A DNA stretch of 64,000 bases from NCBI RefSeq assembly GCF_021083645.1, contig NZ_JAJNRQ010000003.1, positions 248,001 through 312,000 of the forward strand, in the 5' to 3' direction. Of the stretch, positions 1 to 64,000 are shown piece after piece. A program made the translations under genes and the position numbers. Below the pieces are notes generated by a model that was given only the letters and a program-made list of their open reading frames with translations, ran no database searches and was not told where the DNA came from. Source of the DNA: Schaalia sp. lx-260 (GTDB lineage Bacteria; Actinomycetota; Actinomycetes; Actinomycetales; Actinomycetaceae). The first letter of the stretch is position 1; the number at the start of each line of letters is the position of its first letter.

Positions 1-2229
1 TACGGTTGTTAAAACAGGTCGTAATTCCGCCCACCATTGAGTAACAGGACGACGATTCTTCATATCGAGGTCATCAGACATGCGTTCTACCGGTCGCACA
101 TCCATACCGCCTTCTACTTGCCCGACATACACGTGACGCGCGCGACCCGAAGCTATCTGGTCAGCTATTTCCTCTATGCCGCAATCAACAAGGCGTGTGG
201 CAAGTAGGCGGTCAAAAGCGCTGGGCGCTCCGCCTTGTTGTAAATGTCCTAGTGCCGCATGACGCACATCGTAGATGCCTTGACCTTCGGCTTCAAAAGC
301 AGTTGCCAAGAATTCTGAATCATAGTGCGGATCATTGGCTTCATTGACTACAACTAAGAAAAGACGCCGTCCTTCTTGGAAAGATTCACGAAGTTTACGT
401 GCGTCTTTATCAATATCTGCCAATGCCACGGGCTGTTCATTAAGGTAAGCGTATTCAGCTCCCGTGGCGATACCAGACATCAGTGTAAGGTAGCCGCAGC
501 GCCGTCCCATCAGTCGAGCAACGAAACAGCGTTTAGAAGCGGCAGCCGATTCTTTAATACGGTCCAGTGCCCATATAGCATTATTGAGTGCGGTGTCGGC
601 GCCAATCGACAGTTCTGACCCGGGCAAGTTATTGTCTATCGTTGCCGGTATCAAAACGATTGGTAAACAAAAAGCAGGGTAACGATCTCTTTCTGCGTTC
701 ATCGCATGGACAGCAAGGTAGGCGTTGAGCCCGCCGATCACCATGAGCGCATCAATTTCATGTTTTTCAATTGCCCGTCCAAGTGCATAGAACTGTTCTA
801 CTGAGGGCACGGGACGGCGAGTGCCCAGTTCTGCGCCTCCTTGGAAAGCCCAGCCTTCAACATCTCCCCATGACAATTCACGCACTTGGCCATCAGCTAA
901 ACCAGCCCAAGAACCTTCAACGCCAAGCATGGTCCATCCGCGCGCAATACCCAGACGAACCGCAACACGGGCGGCCGTATTCATCCCTGGGGCTAGACCG
1001 CCAGCGTGCAGGATTGCAATTCGACGAGGATGATCCTGAGGTGGGGATATGAGTTGCGGAGGTGAAGAAAGAATTTCGTTAATTCGCACCATTGTTTTGA
1101 AAGAAGATCCACGGGCAGCTTGAGCGCCTGAGAAATCTCCTGCAGCAACTAAATCTTTCACTCCGCGCGTATCGGTTACTGCTTTCATCAGGGGTAGACG
1201 GGTAATTCGGTTGCGTCGCACCCCTAGAATACGTGCCTGTGTATGCGTGTCGTTATCTAAGATTTCTTGGACCGCTGCATACCCCAGCAAGGTTGACATC
1301 CAACGGTCATATGCTGAAGGTGAGCCGCCGCGCTGTACGTGCCCCAAAATCGTGATACGCGCGTCTTCGCCTGTTCGTTCTTTTAATGCGTGCGCAATAT
1401 GGGCCGTTGTCAGAGCATTTCCTTCACGGTCTGTGGCACCTTCTGCAACCAGAACAATAGATTCACGACGACCTGCTTCGCGTCCTAAACGTAGTTTGGT
1501 TGCCATGTCGTCTTCCCAGCCGGGTCCTGCTGGATTTTCAGGAGTAAAAACATAGTCAGCCCCGCCAGCGACAGCTGCCATCAAAGGTAGGTAACCGCAG
1601 TGTCGTCCCATCACCTCAACAATAAATGTGCGCTGATGCGAAGCCGCGGTAGAGGAAATCTGGTCAATGGCATCAAGAATTCGATGTAATGCGGTATCTG
1701 CGCCGATCGTCATATCGGTACCCACCATGTCGTTGTCGATAGAACCGACAAGTCCAACGACATGCAAAATAGGGTGCGCATCTGCGATCTCTTGACTGAT
1801 GTGTCCTTCCTCAACGAGTTCACTCACATGCTGTGACCATTCTTCACGGAATTCGTTGGTGCCTGAAAGGGAACCATCCCCTCCGATGACAACTAGGCGA
1901 TCAATCCCGTGTTCTAACAGGTGCAAAGCCGCAGCGTGGCGGCCCCAGTATTCACGAAATTCTGGGCAACGCGCTGTTCCGATAACAGTCCCCCCTTGGG
2001 AGAGAATCCCTGAGGCATCTGACCATCCCATGCGTTTAATGGAGTCACCACCGTTGACAGCACCTGACCATCCTTCAAGGATCGCGTACGGTTGAACGCC
2101 TCGGGCAAGTGCGGTTCGCACAACGGCACGTACCGCAGCATTCATTCCTTGAGCGTCACCGCCTGAGGTAAGGACACCTATGCGAGGTGTCATACCTTGC
2201 TGTTCGTCGCAATCAGTAGTGTGTTCCAT
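1..2229 (-). CDS. 6-phosphofructokinase, eukaryotic-like tandem form (3' end cut by window edge)
   Basis: Phosphorylates fructose 6-phosphate to the 1,6-bisphosphate, the committed step of glycolysis, in the cytoplasm. The open frame runs 743 codons from ATG at 2229 to the window edge without a stop. It holds two fused PFK domains. The N-half has the nucleotide motif GGDGS and catalytic SIDND followed by GTDMTIGADTAL; the glycine before SIDND, where PPi enzymes carry lysine, points to ATP use. The C-half keeps the fold (PATIDNN, GADTALNNA, MGRRCGYLTLM) but GGDGS reads GGLNA and the catalytic Asp is Asn. This split resembles animal and fungal PFK, where the C-half is regulatory. A GGAA Shine-Dalgarno lies about 8 nt upstream of the start. 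Tandem architecture is seen directly; allosteric behaviour is inference. Confidence 0.93.
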   Translation of the reverse strand, partial: MEHTTDCDEQQGMTPRIGVLTSGGDAQGMNAAVRAVVRTALARGVQPYAILEGWSGAVNGGDSIKRMGWSDASGILSQGGTVIGTARCPEFREYWGRHAAALHLLEHGIDRLVVIGGDGSLSGTNEFREEWSQHVSELVEEGHISQEIADAHPILHVVGLVGSIDNDMVGTDMTIGADTALHRILDAIDQISSTAASHQRTFIVEVMGRHCGYLPLMAAVAGGADYVFTPENPAGPGWEDDMATKLRLGREAGRRESIVLVAEGATDREGNALTTAHIAHALKERTGEDARITILGHVQRGGSPSAYDRWMSTLLGYAAVQEILDNDTHTQARILGVRRNRITRLPLMKAVTDTRGVKDLVAAGDFSGAQAARGSSFKTMVRINEILSSPPQLISPPQDHPRRIAILHAGGLAPGMNTAARVAVRLGIARGWTMLGVEGSWAGLADGQVRELSWGDVEGWAFQGGAELGTRRPVPSVEQFYALGRAIEKHEIDALMVIGGLNAYLAVHAMNAERDRYPAFCLPIVLIPATIDNNLPGSELSIGADTALNNAIWALDRIKESAAASKRCFVARLMGRRCGYLTLMSGIATGAEYAYLNEQPVALADIDKDARKLRESFQEGRRLFLVVVNEANDPHYDSEFLATAFEAEGQGIYDVRHAALGHLQQGGAPSAFDRLLATRLVDCGIEEIADQIASGRARHVYVGQVEGGMDVRPVERMSDDLDMKNRRPVTQWWAELRPVLTTV

Positions 2230-2300
2230 AAGTTTTTCCGTTCCATACATCTGGTCTGGATAGGGTAAGGAAGTCTGCGATAGTACGTGCACGCATGTGT

Positions 2301-2334
2301 GAGAACAGCATATGTGACTTTTTCACATGTTCTC
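2301..2334. promoter_or_regulatory. Dyad in the phosphofructokinase upstream region
   Basis: Two nested inverted repeats lie 72-105 nt upstream of the PFK start: GAGAACA (2301-2307) with TGTTCTC (2328-2334), and TGTGA (2313-2317) with TCACA (2323-2327), with five unpaired bases GCATA in the left arm. It could be a repressor operator or a hairpin in the 5' leader. The CRP-like half-sites are five bases apart, not the usual six, so I do not call a CRP site. Confidence 0.4.
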
Positions 2335-2384
2335 CTTGCGTGAAAGTAAATAGCAGACAGTTATACAGATTACTCTATAAATAT

Positions 2385-2422
2385 GGCTCGCTGACTGCAG
2401 GATTTCACGCAGTCAGCGAGCC
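2385..2422 (-). terminator. Terminator hairpin downstream of the DAACS transporter
   Basis: A perfect 14-bp stem, GGCTCGCTGACTGC (2385-2398) with GCAGTCAGCGAGCC (2409-2422), closes a 10-nt loop. Read on the minus strand the hairpin follows the transporter stop by about 70 nt and is followed by ATATTTATAG, an AT-rich but not uridine-only tail. It lies between two minus-strand genes and probably separates their transcription. One arm and the loop are duplicated (see the repeat at 2394-2483). Confidence 0.7.
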
Positions 2423-2483
2423 AATTCTTTTCAAGAATACTGCAGGATTTCACGCAGTCAGCGAGCCAATTCTTTTCAAGAAT
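2394..2483. repeat. Exact 45-bp tandem duplication covering half a terminator
   Basis: Positions 2394-2438 and 2439-2483 are identical 45-bp units placed head to tail. Each unit contains the loop and one arm (GCAGTCAGCGAGCC) of the terminator at 2385-2422 plus a small palindrome, ATTCTT-TTC-AAGAAT. The result has one plus-strand left arm and two competing right arms. The absence of any mismatch suggests a recent duplication. Confidence 0.92.
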
Positions 2484-2491
2484 TCAGGGGT

Positions 2492-3808
2492 TTATACCTG
2501 AGAGGTGAGCGCGCTTTGGGCACGTTCTTCTGGGGTGACGACTCCTTCTACTGACACTTTATCCAGGTAAGCCATTCCATCAAATGCAAGTTCACGCGCA
2601 TTTTCTGGGTCGGCTTCGCTGCCAAGGTGTCCTCCGGCGAGCTTGTCAACAACCAGTGAAATCGCAGCATCACCTGTGACATTGGTTGCCGTACCGAAAG
2701 AGTCGAGGGCAATGTAGGTAGCAATCATCAATGCAACAGCGGATTCATCGAAGCCTAGCATTGAGGCAAGCAAGCCTGTGGAGGCCATGATTGCTCCGCC
2801 AGGCACGCCGGGGGCGGCAACCATCGTAATGCCGAGCATGAAAACAAAACCTACCCATTGAGCTGCTGTGATTGTCATTCCGTGGGTGTAGACAATTGCG
2901 AAAGCGAAAGCAAAAATCTTTGAGGTGGATCCGGCCAGGTGAATGGTGGCGCACAGAGGGATCGTGAAGGATGCTACTGGCTGTGAGACACCTAATTTAC
3001 GTGCTTGGCGCAGTGTTACTGGAATTGTTGCTGCAGATGATGATGTTCCCAAAGCGGTGAAGTATGCCGGGAGCATAGTAAGCAGTGATGTGAAAGGATT
3101 CTTCCGTGCGATGGCTCCGGCAACAAAGTACTGCGTCAAAAGGATGACGAGTTCAAGAATAAGAACGATGACAACCACGCTGAGCATGTTGCGCATAATG
3201 CCCCATGCTTCACCTGTGTAGGTGAAGTTTAAGAAGATGCCGAAAATATGCAATGGCAACAGGGGGACAATTACTTTTTCAATGAGGCGCGTGATGATGG
3301 CTCGTAATTCGATCACTCCTTTGCGTAGGACGCCTCTGGGAACGAATGAAAGACCGATGCCGATGATGAATGATAGGAGTAACGCTGTCATAACATCCAT
3401 GACTGGCGGCATCTGGACAACAAAGTACGATGCGAGAGCACTACCTGGTTCTTTCGCGTCAGCAAGTGAAGATCCAAGGACGTGTGGGAATATGGTTGCA
3501 CACGCAAGGTAGGTAAGAAATCCTGCAAATAGGGTGGATCCGTAGGCGATTGCCGCTGTAATGCCTAGCCATTTACCTGCGCCTTTACCAAGATCTGCGA
3601 TAGCTGGGGTAACAAGCCCAATGATGATGAGCGGAATTGAGAAGCCAAGGAATTGACTGAAAATCGCAGAGAATGTCGAGAAGAAACGACCGAGTGTTTC
3701 AGGAATGATGTGCTGATCGCCAATGCGGAGTGAGCCAAGGACAAGAGCCAGAACAATTGCGACAAGCACCCATACGAGGATGCCACTCTTTTCCATAAAC
3801 TTACGCAT
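2492..3808 (-). CDS. Dicarboxylate/amino acid:cation symporter (DAACS family)
   Basis: Inner-membrane secondary transporter that probably imports a dicarboxylate or amino acid with Na+ or H+. The protein of 438 residues has hydrophobic segments throughout, the serine-rich hairpin motif SSSAATIPVTL and the following PVASFTIPLCATIHLAGS segment typical of the glutamate transporter fold. The usual NMDGT motif is replaced by HLAGS, so the substrate cannot be read from it. I chose ATG at 3808 because AAGGAA lies about 9 nt upstream; the frame stays open to 3889, but that extension is not conserved-looking. It appears monocistronic, with the terminator at 2385-2422. Family is secure, substrate unknown. 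Confidence 0.88.
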   Translation of the reverse strand: MRKFMEKSGILVWVLVAIVLALVLGSLRIGDQHIIPETLGRFFSTFSAIFSQFLGFSIPLIIIGLVTPAIADLGKGAGKWLGITAAIAYGSTLFAGFLTYLACATIFPHVLGSSLADAKEPGSALASYFVVQMPPVMDVMTALLLSFIIGIGLSFVPRGVLRKGVIELRAIITRLIEKVIVPLLPLHIFGIFLNFTYTGEAWGIMRNMLSVVVIVLILELVILLTQYFVAGAIARKNPFTSLLTMLPAYFTALGTSSSAATIPVTLRQARKLGVSQPVASFTIPLCATIHLAGSTSKIFAFAFAIVYTHGMTITAAQWVGFVFMLGITMVAAPGVPGGAIMASTGLLASMLGFDESAVALMIATYIALDSFGTATNVTGDAAISLVVDKLAGGHLGSEADPENARELAFDGMAYLDKVSVEGVVTPEERAQSALTSQV

Positions 3809-3978
3809 ACCTATTTTCCTTGTGTTGTAGAGGAAGGGTCGCTTAAAGACTGCCTTTTGATGAAGTTTTACCGGAGAACGTATCAGCATATGGACTTTCT
3901 GGGGTAGCAGATTGGCCCTGCTTACCCTTTACCGTTCTTGATGAGTTGTGAAGCACATGTATAGGTAGGCCTATAGGT

Positions 3979-4018
3979 AAAGGGACGGCCATTCCTTTAT
4001 GGATATGACCGCCCCTTT
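3979..4018 (-). terminator. Imperfect hairpin downstream of icd
   Basis: AAAGGG (3979-3984) pairs with CCCTTT (4013-4018), and inner CGG and CCAT segments pair with CCG and ATGG, with a mismatch and a bulge. It lies 8 nt beyond the icd stop. No clear T-run follows on the minus strand, so the terminator role is tentative. Confidence 0.4.
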
Positions 4019-4025
4019 GTTTCTT

Positions 4026-5249
4026 TCAGTGTTTCTTGCTGTATTCCTGCATATTTTCATCGAGGACGTGGAGGAATTCTTCGGTTGTCAGCCAGGGAGA
4101 TTCTGCGCTGATGAGGCGTGCGAGGTCTTTCGTCATCTGCCCTTTTTCTACAGTACGAATGATTACTTTTTCCATTGCTTGCGCAAAACCGATGACTTCA
4201 GGTGTTCCGTCAAGTTTTCCTCGGTGTTCCAGTGCGCGAGTCCATGCAAAAATTGATGCAATCGGATTGGTAGAGGTGGGTTCGCCTTTTTGATGACGAC
4301 GATAGTGTCGGGTAACAGTGCCATGTGCGGCTTCGGCTTCCATCGTACGACCGTCAGGGCTCATCAGCACTGATGTCATTAATCCGAGGGACCCAAAGCC
4401 TTGTGCTACCGTGTCGGATTGAACGTCGCCGTCGTAGTTCTTACAGGCCCACACGTAACCGCCGGGCCACCGTAAACTACATGCCACCATGTCGTCAATA
4501 AGTCGATGCTCGTATGTAAGTCCTGCGGCATCGAATTGTTCTTTGTATTCTTCTTCAAATACACGGGCAAAAGTATCCTTAAAAGCTCCATCATAGGCTT
4601 TAAGGATCGTGTTTTTTGTTGAGAGATACACCGGATAGCCTCGTTGTAATCCGTAGGCAAAAGAGGCGCGCGCAAAATCAGCGATGGATTCGTTGAAGTT
4701 GTACATTCCCATCACTACACCGCCGTCTTTGGGGACGCGGATAATTTCGTGTTCTATGGGTTCTGAACCGTCCTCAGGTGTGAAGGTCAGGGTCAATGTG
4801 CCGGCTCCGGGAAGGGTCAGATCTGTTGCTTTGTATTGGTCGCCAAAGGCGTGACGTCCAATGACGATGGGTTTTGTCCAGTGCGGGACAAGGCGTGGAA
4901 TGTTAGAGATGATGATTGGTTCACGGAAAATAACGCCGCCAAGGATATTGCGGATAGTTCCGTTAGGGCTTTTCCACATTTTTTTCAAGCCGAATTCTTC
5001 TACACGCGCTTCATCAGGAGTAATGGTTGCGCATTTGACACCTACGCCGTGTTCTTTAATGGCGTATGCGGAGTCGATTGTCACTTGGTCGTCGGTGGCG
5101 TCCCTGTTTTGTACTGACAGATCATAGTAGCGAAGGTCAATATCAAGGTAGGGGTAGATCAAGCGTTCTTTAATAAATTGCCACATAATTCGAGTCATTT
5201 CATCGCCATCGAGTTCAACGACTGGCCCTGCAACTTTGATCTTTGACAT
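4026..5249 (-). CDS. icd: Isocitrate dehydrogenase, NADP-dependent, eukaryotic-type dimeric
   Basis: Oxidatively decarboxylates isocitrate to 2-oxoglutarate, making NADPH in the TCA cycle. The 407-residue product belongs to the homodimeric class that includes mitochondrial and cytosolic eukaryotic enzymes, not the E. coli class or the monomeric actinobacterial class. Isocitrate-binding KSPNGTIRN lies at 93-101, and [13 protein letters not shown] places an arginine at 132, the position equivalent to human IDH1 R132. The C-terminal half has HGTVTRHY and the NADP-site segment [15 protein letters not shown] at 5249 is preceded by GGAG at good spacing; upstream in-frame sequence to 5348 looks non-coding. 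It is the only TCA gene in its immediate neighbourhood. Confidence 0.95.
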
Positions 5250-5388
5250 GAGCGCTCCTTTATAAAATATGTCACGATTGACAATCTCAATCCCCAGATT
5301 ACTCGATATCAAGATATATGTCAGGCCTATGTATGCCTTATTGGGCAATTTACAAACAAAAAGCTAGAAAAACCCCTTTCATACGTGA

Positions 5389-5688
5389 CTATCCCACCCC
5401 AACGGTGGCAGTCCACGGCGCAAACCACCAACACGCCACAGCTACAAGAATCCACAACACACAATCAAAAAAACGCCCCCGCGAAGCAAACCATGGCCTA
5501 CCGGGAAAAATAGCGCGCACACAGGCACAAAACAATGAAAAACCCGCCAATGATAAAACCGCGCGATGAGGATGATTCGTCACAATGAGAACAAGAAAGA
5601 CACATAACCACAGAACAGTCACTATGCGAGTAGCACGCTCAAGCCAAGCGGCATAAGCAGAAAAACGCGATCTTTTTTGCTCATTCAC
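5389..5688 (-). CDS. DUF3017-family small membrane protein
   Basis: The 99-residue protein has a basic N-terminus, then three hydrophobic stretches around residues 20-37, 42-56 and 75-92, consistent with three membrane helices. It resembles the actinobacterial DUF3017 family, whose function is unknown. The start is GTG at 5688, with AGGG a little over 10 nt upstream; an ATG nearby is out of frame. It ends 140 nt before icd and is divergent from pta. No partner is evident. Confidence 0.7.
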   Translation of the reverse strand: MNEQKRSRFSAYAAWLERATRIVTVLWLCVFLVLIVTNHPHRAVLSLAGFSLFCACVRAIFPGRPWFASRGRFFDCVLWILVAVACWWFAPWTATVGVG

Positions 5689-5830
5689 CTTTCGGACCCT
5701 AGCATGGACGAGCCGTGCTTCACACTATTTTCTGCACGTGTGGGCCACAAGCACAGATACCATTAAGGAAGTGACCAATTCCGGCCACCACCGTTGCACA
5801 CATATGTCGCACGTATACGAAGGAGCATCC

Positions 5831-7345
5831 GTGATTTCCCGTTTCCTCGTTATCGCCCCGGAAGGTATACACACCACCCGAGCCGCCGACGACCTCGCTC
5901 AATGCCTCTCTGCTGCAGCGCCGCTCAGCCGCATGAGCGCCTTTGCAGGCACAGACCTTACCAGTGCAGCCGCTTCGCCTGAACGCGCACTTCCCCTCGC
6001 CGTAGAAGCTGTACGCGCATGCGACAGTGAATATGTACTTATCGAGGGTGTAGCCGACGTTGCACTACACCTCTTTGACACATTCGACTGGAATCTTAAT
6101 TTAGCTGCAGCAACACAGGCACATGTCATCTTGGCTTTAGACACCGAAGGGTATTCTGCCGACCTTGTTGCCGCAGAAATTCGCACAGCACGTATGCGCG
6201 CACAAAAACATCATGCGCAACTCAGCGCCGTCCTCTTACCTGCAGCAATGGCTCAAGCAGTTTCAGTGGACGATGTACACATACTCTCTCTGCCGCTCAC
6301 CGATGAGTCACGAGCTACTTTGACAGGCCTCACCCCTCCATCAGCAGTTACACCACTGACCTTCCAAGCAAATCTTGTTGATCGTGCTCGTTCAGACCGT
6401 AAACGCATTGTCCTACCCGAACCAGAAGATGATCGTGTCCTCAAAGCAGCAGCAGAAGTACTTCAACGCGGCATCGCTGACATCATCCTTGTTGGCGACG
6501 AAGTAGCTATCCGTCAGCGCAGTGAACAGCTCGGTGTTGATGTTTCTGCGGCTAGCGTTGTCGCTGTGGACGATCCTGTGCTTCACGAAAAGTATGCCGC
6601 TGAATTTGCGCGTCTGCGTCAAAAGAAAGGCATTACCATTGAGCAGGCTCGCGAGAAGGTACGTGACGTATCCTACTTTGGCACGATGATGGTACATATG
6701 GGAGATGCCGATGGCATGGTTTCAGGTGCAGCCCATACGACTGCTCACACCATTGTTCCTTCATTCCAAATTATCAAGACAGCACCGGGTGTATCAATTG
6801 TCTCCTCAATTTTCCTCATGCTCATGGCTGATCGCGTGTGGGCTTTCGGTGACTGCGCAGTAAATCCCAACCCCACGCCTGAACAACTTGCAGATATCGC
6901 AATTTCCTCTGCATATACAGCTCGCCAATTCGGTATCGAACCAAAAGTTGCAATGCTGTCCTATTCCACAGGAACCTCCGGTTCTGGCGTAGATGTGGAA
7001 GCTGTTGCTGAAGCAACCCGCATTGCTCAAGAAAAGGCCCCCGAACTCGCAATCGAAGGCCCTATCCAATTCGACGCATCTGTTGATGAAGCCGTGGCTG
7101 CCACAAAACTGCCGCATTCCACAGTTGCAGGCCACGCTACCGTATTCGTATTCCCCTCTCTTAACGCAGGAAATATTGGGTACAAAGCTGTTCAACGTTC
7201 ATCTGGCGCAGTTGCTGTTGGCCCAATCTTGCAAGGATTAAATAAACCAGTGAATGACTTGTCACGCGGCGCCCTTGTGGAAGATATTGTGAATACTGTT
7301 GCTTTGACAGCTGTCCAAGCGCAAAACTCAAGCAACGCCTCATAA
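5831..7345 (+). CDS. pta: Phosphate acetyltransferase
   Basis: Interconverts acetyl-CoA and acetyl phosphate; with AckA 91 nt downstream it forms the acetate overflow and ATP-yielding pathway. The protein is 504 residues. The N-terminal 180 or so residues look like a degenerate P-loop (AAA_26-type) domain without a clear Walker A. The catalytic PTA_PTB domain follows, with NLVDRARSDRKRIVLPEPED, SYFGTMMVHMGDADGMVSGA, VNPNPTPEQLADIA and LSYSTGTSGSG. The DRTGG domain of long (about 700 residue) Pta enzymes is missing. I place the start at GTG 5831 because GAAGGAG ends 5 nt upstream; the frame stays open to 5738. Confidence 0.93.
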   Translation: MISRFLVIAPEGIHTTRAADDLAQCLSAAAPLSRMSAFAGTDLTSAAASPERALPLAVEAVRACDSEYVLIEGVADVALHLFDTFDWNLNLAAATQAHVILALDTEGYSADLVAAEIRTARMRAQKHHAQLSAVLLPAAMAQAVSVDDVHILSLPLTDESRATLTGLTPPSAVTPLTFQANLVDRARSDRKRIVLPEPEDDRVLKAAAEVLQRGIADIILVGDEVAIRQRSEQLGVDVSAASVVAVDDPVLHEKYAAEFARLRQKKGITIEQAREKVRDVSYFGTMMVHMGDADGMVSGAAHTTAHTIVPSFQIIKTAPGVSIVSSIFLMLMADRVWAFGDCAVNPNPTPEQLADIAISSAYTARQFGIEPKVAMLSYSTGTSGSGVDVEAVAEATRIAQEKAPELAIEGPIQFDASVDEAVAATKLPHSTVAGHATVFVFPSLNAGNIGYKAVQRSSGAVAVGPILQGLNKPVNDLSRGALVEDIVNTVALTAVQAQNSSNAS

Positions 7346-7436
7346 TATGTCAGCGCGGCACGTATAGCTTTTATCAGTTGTACATAATCCAGCCTCACAC
7401 TCATCTCATTTTCATTTATGGAAAGGCCCATTTATC

Positions 7437-8630
7437 GTGAAACAAACTGTCCTAGTCATAAACTCAGGTTCGTCCTCCATTAAGTACCAACTTGTTGATC
7501 CACAAACTGGCCAAGCATATGCAAAAGGCCTCGTTGAGCGTATTGGCGAATCAGAAGGCCATATCGTCCACAAATACGATAGCAATACCACTGAAGTGAA
7601 TGCCCCTATCGCAGACCACGAAGTAGGGATGCGCGAAGTTCTTCGTCTTTTTGACGAGGTCGGCCCACGTTTATCCGAAGCACATATCGTCGCAGTTGGA
7701 CACCGCGTTGTACAAGGTGGCCGTTACTTTGATGGACCCACTTTAATTACTGACGATGTGCGCACCCTCATTCACGACCTATGCGCGCTTGCTCCCCTGC
7801 ATAATCCTGCGCACCTTAAAGGCATTGATGTGGCACGCGACCTCATGCCAGATGTTCCTCATGTCGCTGTTTTTGACACAGCTTTCTTCCAGAGTCTCCC
7901 CGAAGAAACTGCGACTTACGCCCTTGACCGTGATGTAGCGGAAAAATACTCTATTCGCCGTTATGGAGCTCATGGCACCAGCCATCAGTACGTTTCTCAG
8001 AGCGTGTCACACCTACTTGAACGCGATGATTTACGTCAGATTGTCCTTCACCTCGGCAATGGCGCTTCTGTGTCAGCAATCAAAAATGGGCACGCTATCG
8101 ACACATCTATGGGTCTGACACCATTAGAAGGCCTAGTTATGGGTACCCGTACCGGTGATATTGACCCTGCTGTTGTTTTCCATTTGCAACGTCAAACCGG
8201 CTGGTCAGCAGAAGAACTCGATACGCTTTTCAACAAGAAATCCGGTTTGAAAGGCTTAACCGGCGAAAATGATATGCGTGCTGTCCGCGCCATGACTACC
8301 AGCGACGATGAACAAACACGTCGCCGCGCACGCGTGGCATTAGATGTGTATATCACCCGTATCGTGAAATACATTGGTTCCTATACCGCTGAACTTGGTG
8401 GCCTTGATGTCCTCACATTCACCGCAGGAATCGGAGAAAACGACACCAATTTACGCACTGAAATTATTGAACGCCTCGCACCTTTTGGTGTTTTCCTTGA
8501 TGAGGCAGCAAATAATGCCCGCCACGATACAGCCGTCACTATTTCCACACCGGAATCTTCTGTGCGTGTCATGGTTGTCCCAACAAATGAGGAATATGCG
8601 ATTGCGCAGCAGGCACTCAGCCTAGTCTGA
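7437..8630 (+). CDS. ackA: Acetate kinase
   Basis: Transfers the phosphoryl group of acetyl phosphate to ADP, giving acetate and ATP. The 397-residue product has normal family length and starts with the ASKHA phosphate-loop motif VINSGSSSIKYQL. Further motifs are GHRVVQGG, VFDTAFFQ, YGAHGTSHQYVSQ, LHLGNGASVSA, DTSMGLTPLEGLVMGTRTGD and FTAGIGEND. The start is GTG at 7437 with GGAAAGG at 7420-7426. It follows pta in the same direction and ends just before a strong terminator, so pta-ackA is a likely two-gene operon. Confidence 0.97.
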   Translation: MKQTVLVINSGSSSIKYQLVDPQTGQAYAKGLVERIGESEGHIVHKYDSNTTEVNAPIADHEVGMREVLRLFDEVGPRLSEAHIVAVGHRVVQGGRYFDGPTLITDDVRTLIHDLCALAPLHNPAHLKGIDVARDLMPDVPHVAVFDTAFFQSLPEETATYALDRDVAEKYSIRRYGAHGTSHQYVSQSVSHLLERDDLRQIVLHLGNGASVSAIKNGHAIDTSMGLTPLEGLVMGTRTGDIDPAVVFHLQRQTGWSAEELDTLFNKKSGLKGLTGENDMRAVRAMTTSDDEQTRRRARVALDVYITRIVKYIGSYTAELGGLDVLTFTAGIGENDTNLRTEIIERLAPFGVFLDEAANNARHDTAVTISTPESSVRVMVVPTNEEYAIAQQALSLV

Positions 8631-8662
8631 CCCTCATATATTCAAGGGTATTTCTCACACCT

Positions 8663-8695
8663 TATGGGGTCTGGCTTTCAGGGTCAGACCCCATA
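8663..8695 (+). terminator. Rho-independent terminator after ackA
   Basis: An 11-bp perfect stem, TATGGGGTCTG (8663-8673) with CAGACCCCATA (8685-8695), starts 32 nt after the ackA stop. It has an 11-nt loop and is followed by TTCTTTCTC. It separates pta-ackA from nadE. Confidence 0.8.
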
Positions 8696-8849
8696 TTCTT
8701 TCTCAATTTCGTGTTTTACCGATACCGACACGGACCTATCACGCTGGAAGGACAGCCCTACTCATCTGTGAATCTTTCACTAGAAGACACTCACATATGC
8801 ACGTACACTTCCACCTGAAGATCAGCGCACACTCGCAACAGGAGTCACC

Positions 8850-10961
8850 ATGAATTTTTTCAACATCTACGACCAAGGTTTTGCTCGTGTCGCCGCAATC
8901 TCATTCCCTGTGCATCCTGCTTGCCCACACAAGAATGTTGAAGAAATCATAAGCGCTGCCAGACAATGTCACGAACATGGTGTGAGTGTAGCCGTATTCC
9001 CTGAATTATCCGTCAGTGGATATTCGCTCGACGACCTTTTCTTACAAGATGTGCTCCTTGACAATGTGGAAAAAGCCCTGCAAACACTCCGTCAAGCAAC
9101 CACTGATATGGCTCCCCTACTTGTCGTTGGCGCACCACTGCGGCACTTTCACCGAATTTACAACTGTGCTGTTATTTTCCATCGTGGCCGTGTCCTCGCA
9201 GTCATTCCGAAAACACACTTACCGAACTATCGTGAATTCTACGAAAAACGGTATTTCGCTACTCTAGGACCTCACACACCTCGACACATTGATATCACAC
9301 CTTGGGCATGCGACCTGTCAGATGCTGACAATCTCGCTGAATCTGATCGTCTCTTTGTTCCTTTTGGCCCCACACTTATTGAGGCAACCGATATACCTGG
9401 ATTCACACTCGGAGTTGAGATTTGTGAAGATATGTGGGTTCCCGTCTCCCCTGCTTCTATAGCAGCACTACATGGGGCAACTGTCTTAGCAAATCTTTCT
9501 GCTTCCCCCACAACAGTAGGCAGAGCCGATGACCGTGATCTGTACACACGAAGTGCCTCAGCCCGACTCAACGCTGCCTATATATATGCCGCAGCTGGCT
9601 TAGGTGAGTCCTCAACGGATCTCACGTGGGATGGTCACACGGCAATTTATGAGGCCGGAGATCTTTTAGCGCAGGGACCACGTTTCATACAGGACACGCA
9701 TATTATCACTGCTGACATTGATCTGGACCGCCTCCGCACAGAACGTAGTCGTCAAGGTACTTTCCAAGATAATGCTGATTTTCTTGCCGTAAACGGGCAT
9801 ACGCCTACAGATTTTTCCCCGGCCCGCGTGCAGGTGTCACTTACTCCTCCACGTGAGGATATTGGTTTTGAACGTGTTGTTGATCGTTTCCCATTTGTAC
9901 CTAATGACCCACAGCGACTCGACCATGATTGCTATGAGGCCTACAACATTCAAGTAACTGCCCTCGCGCAGCGTCTGCGTGCAATAGGACAACCAAAGCT
10001 CGTGATCGGCGTATCGGGCGGGCTTGATTCAACCCATGCCCTCATTGTTGCAGCACATGCGATGGACCAGCTCAAACGGCCTCGGACCGATATTTTGGCC
10101 TACACCATGCCTGGCTTTGCAACCAGTCCTGAAACCCTCGCGAAAGCCTGGGAACTTGGTCGTTCCCTTGGGGTTTCTTTTGAGGAGATCGACATTCGTC
10201 CCGCTGCCCGTCAAATGCTAGCTGATATGAAACATCCCTATGCTCACGGCACCGACCTTTATGATGTGACATTTGAAAATGTTCAAGCTGGCCTGCGCAC
10301 TGACTATTTATTTCGCTTAGCTAATCACCATGGCGGTATTGTCCTTGGCACAGGTGACTTATCTGAACTCGCCTTAGGATGGTGTACCTATGGGGTCGGT
10401 GACCATATGAGTCATTACGGGGTAAATGCAGGGGTTCCGAAAACTTTGATCCAACATCTTATTCGTTGGGCGGCCTCATCCAATCAATTTGATGCGCGCG
10501 TCAATCGTGCTCTTTTGTCAATTGTGGATCAAGAGATTTCACCGGAACTTATTCCGGCGACCTCAGATGGGCATATGCAATCAACACAAGAGCGAATTGG
10601 CCCGTACAATCTGCAGGATTTCACCCTTTTTTACATTTTACGGCGAGGCGCACGGCCTTCAAAGATTGCCTTTTTAGCTCATCATGCATGGTCAGATATA
10701 TCACGAGGAAATTGGCCGGCTACTTTCCCGTCTTCAGAGAAAGTTGCCTACGATTTGTCAACTATTGTGCGCTGGGAGCGTTTGTTCTTGAGTCGTTATT
10801 TTAGTCAGCAATTCAAACGGAGTGCCCTGCCCAATGGGCCAAAGGTTGTGGCAGGCGGGTCCCTTTCGCCTCGCGGTGATTGGCGTATGCCCTCAGATGT
10901 ATCGGGAGCGGATTGGGTTGCTGAACTGGATGCTGCTGTGGCGGGCCTTATCGAAAATTAA
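8850..10961 (+). CDS. nadE: Glutamine-dependent NAD+ synthetase
   Basis: Makes NAD+ from deamido-NAD+, ATP and glutamine-derived ammonia. At 703 residues it is the long two-domain form common in actinobacteria. The N-terminal nitrilase-type amidase has its triad at E52 (FPELSVSGY), K121 (PKTHLPNYREF) and C192 (EICEDMW). The C-terminal synthetase has the ATP-pyrophosphatase P-loop SGGLDS at 389-394, followed by GTGDLSELALGW and the YGVGDHMSHYGVN segment. ATG at 8850 has AGGAG at good spacing. It follows the ackA terminator, so it is probably transcribed on its own or with the small gene at 11080. Confidence 0.96.
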   Translation: MNFFNIYDQGFARVAAISFPVHPACPHKNVEEIISAARQCHEHGVSVAVFPELSVSGYSLDDLFLQDVLLDNVEKALQTLRQATTDMAPLLVVGAPLRHFHRIYNCAVIFHRGRVLAVIPKTHLPNYREFYEKRYFATLGPHTPRHIDITPWACDLSDADNLAESDRLFVPFGPTLIEATDIPGFTLGVEICEDMWVPVSPASIAALHGATVLANLSASPTTVGRADDRDLYTRSASARLNAAYIYAAAGLGESSTDLTWDGHTAIYEAGDLLAQGPRFIQDTHIITADIDLDRLRTERSRQGTFQDNADFLAVNGHTPTDFSPARVQVSLTPPREDIGFERVVDRFPFVPNDPQRLDHDCYEAYNIQVTALAQRLRAIGQPKLVIGVSGGLDSTHALIVAAHAMDQLKRPRTDILAYTMPGFATSPETLAKAWELGRSLGVSFEEIDIRPAARQMLADMKHPYAHGTDLYDVTFENVQAGLRTDYLFRLANHHGGIVLGTGDLSELALGWCTYGVGDHMSHYGVNAGVPKTLIQHLIRWAASSNQFDARVNRALLSIVDQEISPELIPATSDGHMQSTQERIGPYNLQDFTLFYILRRGARPSKIAFLAHHAWSDISRGNWPATFPSSEKVAYDLSTIVRWERLFLSRYFSQQFKRSALPNGPKVVAGGSLSPRGDWRMPSDVSGADWVAELDAAVAGLIEN

Positions 10962-11079
10962 TCTCACAAATCTGACAGATCACCGGGGAAAGCTCTCCAT
11001 ATGCAGTATGGCAGGCTAAAACCTGAGCACTCTCGCAAATTTTCTCGGTAAAATTTGTGACGTATAGAAAGGCATTGTC

Positions 11080-11445
11080 GTGTCACTCACTCTGTTCTTC
11101 GCTTATGCGGGAAGCGTACTTTTCCTGCTGTGTACCGGAGCTTTGGCCTACATTATTTTCCATATTTTTCGTGGAACTTTGCCTTTTGCTTCGCGTTTAG
11201 CTTTACCGAGTCGCGCGTTGCGCAGCTCTGAGCAGATCTGGCAGGCCGGTCATCGAGCTGCATGCCCGCTGTTATGCGCTAATGCTTTTTTCACGGGAAT
11301 ACACGCTGTTGCGTGCGCTGCTTTCGCATGGTGTGCGCCCGCTCATCCTTTGACTGTTTTCCTGCCTTTCAATGGCATACTTGTCGCGAGCGTCCTGTGG
11401 GTTTTAGCTGATAAAGTCGCGGTGTGGACATCCAATCATGTGTAA
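11080..11445 (+). CDS. Small membrane protein, possibly SdpI-like
   Basis: The 121-residue product has a hydrophobic segment at about 5-30, a basic loop, then two more hydrophobic segments near 65-85 and 90-110. The loop carries SEQIWQAGHRAAC, which resembles the SxExWxxxH signature after the first helix of SdpI/YhfL-type proteins; SdpI itself is an immunity and signalling protein in Bacillus. That match is weak and made by eye, so I give no function. The start is GTG at 11080 with AGAAAGG about 8 nt upstream. It lies 118 nt after nadE on the same strand. Confidence 0.6.
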   Translation: MSLTLFFAYAGSVLFLLCTGALAYIIFHIFRGTLPFASRLALPSRALRSSEQIWQAGHRAACPLLCANAFFTGIHAVACAAFAWCAPAHPLTVFLPFNGILVASVLWVLADKVAVWTSNHV

Positions 11446-11506
11446 TGCGCGTTGATAAGTCATAAGTCACGGCGCTTACGCTGAAGCCATATTTTATTTC
11501 GTCAGC

Positions 11507-11570
11507 GCTTTCTTCACTCCCTGCTTTCTTCAGTCTCTGCTTTCCTCAGGCTGGGCTTTCCTCATCAGGG
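11507..11570. repeat. Four imperfect 16-bp tandem repeats
   Basis: Four consecutive units begin with GCTTTCTTCA or GCTTTCCTCA: 11507-11522, 11523-11538, 11539-11554 and 11555-11570. The first two differ at two positions, and the last two diverge in their 3' halves. They lie between the convergent genes at 11445 and 11667 and make the plus strand strongly pyrimidine-rich. Confidence 0.75.
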
Positions 11571-11596
11571 CGCACTTATCCTTCAACTTATAAAAC

Positions 11597-11643
11597 ATCA
11601 CGTGCTGTACCTGCGTTTTTCAACGCACAGCACAACACGTGAT
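11597..11643 (-). terminator. Terminator hairpin after efeB
   Basis: A long interrupted stem: ATCACGTG (11597-11604) pairs with CACGTGAT (11636-11643), followed inward by TGT/ACA and TGCGTT/AACGCA. On the minus strand it starts 23 nt beyond the efeB stop and is followed by GTTTTATAAG. It fits a terminator for the efeUOB operon. Confidence 0.7.
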
Positions 11644-11666
11644 TAATTGCTTACAAAAAGGGTCTA

Positions 11667-13040
11667 TTACGCCAAGAGTGTTTCTCCTACGTAAGTATCA
11701 CCTTCACCTACACCAGGCAGTATCAGATACATACCCGACGCAATATGTTGCAAGTATTCTGTCAGTAAATCATCAGACATACGCGACAAAACAGGTATGA
11801 AATTCACTGCAGGATCACGCACAAAAGCAATGAAGAACAAGCCAGCTTCCAAACGTCCAAGGTAATCAACGCCTTCAAGGTAGTTATACCCGCGACGTAA
11901 CATTCGTTTACCTGAATTATTAGTTGGGTGCATCAATGCCACATGTGAAGTGGGATCAATGACAGGTTTGCCATTTGCTTGAGCTGAAAAATCCGGGGCG
12001 CTGAATTCTTCCCCACCAGACAGTGGTGCCCCGTGGAATTTGTCTCGGCCGACAATGCGTTGCTGCTCACCAAGACTGAGTTCATCCCAGACTTCCATCA
12101 TCATTTTGATTTTGCGGGTACACATGTACGTGCCCCCTGCTGCCCATGATCCTTGGTCGTCTTCAGGCTGAATCCACAAATGAGTATTCAGTTCTCCAGG
12201 AGAATCTTCAGCTTTAATATTTGATGTTCCATCTTTGAAACCAAAGAGGTTACGCGGTGTTCTTTGCGTGGAAGAAGTCGAGGAAGTACGCCCATATCCC
12301 AACTGTGTCCACCGCATTGTTGCGCGTCCAAAAGCAATGCGCGTGAGGTTATGCAGGGCATGGAGGTTCACCATCGGGTCTTCTGAGCAGGCTTGAATAA
12401 TCAGGTCACCTCCACCTCGCTGAGGATCCAGTTTCTCAGCTGCCATGCGAGGAATTCCTTGTTCGAGGACTTGCGGAAGCTTGCCAGCTAAGCCGAAACG
12501 ATCAACGCCTTCATCGGTGAGGAACAGTGAACGTCCTACTCCAAAACTGATAGTCAAAGCAGCAGGGCCTGCACCAATGGTTTCTCCCGTGTCACGTGGA
12601 GCAGCTTCAAGATTTGTGGCGTGATTTGCTACCGGTTCACCTTGAGTCATACGTTCTGCCGCTAAAGTCCAGTCACGTAGCAGTTCAATGAGGGTATCAC
12701 GGCTATCTGTGGTCAGGTCAAAAGCAGCTGTATGCATTTGCTGCTGCGCTGGGGTCAAAATCCCTTGCTGATGTTTACCTCGGAAAGGATAGGAGGTCTG
12801 CAGCACGTCACTGGCAATGTTGTCGCCTGCTTGCCGTCCAAGAGCAAATCCTGATGCCCCTCCTAAACCAAAGGTTAATGCCCCAAGTCCAGCTAAACCA
12901 AGGAATTGTCGCCGCGATAAGCCATGAGGTTTTTCAGCGGTTTCGTGTGAGGCTTCTGTTTTTCCTGTAGCAGGGGGAAACCCCGCAGGATTTTCTTGAT
13001 CCCGCGGGGTGCCCTGTGAAGCATTCTGATGCTCTTTCAC
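11667..13040 (-). CDS. efeB: Dye-decolorizing heme peroxidase EfeB, Tat-exported
   Basis: Heme peroxidase of the EfeUOB iron system, thought to oxidise ferrous iron or act on heme iron outside the membrane. The 457-residue protein has a twin-arginine signal: SRRQFLGLAG with RR at 43-44, then a hydrophobic segment to about 68. The DyP heme motif GFKDG is at 267-271, and the SHVALMHPTN segment further on contains the likely proximal histidine. The GTG start at 13040 overlaps the efeO stop by 4 nt (GTGA), so translation is coupled. Export depends on the Tat system, whose tatA and tatC genes lie just across the divergent promoter. A terminator hairpin follows. Confidence 0.95.
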   Translation of the reverse strand: MKEHQNASQGTPRDQENPAGFPPATGKTEASHETAEKPHGLSRRQFLGLAGLGALTFGLGGASGFALGRQAGDNIASDVLQTSYPFRGKHQQGILTPAQQQMHTAAFDLTTDSRDTLIELLRDWTLAAERMTQGEPVANHATNLEAAPRDTGETIGAGPAALTISFGVGRSLFLTDEGVDRFGLAGKLPQVLEQGIPRMAAEKLDPQRGGGDLIIQACSEDPMVNLHALHNLTRIAFGRATMRWTQLGYGRTSSTSSTQRTPRNLFGFKDGTSNIKAEDSPGELNTHLWIQPEDDQGSWAAGGTYMCTRKIKMMMEVWDELSLGEQQRIVGRDKFHGAPLSGGEEFSAPDFSAQANGKPVIDPTSHVALMHPTNNSGKRMLRRGYNYLEGVDYLGRLEAGLFFIAFVRDPAVNFIPVLSRMSDDLLTEYLQHIASGMYLILPGVGEGDTYVGETLLA

Positions 13041-14233
13041 TTGATGATCGCCGCCGTCAGCTGAGCTAGAGGCAGACGCAGAGCATTCACCTTGTCTGAT
13101 AATGCTTTACGACCAGCATCATCAACAGTGTCGTAGGAGGCGTATCCGTCGCCTTCAACGTATTTACCAAGTTCAGCTTGCATTCCTTCAAAGGCTTCGT
13201 GGATACGCTTGGCCAGTTCAGGATCCTTTTGCTTTGCTAGGGTTTCAACGTTTCCGTAGGCAACTTTTGCACCTTCAACGTTAGCGACAAAGTCCCATAG
13301 GTCGGTGTGTGAGAAGGCTTCTTCTTCACCGGTGATCTTGCTGGTGGCTACTTCTTCGAGTAGCGCAATTGCACCATTGGAGATGTCGTCAAGTGAAACA
13401 GAGAATTCTGCCGAATAGACCAGATCGTACAGATGCTGAGTATTTTCAACGAGTTTACCGGCAGTGTCTTTGCGTTGTTCCTCGCTCAGGCCTTCATAGC
13501 CTTCGGGACGCCACAAGTCTTTCTCGATGAGGTGCCAGCCGGTCCATTCGTCCATACCGGATTCGCCTTCTTGGAAGTCAGCTTCGCGTAGGTCGAGGGC
13601 TGGGTCGATGTCACCGAATGCTTCGGCGGTCGGTTCGATACGTTCGTAGTACATGCGGGTTGGTGCATATGCTGCTTTTGCTGCTTCTGTGGCACCGGAG
13701 ATGTAGATTTCAGCGAATTTTTGTGTTTCAGCTAAGAGTTGTCCTGCTTGGTCACGGATGTAAGCGGTGTAGTTTGTGACAGCTGAATCAATCATGCTTT
13801 GCTCATCAGCGCTGACTTCAGCTTTTGTGCCCGAGTCAGTGACTGTGAATTGTGCGGTTCCTACGAGGGCACCCACCATATTCTTCTTACATGCGGTGTA
13901 GTAGGTACCAGGTTCTAATGCGATAGTGTATTCGACGGTTGTGCCGGGGCCAAGGTTTTCACGTTCACCGACGATACGGAGTTTGTCATCAGCGAGGATT
14001 TCAAATTCGTTGCGTACTGTGCCGTTGTTCGTCAAGGTGAATGTGGTGACACCTGAAGGGGCGGTTGCTGCAGACACAACACATGTGTCATCGCTGATGG
14101 CTACGCTCAAAGCGGAAGGATTTGCTTTTTCTGATTGATTATTTGCGCTAGGGTTATTTGCCACGCAACCGGCGAGGGTGAAAGCAAGAACACCTGCCGT
14201 AGAAGCGGCAATGCTCACACGTGAAATTTTCAT
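13037..14233 (-). CDS. efeO: Iron-uptake lipoprotein EfeO (cupredoxin plus M75 domain)
   Basis: Extracytoplasmic component that delivers iron to the EfeU permease. The 398-residue product begins with a lipoprotein signal ending in LAFTLAGC, so the mature lipid-modified cysteine is C23. A cupredoxin-like domain spans roughly 35-135. The imelysin/M75 domain follows and contains the HxxE motif as H234 and E237 (GWHLIEKDLW), a proposed metal site in this family. ATG at 14233 has GGAG at good spacing. It is the middle gene of efeU-efeO-efeB: 40 nt after efeU and 4 nt overlapping efeB. Confidence 0.95.
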   Translation of the reverse strand: MKISRVSIAASTAGVLAFTLAGCVANNPSANNQSEKANPSALSVAISDDTCVVSAATAPSGVTTFTLTNNGTVRNEFEILADDKLRIVGERENLGPGTTVEYTIALEPGTYYTACKKNMVGALVGTAQFTVTDSGTKAEVSADEQSMIDSAVTNYTAYIRDQAGQLLAETQKFAEIYISGATEAAKAAYAPTRMYYERIEPTAEAFGDIDPALDLREADFQEGESGMDEWTGWHLIEKDLWRPEGYEGLSEEQRKDTAGKLVENTQHLYDLVYSAEFSVSLDDISNGAIALLEEVATSKITGEEEAFSHTDLWDFVANVEGAKVAYGNVETLAKQKDPELAKRIHEAFEGMQAELGKYVEGDGYASYDTVDDAGRKALSDKVNALRLPLAQLTAAIIK

Positions 14234-14273
14234 GTTTCTCCTTTGTGAGATTTTTCTTGGGATGTAGTGGTGT

Positions 14274-15164
14274 TTACGCTGTTTCCACGTGGCTGTGAGC
14301 CACCGCAGACGGACGATCTGCAGGTGAACATATTCGTGAACGCACGAGGAAAATGGGTAAAACACTGACGATGTAGATAAGCCATGCGAAGAATTGAAGA
14401 TGCGTGGGGGCAGCATTGAGGTTAAACATGGCTTCAAGGAGGACCCACCACCATGCTGATGTGTTCAGCCATGAGGCAAGGGAACCGTCAACGAGGTACG
14501 TGAAGTCGTAGATCGGTACTCCCCAGCCGGGCAGAACATTGGCTTCTTGGAAGTCACCGATGCCGTATGACATGACTCCGGCTGCCACGAAGATTAACAA
14601 TAATCCTGTGATATTAAAGAAAAGAGAGAGGTTAATACGAGCAGCACCTGTATAGACTGCCCAACCGATAAGTACTGCAACGATAAGACCGGTGAGTACA
14701 CCCAAGGTTGGGTCAATGACCGAGTTTGTTGCAGAAGATTTCACTGTGGCCCAGACAAATAGGGCTGTTTCGATTCCTTCGCGTCCAACGGCGACAACGG
14801 CAATCCACACGATGCCCCATGTGGACCCTGTTTTAAGAGCCGCATTGGTGTCGCTTCGGAGTTTTTCTGTGAGTGCGTGCGAGTTTTTACTCATCCATAA
14901 AATCATCCACGTGACCATTGCCACGGCGACTAAGGAAAGTCCTCCGCCGATGATTTCTTGGGCAGCGAAGCTCAGGGTATAAGGTCCCCAGGTCATATAG
15001 GCACCTAAAGACAAGGGAACGAGGACAGCAATGATGGTGCCTAAAGCAACCTGTGGGAACAGGTCTTTACGTCCAACTTTGGCTAGGTAAGCCAAAATGA
15101 TGCCGACGATGAGAGATGCCTCAACACCTTCACGTAAGGCAATCAGAAAGTTGGCTAGGAACAC
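14274..15164 (-). CDS. efeU: Iron permease EfeU (FTR1 family)
   Basis: Membrane permease for iron, first gene of the efeUOB operon. The 296-residue protein has about seven hydrophobic segments and both REGxE motifs that mark the FTR1 family: REGVE at 11-15 and REGIE at 128-132. The acidic residues of these helices are thought to bind iron in transit. The start is GTG at 15164 with GGAGGG about 7 nt upstream. A candidate DtxR/IdeR box (15223-15241) lies 59 nt upstream, suggesting repression when iron is plentiful. Confidence 0.95.
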   Translation of the reverse strand: MFLANFLIALREGVEASLIVGIILAYLAKVGRKDLFPQVALGTIIAVLVPLSLGAYMTWGPYTLSFAAQEIIGGGLSLVAVAMVTWMILWMSKNSHALTEKLRSDTNAALKTGSTWGIVWIAVVAVGREGIETALFVWATVKSSATNSVIDPTLGVLTGLIVAVLIGWAVYTGAARINLSLFFNITGLLLIFVAAGVMSYGIGDFQEANVLPGWGVPIYDFTYLVDGSLASWLNTSAWWWVLLEAMFNLNAAPTHLQFFAWLIYIVSVLPIFLVRSRICSPADRPSAVAHSHVETA

Positions 15165-15222
15165 AGCTCACCCTCCTAGAACGAGAGAAAGATATTTACG
15201 TAATGATCCTTTTTTGTAAAGT

Positions 15223-15241
15223 GTGGATTAGACTAACCTTA
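15223..15241. promoter_or_regulatory. Candidate DtxR/IdeR iron box between efeU and tatA
   Basis: The 19-mer GTGGATTAGACTAACCTTA matches the IdeR/DtxR consensus TTAGGTTAGSCTAACCTAA at about 14 positions. The right part, TTAGACTAACCTTA, is nearly perfect and the left end is weak. It lies 59 nt upstream of efeU and 42 nt upstream of tatA, so one bound repressor could control both directions. No regulator gene of this family is in the window. Confidence 0.7.
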
Positions 15242-15282
15242 TTGCTTTAAGGTTTCAACCTCCCTCATAAGGAAGTACTTAT

Positions 15283-15516
15283 ATGCGACCCATACATTTT
15301 TTTATCCTTCTACTTGTTGCCCTCATTATTTTTGGCGCACAAAAACTCCCTGATTTAGCGAAATCACTAGGACAATCAGTAAAAATTCTGAAAAAAGAAC
15401 TTCAAGATGATGAGCCGTCCTCAGATGCTCCTCAAGTAGAAAAAATCACATCTGAAGCTGCGCCTTCCGTCCCACCTACAGAGACAAACCCTTCCCCTTC
15501 AGAAAGCACACACTAA
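15283..15516 (+). CDS. tatA: Sec-independent translocase subunit TatA
   Basis: Pore-forming or membrane-thinning component of twin-arginine export. The 77-residue protein has one N-terminal helix (about 4-18), the hinge FGAQKLPDLA, an amphipathic segment LAKSLGQSVKILKKEL and an acidic, proline- and serine-rich tail. ATG at 15283 has AAGGAAG about 7 nt upstream. It is divergent from efeU and 23 nt before tatC. The shared intergenic region carries the iron-box candidate, and EfeB is an evident Tat cargo. Confidence 0.92.
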   Translation: MRPIHFFILLLVALIIFGAQKLPDLAKSLGQSVKILKKELQDDEPSSDAPQVEKITSEAAPSVPPTETNPSPSESTH

Positions 15517-15539
15517 TTTCTGCTAACCCCACAGGTCTC

Positions 15540-16322
15540 ATGCCCCTGACGGAGCATTTACTTGAGCTTCGCAAACGTATCCTGCTCTCTTTAATGGGCA
15601 TTGCTCTTATAGCAATCGCTGGCTGGTGCATATATCCCCTTTTGCTTGAGATGCTCGTAAAGCCCCTCGATGAGATTTTTGCCGCCCAGACCCAGCCCAT
15701 GCATCATGACGGAGTAAATTTTCGGACAGTTCTTTCCCCGCTCACTCTCCGCTTATCGGTTTCTGCCTGGATTGGACTCATAGGTGCAAGCCCTTGGTGG
15801 CTTGCACAGGTATGGTTTTTTATCGCCCCCGCTTTGGAACGCCACCACCGTCGCCTCATCATCGCTTTAACATGCGCAAGCGTCATTTTATTTTCCGGCG
15901 GAGCAATGCTGGGCTGGTTTTTCTTTCCCCGTTTACTTGGGATTCTTTTATCAGAAATACCTGAACGAGCCGGTTCCCTACTCGATATTGATTCTTACAT
16001 CACTTTCGTCATCACATTGACTGTTGTCATGGGAATCAGTGCGCTCTTTCCTCTCGTCATCATTGGTTTACATGCGCTACACATAGTCTCTGTTCGCGGA
16101 TACATTCGCGGCTGGCGATGGGCAGTAATGGGAGCTTTCACTTTTGCCGCTATTACGAATCCGCTTCCAGATATCTGGTCAATGATCGTGCAATCACTCG
16201 CTTTACTTGGACTGTATTACTGCGCTGTTGGCATATGCGCTACGCGAATGTGGTGGGCTCAGCGTGGTCGGGTTCTTTTTTCTGCTCTGACAAAGAAATT
16301 ACGTCAATTTGGGGAACACTAA
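15540..16322 (+). CDS. tatC: Sec-independent translocase subunit TatC
   Basis: Receptor for twin-arginine signals and core of the Tat translocase. The 260-residue protein starts with the diagnostic MPLTEHLLELRKR, with a conserved glutamate before the first helix. It then shows six hydrophobic segments and the first periplasmic loop with KPLDEIF and LSPLTLRLSVSAWIGLIGASPW. ATG at 15540 has only a weak AGG upstream, so coupling to tatA is likely. Its last 83 nt overlap the 3' end of tatB on the other strand. Confidence 0.93.
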   Translation: MPLTEHLLELRKRILLSLMGIALIAIAGWCIYPLLLEMLVKPLDEIFAAQTQPMHHDGVNFRTVLSPLTLRLSVSAWIGLIGASPWWLAQVWFFIAPALERHHRRLIIALTCASVILFSGGAMLGWFFFPRLLGILLSEIPERAGSLLDIDSYITFVITLTVVMGISALFPLVIIGLHALHIVSVRGYIRGWRWAVMGAFTFAAITNPLPDIWSMIVQSLALLGLYYCAVGICATRMWWAQRGRVLFSALTKKLRQFGEH

Positions 16323-16512
16323 TATCCGGTAGCTCCGTTTCTTCAATCACTGTCTGCATTTGTTCATGAGCCGCCTGTTGAAATTCTTGAAGGCGAGAGC
16401 GAGCTTTGAGCAGGGTACGAGCAACATTCACCATTGTTTTTGGCCCTAGGATAATTAATCCGACACATGCAATCACAAGAGCTTCTGTTCCTGAAATGCC
16501 GAAGAATTCCAT
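16240..16512 (-). CDS. tatB: TatB-like twin-arginine translocase subunit, convergent with tatC
   Basis: The 90-residue protein has the TatA/B hallmark: a short N-terminal helix with a glutamate early in it (GTEALVI), the hinge GLIILGPK, then a long amphipathic helix (VARTLLKARSRLQEFQQAA) and an acidic tail. The early glutamate and the GPK hinge favour TatB over TatA. It lies on the opposite strand to tatA-tatC and overlaps tatC by 83 nt tail to tail, an unusual arrangement. Its start at 16512 is 288 nt downstream of fumC on the same strand, so it may have its own promoter or be read through from fumC. Confidence 0.82.
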   Translation of the reverse strand: MEFFGISGTEALVIACVGLIILGPKTMVNVARTLLKARSRLQEFQQAAHEQMQTVIEETELPDISVPQIDVISLSEQKKEPDHAEPTTFA

Positions 16513-16800
16513 ATATACATGCTCCTGACTTCACCTGTGCGCTAGGTAAAATTTACACGGTATTTTATTCTTTTCTTTCATTGCGTGACTCTCAAGTTGC
16601 TCTTGGCTTGTATAAAGCAATACCAAAAATCTCTGACAGGTACGTGCCGTAATGAAAATAATCAGAGGAGGCAAAATACAATACGGGCCTTGATAGCAAT
16701 ATGCCACCAAGACCCGTAGAGTTATTTCACCTCGTCAAATACGATAAAGACACTCAACAAATTATGTAGCATCAAGGCTTTATGCGTATCATCCGTAGTG

Positions 16801-18186
16801 TCACTGACCGGTCATTGTACGCACATCAAGAGCAGCATCAAGCTGTTCTTCTGTTATTTCACCTCGTTCAACAAATCCCAAATCAATAGCCGCCTCACGC
16901 ACAGTTAAATCATGTTTCACTGAATGTTTTGCGATCTTTGCAGCTGATTCATAACCGATCAAACGGTTCAGAGGCGTCACAATAGAAGGTGAAGACTGCG
17001 CTAAACGCAAGCATCGTTCTTCATTTGCCTGAATACCATCAATGCAACGCGCCGCGAGAACCTGCGACACATTCCCTAAAATTGAGGCTGATTCTAAAAT
17101 ATTGGAAGCCATCACCGGCAGCATCACCAGCAAATCAAAGTTGCCTTGCGCTCCAGCAAAGGCCACAGCCGCATCATTACCGATCACTTGTGCGCATACT
17201 TGCACAGTTGCTTCTGGCAAAACAGGATTCACCTTACCCGGCATGATTGATGAGCCCGGCTGCAAATCTGGCAAGAAAATTTCACCAATACCTGTACGCG
17301 GGCCAGAACCCATCCAACGCAGGTCATTAGCAATTTTCACCAAGGAAACAGCCACTGTACGCATGGCACCTGACAATTCCACCAGAGAATCCTGAGCAGC
17401 TTGTGCTTCAAAGTGATTTTCAGCTTCACGTAAAGGCAAACCTGTATTTTCAGCGATCAGCTCAATGACTCGGGCAGAAAACCCTGCCGGCGTATTGATT
17501 CCGGTTCCTACAGCAGTTCCACCCAAAGGCAATTCAGCAAGATTGGGTAGGGCAGCCTCGATACGACCAATCCCTTTAGAAATCTGTGTCGCATAGCCAG
17601 AAAATTCTTGACCGAGGGTGATCGGCGTTGCATCCATTAAGTGTGTACGACCAGATTTAACGACATCAGCAAATTCTGTGGCTTTTTGTTCCAACGAATC
17701 ATGCAGAGTCCGTAACCCAGGAATAAGCACTTCCAGGGTGGCTTGGTATGCAGCTATGTGAATAGAGCTAGGGAATACGTCATTGGATGATTGTGAGGCA
17801 TTCACGTGGTCATTCGGATGTATTTCGTGCCCTGATTCACGTGTTGCTATGGTGGCAATAACCTCATTTGTGTTCATATTTGATGAGGTACCTGAACCTG
17901 TTTGGAAAATATCAATCGGGAAATGGTCATTGACTTCACCGGCGATTACTTTTTCAGCAGCAGAAACAATGGCATCGCAGATATCTTGACTGATAACACC
18001 AAGTTCAGCATTAGCCAAGGCAGCCGCACGTTTAATTTGTCCAAGTGCGGCAATGTGGTGTGGCGCTAATTGCTGACCAGAAATGGGGAAGTTTTCCACG
18101 GCCCGCTGTGTTTGAGCGCGGTAGAGAGCTTCTATAGGGACACGTACTTCACCCATAGTGTCATGTTCGATACGGTATTCACTCAT
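16801..18186 (-). CDS. fumC: Fumarate hydratase, class II
   Basis: Interconverts fumarate and malate without a cofactor, so it is stable in oxygen. The 461-residue length is normal for FumC. Motifs are SGTSSNMN near 95-102, [26 protein letters not shown] with the catalytic-site histidine, and the superfamily signature [11 protein letters not shown] at about 315. ATG at 18186 is preceded by GGAGGAC. It is divergent from an unrelated iron-sulfur fumarase at 18529. With sdhCAB at 33606-37043 it forms the C4 part of the TCA cycle. Confidence 0.96.
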
Positions 18187-18528
18187 AAGTCCTCCACATC
18201 ATTGGGTTCTAGCTTTGTCCCCTCTATTGTCACCGAAATAAGAAAGAACTGTGGAATGTAATTACGGAATATACGCAAAATCACCTCATCACTAATTCGG
18301 AGCCTGAGGGTCACATATCACGCGATGACACACTTGTATTTCCTCATATCCTCCCAACTTTCTCCCTATCATCACACGTGAAAATCCCAGTATTCTCAAA
18401 GAAAAACACTCCCACCTCGCTTCCTTTTTCCTGCGGAAGTATCAAATGAGGACAGGGGTCCCCACTCCTACCCCAGTTACGTCATACGGTGTGTACAACC
18501 CATGTATCACCAGCAACAAGGAGTTACC
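18187..18528. other. Intergenic region between two divergent fumarase genes
   Basis: This 342-nt stretch must hold promoters for both fumarase genes. The 80 nt nearest the class I gene are pyrimidine-rich. I see a good Shine-Dalgarno on each side but no clear operator, riboswitch fold or small gene. Confidence 0.5.
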
Positions 18529-20202
18529 ATGACTGAGTTCTTCTACGAAGACTTACTTCCCCTCGGAGAAGACACCACCACATACCGCCTCATTACCACT
18601 GAGGGCGTACAAACCGTAGAAGGACCAGACGGTGTCCCTTACCTGAAAATCGCCCCCGAAGCCCTCCAAACACTAGCTCGCGAGGCCTACCATGACATTT
18701 CTTATTTCCTGCGAACAGAACACCTCGAACAGCTAGCAAAAATTTTGGAAGATCCCGAGGCTTCAGCAAATGACCGCTTCGTCGCACTCGATCTCTTAAA
18801 AAATGCGAATGTTGCTTCGGCGGGTGTACTCCCCATGTGTCAAGACACCGGCACAGCCATCATCAAAGGCGAGCGCGGCCAACGAATCATCACAGAAGGA
18901 AACGACGAACGCGCCCTTTCGCGTGGCGTATATGACGCTTACACCGAGCTTAATCTGCGCTATTCACAAAATGCGCCTTTAACCATGTACGACGAAAAGA
19001 ACACCGGCTGCAACCTGCCCGCACAAGTCGAACTCTACGCTGACACCCACCGGGGGCATGAATGTGATTACCATTTCCTTTTCATGGCTAAAGGCGGAGG
19101 CTCTGCAAATAAGTCCTACCTTTACCAAATGACGAAAGCCATTTTGGATCCCGAGCACATGATGCAGTTCCTCGAAGAAAAAATACGTTCATTAGGAACA
19201 GCAGCATGCCCGCCCTATCACCTTGCTATCGTTATTGGTGGTACGAGCGCTGAATACTGCCTCAAAACAGCAAAGTATGCTTCTGCGCACTATTTAGATT
19301 CTTTACCCACCCACGGGTCTGAGTGCGGTAATGGCTTCCGTGATGTTGAAATGGAAAAAGCTGTTTTTGAGCTGACTCAGCAGATGGGAATTGGAGCGCA
19401 GTTTGGCGGTAAATACTTCTGCCATGATGTGCGTGTCATTCGGCTTCCACGCCACGGGGCTTCTCTACCTGTTGCCATTGCTGTGTCCTGTTCCGCTGAC
19501 CGTCAAGCGAAAGCAAAAATCACCCCAGAAGGTGTGTTTTTGGAGCAGCTTGATTTTAATCCGGGACGTTTCTTACCTGCGACAACTGATGAAGAACTTG
19601 GTTCTGATGGTGAGGGCGCTATTCACGTTGATTTGAACCGTCCAATGGCTGAAGTCCTAGCTCAGCTTTCTCAGTATCCCGTTAAGACTCGTTTGGCTTT
19701 GTCAGGCACGATGATTGTTGCTCGTGATATTGCCCATGCGAAAATTCGTGAGCGTCTGGATAATGGCGAGCCTATGCCGCAGTACATGCTAGATCATCCT
19801 GTGTACTATGCCGGACCTGCGAAAACACCGGAAGGTATGCCTTCAGGTTCTTTCGGCCCAACGACTGCGGGACGTATGGATTCTTATGTGGATCGTTTTC
19901 AGTCTCTGGGTGGCTCAATGATTATGGTAGCTAAAGGAAACCGTTCCGATCAGGTAACTCAGGCCTGTCACAAGCACGGGGGTTTCTATCTGGGCTCTAT
20001 CGGTGGTCCCGCAGCAGAATTAGCTGCGCATTGCATCAAGAAAGTCGAATTACTTGAGTATCCTGAGCTTGGCATGGAAGCTGTGTGGAAGATTGAGGTA
20101 GAAGATTTCCCTGCTTTCATTGTTGTTGATGATAAGGGGAATGATTTCTTTGCTGGTACTCAGGAAGTTACTCTGACCATTGGTAAACGTCCTGGTTTAT
20201 AG
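18529..20202 (+). CDS. Fumarate hydratase, class I (iron-sulfur)
   Basis: Oxygen-sensitive fumarase of the FumA/FumB class that uses a [4Fe-4S] cluster. The 557-residue protein contains an alpha domain and a C-terminal beta (swivelling) domain in one chain. Cysteines at 104 ([10 protein letters not shown]), 227 (AACPPYHLA) and 321 (VSCSADRQ) sit almost where E. coli FumA has its cluster ligands. The beta domain shows [13 protein letters not shown] and [11 protein letters not shown] at 18529 has AAGGAG about 7 nt upstream; an in-frame ATG at 18502 lacks one. A strong terminator follows at 20362. Confidence 0.94.
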
Positions 20203-20361
20203 ATTCTGGTGGCCCTCATGTTGTTCTGCTTCACGGTAGTTCACTGACATTATTGGCCTTCCCAGTTCAACAAATGAATAAGGATGTGAGGCTTTTCTGA
20301 TGCATGAAAGGACCATGTGAGCACTTTCCTCTTTAAGTTGGGCCTCAACTAAAACGTACAG

Positions 20362-20405
20362 GTGCTGCTTTCTCATGTTTTATCCGTGGGAAAGCAGCAC
20401 TTTTT
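20362..20405 (+). terminator. Terminator after class I fumarase
   Basis: A perfect 11-bp stem, GTGCTGCTTTC (20362-20372) with GAAAGCAGCAC (20390-20400), is followed directly by TTTTT. On the other strand the tail ACGTTTTAG could also serve the convergent guaB3 gene. Confidence 0.9.
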
Positions 20406-20494
20406 ACACCCAATTGACGCTTATAGGCGTATCGCATATAAGCGTGTCTGCACCTCATCTAGCGTAAAAAGCGACGCACGAGTATCAGTAGAGT

Positions 20495-21619
20495 TCATAG
20501 CGGGCGGTAAGGGCTGACAACCACTTCAACACGCTGCAGGTCTTTCACTTCGCTGTAACCTGTTGAAGCCATTGTTCGTTTCAATGCGCCAACAAAGTTT
20601 AATGAGCCATCTGCCCGTGTTGAGGGGCCGTAAAGGATCTGTTTCATTGTTCCGCTTGTTCCCACATGTACGCGCTGTCCTCGTGGCATTTCAGGGTGCG
20701 TTGCTTCGCTTCCCCAATGCCATCCACGACCGGGAGCTTCCTCAGCACGCGCAAGTGCTGCACCTAGCATAACGGCATCAGCACCACAGGCAATGGCACG
20801 TGACAGGTCACCTGAACGTCCAATACCTCCATCCGCAATGACATGCACATAACGTCCCCCAGATTCATCCATGTAATCTCGACGGGCAGCAGCAACATCA
20901 GCCAGTGCCGTCGCCATTGGCGCATGTACGCCCAAAGACTGCCGAGTTGAATGGGCTGCGCCACCTCCGAAACCGACGAGGATTCCTGCTGCTCCTGTCC
21001 GCATCAGATGTAAAGCTGCAGTTGTGGTTGATACGCCTCCCACAATCACAGGCACATCAAGTTCGTAGATAAAACGTTTGAGGTTGAGTGGTTCTGCGCG
21101 TGAAGATACGTGTTCAGCCGATACAGTGGTGCCACGAATAACGAATAAATCCACACCCGCATCGACAACATATCGCCAGTATTTTTGTGTTCTTTGTGGT
21201 GATAGGCGGCCCGCGACGACAACACCAGCCTCACGAATCTGTTGGAGTCGAGCTGTAATGAGTTCAGGTTGAATTGGCTCAGAGTAGGCTTTCTGTAAAA
21301 AAGGAATGGATTCTTCCCCGTCAAGATGCGAAACTTCTTCAAGTAGTGGTTCTGGATCCTCATAACGGGTCCATAGACCATCCAAATCCAGAACGCCGAT
21401 ACCGCCTAAGCGTCCACATTCGATAGCTGTCTGAGGGCTCATCACTGAGTCCATGGGGGCAGCCATAATTGGAATATCAACATGGTAGGCATCAATTTGC
21501 CAGCCCACGTTGACGTCTTCTGGATCGCGGGTACGTCGTGCAGGTACTAAAGCGATGTCGTCTAGCGTGTAGGCGCGTCGTCCACGTTTGCCTCGACCAA
21601 TTTCAATTTCATGACTCAC
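20495..21619 (-). CDS. guaB3: GuaB3-family IMP dehydrogenase-related protein
   Basis: Member of the GuaB3 branch of the IMPDH/GMP reductase family, common in actinobacteria. Its role is unsettled; cyanobacterial members have been reported to have IMPDH activity. The 374-residue protein has the TIM barrel without CBS domains: ALVPARRTRDPEDV, PIMAAPMDSVMSP, GGIGVLDLDGLWTRYEDP and ADGGIGRSGD. The loop that in IMPDH is GPGSICTTR aligns here with GGGAAHSTR, so the catalytic cysteine appears to be histidine. ATG at 21619. It lies near but not next to the true guaB at 23517. Confidence 0.9.
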   Translation of the reverse strand: MSHEIEIGRGKRGRRAYTLDDIALVPARRTRDPEDVNVGWQIDAYHVDIPIMAAPMDSVMSPQTAIECGRLGGIGVLDLDGLWTRYEDPEPLLEEVSHLDGEESIPFLQKAYSEPIQPELITARLQQIREAGVVVAGRLSPQRTQKYWRYVVDAGVDLFVIRGTTVSAEHVSSRAEPLNLKRFIYELDVPVIVGGVSTTTAALHLMRTGAAGILVGFGGGAAHSTRQSLGVHAPMATALADVAAARRDYMDESGGRYVHVIADGGIGRSGDLSRAIACGADAVMLGAALARAEEAPGRGWHWGSEATHPEMPRGQRVHVGTSGTMKQILYGPSTRADGSLNFVGALKRTMASTGYSEVKDLQRVEVVVSPYRPL

Positions 21620-21826
21620 GTACTCATACTATCGGGAACAGTCTTTTTCTTTCAGTCAATATGCTTATGTGTATTTCCACCTCATAGAAATTACTTGTCT
21701 CATATTTCTATACGGGTGTATGCGCACGGGATTTCTCAGCACAAAGACAGCATGTATTGAGCGCTGCGTCGCACTTTTGGTGTTGAAGTGTACGCAGATG
21801 TGGGAGTTATAGGGGACACTGGAAGT

Positions 21827-22558
21827 ATGAGTGAAAAAGAGATGATATGGACAGATGTTCCGTGGTTAGGTTTTGACACGGAAACAACGGGGGTGCATGT
21901 TCACGAAGATCGTTTAGTTACTGCTGCCCTTGTTTTGAGACGTGCAGGCGCTCACCCTCGTGAAGCTGATCTGATGCGCACATGGCTGGCTGATCCTGGT
22001 GTGGAAATACCTGAAAAAGCGAGTGCTGTTCATGGGATCACCACAGAATATGCGCGTGAAAATGGGAAGCCGATTACTCAGGTACTTGATGATGTGGCTT
22101 CGACTTTAACTGACCATTGGAAACGAGGTTTTCCTGTGGTTGTTTTCAATGCTCCCTACGATATTTCTCTGATGGAAGCTGAGCTTCGTCGCCATGGTTT
22201 ACCTACTTTAGAAGAACGTCTTGGTCGTTTACCTTCACCGGTTATTGATCCGCTTGTTATTGACCGTGTTGTTGGTAAATATCGCAAAGGAAAGAAAACA
22301 CTGGTGCTGATGGCACCTGTATATGGTGTGGTTGCTGAAGAAAATGCTCATACTGCGGAAGTGGATGTGCAAATGACTCTTGATGTCCTTGGGGGGATTG
22401 CGCGAAAGCACTCCGACACCTTTGGGGCTATGACGTGTATGGAGCTTCACGAATGGCAAAAACGTGAACATGCACAATGGGCAGCTGACCGTGAGGAATA
22501 TATGCGACGCAGTGTAGGTAAGGAGGTTGTTATCTCTCGCGCATGGCCTCTTGAGTAG
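21827..22558 (+). CDS. DEDDh-family 3'-5' exonuclease
   Basis: Single-domain DnaQ-like exonuclease of 243 residues. The active-site residues are visible in order: FDTETTG (Asp and Glu), VVFNAPYDISLM (Asp), and HTAEVDVQMTLDVL (His and final Asp). No polymerase or helicase domain is attached, so it is probably a stand-alone trimming or repair nuclease; substrate unknown. I start it at ATG 21827; the frame is open to 21788 but only weak Shine-Dalgarno matches exist, so the start is uncertain. It is convergent with the aldolase-like gene at 22657. Confidence 0.88.
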   Translation: MSEKEMIWTDVPWLGFDTETTGVHVHEDRLVTAALVLRRAGAHPREADLMRTWLADPGVEIPEKASAVHGITTEYARENGKPITQVLDDVASTLTDHWKRGFPVVVFNAPYDISLMEAELRRHGLPTLEERLGRLPSPVIDPLVIDRVVGKYRKGKKTLVLMAPVYGVVAEENAHTAEVDVQMTLDVLGGIARKHSDTFGAMTCMELHEWQKREHAQWAADREEYMRRSVGKEVVISRAWPLE

Positions 22559-22601
22559 TCCTCATGCTCATAAGCATAGTCGTGCGCGCTCTGCGATCAG
22601 G

Positions 22602-22628
22602 TACCAGCACACATCATGCCTGCTGGTA
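22602..22628. terminator. Hairpin between convergent exonuclease and aldolase genes
   Basis: TACCAGCA (22602-22609) pairs with TGCTGGTA (22621-22628) across an 11-nt loop. It lies in the 98-nt gap between two convergent genes. There is no T-run, so its function as a bidirectional terminator is tentative. Confidence 0.45.
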
Positions 22629-22656
22629 GCTCAGGTGAAATTCGTGAGGTGAAATT

Positions 22657-23355
22657 CTACTTTTCACCTGTGGCAGCAACCAGGTCAGCCCAAGTCATCG
22701 GCCCACCGACAAGTCCAGCAAAATCAGCATTTTGCTCATGAATTGCCATATCGGTTGCCGGATTACTGACAAGATGTGCAAGCACATCAGGGGCGGCTGT
22801 GATTGCCCCAATGCCGTCACGGACAAGTTCAAGGACTTGCTCTGAGTTCTTGAAAGACGCGGCAAGCACATCTGATTGAATCCCCTGAGCACGAAGCATC
22901 CTATGCATATCAGCTGCTACACGGACACCTGAAATACCATAGTTATCCATACGGTTCACGTAAGGGGCGATATAACGGCATCCTGCTTTTGCTGCCATGA
23001 AACCTTGCATAGCTGAGTGAATACCTGTCGCAGTAATGTAAAAACCTCGCTGCTTCAATAAGGGCATTGCTGCATAGCCTTCGCGTGTCACAGGCACTTT
23101 CACGAAAATATGTTCACCTAAAGTTTCACGTAAAGCGGCTGCTTCAGCCAACATGCCCTCAGTTGTTGTCGATACTAATTGCGCATGCATTTGTGAGCCA
23201 AAAGGCAAGATTTCCTTAATCCGTTTCAATGTGGCCAGAGGATCCGCCCCATAACGTGCCAAAATCGCTGGATTTGTTGTCACACCGTCAACTGGTAAAA
23301 ATGACAATGTATCTTCAATAGCCTTTGGGTCAGCGTCGTCAATCAAAATCAACAT
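22657..23355 (-). CDS. Fructose-6-phosphate aldolase / transaldolase-like protein
   Basis: Class I aldolase of the small transaldolase (TalC/Fsa) group, which forms a Schiff base with its sugar substrate. The 232-residue barrel has FLPVDGVTTNPAILA at the N-terminus and the catalytic lysine in IFVKVPVT. The later ITATGIHSAMQGFMAAKAG and RYIAPYVNRMD are typical of the Fsa/TalC group. Whether it is a fructose-6-phosphate aldolase or a true transaldolase cannot be decided from motifs. ATG at 23355 follows GGAGG; the frame stays open to 23457. It is a short distance downstream of the guaB terminator and probably separate from it. Confidence 0.88.
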   Translation of the reverse strand: MLILIDDADPKAIEDTLSFLPVDGVTTNPAILARYGADPLATLKRIKEILPFGSQMHAQLVSTTTEGMLAEAAALRETLGEHIFVKVPVTREGYAAMPLLKQRGFYITATGIHSAMQGFMAAKAGCRYIAPYVNRMDNYGISGVRVAADMHRMLRAQGIQSDVLAASFKNSEQVLELVRDGIGAITAAPDVLAHLVSNPATDMAIHEQNADFAGLVGGPMTWADLVAATGEK

Positions 23356-23457
23356 CAGGAGCCTCCATTTCAGTCTCTGGCTTTCTCCTACTGTATGAGT
23401 TCCACAGGTGTCACGACAAATCCCCTCCCCTGTTTCAAAACAGGTAGCAAATATCAA

Positions 23458-23490
23458 GCGGCGAAGGGAATAGTATTTTCCCTCCGCCGC
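23458..23490 (-). terminator. Terminator after guaB
   Basis: GCGGCG (23458-23463) pairs with CGCCGC (23485-23490) and AGGGAA (23465-23470) with TTCCCT (23478-23483), with one mismatch between the two stem parts. It starts 26 nt past the guaB stop, with a weak TTGATATTTG tail. Confidence 0.7.
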
Positions 23491-23516
23491 TTACAGAATT
23501 GCCACGTCAAGCACTG

Positions 23517-25130
<1,614 letters not shown>

Positions 25131-25255
25131 TCATATCAGGCCTATGCCCCACAGGTGAAATAATGGGCTTTCATCAAACAAATAAAAGACGGCACCTGTG
25201 TTGGCCGTATCACTCAGGTCAATCCTGTAGGTGAGGATCCTCGAAAAAGTTTTCC

Positions 25256-26536
25256 TTATAGAAACGAGTGGCTCTCACGTGCCCGTCGCGCTGATTCTGC
25301 GAAACTAGCTGCTGGCGGTAACAGCGGTAAAAGAAGCATCTGCGCTACATGATATACGTCAGGTTTACCGTCCCACGTTGTCGTTGACACGTCACCGTTT
25401 TCATTCACTTCATGTACCCATCTGCCAATGTCTTCACGTAGGTACTGATCGGCCCATGCAAGCCATGAAGCAAAAAAGTCAGATACTTCCTCAGCGTCTT
25501 GTGTTCGCCCCACGACGTGAAGTTCGCGTCCCAATACCATTGCTGCACTTAATGCTTCACATAAAACCCAGTGCATACGTTCTGTGACAACTGGCTGACC
25601 GTCAAAGTCGGTGGTATACACAAAGCCACCATGCTTGCTATCCCATCCTTCCTCAGCAGCACGACTAAAAAGTGCATGAGGAGCTTCTAGTGTCCAGTCT
25701 GGAATTTCGTCACCATTTTCCCTCAAAGCACCACGCACATGCAGCATCAGGCGAGCCCATTCACATGCGTGTCCCGGTGTAACACCGTAGGGGCGGAAAG
25801 GATCATGAGGATTTTCTTTATTGAAATCTGTCTGCACTGCCCATTTACTATCAAAGTGTTCAGGTAAACGGGCGCCCCACTGCGCACATAGATCAGCGGC
25901 CCAGCGGGTGATTGCGCGCGCACGGTCTAGCCACAAGCGTTCCCCTGTCGCATGATAAGCCGCCAGATATGCTTCCACCGTGTGCATGTTGGAGTTGAGG
26001 CCACGGTAGGCTTCTTTCTGCGTATATTCCTTATCCCATGATTCGCATACACGCCCGTGTTCTGGTTCCCACCAGTGGGTATCTTGATCGGCGAGCGCGT
26101 CCTCAAGGAGTTGGCGTGCGCCCTCTATACCTGCTGTGAGGGCACTTGAAGCTGCGAGGATAACGAATGCGTGAGCATAGGCTTCTTTACGACCGTCTCC
26201 AACGTAGTGTCCGTGACCGTTTTCGTCGATACCGTGTTCTACTGCGCTGAACCAGCCACCGTTTTCATGATCGCGAAAAGCAGTGGTTAAGGAACGGATC
26301 CCGTGTTCAGCAAATTCTGACATACCCGCGATACCGCATAGGGATGCGAGGGCAAATACATGGGTCATACGGGCTGTAATCCACAGTTCAACGGGACGTT
26401 TTTTGTTCACTGTGCCGTCCCCCATTAAGTATCCAAATCCGCTGGGACGCAGGGAGGCGCAGGCAAAACGTGTAAGAACAAGGAATTCTTTGGTGAAGCT
26501 GGATTGTAGGATTGGTTCTTCCCACGGGCTTTCCAT
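25256..26536 (-). CDS. AGE-family sugar epimerase/isomerase
   Basis: Alpha/alpha-barrel protein of the N-acylglucosamine 2-epimerase family, which also includes mannose isomerases and YihS-type aldose-ketose isomerases. The 426-residue product shows the family features WITARMTHVFALA, GWFSAVEHG, RKEAYAHAFVILA, NMHTVEAYLAAY and PGHACEWARLML, with histidines in the positions used for proton transfer. The substrate is not evident; a free hexose is the best guess. ATG at 26536 is preceded by GGAGGA. It lies 190 nt downstream of the MerR-type gene on the same strand, and its regulation by that protein is possible but unproven. Confidence 0.85.
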   Translation of the reverse strand: MESPWEEPILQSSFTKEFLVLTRFACASLRPSGFGYLMGDGTVNKKRPVELWITARMTHVFALASLCGIAGMSEFAEHGIRSLTTAFRDHENGGWFSAVEHGIDENGHGHYVGDGRKEAYAHAFVILAASSALTAGIEGARQLLEDALADQDTHWWEPEHGRVCESWDKEYTQKEAYRGLNSNMHTVEAYLAAYHATGERLWLDRARAITRWAADLCAQWGARLPEHFDSKWAVQTDFNKENPHDPFRPYGVTPGHACEWARLMLHVRGALRENGDEIPDWTLEAPHALFSRAAEEGWDSKHGGFVYTTDFDGQPVVTERMHWVLCEALSAAMVLGRELHVVGRTQDAEEVSDFFASWLAWADQYLREDIGRWVHEVNENGDVSTTTWDGKPDVYHVAQMLLLPLLPPAASFAESARRARESHSFL

Positions 26537-26725
26537 GATTCCTCCATTATGTTGATGTGTGGGTATATGTTCCTTTGCGGGGACGCAAGATTATAGGTGC
26601 CACGTTACCATTGAAAGCAAAGGGAAATGGGGGCTTTCGACCATAGGATGTGCGTTCCTGTGCTTTCGTGACCGATTATCGGACAGTGGATGTGGTATCC
26701 GGAAAAGTGATGACCGTGGCCTGTT

Positions 26726-27634
26726 TTAGATACGTGCAAGAGTTTCTTCAACGGCTGCAGCGATAGTGCGTACACGTAGGACTTTCGGATTCAGAATTGG
26801 TGGTGTATCCGCTCCTACGAGGATGACGTCGGTGCTGTGGTCATGTATGAGGGTTGTGACAAGTTTTTCACATGCTGTCCCGCGTCCTGTGACGACAGCG
26901 ATACGCACATCATGGTTTTGTATGTATGTTGCTATTCGGTCGCATACTTCTGTCCCACCGTGATTTCCTGTGGACATAATTGCCGTGGGGTGTTCTCGCC
27001 ATTGTAAAGCTACTCCCATGACATGAGCTGCCAAGGAATGTTCTTCATCTGTGAGGATAAGGATTCCTACTGTTTTTTCTTGGTCTGTTGAGGTGGTGGG
27101 GCGTTGGTCTGATATTTCGGTGAGGACTTGGAGAACTGCAAGTGTCAAGAGGGCCGAGGGTGCGTATCCTGGTTTTTCGCCTTCGGTGGAGGCTCTGATG
27201 GATTCAAGTGCCGGTTCAAGTAAATGTGTCCATGTGTAGACGAGGCCGTGGGTTGCTATCGCATTTTCTAGTAGGCGTATAAGGGTTTCTGCGCGACCTC
27301 CTTGTGCAGCGGCAAGTATGTCGTCGCAATGTGATGGCACGGGAAGTTCACGCGTGTTTTCACGTGTTTTCACGGGGGTTTCGCCTCGCACAATAGCTGC
27401 GGCTTCAGCTGTAGGAACTCCTGCGTGAATTAATTCAACCATGTGAGCAAGGCGCGCAAAATCATCTGGAAGGTAGCGTCGTCGAGTTCCGGATTGGCGT
27501 TCTTCGTTTCCAATCCCATATCTGCGTTCCCATGTGCGTAATGTGGAGGGAGATATTCCTAGGCGTACCGACACAGCGGCTACAGTAAGTGGCGCTTGTG
27601 GTAATTCTGCGGCCACGAGCTGTGCCTTAGGCAT
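26726..27634 (-). CDS. MerR-family regulator with B12-binding-like C-terminal domain
   Basis: Transcriptional regulator of 302 residues. The MerR winged helix spans about 15-85 (VAAVSVRLGISPSTLRTWERRYG, then GTRRRYLPDDFARL). The middle region, about 105-190, resembles the helical cap of CarH/LitR-type proteins. The C-terminal part has ILTDEEHSLAAHVMGVAL and a Rossmann-like end, as in B12-binding domains, but lacks the DxHxxG cobalamin-ligand motif. It may therefore sense something else or nothing. ATG at 27634 with GGAG upstream. Its target is unknown; neighbours are the AGE gene downstream and the whiB3-like gene divergent. Confidence 0.82.
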   Translation of the reverse strand: MPKAQLVAAELPQAPLTVAAVSVRLGISPSTLRTWERRYGIGNEERQSGTRRRYLPDDFARLAHMVELIHAGVPTAEAAAIVRGETPVKTRENTRELPVPSHCDDILAAAQGGRAETLIRLLENAIATHGLVYTWTHLLEPALESIRASTEGEKPGYAPSALLTLAVLQVLTEISDQRPTTSTDQEKTVGILILTDEEHSLAAHVMGVALQWREHPTAIMSTGNHGGTEVCDRIATYIQNHDVRIAVVTGRGTACEKLVTTLIHDHSTDVILVGADTPPILNPKVLRVRTIAAAVEETLARI

Positions 27635-28002
27635 ATTTGCTCCTTTTCACTGCGTGCTGATATGCGCAAAAATGACGCACTTTCTGTTCTTCGTGCGCGC
27701 ATTACTTGTGCATTGCTTTTCTTCGATTGTCGTACCCTCAGCCTTTTTGCGCCACCGGAAGATGTGTTTTTCTTCTTTTCGCCCAGTTTCAGTGCTTTGT
27801 GGAGTCTTTTTCTTTATTGAACTGTAACTTTCATAGATATTTTCTTTCAGTGTTTTCTCAGCTTTCTCTCTTTTCCTGAGAGTTTCAGGAGAATTTATGA
27901 CACGGTCTTGAACAACATATGCACAGTTACGTAGAATGGTGGATAGCAAGATGAAGGAACATTCTTCATCATCAATTGTTCACTTGTAGGAAATGAGGAC
28001 CC
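27635..28002. promoter_or_regulatory. Intergenic region between merR-type and whiB3-like genes
   Basis: This 368-nt stretch separates divergent regulator genes. The plus strand is very T- and C-rich from about 27690 to 27890. A dyad, GATGAAG (27950-27956) and CTTCATC (27964-27970), lies 33-53 nt before the whiB3-like start and could be an operator. A 100-codon minus-strand frame inside it looks non-coding. Confidence 0.5.
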
Positions 28003-28296
28003 ATGACTGATGTCTCGCGACTACCCGGCCCTATGATGGAGGTTTGGGAGTGGCAGTACCAAGGGGCCTGCCGCGACCTAGATACGGAAATGTTTTTCCA
28101 TCCTGAAGGCGAACGAGGCTCCACTCGCCGCCGTCGTGCTGAAGCAGCGAAGGCCATATGCGCCACATGCCCTGTTCTTGAACAATGCCGCCAATATGCC
28201 CTTGCAGCACAAGAGCCTTATGGCATTTGGGGTGGCATGACCGAAGAAGAACGTCGAGAAGCTGTTCGAGGCACTGCTCGACGTCGCGCCTCCTAA
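28003..28296 (+). CDS. WhiB-family iron-sulfur regulator, WhiB3/WhiD type
   Basis: Small redox-responsive transcription factor that works with the primary sigma factor. The 97-residue protein has the four cluster cysteines at 23, 53, 56 and 62 (CATCPVLEQC), followed by the GIWGGM turn and a basic tail ending in RGTARRRAS. The N-terminal SRLPGP and the MFFHPEGERG segment place it with M. tuberculosis WhiB3 and Streptomyces WhiD, not with WhiB1 or WhiB2. ATG at 28003 has GAGGA upstream, and a perfect terminator follows. In M. tuberculosis whiB3 also lies near groES-groEL and guaB, as it does near groES and guaB here. Confidence 0.92.
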   Translation: MTDVSRLPGPMMEVWEWQYQGACRDLDTEMFFHPEGERGSTRRRRAEAAKAICATCPVLEQCRQYALAAQEPYGIWGGMTEEERREAVRGTARRRAS

Positions 28297-28312
28297 AAAC
28301 CGTCCACTAATT

Positions 28313-28340
28313 GCGTCGTCACAGCAGTGACGACGCTTTT
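28313..28340 (+). terminator. Terminator after the whiB3-like gene
   Basis: A perfect 10-bp stem, GCGTCGTCAC (28313-28322) with GTGACGACGC (28327-28336), has a 4-nt loop and is followed by TTTT. It starts 17 nt after the stop codon. Confidence 0.92.
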
Positions 28341-28498
28341 ATTATCCTTGGGCACTCATCATAGGGATTAAGGCATCAATGAGGGATATCCCCTATATCT
28401 ACAGATACTTTCATACAAAAGATGTCGGCCCTCTATTTTCATACTATTTTTTGATATATAGGTGAAGATTTTCTTTTTCTCATTACGAAAGCAAGGTT

Positions 28499-29347
28499 AT
28501 GACACTTCCCAACTCCCCTACAGTTTCCACTGCCTCACCTCGTTCTGAGCGTAACCCACTTGTCCTTATCATGGCTTTGCTTTTGCTCATTGTTGCCACT
28601 CTTTTAATCGTGGTAACGGTAATATTGGTTCGTGACCGCTCGCTAGCCCAGCCGCCACAATCTGCCGTCGAAATGACGCAAAGTGAAGCGGGCTCCTCCA
28701 CTGCGCAAAAACCTCAGTCCACGCAAACACAAGCGCAGACATCACATGAGGAAGTCGCACCCGCACATACCGATTCTGAAGCTCTGGCAATTATCCGAGC
28801 AGAACCTCACCGTGATCCCACAGACGGTCAGGCTAAAGGCTCTGTTGATGCTCCCGTTGTCCTTGTCTTATATTCGGATTTCGGCTGCCCCTATTGCACG
28901 CTTTTTGCTAAAGAAATACAGCCTCAGCTCAATGACCTTATCGACAATGGAACACTTCGTGTCGAATGGCGTGATCTGGCGCAGGTCACACAAACCTCAC
29001 CTCTTGCAGCACAGGCTGGTCGCGCCGCAGCTTCACAAGGTCGTTTCTGGGAATTCCATGACGCTGTTTATGCGGCTGCAGGACCATCTGAGCACCCTGA
29101 ATATACTGAAAGTAAACTCATCGACTTTGCTCGCGCAGCAGGGGTTCCTGATATTGAAGCATTCACAGCTGAAATGACCAGTCAAGCTACTGTGCAGGCA
29201 GTGCAAAAAAGCCGTGAACACGCGTACTCAATCGGCGTGAAAGGAACACCTTTCGCTTTCATTGGTGACTCTGTTATCAGCGGCTACCGCGATATAGCCT
29301 ACATTCGGAATACGATCACTGAGTACGCGAAGCAAGCTGCTCGTTAA
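28499..29347 (+). CDS. Membrane-anchored DsbA-like thiol oxidoreductase
   Basis: Probable extracytoplasmic disulfide oxidoreductase or isomerase. The 282-residue product has a cytoplasmic N-terminus, one membrane helix at about 21-44, a Gln/Ser/Thr-rich linker to about 95, and a DsbA-type thioredoxin domain (Thioredoxin_4 group). The active site is C130-P-Y-C133 in YSDFGCPYCTLF, and the cis-proline loop is GVKGTPFAFIG. ATG at 28499 has AAGG upstream. It ends 13 nt before the CcdA-like gene, so the two form an operon in which CcdA would keep this or another thiol protein reduced. Confidence 0.9.
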   Translation: MTLPNSPTVSTASPRSERNPLVLIMALLLLIVATLLIVVTVILVRDRSLAQPPQSAVEMTQSEAGSSTAQKPQSTQTQAQTSHEEVAPAHTDSEALAIIRAEPHRDPTDGQAKGSVDAPVVLVLYSDFGCPYCTLFAKEIQPQLNDLIDNGTLRVEWRDLAQVTQTSPLAAQAGRAAASQGRFWEFHDAVYAAAGPSEHPEYTESKLIDFARAAGVPDIEAFTAEMTSQATVQAVQKSREHAYSIGVKGTPFAFIGDSVISGYRDIAYIRNTITEYAKQAAR

Positions 29348-29360
29348 GAATGCTCTCGTT

Positions 29361-30356
29361 ATGATGACACTTCCCGCATGGGCGGCTTTTTGCGGAGGAA
29401 TCCTCACACTTTTCGCACCCTGCTCTGTGATGGTCCTTCCTGCGTTTTTTGCTTACGCTTTTACTTCTCGTACTACCCTGCTGCTTCGTACCGCTATTTT
29501 CTGGGCGGGTCTTTTAACTGCTTTGTTGCCTTTAGCTGTTCTTTCTGGTTCCGTTGGCTCAGCATTTCACGCTCACAGTCATCAAATTGTGGTTGCAGCT
29601 GCTGGGCTCATTATCGTCCTTGCTTTTTTGCAGATTTTCTCTGTTGAATTTCATTCACCTGTCAGGTTTTTTCGCTCACTTTGGATGAAATACCGTCGAG
29701 GTTTACCTCGCTTTTCTACATCTGGTGCTCATTCATCGTCGGCCTCACCTGCTTCAGTCCAACTGGACGAAGGGTCTATTTCAGCCAGAACAGGCAAACT
29801 TTTTACGCCGACTTCTGCCGTTTTTACTTCTAGAAGCCATAGGCTCCGTTCCACAGATGATTCAGCAAACCCTCTGGCAGTGTACTTGCTGGGTATTACT
29901 TACGGTGTAGCAGGTGTAGGCTGCGCTGGCCCTATTCTTGGAGCTGTTCTTTTGGGCGCAGGCTTAGGAGGCTCGCTCCTATCAGCACTGTGGCTCATGT
30001 TTCTTTACGGGAGCGGCATGTGCCTTCCGCTGCTGCTTCTTGCGATCGTGTGGCGCTCGTGTGAAAAGTGGATGCGCCCTTTGCTGCGTCCTCGTCCTGT
30101 AAAACTTTTGGGACGTTGGACAACATGGACGCATATTATCTCCGGCCTATTTTTCTTGTTTTTAGGCGTATCGTTGATCTGGGGCGGTTTATGGCTTCCT
30201 TTTCAACATTTCTTTAGTTCTTCTGCTCTCGCAGATCTTGAAAGCCGTACGATCGAGGTTTTCTCCCTCATTCCCTGGTGGCTTCCTGTTGGTATTGTCG
30301 CCATCTTAGCAGTGGGCATATATGCGTTACGGCGTTATCTGCGAGTAGGAAAATAG
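29361..30356 (+). CDS. CcdA-like thiol-disulfide transporter
   Basis: Polytopic membrane protein of the CcdA/DsbD-beta family, which carries electrons across the membrane to extracytoplasmic thiol proteins. The 331-residue product has the paired redox cysteines at C21 (FAPCSVMVLP) and C188 (GVGCAGPILGAV). Between about 100 and 170 sits a long basic, Ser-rich hydrophilic insert, predicted to be cytoplasmic and not typical of short CcdA proteins. The C-terminus adds further hydrophobic segments. It follows the DsbA-like gene by 13 nt. Cytochrome c maturation is a possible role, but no ResB/ResC or cytochrome gene is in the window. Confidence 0.86.
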   Translation: MMTLPAWAAFCGGILTLFAPCSVMVLPAFFAYAFTSRTTLLLRTAIFWAGLLTALLPLAVLSGSVGSAFHAHSHQIVVAAAGLIIVLAFLQIFSVEFHSPVRFFRSLWMKYRRGLPRFSTSGAHSSSASPASVQLDEGSISARTGKLFTPTSAVFTSRSHRLRSTDDSANPLAVYLLGITYGVAGVGCAGPILGAVLLGAGLGGSLLSALWLMFLYGSGMCLPLLLLAIVWRSCEKWMRPLLRPRPVKLLGRWTTWTHIISGLFFLFLGVSLIWGGLWLPFQHFFSSSALADLESRTIEVFSLIPWWLPVGIVAILAVGIYALRRYLRVGK

Positions 30357-30357
30357 G

Positions 30358-30388
30358 AGGCCCACCTGTCAAATAAACAGGTAGGCCT
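30358..30388. terminator. Bidirectional terminator between ccdA-like gene and groES
   Basis: A 12-bp stem with one mismatch: AGGCC-C-ACCTGT (30358-30369) pairs with ACAGGT-A-GGCCT (30377-30388). It begins 1 nt after the ccdA-like stop. A second dyad, CGGTGTAC (30401-30408) with GTACACCG (30415-30422), follows. Both lie between convergent genes. Confidence 0.65.
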
Positions 30389-30434
30389 TCTGGGTCCTTT
30401 CGGTGTACGTATGAGTACACCGTGATGGATAAGC

Positions 30435-30731
30435 TCAGCGCTCGACGATTGCGAGTACGTCACGAGCGGAAAGGATCTGGTATTCCTCCCCTTCGTACTT
30501 GACTTCTGTGCCACCGTAACGGCTATAAATAACAGTGTCACCAATCTTGACATCTACAGGAACACGGTTTCCGTTATCGTCAACGCGGCCGGGACCAACA
30601 GCGATAACTTCACCTTCCTGCGGCTTTTCCTTGGCTGTGTCAGGCAAAACTAAACCTGAAGCGGTGGTGCGTTCAGCTTCAAGCTGACGAATAACAATAC
30701 GGTCTTCAAGGGGCTTAATGGTGATCGACAT
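30435..30731 (-). CDS. groES: Co-chaperonin GroES
   Basis: Forms the heptameric lid of the GroEL folding chamber. The 98-residue protein has the family start [12 protein letters not shown], the mobile loop region around residues 15-30 ([12 protein letters not shown]), then [10 protein letters not shown] and the C-terminal [14 protein letters not shown] choose ATG 30731 because AAGGAG is 8 nt upstream; the GTG at 30740 would abut it. A CIRCE element lies upstream. No groEL follows: the next gene is convergent, so groES is monocistronic here. Confidence 0.96.
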
Positions 30732-30847
30732 TGTCGTCACTCCTTCTTACAACGGAAAGACATTACTGCTCTCTGTCTGCCGTCGCGGGGGTCAGACCCA
30801 GAGCCTTCCGCGATCATGTCGCGTTCAGGTCCCAGCTTAGAACCGCA

Positions 30848-30874
30848 TTGGCACTCAAGCAAGCCGAGTGCCAA
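30848..30874 (-). promoter_or_regulatory. CIRCE element (HrcA operator) upstream of groES
   Basis: A perfect 9-9-9 inverted repeat: TTGGCACTC (30848-30856), nine bases, then GAGTGCCAA (30866-30874). The CIRCE consensus is TTAGCACTC-N9-GAGTGCTAA, so each arm differs at one matched position. It lies 117 nt upstream of the groES start and should bind HrcA. It is the only regulatory element I see in the 386-nt gap between groES and the methyltransferase gene at 31118. Confidence 0.93.
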
Positions 30875-31117
30875 TTTCAGTGGTAAATATATCGTCTATA
30901 TCAACATTTCATGTTTCCAGATGATTTTTTACGTAAAGTATGCTGCCCACATTCTTCATACGCCGATTCACTCATATCGCCTTGTATTTCTTTTCCCCAC
31001 CTGTCAAGGCTATTTCATCAATATTTACCAGAAACACTGTAATTTGGGTGTATTTGCACTCAATTGCCTCATTTCTCCCAGTATCCGCCTTCCAAAGGAT
31101 CATGGGACAATAACAGC

Positions 31118-32347
31118 ATGGATACGTCGCTTCGCCTCATCTTGGACTCCCCTGCCTGGGAAATACTGCAAGCATGGGAAAAACGCCCCGAACGACGCAC
31201 CCTTGACTCACTTTCTTTAAGCACCGCTTTACGTTCCCAAGGTGTAACACCTCACGTCGCTTCCGCTATCCTCCAGCAACTTGACCTACGCGAAGCGGCA
31301 GAAAGAAAATTTGGTTCTTTAGCTCGTCATATGGTTTTCACCCGCGAAGGACTCGAACAAGCCTCACGTTTATCTGTTGCTACAACTCACGCGCAACGTT
31401 TTCACCGTGCCGGAGTCACTTATCTTGCCGATTTAGGCTGCGGTATCGGCACTGAATCTTTAACGGCAGCCGGCCTTGGAATCCGCACATTCAGCCTTGA
31501 TATTGATGAGGACTCAGCGGCAGCCGCAGCAGCAAATCTACGAGATTTCCCTGAGTCTGAAGTGCTATGTGGCGATGTTTTACAACTGGAGATGAGTGAT
31601 CTTATCGCTCGTGGCGTAAACGCTATCTTTGCTGATCCTGCACGTCGAAGCGGCCTACACAAAGGCAATACTCGTATTCAGGATCCTGAACACTGGGCCC
31701 CTCCTTTATCTACGGTGCTCTCGTGGACTCAGTACATTCCGGCTCTTGGTGTCAAAGTAGCCCCCGGAATCGCATATGAGGTACTTCCCGCAGATTTTCA
31801 TGTCCAGTGGACAAGCGTAGACGGTCAGCTTGTTGAGGCAGCTCTATGGTCACCTCCTCTTGCAATAGAAGGCCCTGGTCGCAGTGCGCAAATTATCCGA
31901 GAGCAGACCATACACATTGTCACAGATCCTCATGCTCATACCCCATGCGATCCGATCACTCCTGCACCTGTTGGACCGCTTAGCCGGTTCATCATGGAAC
32001 CCGATGATGCGATAATCCGCAGCGGCACTATTTCCGCTATCGCAGATCAATACAACCTGCACCTCATTGATTCACGTATCGCTTACCTTACAGGCGATAC
32101 ATATACACCCAGCCCGTTTTATTCAGCTTTCGAGGTACACGACGTCACCGCGCTCCGCCCTAAACAGATTTCTGCAGCACTGCGTCATTTAGATGCTGGC
32201 TACGTTGAAATCAAGAAACGCGGAGCCGATATTTCACCTGAGGTCTTACGTCGACAGCTCAAACTCACTGGAAGTACGCCCGCTGTTGTCATTGCCACGC
32301 GCATCCAAGGACAACATCGCGCAATCATTGGTCGCCGCGTTTGCTGA
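31118..32347 (+). CDS. Class I SAM-dependent methyltransferase, THUMP-like family
   Basis: Predicted methyltransferase of 409 residues. The SAM-binding motif I is LADLGCGIGTES at about 110, followed by an acidic strand end in FSLDIDED and the catalytic-loop-like AIFADPARRS. The N-terminal 90 residues are helical and resemble the family described as THUMP-like domain methyltransferases. A nucleic-acid substrate is probable but not shown. Its start at 31118 lacks a strong Shine-Dalgarno, and the frame is open to 31064. It is convergent with tsaD, with 29 nt between stops, and stands outside the t6A genes. Confidence 0.78.
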   Translation: MDTSLRLILDSPAWEILQAWEKRPERRTLDSLSLSTALRSQGVTPHVASAILQQLDLREAAERKFGSLARHMVFTREGLEQASRLSVATTHAQRFHRAGVTYLADLGCGIGTESLTAAGLGIRTFSLDIDEDSAAAAAANLRDFPESEVLCGDVLQLEMSDLIARGVNAIFADPARRSGLHKGNTRIQDPEHWAPPLSTVLSWTQYIPALGVKVAPGIAYEVLPADFHVQWTSVDGQLVEAALWSPPLAIEGPGRSAQIIREQTIHIVTDPHAHTPCDPITPAPVGPLSRFIMEPDDAIIRSGTISAIADQYNLHLIDSRIAYLTGDTYTPSPFYSAFEVHDVTALRPKQISAALRHLDAGYVEIKKRGADISPEVLRRQLKLTGSTPAVVIATRIQGQHRAIIGRRVC

Positions 32348-32376
32348 AAATATTCCCCCAGTGACAGCACTGGTTT

Positions 32377-33438
32377 TTACTGTGATGCCTGTGTGAGGAC
32401 CATTGCTGAATCTGGTGAAAAATCAGCAGGTGAAGGACGTACTCCTGCCCGCAGTAGTTCCGATCCCATAGCAGCAATCTGTGCGCCGTTATCTGTACAA
32501 AAACGTAACGGAGGCATACGTACTTCAATTCCTGCGGCCTGAGCACGTTCCAAAAGAAGTTCACGTAAACGCGAATTTGCACTAAAACCACCGCCCACGA
32601 CAATTGTGGAGCATTCATGGTCAATAGCTGCACGCACAGCTTTTGCTGTTAATGAATCATTTACTGCTTCAGAAAACGCGGCGCATACATCAGCCGTATT
32701 TACGTGTTCTCCTGCCGCTGTCGCACCCTCAACATAACGAGCGACAGCAGTTTTTAAGCCAGAAAAACTGAAATCATATTTATGGCGTTCTTTATCTTTT
32801 CCTGCAGCTAAACCACGTGGAAAACGTAGTGCAGAAACATTGCCTTCGCGTGAAAGGCGATCCACATGCGGACCTCCTGGATACGGTAAGCCCAACAAAC
32901 GCCCTACTTTATCGAATGCTTCACCAGCAGCATCATCTAAAGTGCCGCCGAGTTCTTGCACATCAGTGGCAATATCACGAACAAGCAGAAGATTCGAGTG
33001 CCCACCAGAAACTACCAGACCAATAAATTTTTCAGGTAAAGGCCCATCAACTAATTTGTCAACAGCAAGGTGCCCAAGAACATGGTTCACACCGTAAATG
33101 GGTTTATTCAGAGCAAAAGCCAGACTTTTAGCAGCACAAATACCTACTGTTAAGGAGCCCACTAAACCTGGTCCTGCTGCCACAGCAATAGCATCCACAT
33201 CGGCCAGTGATACCTCGGATTCCTTCAATGCTGATTCTAAGGTCGGCAGGATTGATTCCAAGTGCGCACGTGAAGCAATTTCAGGGATGATACCGCCATA
33301 ACGTGCATATTCATCCATTGATGTTGCTGTGCGGTCAGCCAGTAGTTCACATCCCCGCACCAGAGCCACTCCTGTTTCATCGCATGTCGATTCAATTCCA
33401 AGAACCAGTGGCTGTGCTTTTTCTTTCTCTGAACTCAC
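32377..33438 (-). CDS. tsaD: tRNA N6-threonylcarbamoyladenosine synthase TsaD
   Basis: Catalytic subunit that transfers the threonylcarbamoyl group to A37 of ANN-decoding tRNAs. The 353-residue ASKHA-fold protein begins with VLGIESTCDETG and has the metal-binding histidines H119 and H123 (VNHVLGHLAV). Later motifs are GGTLDDAAGEAFDKVGRLLGL, FSFSGLKTAV and IVVGGGFSANSRLR. I start at GTG 33438, giving normal length; the frame continues upstream to a TTG at 33507. Its partners tsaB and tsaE are about 4 kb away, beyond the sdh operon. Confidence 0.95.
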   Translation of the reverse strand: MSSEKEKAQPLVLGIESTCDETGVALVRGCELLADRTATSMDEYARYGGIIPEIASRAHLESILPTLESALKESEVSLADVDAIAVAAGPGLVGSLTVGICAAKSLAFALNKPIYGVNHVLGHLAVDKLVDGPLPEKFIGLVVSGGHSNLLLVRDIATDVQELGGTLDDAAGEAFDKVGRLLGLPYPGGPHVDRLSREGNVSALRFPRGLAAGKDKERHKYDFSFSGLKTAVARYVEGATAAGEHVNTADVCAAFSEAVNDSLTAKAVRAAIDHECSTIVVGGGFSANSRLRELLLERAQAAGIEVRMPPLRFCTDNGAQIAAMGSELLRAGVRPSPADFSPDSAMVLTQASQ

Positions 33439-33535
33439 AGGGGAAATTTTAACCCCTATGGAAGTGGGCCAGCAGTTCCACACAGAAAAGTTGTGAATAA
33501 TACTCAAGAGAAAGATTCATCAGGGCATGTACAGC

Positions 33536-33571
33536 ATAGTGCCCGCCCCTATGTACAAGGACGGGCACTAT
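33536..33571. terminator. Hairpin downstream of sdhB
   Basis: ATAGTGCCCG (33536-33545) pairs with CGGGCACTAT (33562-33571), a perfect 10-bp stem with a 16-nt loop. It lies 34 nt beyond the sdhB stop and upstream of tsaD. No T-run follows, so it may be a terminator of a different type or a stabilising 3' hairpin. Confidence 0.55.
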
Positions 33572-33605
33572 ATGAAAATGGTGTATGGCACCTGCCATCA
33601 GCAGA

Positions 33606-34349
33606 TCACATGCCTGCGAATGTTGCCTTACCGAGCTGGCGGTTCAATGTCGCAATCACATCCAATGGGATTTGCTTAGGACATACGGCCGCGCACTCAC
33701 CAATATTCGTGCAGGAACCGAAACCTTCCTCATCGTGCTGGTTCAGCATAGCAACCACGCGCTTGAGGTTTTCTGGCTTGCCTTGCGGCAAGAGCTGCAG
33801 GTGTGTGACTTTTGCCGAAGTGAACAGCATGGCGGAAGCATTCGGACATGCAGCAACACATGCGCCACAGCCAATACACGCTGCGGCCTCGAATGCACGG
33901 TCTGCGTCCTGTTTTGGAACAGGTGTGGCATGGGCATCTGGAGCTGCACCTGTGTTGACGGAAATGTAGCCGCCAGCCTGAATGATGCGATCCAGGGCGC
34001 TGCGGTTTACCACAAGGTCCTTAATGATTGGGAAACCTTCAGCTCGCCATGGTTCGATGGTGATGACATCTCCATCGTTGAATGTACGCATGTGTAGCTG
34101 ACAGGTTGTTGTCACCTCAGGACCGTGAGCGATACCGTCAATGACCAGACCACATTGACCACAGATACCTTCACGGCAGTCTGAATCAAAGGCGATTGGT
34201 TCTTCGCCGCGAGCGAAAAGCTCTTCGTTTAATACGTCAAGCATTTCAAGGAACGATGATTCCTCAGAAATCCCGCGGATCTGATATTCGTGCATAGCGC
34301 CGGGATCTTCTGGACCGCTCTGACGCCAAATCTTCAGTGTCAAGTTCAC
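33606..34349 (-). CDS. sdhB: Succinate dehydrogenase/fumarate reductase iron-sulfur subunit
   Basis: Carries electrons from the flavin subunit to quinone through three iron-sulfur clusters. The 247-residue protein has the plant-type [2Fe-2S] ligands in [12 protein letters not shown], with a further cysteine in TTCQLHM. The ferredoxin-like region follows, with [13 protein letters not shown] and [14 protein letters not shown]. The GTG start at 34349 overlaps the sdhA stop by 4 nt. It is the last gene of sdhCAB. Direction (succinate oxidation or fumarate reduction) cannot be read from sequence. Confidence 0.95.
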
Positions 34350-36325
34350 TTGTAACTCCGCTGCTTCAGCTCGATGTTGTTGTAAACCAGGTCTTCCTTG
34401 TGCAAAACAGGAGGTTGGCTTTCACCAGTCCACTCCCATGCTGCGACGTACAGGAACTTGTCGTCGTGACGCAGGGCCTCCCCTTCAGGAGTTTGCGACT
34501 CGGCGCGGAAGTGCCCACCGCAGGATTCTTCACGGTGCAAGGCATCAATACACATTAATTCGCCTAATTCCATGAAGTCAGCAACACGGCCTGCTTTTTC
34601 TAGGGATTGGTTGAGTTCACCGACCGATTTACCCGGTACGCGAACATTTACCCAGAATTCTTCACGGAGCTGACGAATCAGGCCAATGGCTTTCTTCAGG
34701 CCTTCTTCGGTACGTTCCATACCGCAGTATTCCCACATGATGTTTCCCAGTTCCTTGTGGAATGAGTCCACTGAACGGTTACCATCAACAGCCATCAAAC
34801 GGTCAATACGGGCCTGAGCCTCAGCTTTTGCTGCGAGGACATCTTCCGAATTGTTATCCAAACGAGGCAAAGAAAATGCGTGAGCCAGATAGTCATTGAT
34901 GGTGTTAGGCAAAACGAAGTAGCCATCTGACAGACCTTGCATCAGCGCAGAAGCACCTAAACGGTTGGCACCGTGATCTGAGAAGTTTGCTTCACCTGTC
35001 ACATACAGGCCAGGTAGGTTAGATTCAAGATCGTAGTCAACCCACAAGCCACCCATTGTGTAGTGAACCGCAGGGTAGATACGCATAGGCGTCTCATACG
35101 GGTTATCACCTGTAATGCGTTCATACATGTCAAAGAGGTTGCCGTACTTCGCAGAAACAGCGTCACGTCCCATACGACCAATTGCTTCAGCAAAGTCGAG
35201 GTACACGCCGCGAGCAACGCCGTCAATCTTCGGACCAACGCCTCGGCCTTCGTCGCACATATTCTTTGCTTGACGTGAAGCGATATCACGAGGAACGAGG
35301 TTACCGAAAGCCGGATAGATGCGCTCAAGGTAGTAATCGCGATCTTCTTCTGGAATATCACGTGGATCTTTTTCGCAATCCTCAGCCTTCTTGGGCACCC
35401 AAATACGACCGTCGTTACGCAGGGATTCCGACATCAAAGTGAGCTTTGACTGCTGATCGCCGTGCTGTGGAATACAGGTCGGGTGAATCTGCGTGAAGCA
35501 GGGGTTACCGAACCATGCGCCCTTACGGTGTGCACGCCAAATTGCTGTCGCGTTACATCCCATTGCGTTGGTGGACAGGAAGAACACGTTGCCGTAACCG
35601 CCTGAGGCCAGCACAACCGCGTCAGCCACATAGGTTTCCAGTTCGCCTGTGGTCATGTTGCGAGCAACGATTCCTCGGGCGCGCCCATCAGAAACAATGA
35701 GTTCAACCATTTCGTGACGGGAATGTTCTGTCACTGTTCCAGCGGCAACTTGACGTTCAAGTGCTTGATAAGCACCGATGAGGAGTTGTTGCCCTGTCTG
35801 GCCGCGCGCGTAAAAAGTACGTGAAACCTGAACGCCACCAAATGAACGGTTATCTAATAAGCCACCGTATTCACGGGCAAATGGAACACCTTGAGCAACA
35901 CATTGGTCAATGATGTTCGCACTTACTTCAGCTAAACGGTACACATTTGTTTCACGTGCACGGTAGTCACCGCCCTTTACGGTGTCGTAGAACAGGCGGT
36001 ACACGGAGTCGTTGTCGTTGCGGTAATTCTTGGCTGCATTGATACCGCCCTGCGCAGCAATTGAGTGTGCGCGGCGAGCAGAATCCTGATAGAAGAATAC
36101 GTCAACGTTGTATCCCATTTCACCTAAGGAGGCCGCAGCAGCGCCTCCAGCTAAGCCTGAGCCAACAATGATGACACGCAGCTTACGGCGGTTAGCGGGA
36201 TTAACGAGGGCCGCAGAGAATTTACGTTGTTCCCAGCACTGTGACAATGGAACATCCAGCGGCGCTTTATGATCGACGGCGGGCTCGCCTTCACGGTAGA
36301 AGCCCTTGATTAAGGTGTCAGTCAT
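34346..36325 (-). CDS. sdhA: Succinate dehydrogenase/fumarate reductase flavoprotein subunit
   Basis: Oxidises succinate or reduces fumarate at a covalently bound FAD. The 659-residue protein has the dinucleotide-binding [18 protein letters not shown] near residue 55 and the FAD-attachment histidine in [20 protein letters not shown]. Catalytic segments include HPTCIP and the [14 protein letters not shown] region. This size fits the B. subtilis-like and actinobacterial group with a single diheme anchor. ATG at 36325; 16 nt separate it from sdhC, and its stop overlaps sdhB. Confidence 0.96.
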
Positions 36326-36341
36326 ATACGATCACCCTTTC

Positions 36342-37043
36342 TCAGCGTATGAAGCCGACGGCGATGGCTAACGGCGGTAAAGCAAACATCGCGAAGATGA
36401 GAACACCGATGAGGCCAGAGACAACGACCATAAATTTACGTGTTCCTGAACGAACCCATCCAAGGGATTGGAATGCCGACCAGAAACCGTGAGCGACGTG
36501 CAGACATGCCGCTGCCACAAAAACGAGGTACACGATCACCATGAAAGGATTCTGGAATGCCGCAACCATACGCTCATACGGTGTGGAATCGGCGGTGAAT
36601 CCCGTGCGAATTGTCCCTGTGGTGAAGTGAAGAATATGGAAAATGATGAGCCCTAGCAGCAAAACTGCTGTGACACGCATCGTACGTGCTGCATAGGCAT
36701 CAGCGGCATTTTTCTTTACGCGGTACGGAGTACGACGAGCTCGACGTGAACGTTTCCATGTAATCGCAGCAGCAGCGACGTGAATAACGAGCATCAGCAT
36801 CATTGCTGCGCGGAATACCCAAATAAAACCTCCGTGCGGGAAGATTGGGTACAGCGCGTCGTGCTTCAGCCATTCAGCATAATGATCGTATGCCTCTTGA
36901 CCGAGGAACATCTTAAGGTTTCCATACGAGTGGAAAAGCAAGAAAAAGACGAAGACAAGTCCTGAGACAGCCATGAGTTGCTTAACAAACACCGTGGTTG
37001 TCCATGCGCGACGTTTCTTCGTTGCGACAGTTTGTGTGGCCAT
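36342..37043 (-). CDS. sdhC: Succinate dehydrogenase cytochrome b subunit (type B, diheme)
   Basis: Membrane anchor that holds heme b and the quinone site. The 233-residue protein has five hydrophobic segments with histidines positioned for two hemes: FLLFHSYGN, MLVIHVAAA, LIIFHILHF and CLHVAHGFW. This is the single-subunit cytochrome b558 type, so no sdhD gene is needed and none is present. ATG at 37043 has AGGGTGGA upstream. It leads the sdhCAB operon, and a 323-nt promoter region precedes it. Confidence 0.93.
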   Translation of the reverse strand: MATQTVATKKRRAWTTTVFVKQLMAVSGLVFVFFLLFHSYGNLKMFLGQEAYDHYAEWLKHDALYPIFPHGGFIWVFRAAMMLMLVIHVAAAAITWKRSRRARRTPYRVKKNAADAYAARTMRVTAVLLLGLIIFHILHFTTGTIRTGFTADSTPYERMVAAFQNPFMVIVYLVFVAAACLHVAHGFWSAFQSLGWVRSGTRKFMVVVSGLIGVLIFAMFALPPLAIAVGFIR

Positions 37044-37366
37044 GTATCCACCCTAAAGGCTCCGTACTCATCCCTGCTGGGACTCGGGACCTGTTTCGCA
37101 CACGGTGTCAAAAAAATAGTATTTTTTCGGCTTTATTCCGCCATTTTCGTAACACGACTTTTTCTAGTGTTTTTCTTCGCATTTTCAATTTCGTCATCAT
37201 TAACGAAAGGTATTAACTAACATTGTTTTTGCTTATCTAGCCTGAAGACTTCGCAAGCAACTTTACCTAACAAAAGTTTTCCTTGTCTTAGTCACGTTTT
37301 CCACGTTTCGTCGCATTTTCCTCGCATATAAAAAATGTTGCTTTTCCCCTACCATACGCGCAGTAT
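37044..37366. other. Promoter region of sdhCAB and 3' flank of rimI
   Basis: This 323-nt AT-rich stretch should contain the sdhCAB promoter and the end of the rimI transcript. I see scattered AT-rich boxes but no convincing -35/-10 pair, operator, hairpin or small gene. Confidence 0.45.
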
Positions 37367-37882
37367 TCACACGTTTGAGGCAGGTTTACTCCCCGACAGC
37401 GCATCTTTACGCATAGTGAGGGCGTCCTCCCGAGGATAACGAAAATAATTTTTCACACGTCCTATAGGGAAAAATCCATGACGCTCATACATGTGGATAG
37501 CGCCCACATTAGATTCACGTACTTCCAAAAAGATTCGCTGTGCTCCTTCATCCAGTGCAACAGCAAGTACATCAGACATTAAGGCGTGACCCACACCAGT
37601 CCCTCGAAATTGTTCTCGCACACCAATCGTCATCACATCCGCATCAATACCAATGGATATCCCCGCCCAACCTGCTAATACGCTCCCTAAAAAAGCCCCA
37701 ACATAATAGCGGTGCGGTGAAGATAACTCCTGCTCAATCATTGAGTAAGTCCATGGATCCTCAGCAAAAACCTCACATTCACAGGCATAAACAGTTTCAC
37801 AATCAGCTACCCCTAACCTGTGATACTCATAGGATGGAGTTACCATTTGATTTAGCCGCGCATGATCGCCATTTATCGGCAT
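37367..37882 (-). CDS. rimI: Ribosomal-protein-alanine N-acetyltransferase RimI
   Basis: GNAT acetyltransferase; the family acetylates the N-terminal alanine of ribosomal protein S18, and actinobacterial members may act more widely. The 171-residue protein has the acetyl-CoA loop VREQFRGTGVGHALM and the C-terminal ESNVGAIHMYERHGFFPIGRVKNYF typical of RimI. ATG at 37882 follows AAAGGA. It lies 44 nt after tsaB in the conserved alr-tsaE-tsaB-rimI order. Confidence 0.92.
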   Translation of the reverse strand: MPINGDHARLNQMVTPSYEYHRLGVADCETVYACECEVFAEDPWTYSMIEQELSSPHRYYVGAFLGSVLAGWAGISIGIDADVMTIGVREQFRGTGVGHALMSDVLAVALDEGAQRIFLEVRESNVGAIHMYERHGFFPIGRVKNYFRYPREDALTMRKDALSGSKPASNV

Positions 37883-37926
37883 TATTTTTCCTTTATTCCG
37901 AGCAATTGCAGTACCTGCGCACGTAT

Positions 37927-38631
37927 CTACATGCGCTCAGCTGCCTGCCCATGAATATCTGGACGACGTAAATACAATGGCTCAGTCCCCACACGTTCCA
38001 TATCACCTTGAGCCAAACGAGAACGCACAATACGGACCATAACCGCCGGATCAATCGGAGCAAGAGGACCCCGCGCAATCCCGAGGAGCGCATCTGCCGA
38101 GTGAGCGGGAACTTCCCCTTCACATACCAGTAGAGCAGAAGGTTCATGAAGTTGAGATACAAGCATCTGAGCTGATCCCACCTCTATATTGCCTTCACAG
38201 AACACGTCATCTGGCCCATCAGCTCGATACATACCCCAGTACAATTCACGACGACGAGCATCAGAAATAGCCACCACTGTTTCGTTCTGAGGTAAAAGAT
38301 CCAAAGCGGCACGGGCCATCACATCAAGCGAAGGGACACCGTACACCGGCACTTTCAGTGAGTAAGCTAAAACACGCGCACTGACCAAACCGGCACGTAA
38401 ACCAGTAAAAGGCGCTGGCCCTGTACCTACAAGCACAGCCTCAATACCGCAGTCCCCTGTCCCCGCATGAAGGGAAGGAATACCAGCTTCTTCCACAACA
38501 GAATGAATCATCGGGATAATTGTTTCCACGTGATGACGTGCCGACTGCGAACGCGCACGAGCAACAGTCTGACCATCACGAACAACAGCTACTGATGTCA
38601 CAGAAGAAGTGTCAAGGCACAGATATAACAC
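37927..38631 (-). CDS. tsaB: tRNA threonylcarbamoyladenosine biosynthesis protein TsaB
   Basis: Non-catalytic paralogue of TsaD that dimerises with it and recruits TsaE for t6A synthesis. The 234-residue ASKHA-like protein starts with LYLCLDTSSVTSVAVVRDG and has GTGPAPFTGLRAGLVSARVLAYSL and ISDARRRELYWGMY. It lacks the TsaD metal histidines, as expected. The start is GTG at 38631 with AGAGGA upstream. It is 138 nt after tsaE, with rimI downstream. Confidence 0.93.
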   Translation of the reverse strand: MLYLCLDTSSVTSVAVVRDGQTVARARSQSARHHVETIIPMIHSVVEEAGIPSLHAGTGDCGIEAVLVGTGPAPFTGLRAGLVSARVLAYSLKVPVYGVPSLDVMARAALDLLPQNETVVAISDARRRELYWGMYRADGPDDVFCEGNIEVGSAQMLVSQLHEPSALLVCEGEVPAHSADALLGIARGPLAPIDPAVMVRIVRSRLAQGDMERVGTEPLYLRRPDIHGQAAERM

Positions 38632-38769
38632 GATTGATTCCTCTTAAATAGTCAAAGTCTGAGTGAAATATACACTGTGCAGGCAGTGTCGCTACCGTCA
38701 AGGCTCAAAACGAAAAACCATAGCGCGGCACTATGCACGAAAGTAAAGGCAATGACAGATCACAAGTTC

Positions 38770-39336
38770 TTAACTCGCGGATCCTGACATTCCTTGTTGG
38801 TAAAGAAAATCTGCTCGGGCACGTAGAGCCTCAAAAATACCATCCCAACGAGTCCCATGAGCGGTAAAAACAATGCGACGCTGCCCATCATCCATCGTTT
38901 CTAAATCAATCACATTGTGGTCATCACATTGCACATATCCACCTGTTGCGCGTTCAACATCTATTTCTAAACGTTCAGAGGATAAAGCTTCAGTTTTCCC
39001 TTCACCCCATTCCACAACAGTGACAGATTCATCAAGTGTGGAATCAAGATCTAAAGTTTCAAGATCGTCAAGATCACGAATACGGTACGCGTCTGCGTGA
39101 ATCAAAGCAGGCCCTTCCCCTAAAGGAGGGTGCAGTCGGGCAACAATGAAAGTGGGAGAAGCAACCTGTCCACGTATATTCATACCGTGGCCGATTCCTT
39201 GAGTGAATGTGGTTTTACCTGCGCCTAGGCCACCTCGCAGCATAATCAAATCACCTGCACGTACACACTCACCGAGCGCTTGGCCTAATGCGCGTGTCAT
39301 GTCGGCATTCTGCGTATGACAAACGAATTTCTCCAT
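38770..39336 (-). CDS. tsaE: tRNA threonylcarbamoyladenosine biosynthesis ATPase TsaE
   Basis: P-loop ATPase that regenerates the TsaBD complex during t6A synthesis. The 188-residue protein has a Walker A motif, GGLGAGKTT, at 35-43, followed by FTQGIGHGM, ASPTFIVARL and the conserved HADAYRIRDLDDLETL, then VTVVEWGEG. ATG at 39336 has AAGGA upstream. It is 12 nt from alr, so the two are co-transcribed. The C-terminal extension of some 20 residues after the core is unremarkable. Confidence 0.93.
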   Translation of the reverse strand: MEKFVCHTQNADMTRALGQALGECVRAGDLIMLRGGLGAGKTTFTQGIGHGMNIRGQVASPTFIVARLHPPLGEGPALIHADAYRIRDLDDLETLDLDSTLDESVTVVEWGEGKTEALSSERLEIDVERATGGYVQCDDHNVIDLETMDDGQRRIVFTAHGTRWDGIFEALRARADFLYQQGMSGSAS

Positions 39337-39348
39337 TATTTTTCCTTC

Positions 39349-40680
39349 TCACACAAGATCGTATTGGGCGTTCTCGCAGGTTTGTTCACTATCGGTCCAA
39401 TGCCGTCGCAGTCGTTCACCAACACGAGTAACCACCTCATAATTGATGGTGGAAGCTGCCTGCGCCCATTCATCAGCGCTTGGTTCTCCACGGGTTGCAT
39501 CACCAATCACAATTGCCGTATTCCCTACCTGAGCAGGCGGTAAGGTATCAGCAGTAACCGGCCCAAGATCAATAATGAACTGGTCCATGCAAATACGTCC
39601 CACGACAGGTGCTCGCACGGGGCCGCGGTCCGTGCGCACAATCACGTAAGCCCCTGGGGATGAGGCTCGAAGCACCCCATCTGCGTATCCTATCGGCACT
39701 AAACCGAGCCATCGATCCGTTTGGGTGCGCGCAGTACCACCGTAAGAAATAGGGCGGTCGTATGCCACTTTTTTAACCGAGGTAAGCGGAGCGCTGATAC
39801 GCATTGCCGGGTGTAAACCAAGTTCGTGTGAGGAGGCAACATCAGGGTCAGGACTTAAACCGTATATGCCTATTCCTGCACGTACCATGTCGAGGTGAGT
39901 CTCGGGATGCCACAAAATACCAGCAGTAGCTGCTGCATGACGTATCTGTGGGTGGAGTCCTTCTTTTTCGAGGATGCTCAGGCCTTCAGCAAAAATTTTC
40001 ATATGTTCCGCTGTGGAGGCACGACCTGCCTCACTCATATCATCTGCACGTGAAAGGTGAGTCCATGCTCCGATGAGTTCCACGTGACCTTTGTGGAGAG
40101 ATTCATGTACAGATTGAGCCAGCAGGAGAAGATCTTCAATTGTGGAGCCTGCACGTGACATTCCTGTGTCAATCTTGACGTGAATACGAGCAGGAGTCGC
40201 GCATCGTATTGCTGCTTCAACAATTTCTTCTAAAACCCATGTCCACGATACTGCGAGGTCAATATCGGATGTAATGAGCGGTACCCAATCTGTTGCAGGT
40301 GGGGCAATCCATGTCAAAATCCGAGCTTTGTCGCGTGAAATCCCCAGTTCATCCAATCCGCGTCGTAATTCCAGTGCTTCACTTACTTGAGCCACTCCAA
40401 ACCATGACGCTCCAGCTTCTAAAGCGGCCACGGCCACCGGAATAAGGCCATGACCGTAGGCATTACCTTTCACGATAGCCATGAATTGTGACTGCGGGGC
40501 TAGGCGTTGTAGCGCGCGCACATTGTGACGAATAGCTGCAAGGTCGACACTGACGCTGGCTGGGTGTAATTCTGTGCGAGTACTTCCAGTTTCTTGCTGG
40601 TCAGATTCTTGCTGCTCAAAGAATGAGGAAATCACTGTTCTAGTATTCCACTTTCTGCGTATATGCTCGTGTTTTGCCAC
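39349..40680 (-). CDS. alr: Alanine racemase
   Basis: PLP enzyme that converts L-alanine to D-alanine for peptidoglycan. The 443-residue product has about 40 extra N-terminal residues before the family start SVDLAAIRHNV. The PLP lysine is in MAIVKGNAYGHG, then HVKIDTGMSRAG, and the second catalytic tyrosine is in the IGIYGLSP/ISYGGTARTQ region. C-terminal motifs are GRICMDQFIIDLG and INYEVVTRVG. The start is GTG at 40680 with AAGG upstream; GTG at 40635 is a possible shorter start. It heads alr-tsaE-tsaB-rimI. Confidence 0.94.
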   Translation of the reverse strand: MAKHEHIRRKWNTRTVISSFFEQQESDQQETGSTRTELHPASVSVDLAAIRHNVRALQRLAPQSQFMAIVKGNAYGHGLIPVAVAALEAGASWFGVAQVSEALELRRGLDELGISRDKARILTWIAPPATDWVPLITSDIDLAVSWTWVLEEIVEAAIRCATPARIHVKIDTGMSRAGSTIEDLLLLAQSVHESLHKGHVELIGAWTHLSRADDMSEAGRASTAEHMKIFAEGLSILEKEGLHPQIRHAAATAGILWHPETHLDMVRAGIGIYGLSPDPDVASSHELGLHPAMRISAPLTSVKKVAYDRPISYGGTARTQTDRWLGLVPIGYADGVLRASSPGAYVIVRTDRGPVRAPVVGRICMDQFIIDLGPVTADTLPPAQVGNTAIVIGDATRGEPSADEWAQAASTINYEVVTRVGERLRRHWTDSEQTCENAQYDLV

Positions 40681-40786
40681 TATTTCGCGCCTTTTTCAAA
40701 AAATGCCGCCGTGTTTTCCTTTCCTTTATGGGTGAAGTAGCTGCAAACAGGAAGCACGTTATTATGAAAAGTCGTGACGTTTCTTT

Positions 40787-42568
40787 TTAAGGAATTGTCA
40801 TGCCGAGTATTTCTCCCAGCAGTTCAGGGACGTATTCAGCAATCTGTTCTGGACGTATTGGGCCACCGTATTTACCTAGCCTTTCAGATATGCGTCGGCC
40901 AGATTGCATATGTAGCCACACTGCACCATATACGGCATGTGCGTGTTCCTGTGTCCATCTGTTTTTTCCTGGCACAGCAGGCGTATGCTGCAACGGCACA
41001 GGCAAAGAGTGCGGCATATCCTGATGGCTTGATGCAGCGGCAAGAGCAGCGCCAATCATTCCAGCCAGTACATCACCGCTGCCCGCACATGCCATCCATC
41101 CTGTTCCTTGAGGAACAATTGCGGGCCTGTTACCGGGGATAACAATAACGGTGGCGGCCCCTTTCATTACGACAGCTGCTTGCGTACATTCAGATAAATA
41201 TTGTGCTGCTTTAACGGGTGAATGTGTGACATCGGTACTGGTCCATTGATACCCGTAGGCACGTAGCAGTCGTGCTGCTTCTCCTGCGTGTGGTGTCAGC
41301 ACCCACAGTTTTTCCTGCGTTTTCTTTTGCACATGTTCATTGAGGGTTGGCACATAGTCTAAAGCGCCTGCGTCTATGACGATACTGATACCGTTTAGGG
41401 TGGCTTGAGGTATTTTTTCCGCTGTTTCAGCTTTCAGGTCCTCTATCCCCGGGCCTACAACGAGTGCGTGCGTTTTCCCCGGTGTCACAACAATTCCTGG
41501 GAAGCGTTGAAGCGTCAGGTTTTGTACTCGTTCTGTTGAATCAAGTCGTACCATACCCGCGCCCATTGCGATGGCCCCGCTGACCGCAAGGATTCCTGCA
41601 CCTGGGTAGGAGTTTGAACCGGCGATCAGTGAAACGACTCCGCGCGTGTATTTATGGTCGTCATATCTGGGGATACGCAGTGCGTGGTATGCGTGGAAGG
41701 GACCGATAATTTCTCCGCATTTTTCTTCGGGTTCTTTTATACCAAGATTAGCAATTTCAAGACTTCCCGCATAGTAGCATGTTGGGGGTTCGATAATTTC
41801 TTGGCGAGCACCAATCATTGCGATCGTGTGATTGGCTGGCAGGATAGGATCATGCTCTATTTGGTATCCGCTATAAAGTCCTGAGGGTGTATCCACAGCT
41901 ACTATATGTGGCCGATGCTGCGTGGCATATATTCGCATAGCAGATATTGCGTAGGCTAACGGTTTGCGGATAGGTCCTCTTAGGCCTGCTCCAAGGATTC
42001 CATCAATCCATATGCTTGCACGTAAAGCCACCTGAATATGATCGGGAAATACCTTGCGGACCGTGCAGTGGCTTATATGCGTGTGTTCCTTACGAAAATC
42101 ATCTGTTTCTTTTGTTGTATTATCAGATATTTCTTTTTGAGGAAACTGCCATTCATTCATATTTGCCGGAATAAGTGTAACTCCCACAGATTCTGCGTGT
42201 TTTCGTGCCCGCTGATGCGAGTGCCCCGTAAATTCAATTGCTGTCACTCGATAGCCTTGCTCAGCAAGATATGCACATGCGTATAGGGCGTCTCCCCCGT
42301 TATTACCGCCTCCGATAAGCGCGCATATATCCACCTGCGTGTCGGCGCCTAGTTCTTCATCAGTGTTCGCAGTGGATGTTGGGCGGCCTGTTTCTTTCGT
42401 CGTATTCCGATCAGGATGGGCTTCATGATAACGATGAACTGCTGAGGCAACTGCGCGAGCAGCACGTCGCATATAGCGGTCAGGATCGTTGAGGGCACGT
42501 GCTTGGTCGCAAACGATAGCTTCAGTTTTAGCTATTTGAGCAGCGGTGTAATAGTAAGCACGTGTCAT
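40787..42568 (-). CDS. nnr: Bifunctional NAD(P)H-hydrate epimerase / ADP-dependent dehydratase
   Basis: Repairs hydrated NADH and NADPH. The N-terminal NnrE epimerase domain (YjeF_N type, about 1-250) has ALIGGGNNGGDALYACAYLAEQGY and DGILGAGLRGP. The C-terminal NnrD dehydratase domain (ribokinase-like, about 280-590) has GVVSLIAGSNSYPGAGILA, LTPHAGEAARL and the signature GTGWMACAGSGDVLAGMIGA. I choose ATG 42568, giving 593 residues with the usual AYYYTAAQI start; the frame runs on to 42607. It lies 106 nt upstream of alr on the same strand. Confidence 0.93.
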   Translation of the reverse strand: MTRAYYYTAAQIAKTEAIVCDQARALNDPDRYMRRAARAVASAVHRYHEAHPDRNTTKETGRPTSTANTDEELGADTQVDICALIGGGNNGGDALYACAYLAEQGYRVTAIEFTGHSHQRARKHAESVGVTLIPANMNEWQFPQKEISDNTTKETDDFRKEHTHISHCTVRKVFPDHIQVALRASIWIDGILGAGLRGPIRKPLAYAISAMRIYATQHRPHIVAVDTPSGLYSGYQIEHDPILPANHTIAMIGARQEIIEPPTCYYAGSLEIANLGIKEPEEKCGEIIGPFHAYHALRIPRYDDHKYTRGVVSLIAGSNSYPGAGILAVSGAIAMGAGMVRLDSTERVQNLTLQRFPGIVVTPGKTHALVVGPGIEDLKAETAEKIPQATLNGISIVIDAGALDYVPTLNEHVQKKTQEKLWVLTPHAGEAARLLRAYGYQWTSTDVTHSPVKAAQYLSECTQAAVVMKGAATVIVIPGNRPAIVPQGTGWMACAGSGDVLAGMIGAALAAASSHQDMPHSLPVPLQHTPAVPGKNRWTQEHAHAVYGAVWLHMQSGRRISERLGKYGGPIRPEQIAEYVPELLGEILGMTIP

Positions 42569-42646
42569 ACACCTATTATTCATCGCCTGACGTTTTGTGC
42601 GCGCCACGGATTAAAGGCCTGTTTCACGTGCGAGAGGGCGCATCAC

Positions 42647-43567
42647 CTAGGTGTCCATTGCTTGAGCAAGTCCTGCGCATACAGCGCCGAGGACAACAAG
42701 TATGACACCGGCACCTGTCCAGATAGCTTCACGGCGAGTGCGATGTTCTCCGAGCAGGACGATACCGCCGAGGGTTGAAATAATGACGCCTAATTGAGAA
42801 AGAGTAAAACCAACTGCTACACCATTACGAGCTGTGGATATTTGCTGTATGAGGACAGCCGAAGCCCATAAGATTCCTGTCAGCATTTGACGGAAAGTAG
42901 CTGGGGCCCAACGTGAATTCTCATTTTTACGAGGCCGCCCGTGCAGCCGTTCTCGCATGGGTGAGGATAAAAGGTATCCCGTCACCAAGCACCCGAACGA
43001 TTGTGGAAGCATAATGCTTTGCCCGTCAATGCCGAACCATTGGGCGAGCAGAAGAAAAGCAACTAAGCCGATCGTTGAGGTTGTTAGTAGGCGTATTCCT
43101 CGGGGCCAATCAATATTTTGCTCTGGAGAGGACTGCGCAGAGGTTTTTTCATGTAACGAAGTAAGCCATACTCCGGCGATCAGCAAAACGATTGCAAGTA
43201 TTCCCACAGGTAAAGCCCCCGGTGCTTGTAGTTCGCCAAAAAGGAGGACACCACCTAAGGACATAAAAGCGAGTTGAAGTCCCGTGGAAATCGGCATGGT
43301 ACGTGACACGCCAATGACTCGCAAACATACTGTCTGGTCGTATAAACCCCATCCGAGTAGTGCACCGGAAATAAAAGAAACCACCCATGTTTTCACGTCC
43401 CAGTGCACTTCTAAGAATGGAGTGACCGTTGCAGCGGTAAGGAAACCACCGGTGTATAGGCCGGTAATTTTTTGGCGGTCTGTACCGCCAAAAAGCATGA
43501 GCAGCAAACTCATGCTGCCGAAAATCACGCTGGGGATGAGTGCGAAAAGAATGTCGAGCACCGACAC
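42647..43567 (-). CDS. GRP-family sugar transporter
   Basis: Ten-helix membrane protein of the glucose/ribose porter family within the drug/metabolite transporter superfamily, like GlcU and RbsU of Gram-positives. The 306-residue product starts with a hydrophobic segment holding IPSVIFGSMSLLLMLFGG. It has GWGLYDQTVCLRVIGVSRTMPISTGLQLAF and ISTLGGIVLLGEHRTRREAIWTGAGVILV, typical of the family. The sugar is not evident. The start is GTG at 43567 without a clear Shine-Dalgarno. It lies between glmS and nnr and could link to amino-sugar or hexose supply, but that is only proximity. Confidence 0.83.
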   Translation of the reverse strand: MSVLDILFALIPSVIFGSMSLLLMLFGGTDRQKITGLYTGGFLTAATVTPFLEVHWDVKTWVVSFISGALLGWGLYDQTVCLRVIGVSRTMPISTGLQLAFMSLGGVLLFGELQAPGALPVGILAIVLLIAGVWLTSLHEKTSAQSSPEQNIDWPRGIRLLTTSTIGLVAFLLLAQWFGIDGQSIMLPQSFGCLVTGYLLSSPMRERLHGRPRKNENSRWAPATFRQMLTGILWASAVLIQQISTARNGVAVGFTLSQLGVIISTLGGIVLLGEHRTRREAIWTGAGVILVVLGAVCAGLAQAMDT

Positions 43568-43772
43568 AGAATACTTGGCATGGATTCCTATTGAACAGCG
43601 TATGTCGGCTATTACACGCAGGTGTTGACTAATTCACCTTGGAATAACATGTCAAAACGCAGGTGAAATCTAGGCGTAGACTGCCTCTCATGACAGGGAA
43701 TTCTTCCGCGCATGCAGGCAGCCTTGGCCTCATAAATCCTTATAAGTCTTTTGAGACTACTCGCAGGGCTTG

Positions 43773-45689
43773 TTATTCAACGGTGACAGACTTCGCGAGG
43801 TTACGTGGCTTATCAACATCACGTCCTTTTACTGCTGCCAGTTCACATGCGAAAATTTGCAGTGGAATCACAGTCAGAAGCGGCGCATACAGAGTAGGTG
43901 TCTGCGGGACGTGGAATACAACATCTGCGAAAGCATCGACCGATGTGTCACCTTCTTCCGCAATGACGATGGTACGCGCCCCGCGTGCCCGGACCTCTTG
44001 AATATTTGAGACGACTTTGTTGTGTAGCTGAGGTCGACGAGGAGTTGGCACAATAATAATGACCAGTTGCCCCTCATCGATCAGGGCGATCGGACCATGT
44101 TTAAGTTCTCCTGCCGCGAATCCTTCAGCATGCATGTAGCAGATTTCTTTGAGTTTCAGCGCACCTTCAAGGGCTACTGGGAAACCCACGTGACGGCCAA
44201 GGTAAATGACCGATGATACGTCTTTCATGGTGCGAGCAGTTTGACGTACTGTTTCCGCATGGTCAAGTACCCATTGGATCTGCTGTGGCACGAGGGCAAG
44301 TTTGTCCATGTAATCATGAATTTCATCGACGTACTTATTGCCACGCACCTGTGAAAGGTACAAGCCAAAAAGTAAGCAGGCTGCTACTTGCGCTGTAAAT
44401 GCTTTTGTTGAGGCGACCGCGATTTCAGGACCAGCATGGGTCAGTAGGACAGCATCTGATTCACGTGAAATCGTTGATCCTGACGTGTTGATAATGGATA
44501 CTACACGGGCGCCTTGTTCACGTGCGTGACGCACCGCCATAATTGTGTCCATCGTTTCACCTGATTGTGAAATGGCGACAACTAGGGTTTTTTCCGTGAC
44601 AACGGGATCGCGGTATCGAAATTCGTGAGCGAGTTCAACTTCCACAGGGATACGGCACCAGTGTTCAATGGCGTAACGCGCGACCTGTCCAGCATAGGAG
44701 GCAGTCCCACATCCGACAATAATCATTTTGTCGATTCCGCGGAGTACGTATTCGGGGATGCGTATTTCGTCAAGTGTTAAGTGCCCGTGCGTGTCGAAAC
44801 GGTCAGCTAGTGTGTCTGCCACACCGCGGGGCTGTTCATGGATTTCTTTTTCCATGAATGTGGGCCAGCCGTCTTTTGAGGCGCGATCAGCTGCGAAGTT
44901 AGCTTCATATATTTTAGGGGTGGTAACGATTGTGCCAGCAGGGTCAATGACTGTGACTTTTTCTGCGCTGACAACAGCGATATGGTCTTGTCCGACGTCA
45001 AGGACACGTGAGGTATATTCCACAAATGCAAGTGGGTCAGAGCCAAGAAAGTTTTCGTTTTCGCCTAATCCGATAACCAAAGGTGAGGATCGGCGGGCGG
45101 CCACGATGACATCAGGGGCGTATTCGCTGAGCAGAAGTAAAGTGAATGTGCCTTCGAGTTGAGCTGTCACATGATGCATAGCATTCACCAGACGTGAAAT
45201 CGCCTCGGTGTTGTTACCTGAGGTATCAAGGTTTTCTGCGACCGATGTTGGAAGTTGTGGATCTTCATATGCCTGTTGGAGCATGTGGACGACAACTTCA
45301 GTGTCCGTATCGGATTGACATTCGATACCGTGTTCACGAAGTCCTGCACGCAGGTGCTCAGCGTTTTCGATTATGCCATTATGAACGAGCGCAAAACGCC
45401 CGTCAAAGGAAAGGTGTGGGTGAGCATTGACTACTGTGGGGCGGCCGTGTGTGGCCCATCGTGTATGGCCGATAGCTGCGCAGGAGGGTTCAGGCTGTGC
45501 TGCTTCAAGAGCCTCATTCAGGTGAACTAATTTGCCTAAAGTTTTAACGACATCAATTTTCTTTGGGTGTGCCAGGGCTATTCCTGCGGAGTCGTATCCG
45601 CGATATTCTAAGCGTTCAAGTCCTGATATGACGACCTCACGAGGGCGCTGCGAATACTGGCGGGCAATATATCCAACAATTCCACACAT
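43773..45689 (-). CDS. glmS: Glutamine-fructose-6-phosphate aminotransferase (isomerizing)
   Basis: Makes glucosamine 6-phosphate from fructose 6-phosphate and glutamine, the first step to UDP-GlcNAc. The 638-residue protein begins with MCGIVGYIARQ, so C2 is the glutaminase nucleophile after Met removal. HTRWATHG and HNGIIEN mark the class II amidotransferase. Two SIS domains follow, with GCGTASYAGQVARYAIE, ISQSGETMDT and the C-terminal end NLAKSVTVE. ATG at 45689 has weak GGA spacing. A small dyad, AGGTGGTG/CACCACCT at 45721-45741, lies in its upstream region; I see no glmS-ribozyme-like fold. glmM, the next pathway gene, is 1.3 kb upstream. Confidence 0.96.
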   Translation of the reverse strand: MCGIVGYIARQYSQRPREVVISGLERLEYRGYDSAGIALAHPKKIDVVKTLGKLVHLNEALEAAQPEPSCAAIGHTRWATHGRPTVVNAHPHLSFDGRFALVHNGIIENAEHLRAGLREHGIECQSDTDTEVVVHMLQQAYEDPQLPTSVAENLDTSGNNTEAISRLVNAMHHVTAQLEGTFTLLLLSEYAPDVIVAARRSSPLVIGLGENENFLGSDPLAFVEYTSRVLDVGQDHIAVVSAEKVTVIDPAGTIVTTPKIYEANFAADRASKDGWPTFMEKEIHEQPRGVADTLADRFDTHGHLTLDEIRIPEYVLRGIDKMIIVGCGTASYAGQVARYAIEHWCRIPVEVELAHEFRYRDPVVTEKTLVVAISQSGETMDTIMAVRHAREQGARVVSIINTSGSTISRESDAVLLTHAGPEIAVASTKAFTAQVAACLLFGLYLSQVRGNKYVDEIHDYMDKLALVPQQIQWVLDHAETVRQTARTMKDVSSVIYLGRHVGFPVALEGALKLKEICYMHAEGFAAGELKHGPIALIDEGQLVIIIVPTPRRPQLHNKVVSNIQEVRARGARTIVIAEEGDTSVDAFADVVFHVPQTPTLYAPLLTVIPLQIFACELAAVKGRDVDKPRNLAKSVTVE

Positions 45690-45974
45690 ATGTCCATTGG
45701 ATCATAGAGCACGATCATGAAGGTGGTGATACGCACCACCTCGACTCCCCTTGCTCACTTTTTCCAATGCGAATTACTTTGCCATTTTCGCTTGTCTTTG
45801 CACACATGTAGGTGATATTTTATTCAAAAATTCACATATTTATTTTTCGGTATACCCGAATAAAACCACTCCTACACGCACAGCAAACAGAAAAAATCAC
45901 AGTAGGATGTTTTCTTCGCGCTATCATGTGCGTGTGTGGCTTTTCTGCCTGTTTTCTTCATAAGGATAACTTTT

Positions 45975-46928
45975 ATGAGCGATGTATCAGAGGATCAGAA
46001 CTCACCGTACACGTTTTTTTCCAGACAAGACTGGGATCGTTTAGCAGCTCGCACTCCGTTACCCCTCACTGAAGCAGATGTCAACCGCATTGCCTCACTT
46101 GGTGACCCCATCGACATGCGCGAAATAGATGAAATCTACCGGCCTTTATCTGCCCTTCTTCAGTTATATGTTGATGGCCGTCGTCGCATCGCCAAAGAAC
46201 GCCACCGTTTTCTGGGAGAAAAACATTCACGCCCTACCCCATTTGTCATCGGAGTTGCTGGCTCAGTTGCCGTAGGAAAATCAACAGTTGCACGACTTTT
46301 GCAGTTACTGCTTCAACGCTGGCCACATACGCCGCGCGTTGATTTAGTCACCACTGATGGCTTTTTACTGCCAAATAAAGAACTGGAAGCACGGGGTATT
46401 CTCACCCGTAAGGGATTCCCTGAATCCTATGATCGGGTGGCCCTCATTGATTTCCTGTCAGCAGTTAAGGCGGGAGTTCCTCGCGTACATGCCCCCATGT
46501 ATTCCCACATTGTCTATGACGTTCTCCCCGGTCAATATGCTGTTATTGACCAACCGGATATCCTCATTGTTGAAGGAGTAAATGTTTTACAACCGCCGCG
46601 CATACATACAGGCAGGCAGAGTGTCGCAGTTTCTGACTACTTTGATTTTTCCATTTACGTTGATGCAGACGAAACGCATATCGAGCACTGGTATATTGAT
46701 CGTTTCTTGGCACTAAGGAAAACTGCTTTCATGCAGGAAGATTCTTTTTTCCGTAACTACGCTCATCTATCCGACGAAGAATCTCGCACAACCGCTCAAA
46801 TGATCTGGCGTACGATTAACCTGCCAAATTTGCAGGAAAATATTTTACCTACACGCGAACGAGCCACCATGATCTTCACTAAAGGAGCCGATCATCGCGT
46901 AGAAAACTTACGACTACGCAAAGAATAA
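45975..46928 (+). CDS. coaA: Pantothenate kinase, type I
   Basis: Phosphorylates pantothenate, the first step of coenzyme A synthesis. The 317-residue protein has the P-loop [40 protein letters not shown], and HYDV-like [11 protein letters not shown] followed by [11 protein letters not shown]. These place it in the bacterial CoaA type. ATG at 45975 has AAGGA upstream; the frame is open to 45936. It is the only plus-strand gene between glmS and glmM, and is convergent with glmM. Confidence 0.95.
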
Positions 46929-46946
46929 AGCATGAAGCTCACCGCT

Positions 46947-46979
46947 TCCCGTGCTACCAGCTCAAAAGTAGGCACGGGA
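46947..46979. terminator. Bidirectional hairpin between coaA and glmM
   Basis: TCCCGTGC (46947-46954) pairs with GCACGGGA (46972-46979), extended inward by TAC/GTA with one bulged base. It fills the 67-nt gap between convergent coaA and glmM stops. Confidence 0.65.
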
Positions 46980-46995
46980 TAGCTGAGCATCAGTT

Positions 46996-48351
46996 TCACG
47001 ATAAAGCAAGATTTTCTTTGACAACATCTGCTAAAGAAACCGCTACACGATCTGCTTGTTCTTGAGTATGAGCTTCCACCATGACACGTACCAGCGGTTC
47101 TGTTCCTGAGGGGCGTAAAAGTACGCGCCCTGTGTCACCCAGCAGTTTTTCTGCTTCCATAACAGCTTGTTGCACAGCCGGATCGGTTGTTGCTCGTGAA
47201 CGGTCAACACCTGCAACGTTAATCAGGGTCTGCGGTAAACGTTGAATGAAAGAAGTGAGTTGAGCAAGGTCACCATCATTTTCTTTCACCATACGTGCCA
47301 GCAGTAATGACGACAAAATGCCATCACCTGTTGTCGCATGGTCTGAGGCAATAATGTGCCCTGATTGTTCGCCACCTAAGTTATATCCACCTGCGAGCAT
47401 GGCTTCTAACACGTAGCGATCTCCCACAGATGTCTGAAGTGTATGGATTCCTGCTTCACGCATTGCAAGGATCAAACCAAGATTTGACATCACTGTGACA
47501 ACAAGCGTGTCCTGAGCAAGTTTCCCGTTGTCTCGTAGATTCAGGGCCAAAGCGCCCATAATTTTGTCACCATCAATGAGGTTTCCGTGGCGGTCAACGG
47601 CCAGACAACGATCCGCGTCCCCATCGTAGGCAACACCAAAGTCGGCTTCTGAGGCTACGGTGACTGCTTGGAGTTGTTCGGGATGCGTTGATCCTGATTT
47701 GTGGTTAATGTTGCGACCATCCGGAGAGGCGTTGAGTACAACAACGTCTGCTCCTGCTTCACGTAAAGCACGTGGGCCTAGCTCTGAGGCACCACCGTTT
47801 GCGCAATCAACCGCAATGCGCAGGCCACGTAGGTTTGTGCCAACAGCCGCAACAAGGTGGTCAATGTAGGAATCAACCGCCCAATCATCCTCATATTCGA
47901 CTTCGCCTACACCATCACCGGTTGGTCGTTCCCATTGAGTTCCGAGGAGCTCTTGCACGCGGTCTTCAACTGAGTCAGCGAGTTTGTAGCCTCCGTGGGC
48001 AAAGAATTTAATACCGTTATCTGGCATGGGGTTATGAGATGCCGAAATCATAACGCCCAGATCAACGTCGTCATGACTTGCAGTTAAGTGAGCGACTGTC
48101 GGGGTTGATACGACACCTACACGTACAACATCCATTCCTGCGCTGGCAAGCCCCGCTGCTAGGGCGTGATCTAAAAACTCTCCCGATATGCGGGTATCGC
48201 GGCCGATAACTGCGCGTGGTTTAGTTCCATCCGGACGTGTTCCGGTTCCGATGAGGCGGGCAGCAGCTTCACCAAGTTCCAGTGCTAATGAAGCAGTAAT
48301 ATCTACGTTAGCTAAACCACGTACACCGTCAGTTCCGAAAATACGCGACAC
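46996..48351 (-). CDS. glmM: Phosphoglucosamine mutase
   Basis: Interconverts glucosamine 6-phosphate and glucosamine 1-phosphate in UDP-GlcNAc synthesis. The 451-residue product starts SRIFGTDGVRGLANV. The phosphoserine loop is GVMISASHNPMPDNGIKFF, the metal-binding loop is DGDADRCLAVD, the sugar loop is GGEQSGHII, and the phosphate-binding loop is RPSGTEPLVRVMVEA. I start at GTG 48351 because AAGGAG lies 5 nt upstream; the frame stays open to 48447. It lies downstream of rpsI-rplM, as in many actinobacteria. Confidence 0.95.
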   Translation of the reverse strand: MSRIFGTDGVRGLANVDITASLALELGEAAARLIGTGTRPDGTKPRAVIGRDTRISGEFLDHALAAGLASAGMDVVRVGVVSTPTVAHLTASHDDVDLGVMISASHNPMPDNGIKFFAHGGYKLADSVEDRVQELLGTQWERPTGDGVGEVEYEDDWAVDSYIDHLVAAVGTNLRGLRIAVDCANGGASELGPRALREAGADVVVLNASPDGRNINHKSGSTHPEQLQAVTVASEADFGVAYDGDADRCLAVDRHGNLIDGDKIMGALALNLRDNGKLAQDTLVVTVMSNLGLILAMREAGIHTLQTSVGDRYVLEAMLAGGYNLGGEQSGHIIASDHATTGDGILSSLLLARMVKENDGDLAQLTSFIQRLPQTLINVAGVDRSRATTDPAVQQAVMEAEKLLGDTGRVLLRPSGTEPLVRVMVEAHTQEQADRVAVSLADVVKENLALS

Positions 48352-48540
48352 GAGTTCTCCTTGATTATTTTTTATGTACAGATTTAGCCTAGGCGGTTTC
48401 GTGGATTCCTGAGGGGAACTCATGCTTGTGTCGTTTGTTTTGCGCATGAAAATGGCGCGCGTAACAGTTGCATGACATAAACCTGTTGTCGCAGAACGAG
48501 CGCATAAGCCAGTTCGTGTGTCAGTTGTGTTGCCTCAGAT

Positions 48541-48586
48541 AAAAATATTCAGGTTCGCTCTCTGCTGCGAGAACGAACCTGAATAT
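48541..48586 (-). terminator. Terminator after rpsI
   Basis: A perfect 13-bp stem, ATATTCAGGTTCG (48545-48557) with CGAACCTGAATAT (48574-48586), extended inward by TCTC/GAGA pairs. On the minus strand it is followed by TTTTTATC and lies 40 nt past the rpsI stop. Confidence 0.92.
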
Positions 48587-48625
48587 GTGTGTCTTTGCGA
48601 AAGCAAAAACGTGAAGTAACGCAGA

Positions 48626-49117
48626 TCAGCGCTTGGAGTACTGCGGTGCCTTGCGTGCCTTCTTGAGGCCTGCCTTCTTACGCTCGATAGCGCGGGCATC
48701 GCGTGTCAGGAAGCCAGCCTTCTTAAGAGCAGGACGATTTGCTTCACGGTCAATCTCGTTCAATGCGCGAGAAATGCCTAGACGCAAAGCACCTGCCTGG
48801 CCGGAAATGCCACCGCCGTTGATACGTGCAATGACATCGAAACGGCCATCAATGTCCAGCAGGACAAAAGGTGACTTCACAAGCTGCTGATGTAGCTTGT
48901 TTGGGAAGTAGTCCTCAAGAGTGCGACCGTTAATCTTCCATTCGCCGGTGCCGGGCACCAAGCGAACGCGAGCAACGGCCTCTTTACGACGGCCAAGGCC
49001 AGCACCGGGAGCGGTGATGGATTGACCTGCACCCGCAGGAGCAGTTTCAGTTTCTGTTGTGTACGAGCTAGGAACTGTTTCCTCATCGAGCTCGACAATC
49101 TCGGTGGTCTCTGCCAC
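48626..49117 (-). CDS. rpsI: 30S ribosomal protein S9
   Basis: Small-subunit head protein whose C-terminal tail reaches the P-site tRNA. The 163-residue protein has an acidic, Thr- and Ala-rich extension of about 40 residues, common in actinobacterial S9. The core follows: [54 protein letters not shown] and the basic tail [13 protein letters not shown]. The start is GTG at 49117 with GAGGAG. It is 44 nt after rplM, the usual L13-S9 pair, and ends before a strong terminator. Confidence 0.97.
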
Positions 49118-49161
49118 GGTTCTCCTCAGTGAAGTTCGGTGTGCTCAGTTGCGCAATGCGC

Positions 49162-49605
49162 TCACTGGGCGACCTGGGTGATCTCGTAGGAAACCGGCAT
49201 TTGACCGGCATGGGGATGCTCAGCTCCGGCATACACGTGCAGTTTCTTGAACTGCTCACGACCGAGGCTGGTGTGGGGAAGCATACCGCGAACAGCTTTT
49301 TCTACCGCGCGCTCAGGACGTTCTGCCATGAGTTCACGGTATGGGGTGGCGCGTAAGCCACCGGGACGACCCGAATGATGGTAGGCCATCTTCTGTTCAA
49401 GTTTCTTGCCGGTAAGGGCAACCTTGTCCGCATTAATGATGATGACGTAATCGCCCATATCCATATGAGGGGCGAACGTCGGCTTATGCTTCCCACGAAG
49501 AATCGCGGCAACTTGAGCCGCCAGACGACCGAGGACGACATCAGTGGCGTCAATGACGTACCACTTCTTATCTGCGTCTCCCGGCTTGGGTGAATAGGTG
49601 CGCAC
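49162..49605 (-). CDS. rplM: 50S ribosomal protein L13
   Basis: Early-assembling large-subunit protein. The 147-residue product has [54 protein letters not shown] and the family signature region [25 protein letters not shown]. The start is GTG at 49605 with GAAGG about 11 nt upstream. A 386-nt leader or promoter region separates it from truA. It is first in the rplM-rpsI operon. Confidence 0.97.
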
Positions 49606-49991
49606 GGGCGTTAACCTTCAATTCTTTACTCGATGGAGGTTCACTTTCACGTGTCTGTAAAAGTTTCCCTCACGAAACGATTCGCGCGAGGCGTTAGTTC
49701 TTCACATTCAAGCGAGTGGGAATACACCCGAATGTATCTAACGCACAGCGCCATCCATCCTATTCGCTTTTACCCTTCAGGGTCAAAGCAATATGTCTAT
49801 TGTGTTGAATTCCTCAGTTCTTTTACGCTTTCATCACAGGCAAAATATCTGCGCTTTCAAAAGGAAAAGAAGGGGAAAGCTCATGCCGAATAAGTTATTT
49901 TCCTCATTTTCTGTCGCGTAACTTTATCGCTTTCGCACATGCGAGCACGTATTCATCCTGTCATTGCTTTTGTTTTTACATACTGTCGGGA
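49606..49991. other. Upstream region of rplM-rpsI and 3' flank of truA
   Basis: The 386-nt gap should hold the rplM promoter and 5' leader. A weak dyad, AAGTTA (49892-49897) with TAACTT (49919-49924), lies 68-100 nt past the truA stop. I see no clear promoter boxes, riboswitch or ribosomal-protein leader structure that I can name. Confidence 0.4.
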
Positions 49992-50975
49992 TCACAGACA
50001 TCCACATTCCCCTGCTGATAATCCATCACGCCTATGACGAGCAGCGTAGACACGAGCTGCCCATTTTTCCTGAGGCGGATAGTCGACACGTTCCAATGTC
50101 AGACCGTGGGCCGGTGCAATCGGGGCTGCCTTCTGACGTGAACGTGCATCCAATAATTCACGAGGCCACGTCGGCGAGCGCCGACCTGCACCTACTTCCA
50201 ATAGCACCCCCACTAAGGAGCGCACCATTGAATGGCAAAAAGCATCAGCTTCGACATGGAAAATCACGCTGCGATCCGGTGACTGTTCCACGTCTAAACG
50301 ACGCAGTGTACGAATTGTTGTGGCTCCTTCACGTGGCCGACAATATGACAGGAAATCGTGCTCGCCCAGTAGTTGCTGGGCTGCCTGATGCATGGCAGTC
50401 ACGTCAAGTTCTTCCGAGTGCCATAAAACATTCCATCGTTTCAAAGGATTCTTTTCACTGCCGGGTGCCACACGATACGCATATACGCGACCTGATGCTG
50501 CAAATCGCGCATCAAAGTCCTCATGAACAGCAGCAACAGCAAAGATCACCACATCTGACAGATTTTTTGGTACGACCAGTCCGTGTTGGCGCGCCCACTC
50601 ACTATAGGCCTGAGCAAGTAACGCATTCATCCGTCGTTTGAATGAGTGGCACCTATTTTCCGTATCAGATTCGTTTTCCCCACGTATTTTTTTCTTTCGG
50701 CTTAGCTTTTCCCATGCTTGGTAGGGAATATCTGCATGTATGACTTGGTGTGCGGCGTGAACTCCGGCATCCGTACGACCGGCAACAGTCACATTCACAA
50801 CGGCTCTCACAATAGTTGACAGCGCTTTTTCAATTTCACCTTGAACGGTGCGTAATTCTGGTTGGGCTGCCCAACCATGAAAGTAGGTACCGTCATAGGA
50901 TAAATCCATACGTATTCTGAGGGTCTGGGTTGCAGAGTGCGGCTCAGCGTTGCCCTGCGCCATCATGCTGTTCAT
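49992..50975 (-). CDS. truA: tRNA pseudouridine synthase A
   Basis: Isomerises uridines 38-40 in the anticodon stem of tRNAs. The 327-residue protein has MDLSYDGTYFHGWAAQPELRTVQGEIE at the start and the catalytic aspartate in VAGRTDAGVHAAHQV. VYAYRV and the C-terminal AFCHSMVRSLVGVLLEVG also fit the family. A basic insert of about 40 residues (KKKIRGENESD onward) sits in the first half, making it somewhat longer than E. coli TruA. ATG at 50975 follows GGGAG. It sits between the L17 and L13 genes, a usual actinobacterial place. Confidence 0.94.
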   Translation of the reverse strand: MNSMMAQGNAEPHSATQTLRIRMDLSYDGTYFHGWAAQPELRTVQGEIEKALSTIVRAVVNVTVAGRTDAGVHAAHQVIHADIPYQAWEKLSRKKKIRGENESDTENRCHSFKRRMNALLAQAYSEWARQHGLVVPKNLSDVVIFAVAAVHEDFDARFAASGRVYAYRVAPGSEKNPLKRWNVLWHSEELDVTAMHQAAQQLLGEHDFLSYCRPREGATTIRTLRRLDVEQSPDRSVIFHVEADAFCHSMVRSLVGVLLEVGAGRRSPTWPRELLDARSRQKAAPIAPAHGLTLERVDYPPQEKWAARVYAARHRRDGLSAGECGCL

Positions 50976-51115
50976 TGTTTCTCCCCTGTATGCTCAGCGT
51001 GTCGGTGATTATTGAGGCGCAGTCGCGTCATCAGCTTTTCTTCGTCGCATCATTCTTATCTGAGGGATTTCCTTGGCGTACATACTTTTTGTACCTACCA
51101 TTGTCTTACAGAAAT

Positions 51116-51871
51116 TCATAAATCCCATGCGCGTACTCCGCCGATAATTCCGGCATCGTTGGGGACGATAATGATGTCATTTCCCATGCGGCTCAGTTGA
51201 GCTGAGCTTATGCGTTTCGAGTTACCGCCGCCGATATATAAACGATCCCACATATACATGGCTCGTAATCCATCGACTATGCGGCGGATTCTGCGTGACC
51301 AGTGCGCATCCCCTAAACGTAAACGCTCATGTTCACCGACATAATCATCATATGTCAGGCCCCAACGCACAAAGCCTTGAGAGATTTCCACGTGCGGCGC
51401 TAAAGAACCGCTGTCAAAAACTGCGTTTCCAAGTCCTGTGCCTAAGGTCAGAATCATTTCTAGGCCCGTGCCTGTAATAACACCTGCTCCAGCGACTTCT
51501 GCGTCATTGAGGACTCGGGTTGGCAGGTGTGTAGCTTGTGTGATTGCGTGGCGCATATCGAAATGTTTCCAGCGCGTAACGAGTTCTGGTATGACACGTG
51601 AGCGCGGCCCGTCTTTTGTAATGTAATGAGGGGTTGCGACAACAACGCCATGTCGAATCATTCCCGGCATCCCCATGGTGATTCGGGTTGCTGCTGGTAG
51701 GTTCTGCGCGTGCTCGACAACGATATCTACCAGTAATTCTGGAGGTAAAGGGTACGGTGTCGGAGTTCGTCGAGGAGCGGCCAGCATGGTTCCGCGTTCG
51801 TTAACAACTGATGCTTTGATTCCACCGCCGCCACAATCAATCGCTAATGTGATGCTTTCGTTTGCTGTCAT
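51116..51871 (-). CDS. ROK-family kinase, probable polyphosphate glucokinase
   Basis: Small ROK-type sugar kinase of 251 residues. The phosphate-binding loop is LAIDCGGGGIKASV. Further motifs are MGMPGMIRHGVV, the catalytic aspartate in RVLNDAEVAGAG, LTLGTGLGNAVF, and LYIGGGNSKRI. The length and the short cap fit actinobacterial polyphosphate glucokinases, which use polyphosphate or ATP. The zinc-binding cysteine cluster of other ROK proteins is absent, as in that group. Phosphoryl donor is inference. ATG at 51871. Confidence 0.8.
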   Translation of the reverse strand: MTANESITLAIDCGGGGIKASVVNERGTMLAAPRRTPTPYPLPPELLVDIVVEHAQNLPAATRITMGMPGMIRHGVVVATPHYITKDGPRSRVIPELVTRWKHFDMRHAITQATHLPTRVLNDAEVAGAGVITGTGLEMILTLGTGLGNAVFDSGSLAPHVEISQGFVRWGLTYDDYVGEHERLRLGDAHWSRRIRRIVDGLRAMYMWDRLYIGGGNSKRISSAQLSRMGNDIIIVPNDAGIIGGVRAWDL

Positions 51872-51969
51872 GGGTTAAGCCTACGTCTTTCCCGCTTTTA
51901 CACGATTGTCTCATTGAAATACGGTATTGCTGTACCTTGGCCTGTATTCTCGCATGTGGGAAAAGGAAG

Positions 51970-51995
51970 TCCCCGAAGCCCAGTGGCTTCGGGGA
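51970..51995 (-). terminator. Terminator after rplQ
   Basis: A perfect 11-bp stem, TCCCCGAAGCC (51970-51980) with GGCTTCGGGGA (51985-51995), has a 4-nt loop. The minus-strand tail is CTTCCTTTTCCC. It lies 44 nt beyond rplQ and closes the alpha operon. Confidence 0.88.
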
Positions 51996-52039
51996 TCCAG
52001 GTTCACGGTGGTCAGCTCATATGCTCACCACATGTGATT

Positions 52040-52549
52040 TCACTCAGCGTCTTTTTCTTCCACTGTTTCGACAGTTTCAGTCGCCTCGGTTGCTTCGGTT
52101 TCTTCCACCTCGGTTACTTCGGCGGGAGTTTCCTTTGCGGCGGCTGCAGCAGTCTTTTCAGCGCTGGATACAACAGCCTTCTTTTCGAGTCGTTCCATGA
52201 CGAAAGCAATCTGCATCATGGGAGCGTTGTCGCCCTTGCGGTTGCCCACGCGTGTTAAGCGAGTGTAACCACCTGTACGTTCTGCATCAATTGCTGGAAC
52301 AATCACGTCAAATAAGGTGTACACAGCATCCTTATTTGGGATTTTGCTGGCAACTGTACGGCGAGCATGCATATCGCCACGCTTTGCCTTTGTCACGAGC
52401 TTTTCCACGTACGGACGCAGTAGCTTGGCTTTTGCCTCTGTCGTCACTAGCTGACGGTGCTCGATGAGCTGAATCGCTAGGTTAGACAGAATGAGCTTTT
52501 GATGCGCTGGGCTGCCGCCCAGACGCGCACCCTTTTTAGGGGTAGGCAT
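52040..52549 (-). CDS. rplQ: 50S ribosomal protein L17
   Basis: Large-subunit protein near the exit tunnel. The 169-residue product has the core [20 protein letters not shown], then [22 protein letters not shown] and [20 protein letters not shown] long tail of alternating Glu, Thr, Val and Ala follows (from about residue 127), strongly acidic. Acidic C-terminal extensions of L17 occur in other actinobacteria. ATG at 52549 follows GGAG. It ends the alpha operon, 43 nt after rpoA. Confidence 0.97.
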
Positions 52550-52592
52550 AGGTATCTCCTACGGTTTCAGGCGCCCATCGGACGCACATTTG

Positions 52593-53588
52593 TCAGATGG
52601 ACTGGTCGTCACTGAAGATTGAACCCGATTCCACGTCGCCAATTTGCGGCATGATCGAATCTTTCAAGGTCATGCCCAAGGTGGCGAGGGCTTCCTTGAT
52701 TTCTTCAATAGATTTCGTACCGAAGTTACGAATGTCGAGGAGGTCGGCCTCAGAGTGCGCAACCAATTCACCGACGGTGAGGATTCCACGACGACGTAAA
52801 GCGTTGTACGAGCGTGACTGCAAGTTGAGGTTTTCGATAGGTAATGCGAGATCAGCAGCAAGTGTCGTGTCTGTCATCGAAGGACCGACTTCAATGCCTT
52901 CTGCTTCTTCGTTCAGTTCGCGCATGAGGCCGAAAAGCTCAACCAATGTTTTACCGGCAGAGGCAAGTGCATCGCGAGGGGCAATAGCCGGCTTTGTTTC
53001 AACATCAATGATGAGGCGATCAAAGTCGGTACGCTGTTCCACACGAGTTGCTTCAACCTTGTAGGTTACTTTCACAACCGGTGAGTAGATTGAATCAATC
53101 GGAATACGCGAAATCTCGGCCTGCGGGTCTTTGTTCTGAGCAGCAGAAACATAGCCGCGGCCACGTTCCACTGTCAGTTCAATTTCCAGCTTACCTTTAT
53201 CGTTGAGGGTTGCTAAGTGCAGCTCAGGATTATGAATCTCCACGCCAGCGGGCGGAGTAATATCTCCAGCTACGACCTCGCCTGGCCCTGCTTTGCGTAG
53301 ATACATCACAACAGGTTCGTCGTTTTCTGATGACAGAACGATCTGCTTGATGTTCAGGATAATTTCAGCAACGTCTTCTTTTACGCCTTCAACGGTGCGA
53401 AATTCGTGTGGCACACCATCGATACGGATGGAGGTCACAGCAGCGCCGGGGATGGATGATAAAAGTGTGCGACGCAGGGAATTACCCAGTGTGTAGCCGA
53501 AACCCGGTTCAAGGGGTTCCAAAGTGAAGCGTGAGCGGAAATCGCTGACCTTTTCCTCTGTGAGGATGGGTCGCTCTGCAATGAGCAC
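52593..53588 (-). CDS. rpoA: RNA polymerase alpha subunit
   Basis: Scaffold for RNA polymerase assembly and contact point for activators. The 331-residue protein has the N-terminal domain with [31 protein letters not shown] and, in the second half, the C-terminal domain with [26 protein letters not shown] and [16 protein letters not shown]. The start is GTG at 53588 with AAAGGA. It follows rpsK directly with no rpsD between them. Confidence 0.98.
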
Positions 53589-53750
53589 GTCTTGTCCTTT
53601 CTAACCGATGCCCGCCATATGACATCAGATTGGGGTCCGCAATTGCGGTCAAGGGAGTATGGATTTTCTTTCGCGGAAGAATCCAGACGTGGGGGCATTC
53701 ATCTCCTCAATTGTCGGTGACAACTGATTTGCTGAAAGTCCCTCTGAGTA

Positions 53751-54158
53751 TCACACGCGGCGGCGCTTGGGAGGACGAGCGCCGTTATGAGCCTGAGGTG
53801 TCACGTCCTGAATAGAACCAACTTCTAGGCCTGCTGCTTGAAGCGAACGTATCGCGGTTTCACGGCCAGAGCCGGGGCCTTTAACGAATACATCCACTTT
53901 CTTCATGCCGTGTTCTTGAGCACGACGCGCAGCGGCTTCAGCAGCGAGCTGAGCAGCGAATGGAGTGGACTTACGTGAGCCTTTGAAACCCACTTGACCT
54001 GAGGAGGCCCAAGAAATAACGGCGCCTGTAGGGTCGGTGATCGAAACGATTGTGTTGTTGAACGTGGACTTGATGTACGCGTGTCCATGTGTCACGTTCT
54101 TGGAGAGTTTACGGCGAGGCTTACGGCCTGCACCTGTACGGGTGGTCTTTCCAGCCAT
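53751..54158 (-). CDS. rpsK: 30S ribosomal protein S11
   Basis: Small-subunit platform protein. The 135-residue product has [70 protein letters not shown] and the C-terminal PPKRRRV. ATG at 54158. It is 69 nt after rpsM in the alpha operon, and a 162-nt gap leads to rpoA. Confidence 0.98.
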
Positions 54159-54227
54159 CTGTGATTTCCTTCGAAGTCGTGTCTCTAGCGCTCATCTCAT
54201 TCCTAGATGAGGGATGAGCAGTGCCTA

Positions 54228-54602
54228 TTACTTGGCTTTCTTCTTACCTGCAACGGTGCGCTTCGGACCCTTACGGGTACGAGCATTGGTCTTGGTACGC
54301 TGACCGTGGACCGGCAGGCCACGACGGTGACGAAGGCCCTGATAAGAGCCAATTTCAATCTTACGGCGAATATCGGCCTGAACCTCACGACGCAGGTCAC
54401 CTTCAACCTTGAAATTGTTCTCAATGTATTCACGAAGTTTAACCAGCTCGTCCTCTGAGGCGTCTTTCACGCGCAGATCAGGGCTCACGCCGGTTGCTTC
54501 AAGGGTTTCCTTGGCGCGGGTACGTCCAACGCCATAAATGTACGTAAGCGCAATCTCCATCCGCTTTTCACGGGGCAGGTCTACGCCGGCAATACGTGCC
54601 AT
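54228..54602 (-). CDS. rpsM: 30S ribosomal protein S13
   Basis: Small-subunit head protein that contacts the large subunit and P-site tRNA. The 124-residue product has [25 protein letters not shown], then [44 protein letters not shown] in its second half. It ends in a lysine-rich tail. ATG at 54602. It lies 144 nt downstream of rpmJ. Confidence 0.98.
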
Positions 54603-54746
54603 CTTTTGCTCCAGTTGTTCTTCGGAGGTCGTCGTTCCCCTTTCCGGATGCAGTGTCCGGCCTCAGCCTCCGAACCGAGGGTCGCTCTTGAGCGTACAGA
54701 GGAACGCTGTCGGGCATGTCGCCCAGTTGTTCAAGCAGTCAAAGAT

Positions 54747-54860
54747 TCAGCCTTGACGCTGCTTGTGTCGAGGATTGTCACAGATGACCATGACGTTGCC
54801 GTGGCGACGAATCACCTTGCATTTGTCACAGATCTTCTTGACACTCGGCTTGACCTTCAT
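54747..54860 (-). CDS. rpmJ: 50S ribosomal protein L36, zinc-binding form
   Basis: The 37-codon gene encodes the smallest large-subunit protein. The translation starts [21 protein letters not shown] and ends in [12 protein letters not shown]11, C14, C27 and H32 are the zinc ligands, so this is the zinc-containing (C+) paralogue. ATG at 54860, stop TGA at 54747-54749. It lies 43 nt after infA and before rpsM, the normal order. Confidence 0.96.
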
Positions 54861-54903
54861 GGTGTGTACCTCCACCGTCAAAAGACGGTTAGTGTCGGTG
54901 TTA

Positions 54904-55125
54904 TTACTTGTAGCGGTAGGTGATACGACCTCGCGTAAGGTCGTACGGGCTCAACTGAACAACAACCCGGTCCTCAGGGAGAATGCGGATGTAGTTTTTC
55001 CGCATCTTGCCAGAAATGTGGCTGAGAACAATATGACCATTTGTGAGTTCGACGCGAAACATCGCGTTAGGCAGAGCTTCGACAACTGTGCCTTCAACCT
55101 CAATCACGCCGTCATTATTTGCCAT
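54904..55125 (-). CDS. infA: Translation initiation factor IF-1
   Basis: Binds the A site of the 30S subunit during initiation. The 73-residue OB-fold protein reads [20 protein letters not shown], then [19 protein letters not shown] and [23 protein letters not shown] at 55125 gives the standard length; the frame stays open to 55224, and GAGGTG lies about 16 nt upstream. It begins an infA-rpmJ-rpsM-rpsK run about 190 nt downstream of map. Confidence 0.97.
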
Positions 55126-55315
55126 ATGACTCGGATTCACCTCTACGCTTCTAGGAGTACTCAGCCGCATGAGCGACTCAGTAGGCGTACGCAGGGTACG
55201 GACGTACACATGCGACACACCCAATGTGCCATACTACGCGATTTCTTTGGGTTTACGCCACTAACAACACTGTCAGGTCGCTCACCTTCTGCTGTTATTT
55301 TCAGTATTTACGCTA

Positions 55316-56245
55316 TCAGGCGTCAAGTATCACAGGTTCAATACCGTAGGGTGCTAGACCTGCAACGCCTGAATCTGTGGCAGTAAGTATTGAAATTCCA
55401 TCATCAAGAATTGCTACAGTGTGCTCCCATTGGGCGGCATCAGAACCATCAATGCTGCGCACTGTCCATTCATCAGATTCTGTAATTGTGTCGATGGAAC
55501 CTGTTGTGAGCATGGGTTCAACGGCAAGCACCATACCTGGTTGCAGTTTTGGTGAGATCCCTCGGGCACGATAATTCAGGACTTCAGGTGCTTGATGCAT
55601 TGCAGTCCCGATGCCGTGGCCGGTAAATTCTTCAATAATGCCAGCTTCCCATCCGAATTCTTCTGCGCGGTCAGCAACAACGTTTTCTACAGCTGTTCCT
55701 ACGCAGGATAAGCGTCGTGAGGTTGCAAGCGAGGCAAGTGCCGCCCACAGGGATTCTCGTGTAAGAGCATCAAGTTGCCGGCGACGTTGAAGAAGCGTGT
55801 TTCCTTCATGCGTACTGGCAGTGACGATCGGACCTAGGGCACCTGCACCACGGTTTGCAGCAAATTCTTCGTCGCTCACCCATGGGTCCCCTACTATCAT
55901 GCTGAAAGCAGCATCACCATGCCATTGTTTGCCTTGTGCGCTTATCCATGCGCCGCAGTCAAATGTCACGATGTCGCCGTCATGGAGTATTTGGTTACCT
56001 GGAATACCGTGAACAACCACATCGTTAATTGAAATGCATACTGTTGCTGGATATCCGTAATAGTTGAGGAAGTTCGAGTGTGCTCCAGCACGCGCGATTA
56101 CATCAGCGCATACGGCATCGAGTTCACGCGCACGAACACCTTCACGCGTCGCTTCACGTAGGGCACGGTGAATATCAGCTACTACTAATCCGGCGCGGCG
56201 CATGTGGAGAATCTGCTCACGCGTTTTTATTTCAATTTTCGACAC
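55316..56245 (-). CDS. map: Methionine aminopeptidase, type I
   Basis: Removes initiator methionine from nascent proteins. The 309-residue protein has the pita-bread fold. Metal ligands are visible as VTFDCGAWI, HGDAAFS, TGHGIGTAMHQAPEV, VEPML and WEHTVAI. An insert of about 30 residues after the second aspartate (DEEFAANRGAG to LLQRRR) makes it longer than the usual 250-285. The start is GTG at 56245 with GGGAG. It lies 27 nt after adk. Confidence 0.93.
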   Translation of the reverse strand: MSKIEIKTREQILHMRRAGLVVADIHRALREATREGVRARELDAVCADVIARAGAHSNFLNYYGYPATVCISINDVVVHGIPGNQILHDGDIVTFDCGAWISAQGKQWHGDAAFSMIVGDPWVSDEEFAANRGAGALGPIVTASTHEGNTLLQRRRQLDALTRESLWAALASLATSRRLSCVGTAVENVVADRAEEFGWEAGIIEEFTGHGIGTAMHQAPEVLNYRARGISPKLQPGMVLAVEPMLTTGSIDTITESDEWTVRSIDGSDAAQWEHTVAILDDGISILTATDSGVAGLAPYGIEPVILDA

Positions 56246-56272
56246 GTACGCTCCCTGTGCTGACTCGGCCGT

Positions 56273-56857
56273 TTATCGATTGGAAGTATCCACAGCCTCT
56301 AGCACAGTAAGGATGCGTTCCCATACTTCATCTATTGAACCGGATCCGTCAATCGTTTCTAACAGATCTTGGTCAGCATAGTATGTGGCAATCGGTTCTG
56401 TTTGCTCGCGGTAGACCTCAAGACGATGACGCATCACTGGTTCAGTGTCGTCTGAACGATGTTGTTCTTCTGCGCGTTTGAGCATACGTGCTACGACTTC
56501 GTCTTCATCAACTTCAATGGCGAGGACAAGGTCAAGGCTCCGCCCAAGATCTGCTAACACGTCACGTAAAACATGGGCTTGAGCCACTGTGCGAGGGTAT
56601 CCGTCCAGTAGGAAACCTTTTTCTGTGTCAGGCGCAGCCAGACGAGCTTTAACCATTGGGTTGGTGACGCTGTCTGGTACAAATTCCCCGCGATCCATGA
56701 ACTCTTGAGCGCGTTTGCCTAGCTCTGTTCCACTCGCCATATTTGCACGGAAAATTTCCCCGGTTGAGATCGCTGGGATACCGAGTTTTTCAGCAATACG
56801 TTGAGCTTGAGTTCCTTTACCTGCTCCAGGAGGACCTAAGAGAATAATCGCTGTCAT
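56273..56857 (-). CDS. adk: Adenylate kinase
   Basis: Balances AMP, ADP and ATP. The 194-residue protein has the P-loop LLGPPGAGKGTQA near the N-terminus, then ISTGEIFRANMASGTELGK and FLLDGYPRTVAQA. At 194 residues it is the short form without a zinc-finger LID. Its ATG overlaps the secY stop by 4 nt (ATGA). It forms the secY-adk-map unit. Confidence 0.96.
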   Translation of the reverse strand: MTAIILLGPPGAGKGTQAQRIAEKLGIPAISTGEIFRANMASGTELGKRAQEFMDRGEFVPDSVTNPMVKARLAAPDTEKGFLLDGYPRTVAQAHVLRDVLADLGRSLDLVLAIEVDEDEVVARMLKRAEEQHRSDDTEPVMRHRLEVYREQTEPIATYYADQDLLETIDGSGSIDEVWERILTVLEAVDTSNR

Positions 56858-58146
56858 CGTAAGAAACCTTCATAGTGATGCTGTTGAAGCTGAGTGTTGA
56901 TTTCTTTCACTGTTTGCAAACCGACACCCACAACAATAAGGAGCGTCGTTCCACCGAAAGGCATTTGTCCTTGGCTTAGTTTCAGCGGAATAATCAACAA
57001 GGCGGGTAGCAGTGCGATAACTACCAGGTATAAAGCGCCGGCAGTTGTTAAACGGTTAACAACGTAGCGCAAGAATTCAGCGGTAGGACGGCCTGCACGA
57101 TAGCCCGGCACAAAGCCTCCGTAGCGTTTCATGTTATCGGCAACTTCTTCAGGGTTGAAAGTAATCGCCGTGTAGAAGAAAGTAAAGAAAACAACCAGCA
57201 CAGCATACGCAGTTAAATAGGGCCATGCGCCACTGGTGAAGTTTGCTCCAATCCATTGAACCCATTTAGCTGTCTGATCGCCGAACTGAGCAAACATGGG
57301 TGGCAAGGCCAGGATTGAGGTAGCGAAAATTACCGGAATAACACCGGACATGTTGATTTTCAAAGGAATGTAGGTCGTGGTACCACCGTATTGGCGGCGA
57401 CCGATCATGCGTTTCGCGTATTGAACAGGAATACGACGTTGAGCCTGCTCTAAGTACACGACAACGATTGTCACCAATAGGATCAAAAGGACGATAACGC
57501 CAACTGCTCCCCATTTGCCTGCTTGCCCGATGGCAAGGAGTTGAGAGGGCATGGAAGCTGAGATTGAGGTGAAGATCAGCAGTGACATACCGTTGCCGAT
57601 GCCGCGTTCTGTGATAAGTTCACCCAACCACATGATGACACCTGTTCCAGCAGTCATCGTAATCAGCATGACAAGGAAGCCCCATACTGTGTTATCGCCG
57701 ATCACGCTTTCACTACATGTGGAAAATAAGCGTCCTGAACGGGCCAGTGAAATCGTGGTTGCTGATTGGATAAGGCCCAAACCAATTGTCAGGTAACGGG
57801 TGTACTGAGTGAGTGTCGCTTGTCCTGTCTGACCTTCTTTGTGGAGGTCATCAAAGCGCGGGACGACGACACGCAGCAATTGAATGATAATCGATGCTGT
57901 GATGTAGGGCATGATACCCAAAGCAAAGATTGACAATTGCAGAAGGGCTCCACCTGAAAAGAGATTCACCAGGTCAAGAAGTGATGCCTCTGTTTGTGCT
58001 GCCAAACATTTTTGAACAGCAACTGAGTCTACGCCAGGCGCAGGGATGAACGAACCCATACGAAAAGCTGCCATGATGAAAATGGTAAAAAGCAGCTTCC
58101 GACGTAGGTCGGGAGTACGGAACGCCTGCGCAAAAGCTCCAAGCAC
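56854..58146 (-). CDS. secY: Preprotein translocase subunit SecY
   Basis: Forms the protein-conducting channel of the Sec pathway. The 430-residue protein has ten hydrophobic segments. The plug and helix 2 region is LVNLFSGGALLQLSIFALGIMPYITASIIIQLL, and the cytoplasmic loop is QYAKRMIGRRQYGG. The C-terminal PGYRAGRPTAEFLRYVVNRLT is also diagnostic. The start is GTG at 58146 with GGAGG. A terminator hairpin and a 204-nt gap separate it from rplO, so it probably has its own promoter. Confidence 0.97.
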   Translation of the reverse strand: MLGAFAQAFRTPDLRRKLLFTIFIMAAFRMGSFIPAPGVDSVAVQKCLAAQTEASLLDLVNLFSGGALLQLSIFALGIMPYITASIIIQLLRVVVPRFDDLHKEGQTGQATLTQYTRYLTIGLGLIQSATTISLARSGRLFSTCSESVIGDNTVWGFLVMLITMTAGTGVIMWLGELITERGIGNGMSLLIFTSISASMPSQLLAIGQAGKWGAVGVIVLLILLVTIVVVYLEQAQRRIPVQYAKRMIGRRQYGGTTTYIPLKINMSGVIPVIFATSILALPPMFAQFGDQTAKWVQWIGANFTSGAWPYLTAYAVLVVFFTFFYTAITFNPEEVADNMKRYGGFVPGYRAGRPTAEFLRYVVNRLTTAGALYLVVIALLPALLIIPLKLSQGQMPFGGTTLLIVVGVGLQTVKEINTQLQQHHYEGFLR

Positions 58147-58307
58147 AGCTTCCTCCTGATGGTTTGGGGATCCTTACGGATTATGTAAACAACTCAGCCA
58201 GATTACCGGATAAGAAACAGTTATGGAATCTGATAGCCAATATTGATACTGTTCCCACACGTAATAGGCAAAATATATGTTTTTAGGTAAGTGGAAAAGA
58301 AATTAGA

Positions 58308-58339
58308 GGGGTGATCCGACCTATTTGTCGGAGCACCCC
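58308..58339 (-). terminator. Terminator between rplO and secY
   Basis: GGGGTG (58308-58313) pairs with CACCCC (58334-58339) and TCCGAC (58315-58320) with GTCGGA (58327-58332), with one mismatch and a 6-nt loop. The minus-strand tail is TCTAATTTCTTTTCC. It lies 12 nt past rplO and would separate the spc operon from secY-adk-map. Confidence 0.88.
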
Positions 58340-58350
58340 CCTAACACATG

Positions 58351-58830
58351 TCAGCGGGCCTGTAAGGTACCACCGGCAGCTGTAATCTTCGTTTCGGCGG
58401 ATGCGGACCATGAGTCCACGATCACGTCGAGTTTCACGGAGATTTCACCTGTGCCAAGAACCTTGACAGGTAATCCGTCACGAACCGCGCGCTTTGCAAC
58501 AAGATCTTCAACAGTCACTGTTCCGCCTTCAGGGAACAATTCCTGCAGACGAGCAACGTTGACGACCTGGTATTCCACACGGAATGGGTTCTTAAAGCCA
58601 CGTAACTTCGGCAGACGCATATGCATAGGTGTTTGACCACCTTCAAATGCGGCTGATACTTGGTAACGAGCCTTTGTACCCTTTGTGCCGCGTCCAGCGG
58701 TTTTACCCTTGGAGCCTTCACCGCGACCGACACGGGTCTTTGCAGTTTTCGCACCGGGGGCAGGACGCAAGTGATGCAGCTTAACGATGCTCACTGTTTC
58801 TTCCGCGGTTTTCTTTGTGGAGTCAGCCAT
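58351..58830 (-). CDS. rplO: 50S ribosomal protein L15
   Basis: The 159-residue product has [52 protein letters not shown] and a C-terminal globular part with [19 protein letters not shown] short acidic N-terminal extension (about 15 residues) precedes the core. ATG at 58830. It is 2 nt from rpmD and is the last gene before the terminator. Confidence 0.97.
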
Positions 58831-58832
58831 TG

Positions 58833-59015
58833 TCAGTCGACCTCCTCGACGGTTACCAAGTGGCGTACGGTACGGACAGCACCACGCACAGCGTTTGTGT
58901 CTTCACGTACGACCGATTGGCCTATCTTGCGCAGCCCGAGGGTACGCAATGTGTCTTTCATGTTCTGCTTCGTGCCGATCGTGGACTTGACCTGCGTAAT
59001 TTTCAGGTTTGCCAT
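58833..59015 (-). CDS. rpmD: 50S ribosomal protein L30
   Basis: The 60-residue product from ATG 59015 has [31 protein letters not shown], the standard L30 core. A GTG one codon upstream (59018) is a possible alternative start. The ATG shares its A with the rpsE stop (TGATG), so translation is coupled. Confidence 0.96.
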
Positions 59016-59710
59016 CACTCACTCACCCCTGCAGCCGCTTTATCAGCTTCGGCTTTTTCAGCTTGAGCGCGTTTTTCGGCTTCGCCTTCAGCGCGCGCAC
59101 GGAGCATTGACTCTGGTGCGATACGTTCCAGCGGTAAGCCACGACGCGCTGCTACAGCCTCAGGCTGTTCAAGCTGCTTGAGTGCCGCAACTGTTGCGTG
59201 AACAATGTTGATTGCATTGTCAGAACCCAGTGACTTGGTAAGTACGTCATGCACACCTGCAGCCTCAAGGACTGCGCGCACCGGACCACCGGCGATAACG
59301 CCTGTACCGGGAGCTGCTGGGCGCAGGAGAACTTCACCGGCCGCATCGCGGCCTTGTACCAGGTGGGTAATGGTACGGCGAATCATAGGAACTCGGAAGA
59401 AATTCTTCTTTGCTTCCTCAACGCCTTTGGAAATAGCCTGAGGAACTTCCTTGGCTTTTCCGTAACCCACGCCGACGGTTCCTTCACCATCACCAACGAC
59501 GACCAGAGCTGTGAATGAGAAGCGACGACCGCCCTTCACAACTTTGGAGACTCGGTTAATGGTGACAACGCGTTCAATGTACTGGTCTTTGTTTTCGCCG
59601 CGACGGCCTTCGCGGTTTTCACCGCGGCCGTTACGACGCTCGCGACGCTCGCCGTCGCCCGAACGTTCAGAGCCTTCCTGACCGTTCCTGCTTCGCTGCT
59701 GTGCAGCCAT
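59015..59710 (-). CDS. rpsE: 30S ribosomal protein S5
   Basis: Small-subunit protein important for decoding accuracy and helicase-like mRNA entry. From ATG 59710 the product is 231 residues. An Arg-, Gly- and Glu-rich N-terminal extension of about 60 residues precedes the core [30 protein letters not shown]. The core continues with [26 protein letters not shown] and [27 protein letters not shown] charged Ala/Glu/Lys tail follows. The frame is open to 59761. It is shared by the spc operon order L18-S5-L30-L15. Confidence 0.96.
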
Positions 59711-59738
59711 CAGATGATCTCTCTTTCTCCGAGTTCGG

Positions 59739-60110
59739 TCACAGCACGAGTCCGCCCTCACGGGCGGCTTCGGCTACGGCGGCCACACGGCCATGATACT
59801 TATTACCACCGCGGTCAAAAATGACAGCGGAAATGCCGGCAGCCTTGGCGCGCTCTGCAATCAGTGCGCCAACCTTGGCGGCCTTGTCCTTCTTGGTACC
59901 TTCGGTACCTTGGAGGTCGGCTTCCATCGTCGAAGCGGAAACTAAAGTATGTCCGACGGTGTCGTCGACAACTTGAGCCACCATGTGACGGTTGGAACGA
60001 GTCACTACCAAACGGGGACGCTCGGCAGTGCCAGTGATCTTCTTGCGTAGGCGCAGGTGGCGGCGCTTGCGGGCAACAAATTTGCCCTTGCCCTTGACAG
60101 AGTAGGACAT
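59739..60110 (-). CDS. rplR: 50S ribosomal protein L18
   Basis: 5S rRNA-binding protein. The 123-residue product has [46 protein letters not shown] and [24 protein letters not shown]. Its ATG at 60110 overlaps the rplF stop by 1 nt (TAATG). Confidence 0.97.
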
Positions 60111-60646
60111 TACTTACCTGCCTTTCCGACCTTGCGACGAATAACTTCACCCACGTAGTGGATACCCTTACCCTTGTAGGGTTCAGGCTTCTTCAACTTA
60201 CGAATACGGGCTGCAGTTTCACCAACGAGTTGCTTGTCGATGCCTTTCACCGTGAATTTGGTGGCAGAGTCAACAATAAACTCGATACCTTCGGGGGCCA
60301 CGACCGGGACAGTGTGTGAGAAACCCAAGGAAAATTCAAGATCTTTTCCTTTGGCGACGACACGGTAACCGGTACCCGTGATTTCGAGCTGCTTTGCGTA
60401 GCCCTCAGTCACGCCAATGACCATATTGTTAATGAGTGTGCGGCTCAGGCCGTGCAGAGAACGTGAGAGGCGCTCATCGTTAGGACGGGTGACAAGGATG
60501 TGTCCGTCTTCCATCACGACAGTGATGGGGTGAGCGACTACATGAGTCAATTCCCCTTTAGGACCTTTCACCGTTACGGTCTGTCCGTTAATAGTAACGT
60601 CAACACCAGCGGGAATGACGATAGGGTTTTTACCGATACGTGACAT
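60110..60646 (-). CDS. rplF: 50S ribosomal protein L6
   Basis: Large-subunit protein near the sarcin-ricin loop. The 178-residue product has [57 protein letters not shown] and the C-terminal signature [30 protein letters not shown] at 60646, 16 nt after rpsH. Confidence 0.98.
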
Positions 60647-60662
60647 TGTTCAGCCTCCCCTA

Positions 60663-61061
60663 TCACCATACGTAAGCGAGGACTTCGCCGCCCACGCCTT
60701 TGTCAGCTGCTTGACGGTCAGTGAGCAGACCAGATGACGTGGACAGGATTGCCACGCCAAGGCCGCCGCGGACCTTCGGCAGGTTGGTGGACTTAACGTA
60801 CACGCGCAAACCTGGCTTAGACACACGCTGTAAACCTTTAATAGCAGCTTCACGGCGTGAGCTGTATTTGAGGTTCAGAGTCAGGGTCTGACCAACACGA
60901 GCATCCTCAACCTCGATGGAGGCAATGTAGCCTTCATCCACGAGGATGTTCGCAATAGCTGCCTTCAGTTTTGAGTAAGGCATTGAAACGGAATCATGAT
61001 GAGCCCGATTCGCGTTACGCAGGCGCGTCAGCATATCTGCGATTGGATCAGTCATTGTCAT
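60663..61061 (-). CDS. rpsH: 30S ribosomal protein S8
   Basis: Binds helix 21 of 16S rRNA. The 132-residue product has [31 protein letters not shown] and the C-terminal [22 protein letters not shown] at 61061 or the in-frame ATG two codons later could start translation. It lies 62 nt after rpsZ. Confidence 0.97.
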
Positions 61062-61123
61062 GGGGGTATTCCCCTTCCTCGTCGCGGTTTCTCCACTTCA
61101 AGCAGAGACCTACGACGTCAGTG

Positions 61124-61309
61124 TTACCAGCTGCTCTTGGTGACGCCAGGGAGCTCACCACGAAGGGCGAGTTCACGCAAGCACACGCGGCACAGTCCGA
61201 ACTTACGGTACACGGAGCGGGGACGACCGCAACGATTGCACCGTGTGTAGCCGCGCACCGCGAATTTCGGGGTGCGAGCGGCTTTGACTTTGAGAGAGGT
61301 CTTAGCCAT
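61124..61309 (-). CDS. rpsZ: 30S ribosomal protein S14, zinc-binding type Z
   Basis: The 61-residue product is the short zinc form of S14: [46 protein letters not shown], with CxxC pairs at about 24/27 and 40/43. ATG at 61309. It lies 3 nt after rplE in the spc operon. The long zinc-free paralogue is not in the window. Confidence 0.97.
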
Positions 61310-61312
61310 AGG

Positions 61313-61858
61313 TCAGTTCTCCTTGAAAGGGAAGCCGAGGTGACGAAGAAGCGAACGTCCCTCATCATCGGTCTTGGCCGAGGTGACAACGGTGATGTCC
61401 ATGCCACGAACTCGGTCAATGGAATCCTGATCGATCTCATGGAACATTGACTGTTCGGTCAGACCGAAGGTGTAATTGCCATTCCCATCGAATTGCTTTG
61501 CCGACAGGCCGCGGAAGTCGCGGATACGTGGCAGAGCTGTGGAAAGGAGACGGTCCAAGAATTCCCACATACGATCGCCACGCATGGTGACGTGTGCACC
61601 AATAGCTTGGCCTTCGCGGAGCTTGAACTGAGCAATTGACTTACGCGCCTTGGTGACAACTGGCTTTTGGCCTGTAATCGCGGTCAGGTCACGAATGGCT
61701 CCCTCAAGAGCTTTTGAATCACGAGCTGCCTCACCAACGCCCATGTTGACGACGATCTTTACCAGACCGCCGACTTCCATGACGTTTGCATGGCCGAACT
61801 CAGAACGTAAAGCCTCGCGGATTTCCGAGTTGTACTTTTCCTTCAGACGAGGTGCCAT
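61313..61858 (-). CDS. rplE: 50S ribosomal protein L5
   Basis: Contacts 5S rRNA and the P-site tRNA. The 181-residue product from ATG 61858 has [62 protein letters not shown] and [21 protein letters not shown]. The frame stays open to 61903, but the chosen start gives the standard N-terminus and sits 1 nt after rplX. Confidence 0.97.
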
Positions 61859-61859
61859 C

Positions 61860-62291
61860 TCAGATCTCCTTGCCCTGTTCGATGCCACGCTTAGCACCAC
61901 CACGAGTTACACGAACTCGGACGGTACGAACACGGCCATCGCGTTCAATGGTGTCCTCGCGGAAACCTACACGCACACGCTTCTTGGTGTCTGGGTCAAC
62001 AAGCGCAATTTTGGACAGCGAAATGGGGGCTTCGATAGTTTCGATGCCGCCAGCTTGTCCTTGAGCGCCTTGACGTACGTGGCGTGTCTTGAGGTTAATG
62101 CCTTCGACAAGCACTTTTTCTTCGCGTGGGAACACCTTGATTACTCGACCCTGACGACCTTTATCGCCTGGTTTGAGTGGTTCAAGGCCTTCTGCCTCAC
62201 GACGTGCATTGCGCTCAGCGAGCTTTGCCTCATCCGAGGTGCGGCCGCGTACAACCTCTACGAGGTCTCCCTTGCGGATTTTCGCTGCCAT
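61860..62291 (-). CDS. rplX: 50S ribosomal protein L24 with an N-terminal insertion
   Basis: Early assembly protein with a KOW motif. The 143-residue product is longer than the usual 100-110. It begins [16 protein letters not shown], then an insertion of about 25 charged residues ([20 protein letters not shown]) splits the KOW loop before [23 protein letters not shown]. The rest, [19 protein letters not shown] and RVGFR, is normal. ATG at 62291 shares a base with the rplN stop. Confidence 0.95.
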
Positions 62292-62659
62292 CAGATCACC
62301 TCCGGTGCGAGTGACACGATCTTCATGAATTTCTTGTCACGTAGTTCACGTCCAACTGGACCGAAGATACGTGTGCCGCGGGGTTCGCCATCGTTTTTAA
62401 GGATGACTGCCGCATTTTCGTCGAAACGAATGTAGGAACCGTCGGGACGGCGAGTTTCTTTGCGCGTGCGCACAACAACCGCCTTAACGACGTCTCCCTT
62501 CTTGACGTTGCCGCCAGGGATTGCGTCTTTCACGGTAGCGACGATGACGTCGCCGATACCCGCGTAACGCCGACCCGAGCCACCGAGAACACGGATGGTC
62601 AGGATCTCCTTGGCCCCTGTGTTATCAGCGACTTTCAGTCGCGACTCCTGCTGAATCAT
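62291..62659 (-). CDS. rplN: 50S ribosomal protein L14
   Basis: The 122-residue product is a textbook L14: [47 protein letters not shown] and [28 protein letters not shown] at 62659. It starts the spc operon, 95 nt after rpsQ, and a GC hairpin lies in that gap. Confidence 0.98.
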
Positions 62660-62692
62660 TTTCTGTGACTCCTGTCGTCGAGCCGGTTCTCT

Positions 62693-62714
62693 GCGGCGAG
62701 GTTACCCTCGCCGC
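62693..62714. other. GC-rich hairpin at the S10/spc operon boundary
   Basis: GCGGCGAGG (62693-62701) pairs with CCTCGCCGC (62706-62714), a perfect 9-bp stem with a 4-nt loop. It lies between rpsQ and rplN. No T-run follows, so it may be an attenuator, a processing site or only a stabilising hairpin. Confidence 0.6.
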
Positions 62715-62754
62715 CGAGCCTTGCCGAACGGATTTCGGTCTAAAAGGGCGAATG

Positions 62755-63021
62755 TCACTTCGCCTTTTCGAGGATTTCCACAACGCGCCAGCGTTTGGTT
62801 GCTGACAACGGGCGGGTCTCCATAATCAGGACAAGATCCCCAATCTGGCATTCGTTATGCTCATCATGAACCTTGACCTTCTTGCTCTTGCGCATGACCT
62901 TGCCATAAAGAGCATGCTTGACGCGGTCTTCGATCTCGACAACGACGGTTTTATCCATCTTGTCTGAGGTCACGTAGCCGCGACGAACTTTGCGCTGATT
63001 ACGAGGTGCGGACTCGGACAT
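62755..63021 (-). CDS. rpsQ: 30S ribosomal protein S17
   Basis: OB-fold protein that binds 16S rRNA early in assembly. From ATG 63021 the product is 88 residues: [47 protein letters not shown], then [28 protein letters not shown] lies 8 nt upstream; a GTG at 63030 would overlap rpmC by 4 nt but abuts that Shine-Dalgarno. Confidence 0.97.
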
Positions 63022-63026
63022 CCTAC

Positions 63027-63260
63027 TCACTCCTGAGTGCTAGGGGCGGTGCGGTAGCCGAGCTCCCGCTCACGCGCGATCGTGTAGATGCGGGCGATGT
63101 CACGGCGCACGGTACGCATACGACCGTGGTCTTCCAATGAACCTACTGCTTGAGCAAAACGTAAGTTGAACAGTTCTGCTTTAGCTTTTTCGAGCTCTTT
63201 GGATAACTGGGCATCGTCCATGGCATCGAGGTCGGCGGTGGTCAGACCCTTATCGGCCAT
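63027..63260 (-). CDS. rpmC: 50S ribosomal protein L29
   Basis: Sits at the tunnel exit near trigger factor. The 77-residue product has [34 protein letters not shown] and [23 protein letters not shown] at 63260 overlaps the rplP stop by 1 nt. Confidence 0.97.
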
Positions 63261-63679
63261 CAGAAATCACCACCCTCTCGGACCACGAAACGGGTCTTCA
63301 TCGGAAGCTTGTGCTGGGCACGTCGCATAGCCTCACGAGCAAGGCTCTCTGAGACACCACCCAACTCGAACATGATACGTCCTGGTTTAACAGGCGCAAT
63401 CCACCATTCAACCGAACCCTTACCGGAACCCATACGAGTTTCAGCAGGTTTCTTGGTCAAGGGGCGGTCAGGGAAAATATTGATCCACACCTTGCCACCA
63501 CGCTTGATGTGACGTGTCATGGCAATACGAGCGGCTTCAATCTGTCGGTTGGTGACATATGCACCTTCAAGCGCCTGGATCCCGTACTGGCCGAATGCCA
63601 GTTCGGTACCGCCTGTCGCGTTGCCCGTGCGATGCGGACGGTGCTGACGGCGCCACTTAGTACGGCGGGGAATGAGCAT
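63260..63679 (-). CDS. rplP: 50S ribosomal protein L16
   Basis: Organises the A-site region of the large subunit. The 139-residue product has [19 protein letters not shown], then [25 protein letters not shown] in slightly variant form, [20 protein letters not shown] and [25 protein letters not shown] at 63679, 6 nt after rpsC. Confidence 0.97.
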
Positions 63680-63685
63680 GTTGGC

Positions 63686-64000
<315 letters not shown>

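Follow-up and report, generated by a model that had tools for sequence, protein, structure and literature searches.

The gene at the start of the window (the whole 64,000-nucleotide stretch of Schaalia sp. lx-260 DNA analysed here) encodes two phosphofructokinase (PFK) domains fused in one chain, and its product truly belongs to the "eukaryotic" PFK-1 family, of which it is one of many bacterial members. Very probably, the enzyme is an ATP-dependent tandem PFK-1 derived from the same fusion as the human enzyme, working as a tetramer with its C-terminal half (C-half) as a hexose-phosphate sensor, and encoded by a gene that has moved from phylum to phylum.

The reading frame overruns the window edge by 69 bases, stop included (genome position C6:247932), and this missing 3' end, whose recovery the sequence-only reading had proposed, was supplied by the source genome (1.93 Mb in 12 contigs). 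The protein has 765 residues when translated from ATG 2229, the likely start, or 786 from GTG 2292, the alternative; residue numbers of the window protein take GTG 2292 as 1, and 21 is subtracted for the ATG count. With TIGR02478, the NCBIfam model of eukaryotic PFK-1, the protein scored 910.6 bits (E 6.8e-274, cut-off 708.4), and the enzyme is evidently within the NCBI models already. In phmmer, alignments with the human, rabbit and yeast enzymes covered most of the protein, and the match to human PFKP (44.4% identity) was colinear across both halves and the C-terminus at E 2e-199. The TIGR02478 E-value and this colinear match exclude a chance resemblance, and membership in the family is solid. 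The fusion of two domains, the motifs GGDGS and SIDND in the N-terminal half (N-half) and GGLNA and TIDNN in the C-half, and the likeness to animal PFK had all been read from the letters and were borne out. An AlphaFold model of the 765-residue form, built from 41 hand-picked rows (mean pLDDT 91.5, pTM 0.92), overlaid human PFKP over 727 residues with Z 49.0 and an rmsd of 1.4 Å, while single-domain PFKs superposed on one half only. The protein shares two colinear PFK domains and the predicted fold with the TIGR02478 members.

Table 1. The tandem PFK gene, its parts and its upstream flank, in window positions
Feature	Position	Strand	Evidence
Tandem phosphofructokinase gene (eukaryotic-type PFK-1)	1..2229	-	Open frame without stops, two PFK domains
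N-half, predicted catalytic PFK domain	1042..2187	-	PF00365 343.9 bits; boundary is the tree cut
C-half, predicted non-catalytic PFK domain	1..1041	-	PF00365 276 bits; last 22 residues beyond the window
GGDGS, N-half Mg-ATP site (D103/G104 equivalents, ATP-type)	1870..1884	-	Residue alignment
SIDND, N-half catalytic base loop (D127 and D129 equivalents)	1729..1743	-	Residue alignment
GGL, ruined C-half Mg-ATP site	727..735	-	Residue alignment
TIDNN, C-half; D127 equivalent retained, D129 equivalent replaced by Asn	628..642	-	Residue table
MGR, C-half; R171 equivalent retained (Gly in 5/5 eukaryotic chains)	502..510	-	Residue table
HLQQ, C-half sugar-phosphate pocket; R252 equivalent replaced by Gln, as in 5/5 eukaryotic chains	235..246	-	
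Terminator-like 16-pair hairpin in the gap from the upstream transporter-like gene to the PFK gene	2384..2423	-	

To the aligned positions we assigned the roles of E. coli PfkA residues as we take them to be, including D127 as the catalytic base. The N-half retains all E. coli active-site residues, with T125 present as Ser, and is of the ATP type at G104 and G124. In the C-half, D103, G104, G124, D129 and R252 (E. coli numbers) are replaced by Leu, Asn, Ala, Asn and Gln, respectively, and the equivalents of R72, T125, D127 (D553), R162, M169, R171 (R597), E222, R243 and H249 are retained. Considering these substitutions, Mg-ATP binding as in PfkA should fail in the C-half; GGD occupied its Mg-ATP position in 0/169 bacterial rows. 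Judged by residues, and as in the rest of the family, the N-half is predicted to be a catalytically complete ATP/fructose 6-phosphate (F6P) site, and the C-half to be without the Mg-ATP side with its sugar-phosphate pocket retained. A division of roles like that of animal and fungal PFKs had been proposed beforehand, and the residues point the same way. The accompanying claim that the second site has lost its catalytic aspartate held in part: the D103 and D129 equivalents are lost, but the D127 equivalent (D553) is retained. Two other identities were ruled out, namely a PPi-dependent PFK, whose signature we take to be Asp in place of G104 and Lys in place of G124, by Gly at both positions in the N-half, and a single-domain PfkA, by the two PFK domains and a tree placement apart from the singles.

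For the F' effector site we used a residue list in human PFKM numbers, presumably as in HAMAP/UniProt. R471, N531, R566, E629, R655 and Q663 were invariant in 135/135 bacterial rows (the 169 alignment rows include repeat fetches, and key counts were redone on 135 rows below 95% identity), and the window C-half keeps the F' residues of the family as R493, N554, R588, E651, R677, H683 and Q685. It departs from the eukaryotic chains at two F'-site positions, D553 and R597. The D127 equivalent of the C-half is Asp in 89/135 bacterial rows and Ser in 5/5 eukaryotic chains, while the R171 equivalent is Arg in 111/135 and Gly in 5/5, respectively. Of the 11 mammalian ADP-site residues listed in the portion of PMC3845836 used here, the window protein agrees with human at 8, differing at F538 (Leu), N381 (Met) and F308 (Tyr), and S. 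cerevisiae alpha agrees with human at 3. The C-terminal RPxxQWWxxLRP segment is retained. At the citrate positions K557, D591 and K617, given in an excerpt of PMC2990764, the window protein has Lys, Glu and Gln.

We then compared the halves as separate rows in a careful tree (LG+C20) of 86 rows; 37 tandems, giving 74 halves, were hand-picked from a set of 60, and 12 single-domain PFKs from 20. The alignment excluded copies of the window gene (L001, L002, L044) and tandem rows no longer than 650 residues, the set of 60 tandems excluded non-eukaryotic rows no longer than 680, and a hand-made list removed 18 PFK rows, among which were tandem pieces and PPi-type enzymes; SGL_L181.2, which is a shortened tandem protein and not a single-domain PFK, was excluded from the careful trees. 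All N-halves (32 bacterial, 5 eukaryotic) formed one clade with support of 100/99 and all C-halves another with 100/100, with the singles branching apart. This halves phylogeny had been named beforehand as the check, and the two halves did not come together within the singles; N branched with eukaryotic N and C with C. A scan of shared states, in which one of the 20 "singles" was the mislabelled tandem fragment SGL_L181.2, found 12 in the N-half and 6 in the C-half that are common to bacteria and eukaryotes and rare in singles or in the other half, and 0 columns uniting bacterial N and C against eukaryotes. For 90/135 bacterial tandem PFKs, identity to human PFKP is higher than that of every one of four fungal subunits (best bacterial 51.7%, best fungal 46.4%; the value for the window protein lies below the best fungal one). 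Based on these sequence comparisons, we conclude that the window PFK and human PFK-1 descend from the same duplication and fusion, the event behind the TIGR02478 members.

As to where the fusion arose, the two-domain enzyme with its allosteric wiring may have come from bacteria, perhaps from a Chloroflexota-like lineage, from which animals and fungi would have obtained the gene by transfer; eukaryotes would later have tuned the C-half pocket to fructose 2,6-bisphosphate by Asp to Ser and Arg to Gly changes. Nearly as probable is an origin in an early eukaryote, with a single passage of the fused gene to bacteria, where it spread, and our reading of the enzyme is compatible with such a history. 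A bacterial tandem clade beside the eukaryotes was compatible with the halves set (AU p 0.48) and with a concatenated N|C set (p 0.535, likelihood 2.6 log units higher; four hand-picked singles, each duplicated, 200 bootstraps), and FastTree drew the bacterial tandem PFKs as sister to the eukaryotes. However, the free careful searches nested eukaryotes in bacteria, on weakly supported branches, among 200 bootstrap trees 0% had the bacterial N-halves as a clade and 1% the bacterial C-halves, the concatenated set gave the bacterial clade in 0% of 200 bootstraps, and the Ser and Gly of eukaryotic C-halves are derived. Since this clade was absent from the bootstraps and yet had a slightly higher constrained likelihood, no direction was drawn from the concatenated tree, and with a eukaryotic sample of five chains from opisthokonts alone, the event cannot be oriented. 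PFK duplication and the regulatory half are presented as eukaryotic developments in the part of PMC12203962 drawn on here, and likewise in excerpts of PMC2990764 and PMC7702303. Considering that bacterial relatives carry the same fusion, this textbook view of a eukaryote-made double enzyme needs a fresh test. Most bacterial second sites hold the residues of single-domain PFKs, and the bacterial tandem PFKs are living material for asking which ligand the second site held before fructose 2,6-bisphosphate and by which route the gene travelled.

Direct or recent acquisition of the gene by the actinobacterium from an animal or fungus would fit the 44% identity to human PFKP and the strong colinearity with human PFK, but we consider it very unlikely. 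The opisthokont halves were monophyletic to the exclusion of bacteria (98/95 and 100/99 in the halves tree), and therefore nothing suggests bacterial uptake from an animal or fungus. In a full-length tree of 57 of 174 rows, hand-picked and rooted on the eukaryotes by choice, the window gene was nested among bacterial tandem PFKs; its partner there was the gene of Schaalia cardiffensis (76% identity), both belonging to a 12-row clade of Actinomycetaceae (100/98), lying within Actinomycetota and Accumulibacter/Competibacter (27 rows, 100/100) and adjoining Chloroflexota. When the Actinomycetaceae were forced beside the eukaryotes, dlnL was 37 with AU p 0.03 in one test, and 45 with AU p 0.058, which is no formal rejection, in the other. 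Such a transfer would also need the eukaryotic C-half Ser and Gly to revert to Asp and Arg. The sequence-only reading had offered fusion or transfer as alternatives; a direct animal or fungal transfer is disfavoured by the nesting and the opisthokont monophyly, while some transfer between phyla seems to have occurred. Once the gene had passed from one bacterial phylum to another, its inheritance inside Actinomycetaceae would have been mostly vertical. A Propioniciclava row (L093) fell among Actinomycetaceae in both halves of the halves tree, where the full-length tree differs, and so this descent may not be purely vertical. The other alternative, that actinobacteria joined two single-domain PFKs on their own and lost the second site convergently, has practically no credence left, provided that the model is not grossly off: nothing was found in its favour, holding the bacterial N- and C-halves together apart from eukaryotes was rejected at dlnL 181 and AU p 3e-5, and 18 half-specific shared states stand against 0 for it.

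The tandem PFK is a family-wide gene and not an isolated case. TIGR02478 matched above its cut-off in 126/151 Actinomycetaceae genomes, including 12/12 of the genus, and 25/151 were below it, some with fragments. Beyond the family the tandem form is scarce in actinobacteria, as had been supposed, with 26/297 genomes in the order sample, 6/296 in the class and 15/296 in the phylum, where these counts and that of the family each include the window's own genome. Matches above the cut-off were found in 19/201 Chloroflexota, 2/149 Acidobacteriota, 1/247 Bacteroidota and 1/299 Pseudomonadota genomes; the seed genome of each sample is counted, and in the last two nothing else matched. Within these samples, it is therefore chiefly a gene of Actinomycetota and Chloroflexota with sporadic carriers elsewhere. 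The best 80 of 585 relatives, a list that carries no frequencies and is drawn from a set in which the tandem form is not established throughout, came from Actinomycetaceae, Propionibacteriaceae, other Actinomycetota, many Chloroflexota and Accumulibacter/Competibacter/Contendobacter, with a few records from Acidobacteriota, Bacteroidota, Deltaproteobacteria, Spirochaetia and one cyanobacterium. Among these 80, all records outside Actinomycetota and Chloroflexota are MAGs, so binning errors are possible there. Within those two phyla a contamination artefact is unlikely, because the gene is carried by a complete chromosome (CP064953, Actinomycetaceae) and by isolates such as Arcanobacterium haemolyticum and Oscillochloris ZM17-4.

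The 63 plasmid matches were all below 60% identity, and the 15 examined were single PFK genes, each roughly 1 kb long and hit by the N-half and the C-half of the tandem query alike. A split tandem PFK at L151 (G028, a one-contig genome) was rejected as a natural two-gene form, since the break and frame change lie inside the N-half and the gene looks damaged or mis-sequenced. A literature search judged on titles and the starts of abstracts found no published description of bacterial tandem PFKs.

In the mechanism that we propose, the N-half would phosphorylate F6P with ATP (6-phosphofructokinase-1), presumably with a tetramer as the working form. The C-half pocket may sense a hexose phosphate, of which F6P and fructose 1,6-bisphosphate (FBP) are the likeliest, and this sensing could move the N-half from a more active state to a less active one or back; adenine nucleotides would perhaps act at an N2-like site. 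F6P or FBP is favoured as the C-half ligand because a fructose-2,6-bisphosphate synthase was not found, the PFKFB model PF01591 (one Pfam model, with no true positive control) matching in 0/18 genomes. Judged from the conserved sites, effector control of the window PFK is plausible; we infer regulation by F6P or FBP, and the effector responses are predictions. In the portion of PMC12203962 used here, FBP occupies the F sites of a human PFK structure, and the adenine sites N1 and N2 are said to be without counterparts in bacterial PFKs. The ADP-site residues of the window PFK suggest that N2 is older than that portion of the review holds. A second PFK of the genome, on another contig, is PPi-type (PRK06555, 737.7 bits), and therefore the tandem enzyme may not be the sole glycolytic PFK.

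Next after the PFK gene on the same strand is pgi (glucose-6-phosphate isomerase; PRK00179, 790.8 bits). A pgi match adjoins the tandem gene, downstream or divergent, in 10/20 loci of the family (L006-L025, with some 1.5 kb of flank), and several longer loci also have pgi beside it. In 11/95 loci examined (L084, L089, L091, L099, L106, L110, L120, L189, L193, L195 and L108), a single-domain PFK adjoins the tandem PFK in the same orientation. The paired enzyme has GGDDT (PPi-type) in 10 of the 11, and those 10 loci are Chloroflexota going by sample or title, as we take L120 (Promineifilum) to be; in L108, a cyanobacterial MAG, it has GGDGS/PKTIDND. L085 also has an adjoining single-domain PFK, which the size filter left out of this count. 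The arrangement looks like a pairing of an ATP-PFK with a PPi-PFK gene, by which glycolysis could be switched from irreversible to reversible and back.

In the stretch that separates the PFK gene from its transporter-like neighbour, a 45-nt unit occurs in two perfect tandem copies (2394-2483), the first of which is overlapped by the hairpin, and Rfam gave 0 matches over the window. The 465-aa product of the ORF at 2492-3889 (-) looks like a membrane protein and had no match in NCBIfam at 1e-20; by eye it resembles a dicarboxylate/glutamate symporter. At 4026-5348 (-) lies an NADP isocitrate dehydrogenase gene (PRK08299, 746 bits), whose product also passes the eukaryotic TIGR00127 (667.7 bits, cut-off 397) and which we presume to be of the ordinary type common to many bacteria. 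The phosphate acetyltransferase encoded at 5738-7345 (+) has best match stretches starting at residue 200 at the earliest, with the first 200 residues unexplained, and ackA follows at 7437.

Compared with known systems, the window protein has the PFK superfamily in common with the PPi-PFK (PRK06555) of the same genome, which differs in its other contig, single domain and GGDDT and PKTIDND signatures. With single-domain PfkA of E. coli and Bacillus it shares the domain fold and an ATP-type N-half active site, while it consists of two fused domains whose halves branch away from the singles. Yeast PFK alpha and beta (3o8o, 3opy) have the same fusion and fold, and the window protein differs in its ADP-site residues, which are nearer to human than to yeast, and in being without the long yeast-type N-terminal extension described in an excerpt of PMC12203962. 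From human PFK-1, whose family is given as InterPro entry IPR009161 in that excerpt, it differs in the C-half Asp (D127 equivalent) and Arg (R171 equivalent) in place of the eukaryotic Ser and Gly, in Gln at citrate position K617, and in the 0/18 genomes matching PFKFB. With human PFKP, PFKL and PFKM it has in common the tandem arrangement, a predicted catalytic N-half, a putatively ATP-dead C-half with a sugar-phosphate pocket, 8/11 ADP-site residues and the C-terminal QWWxxLRP.
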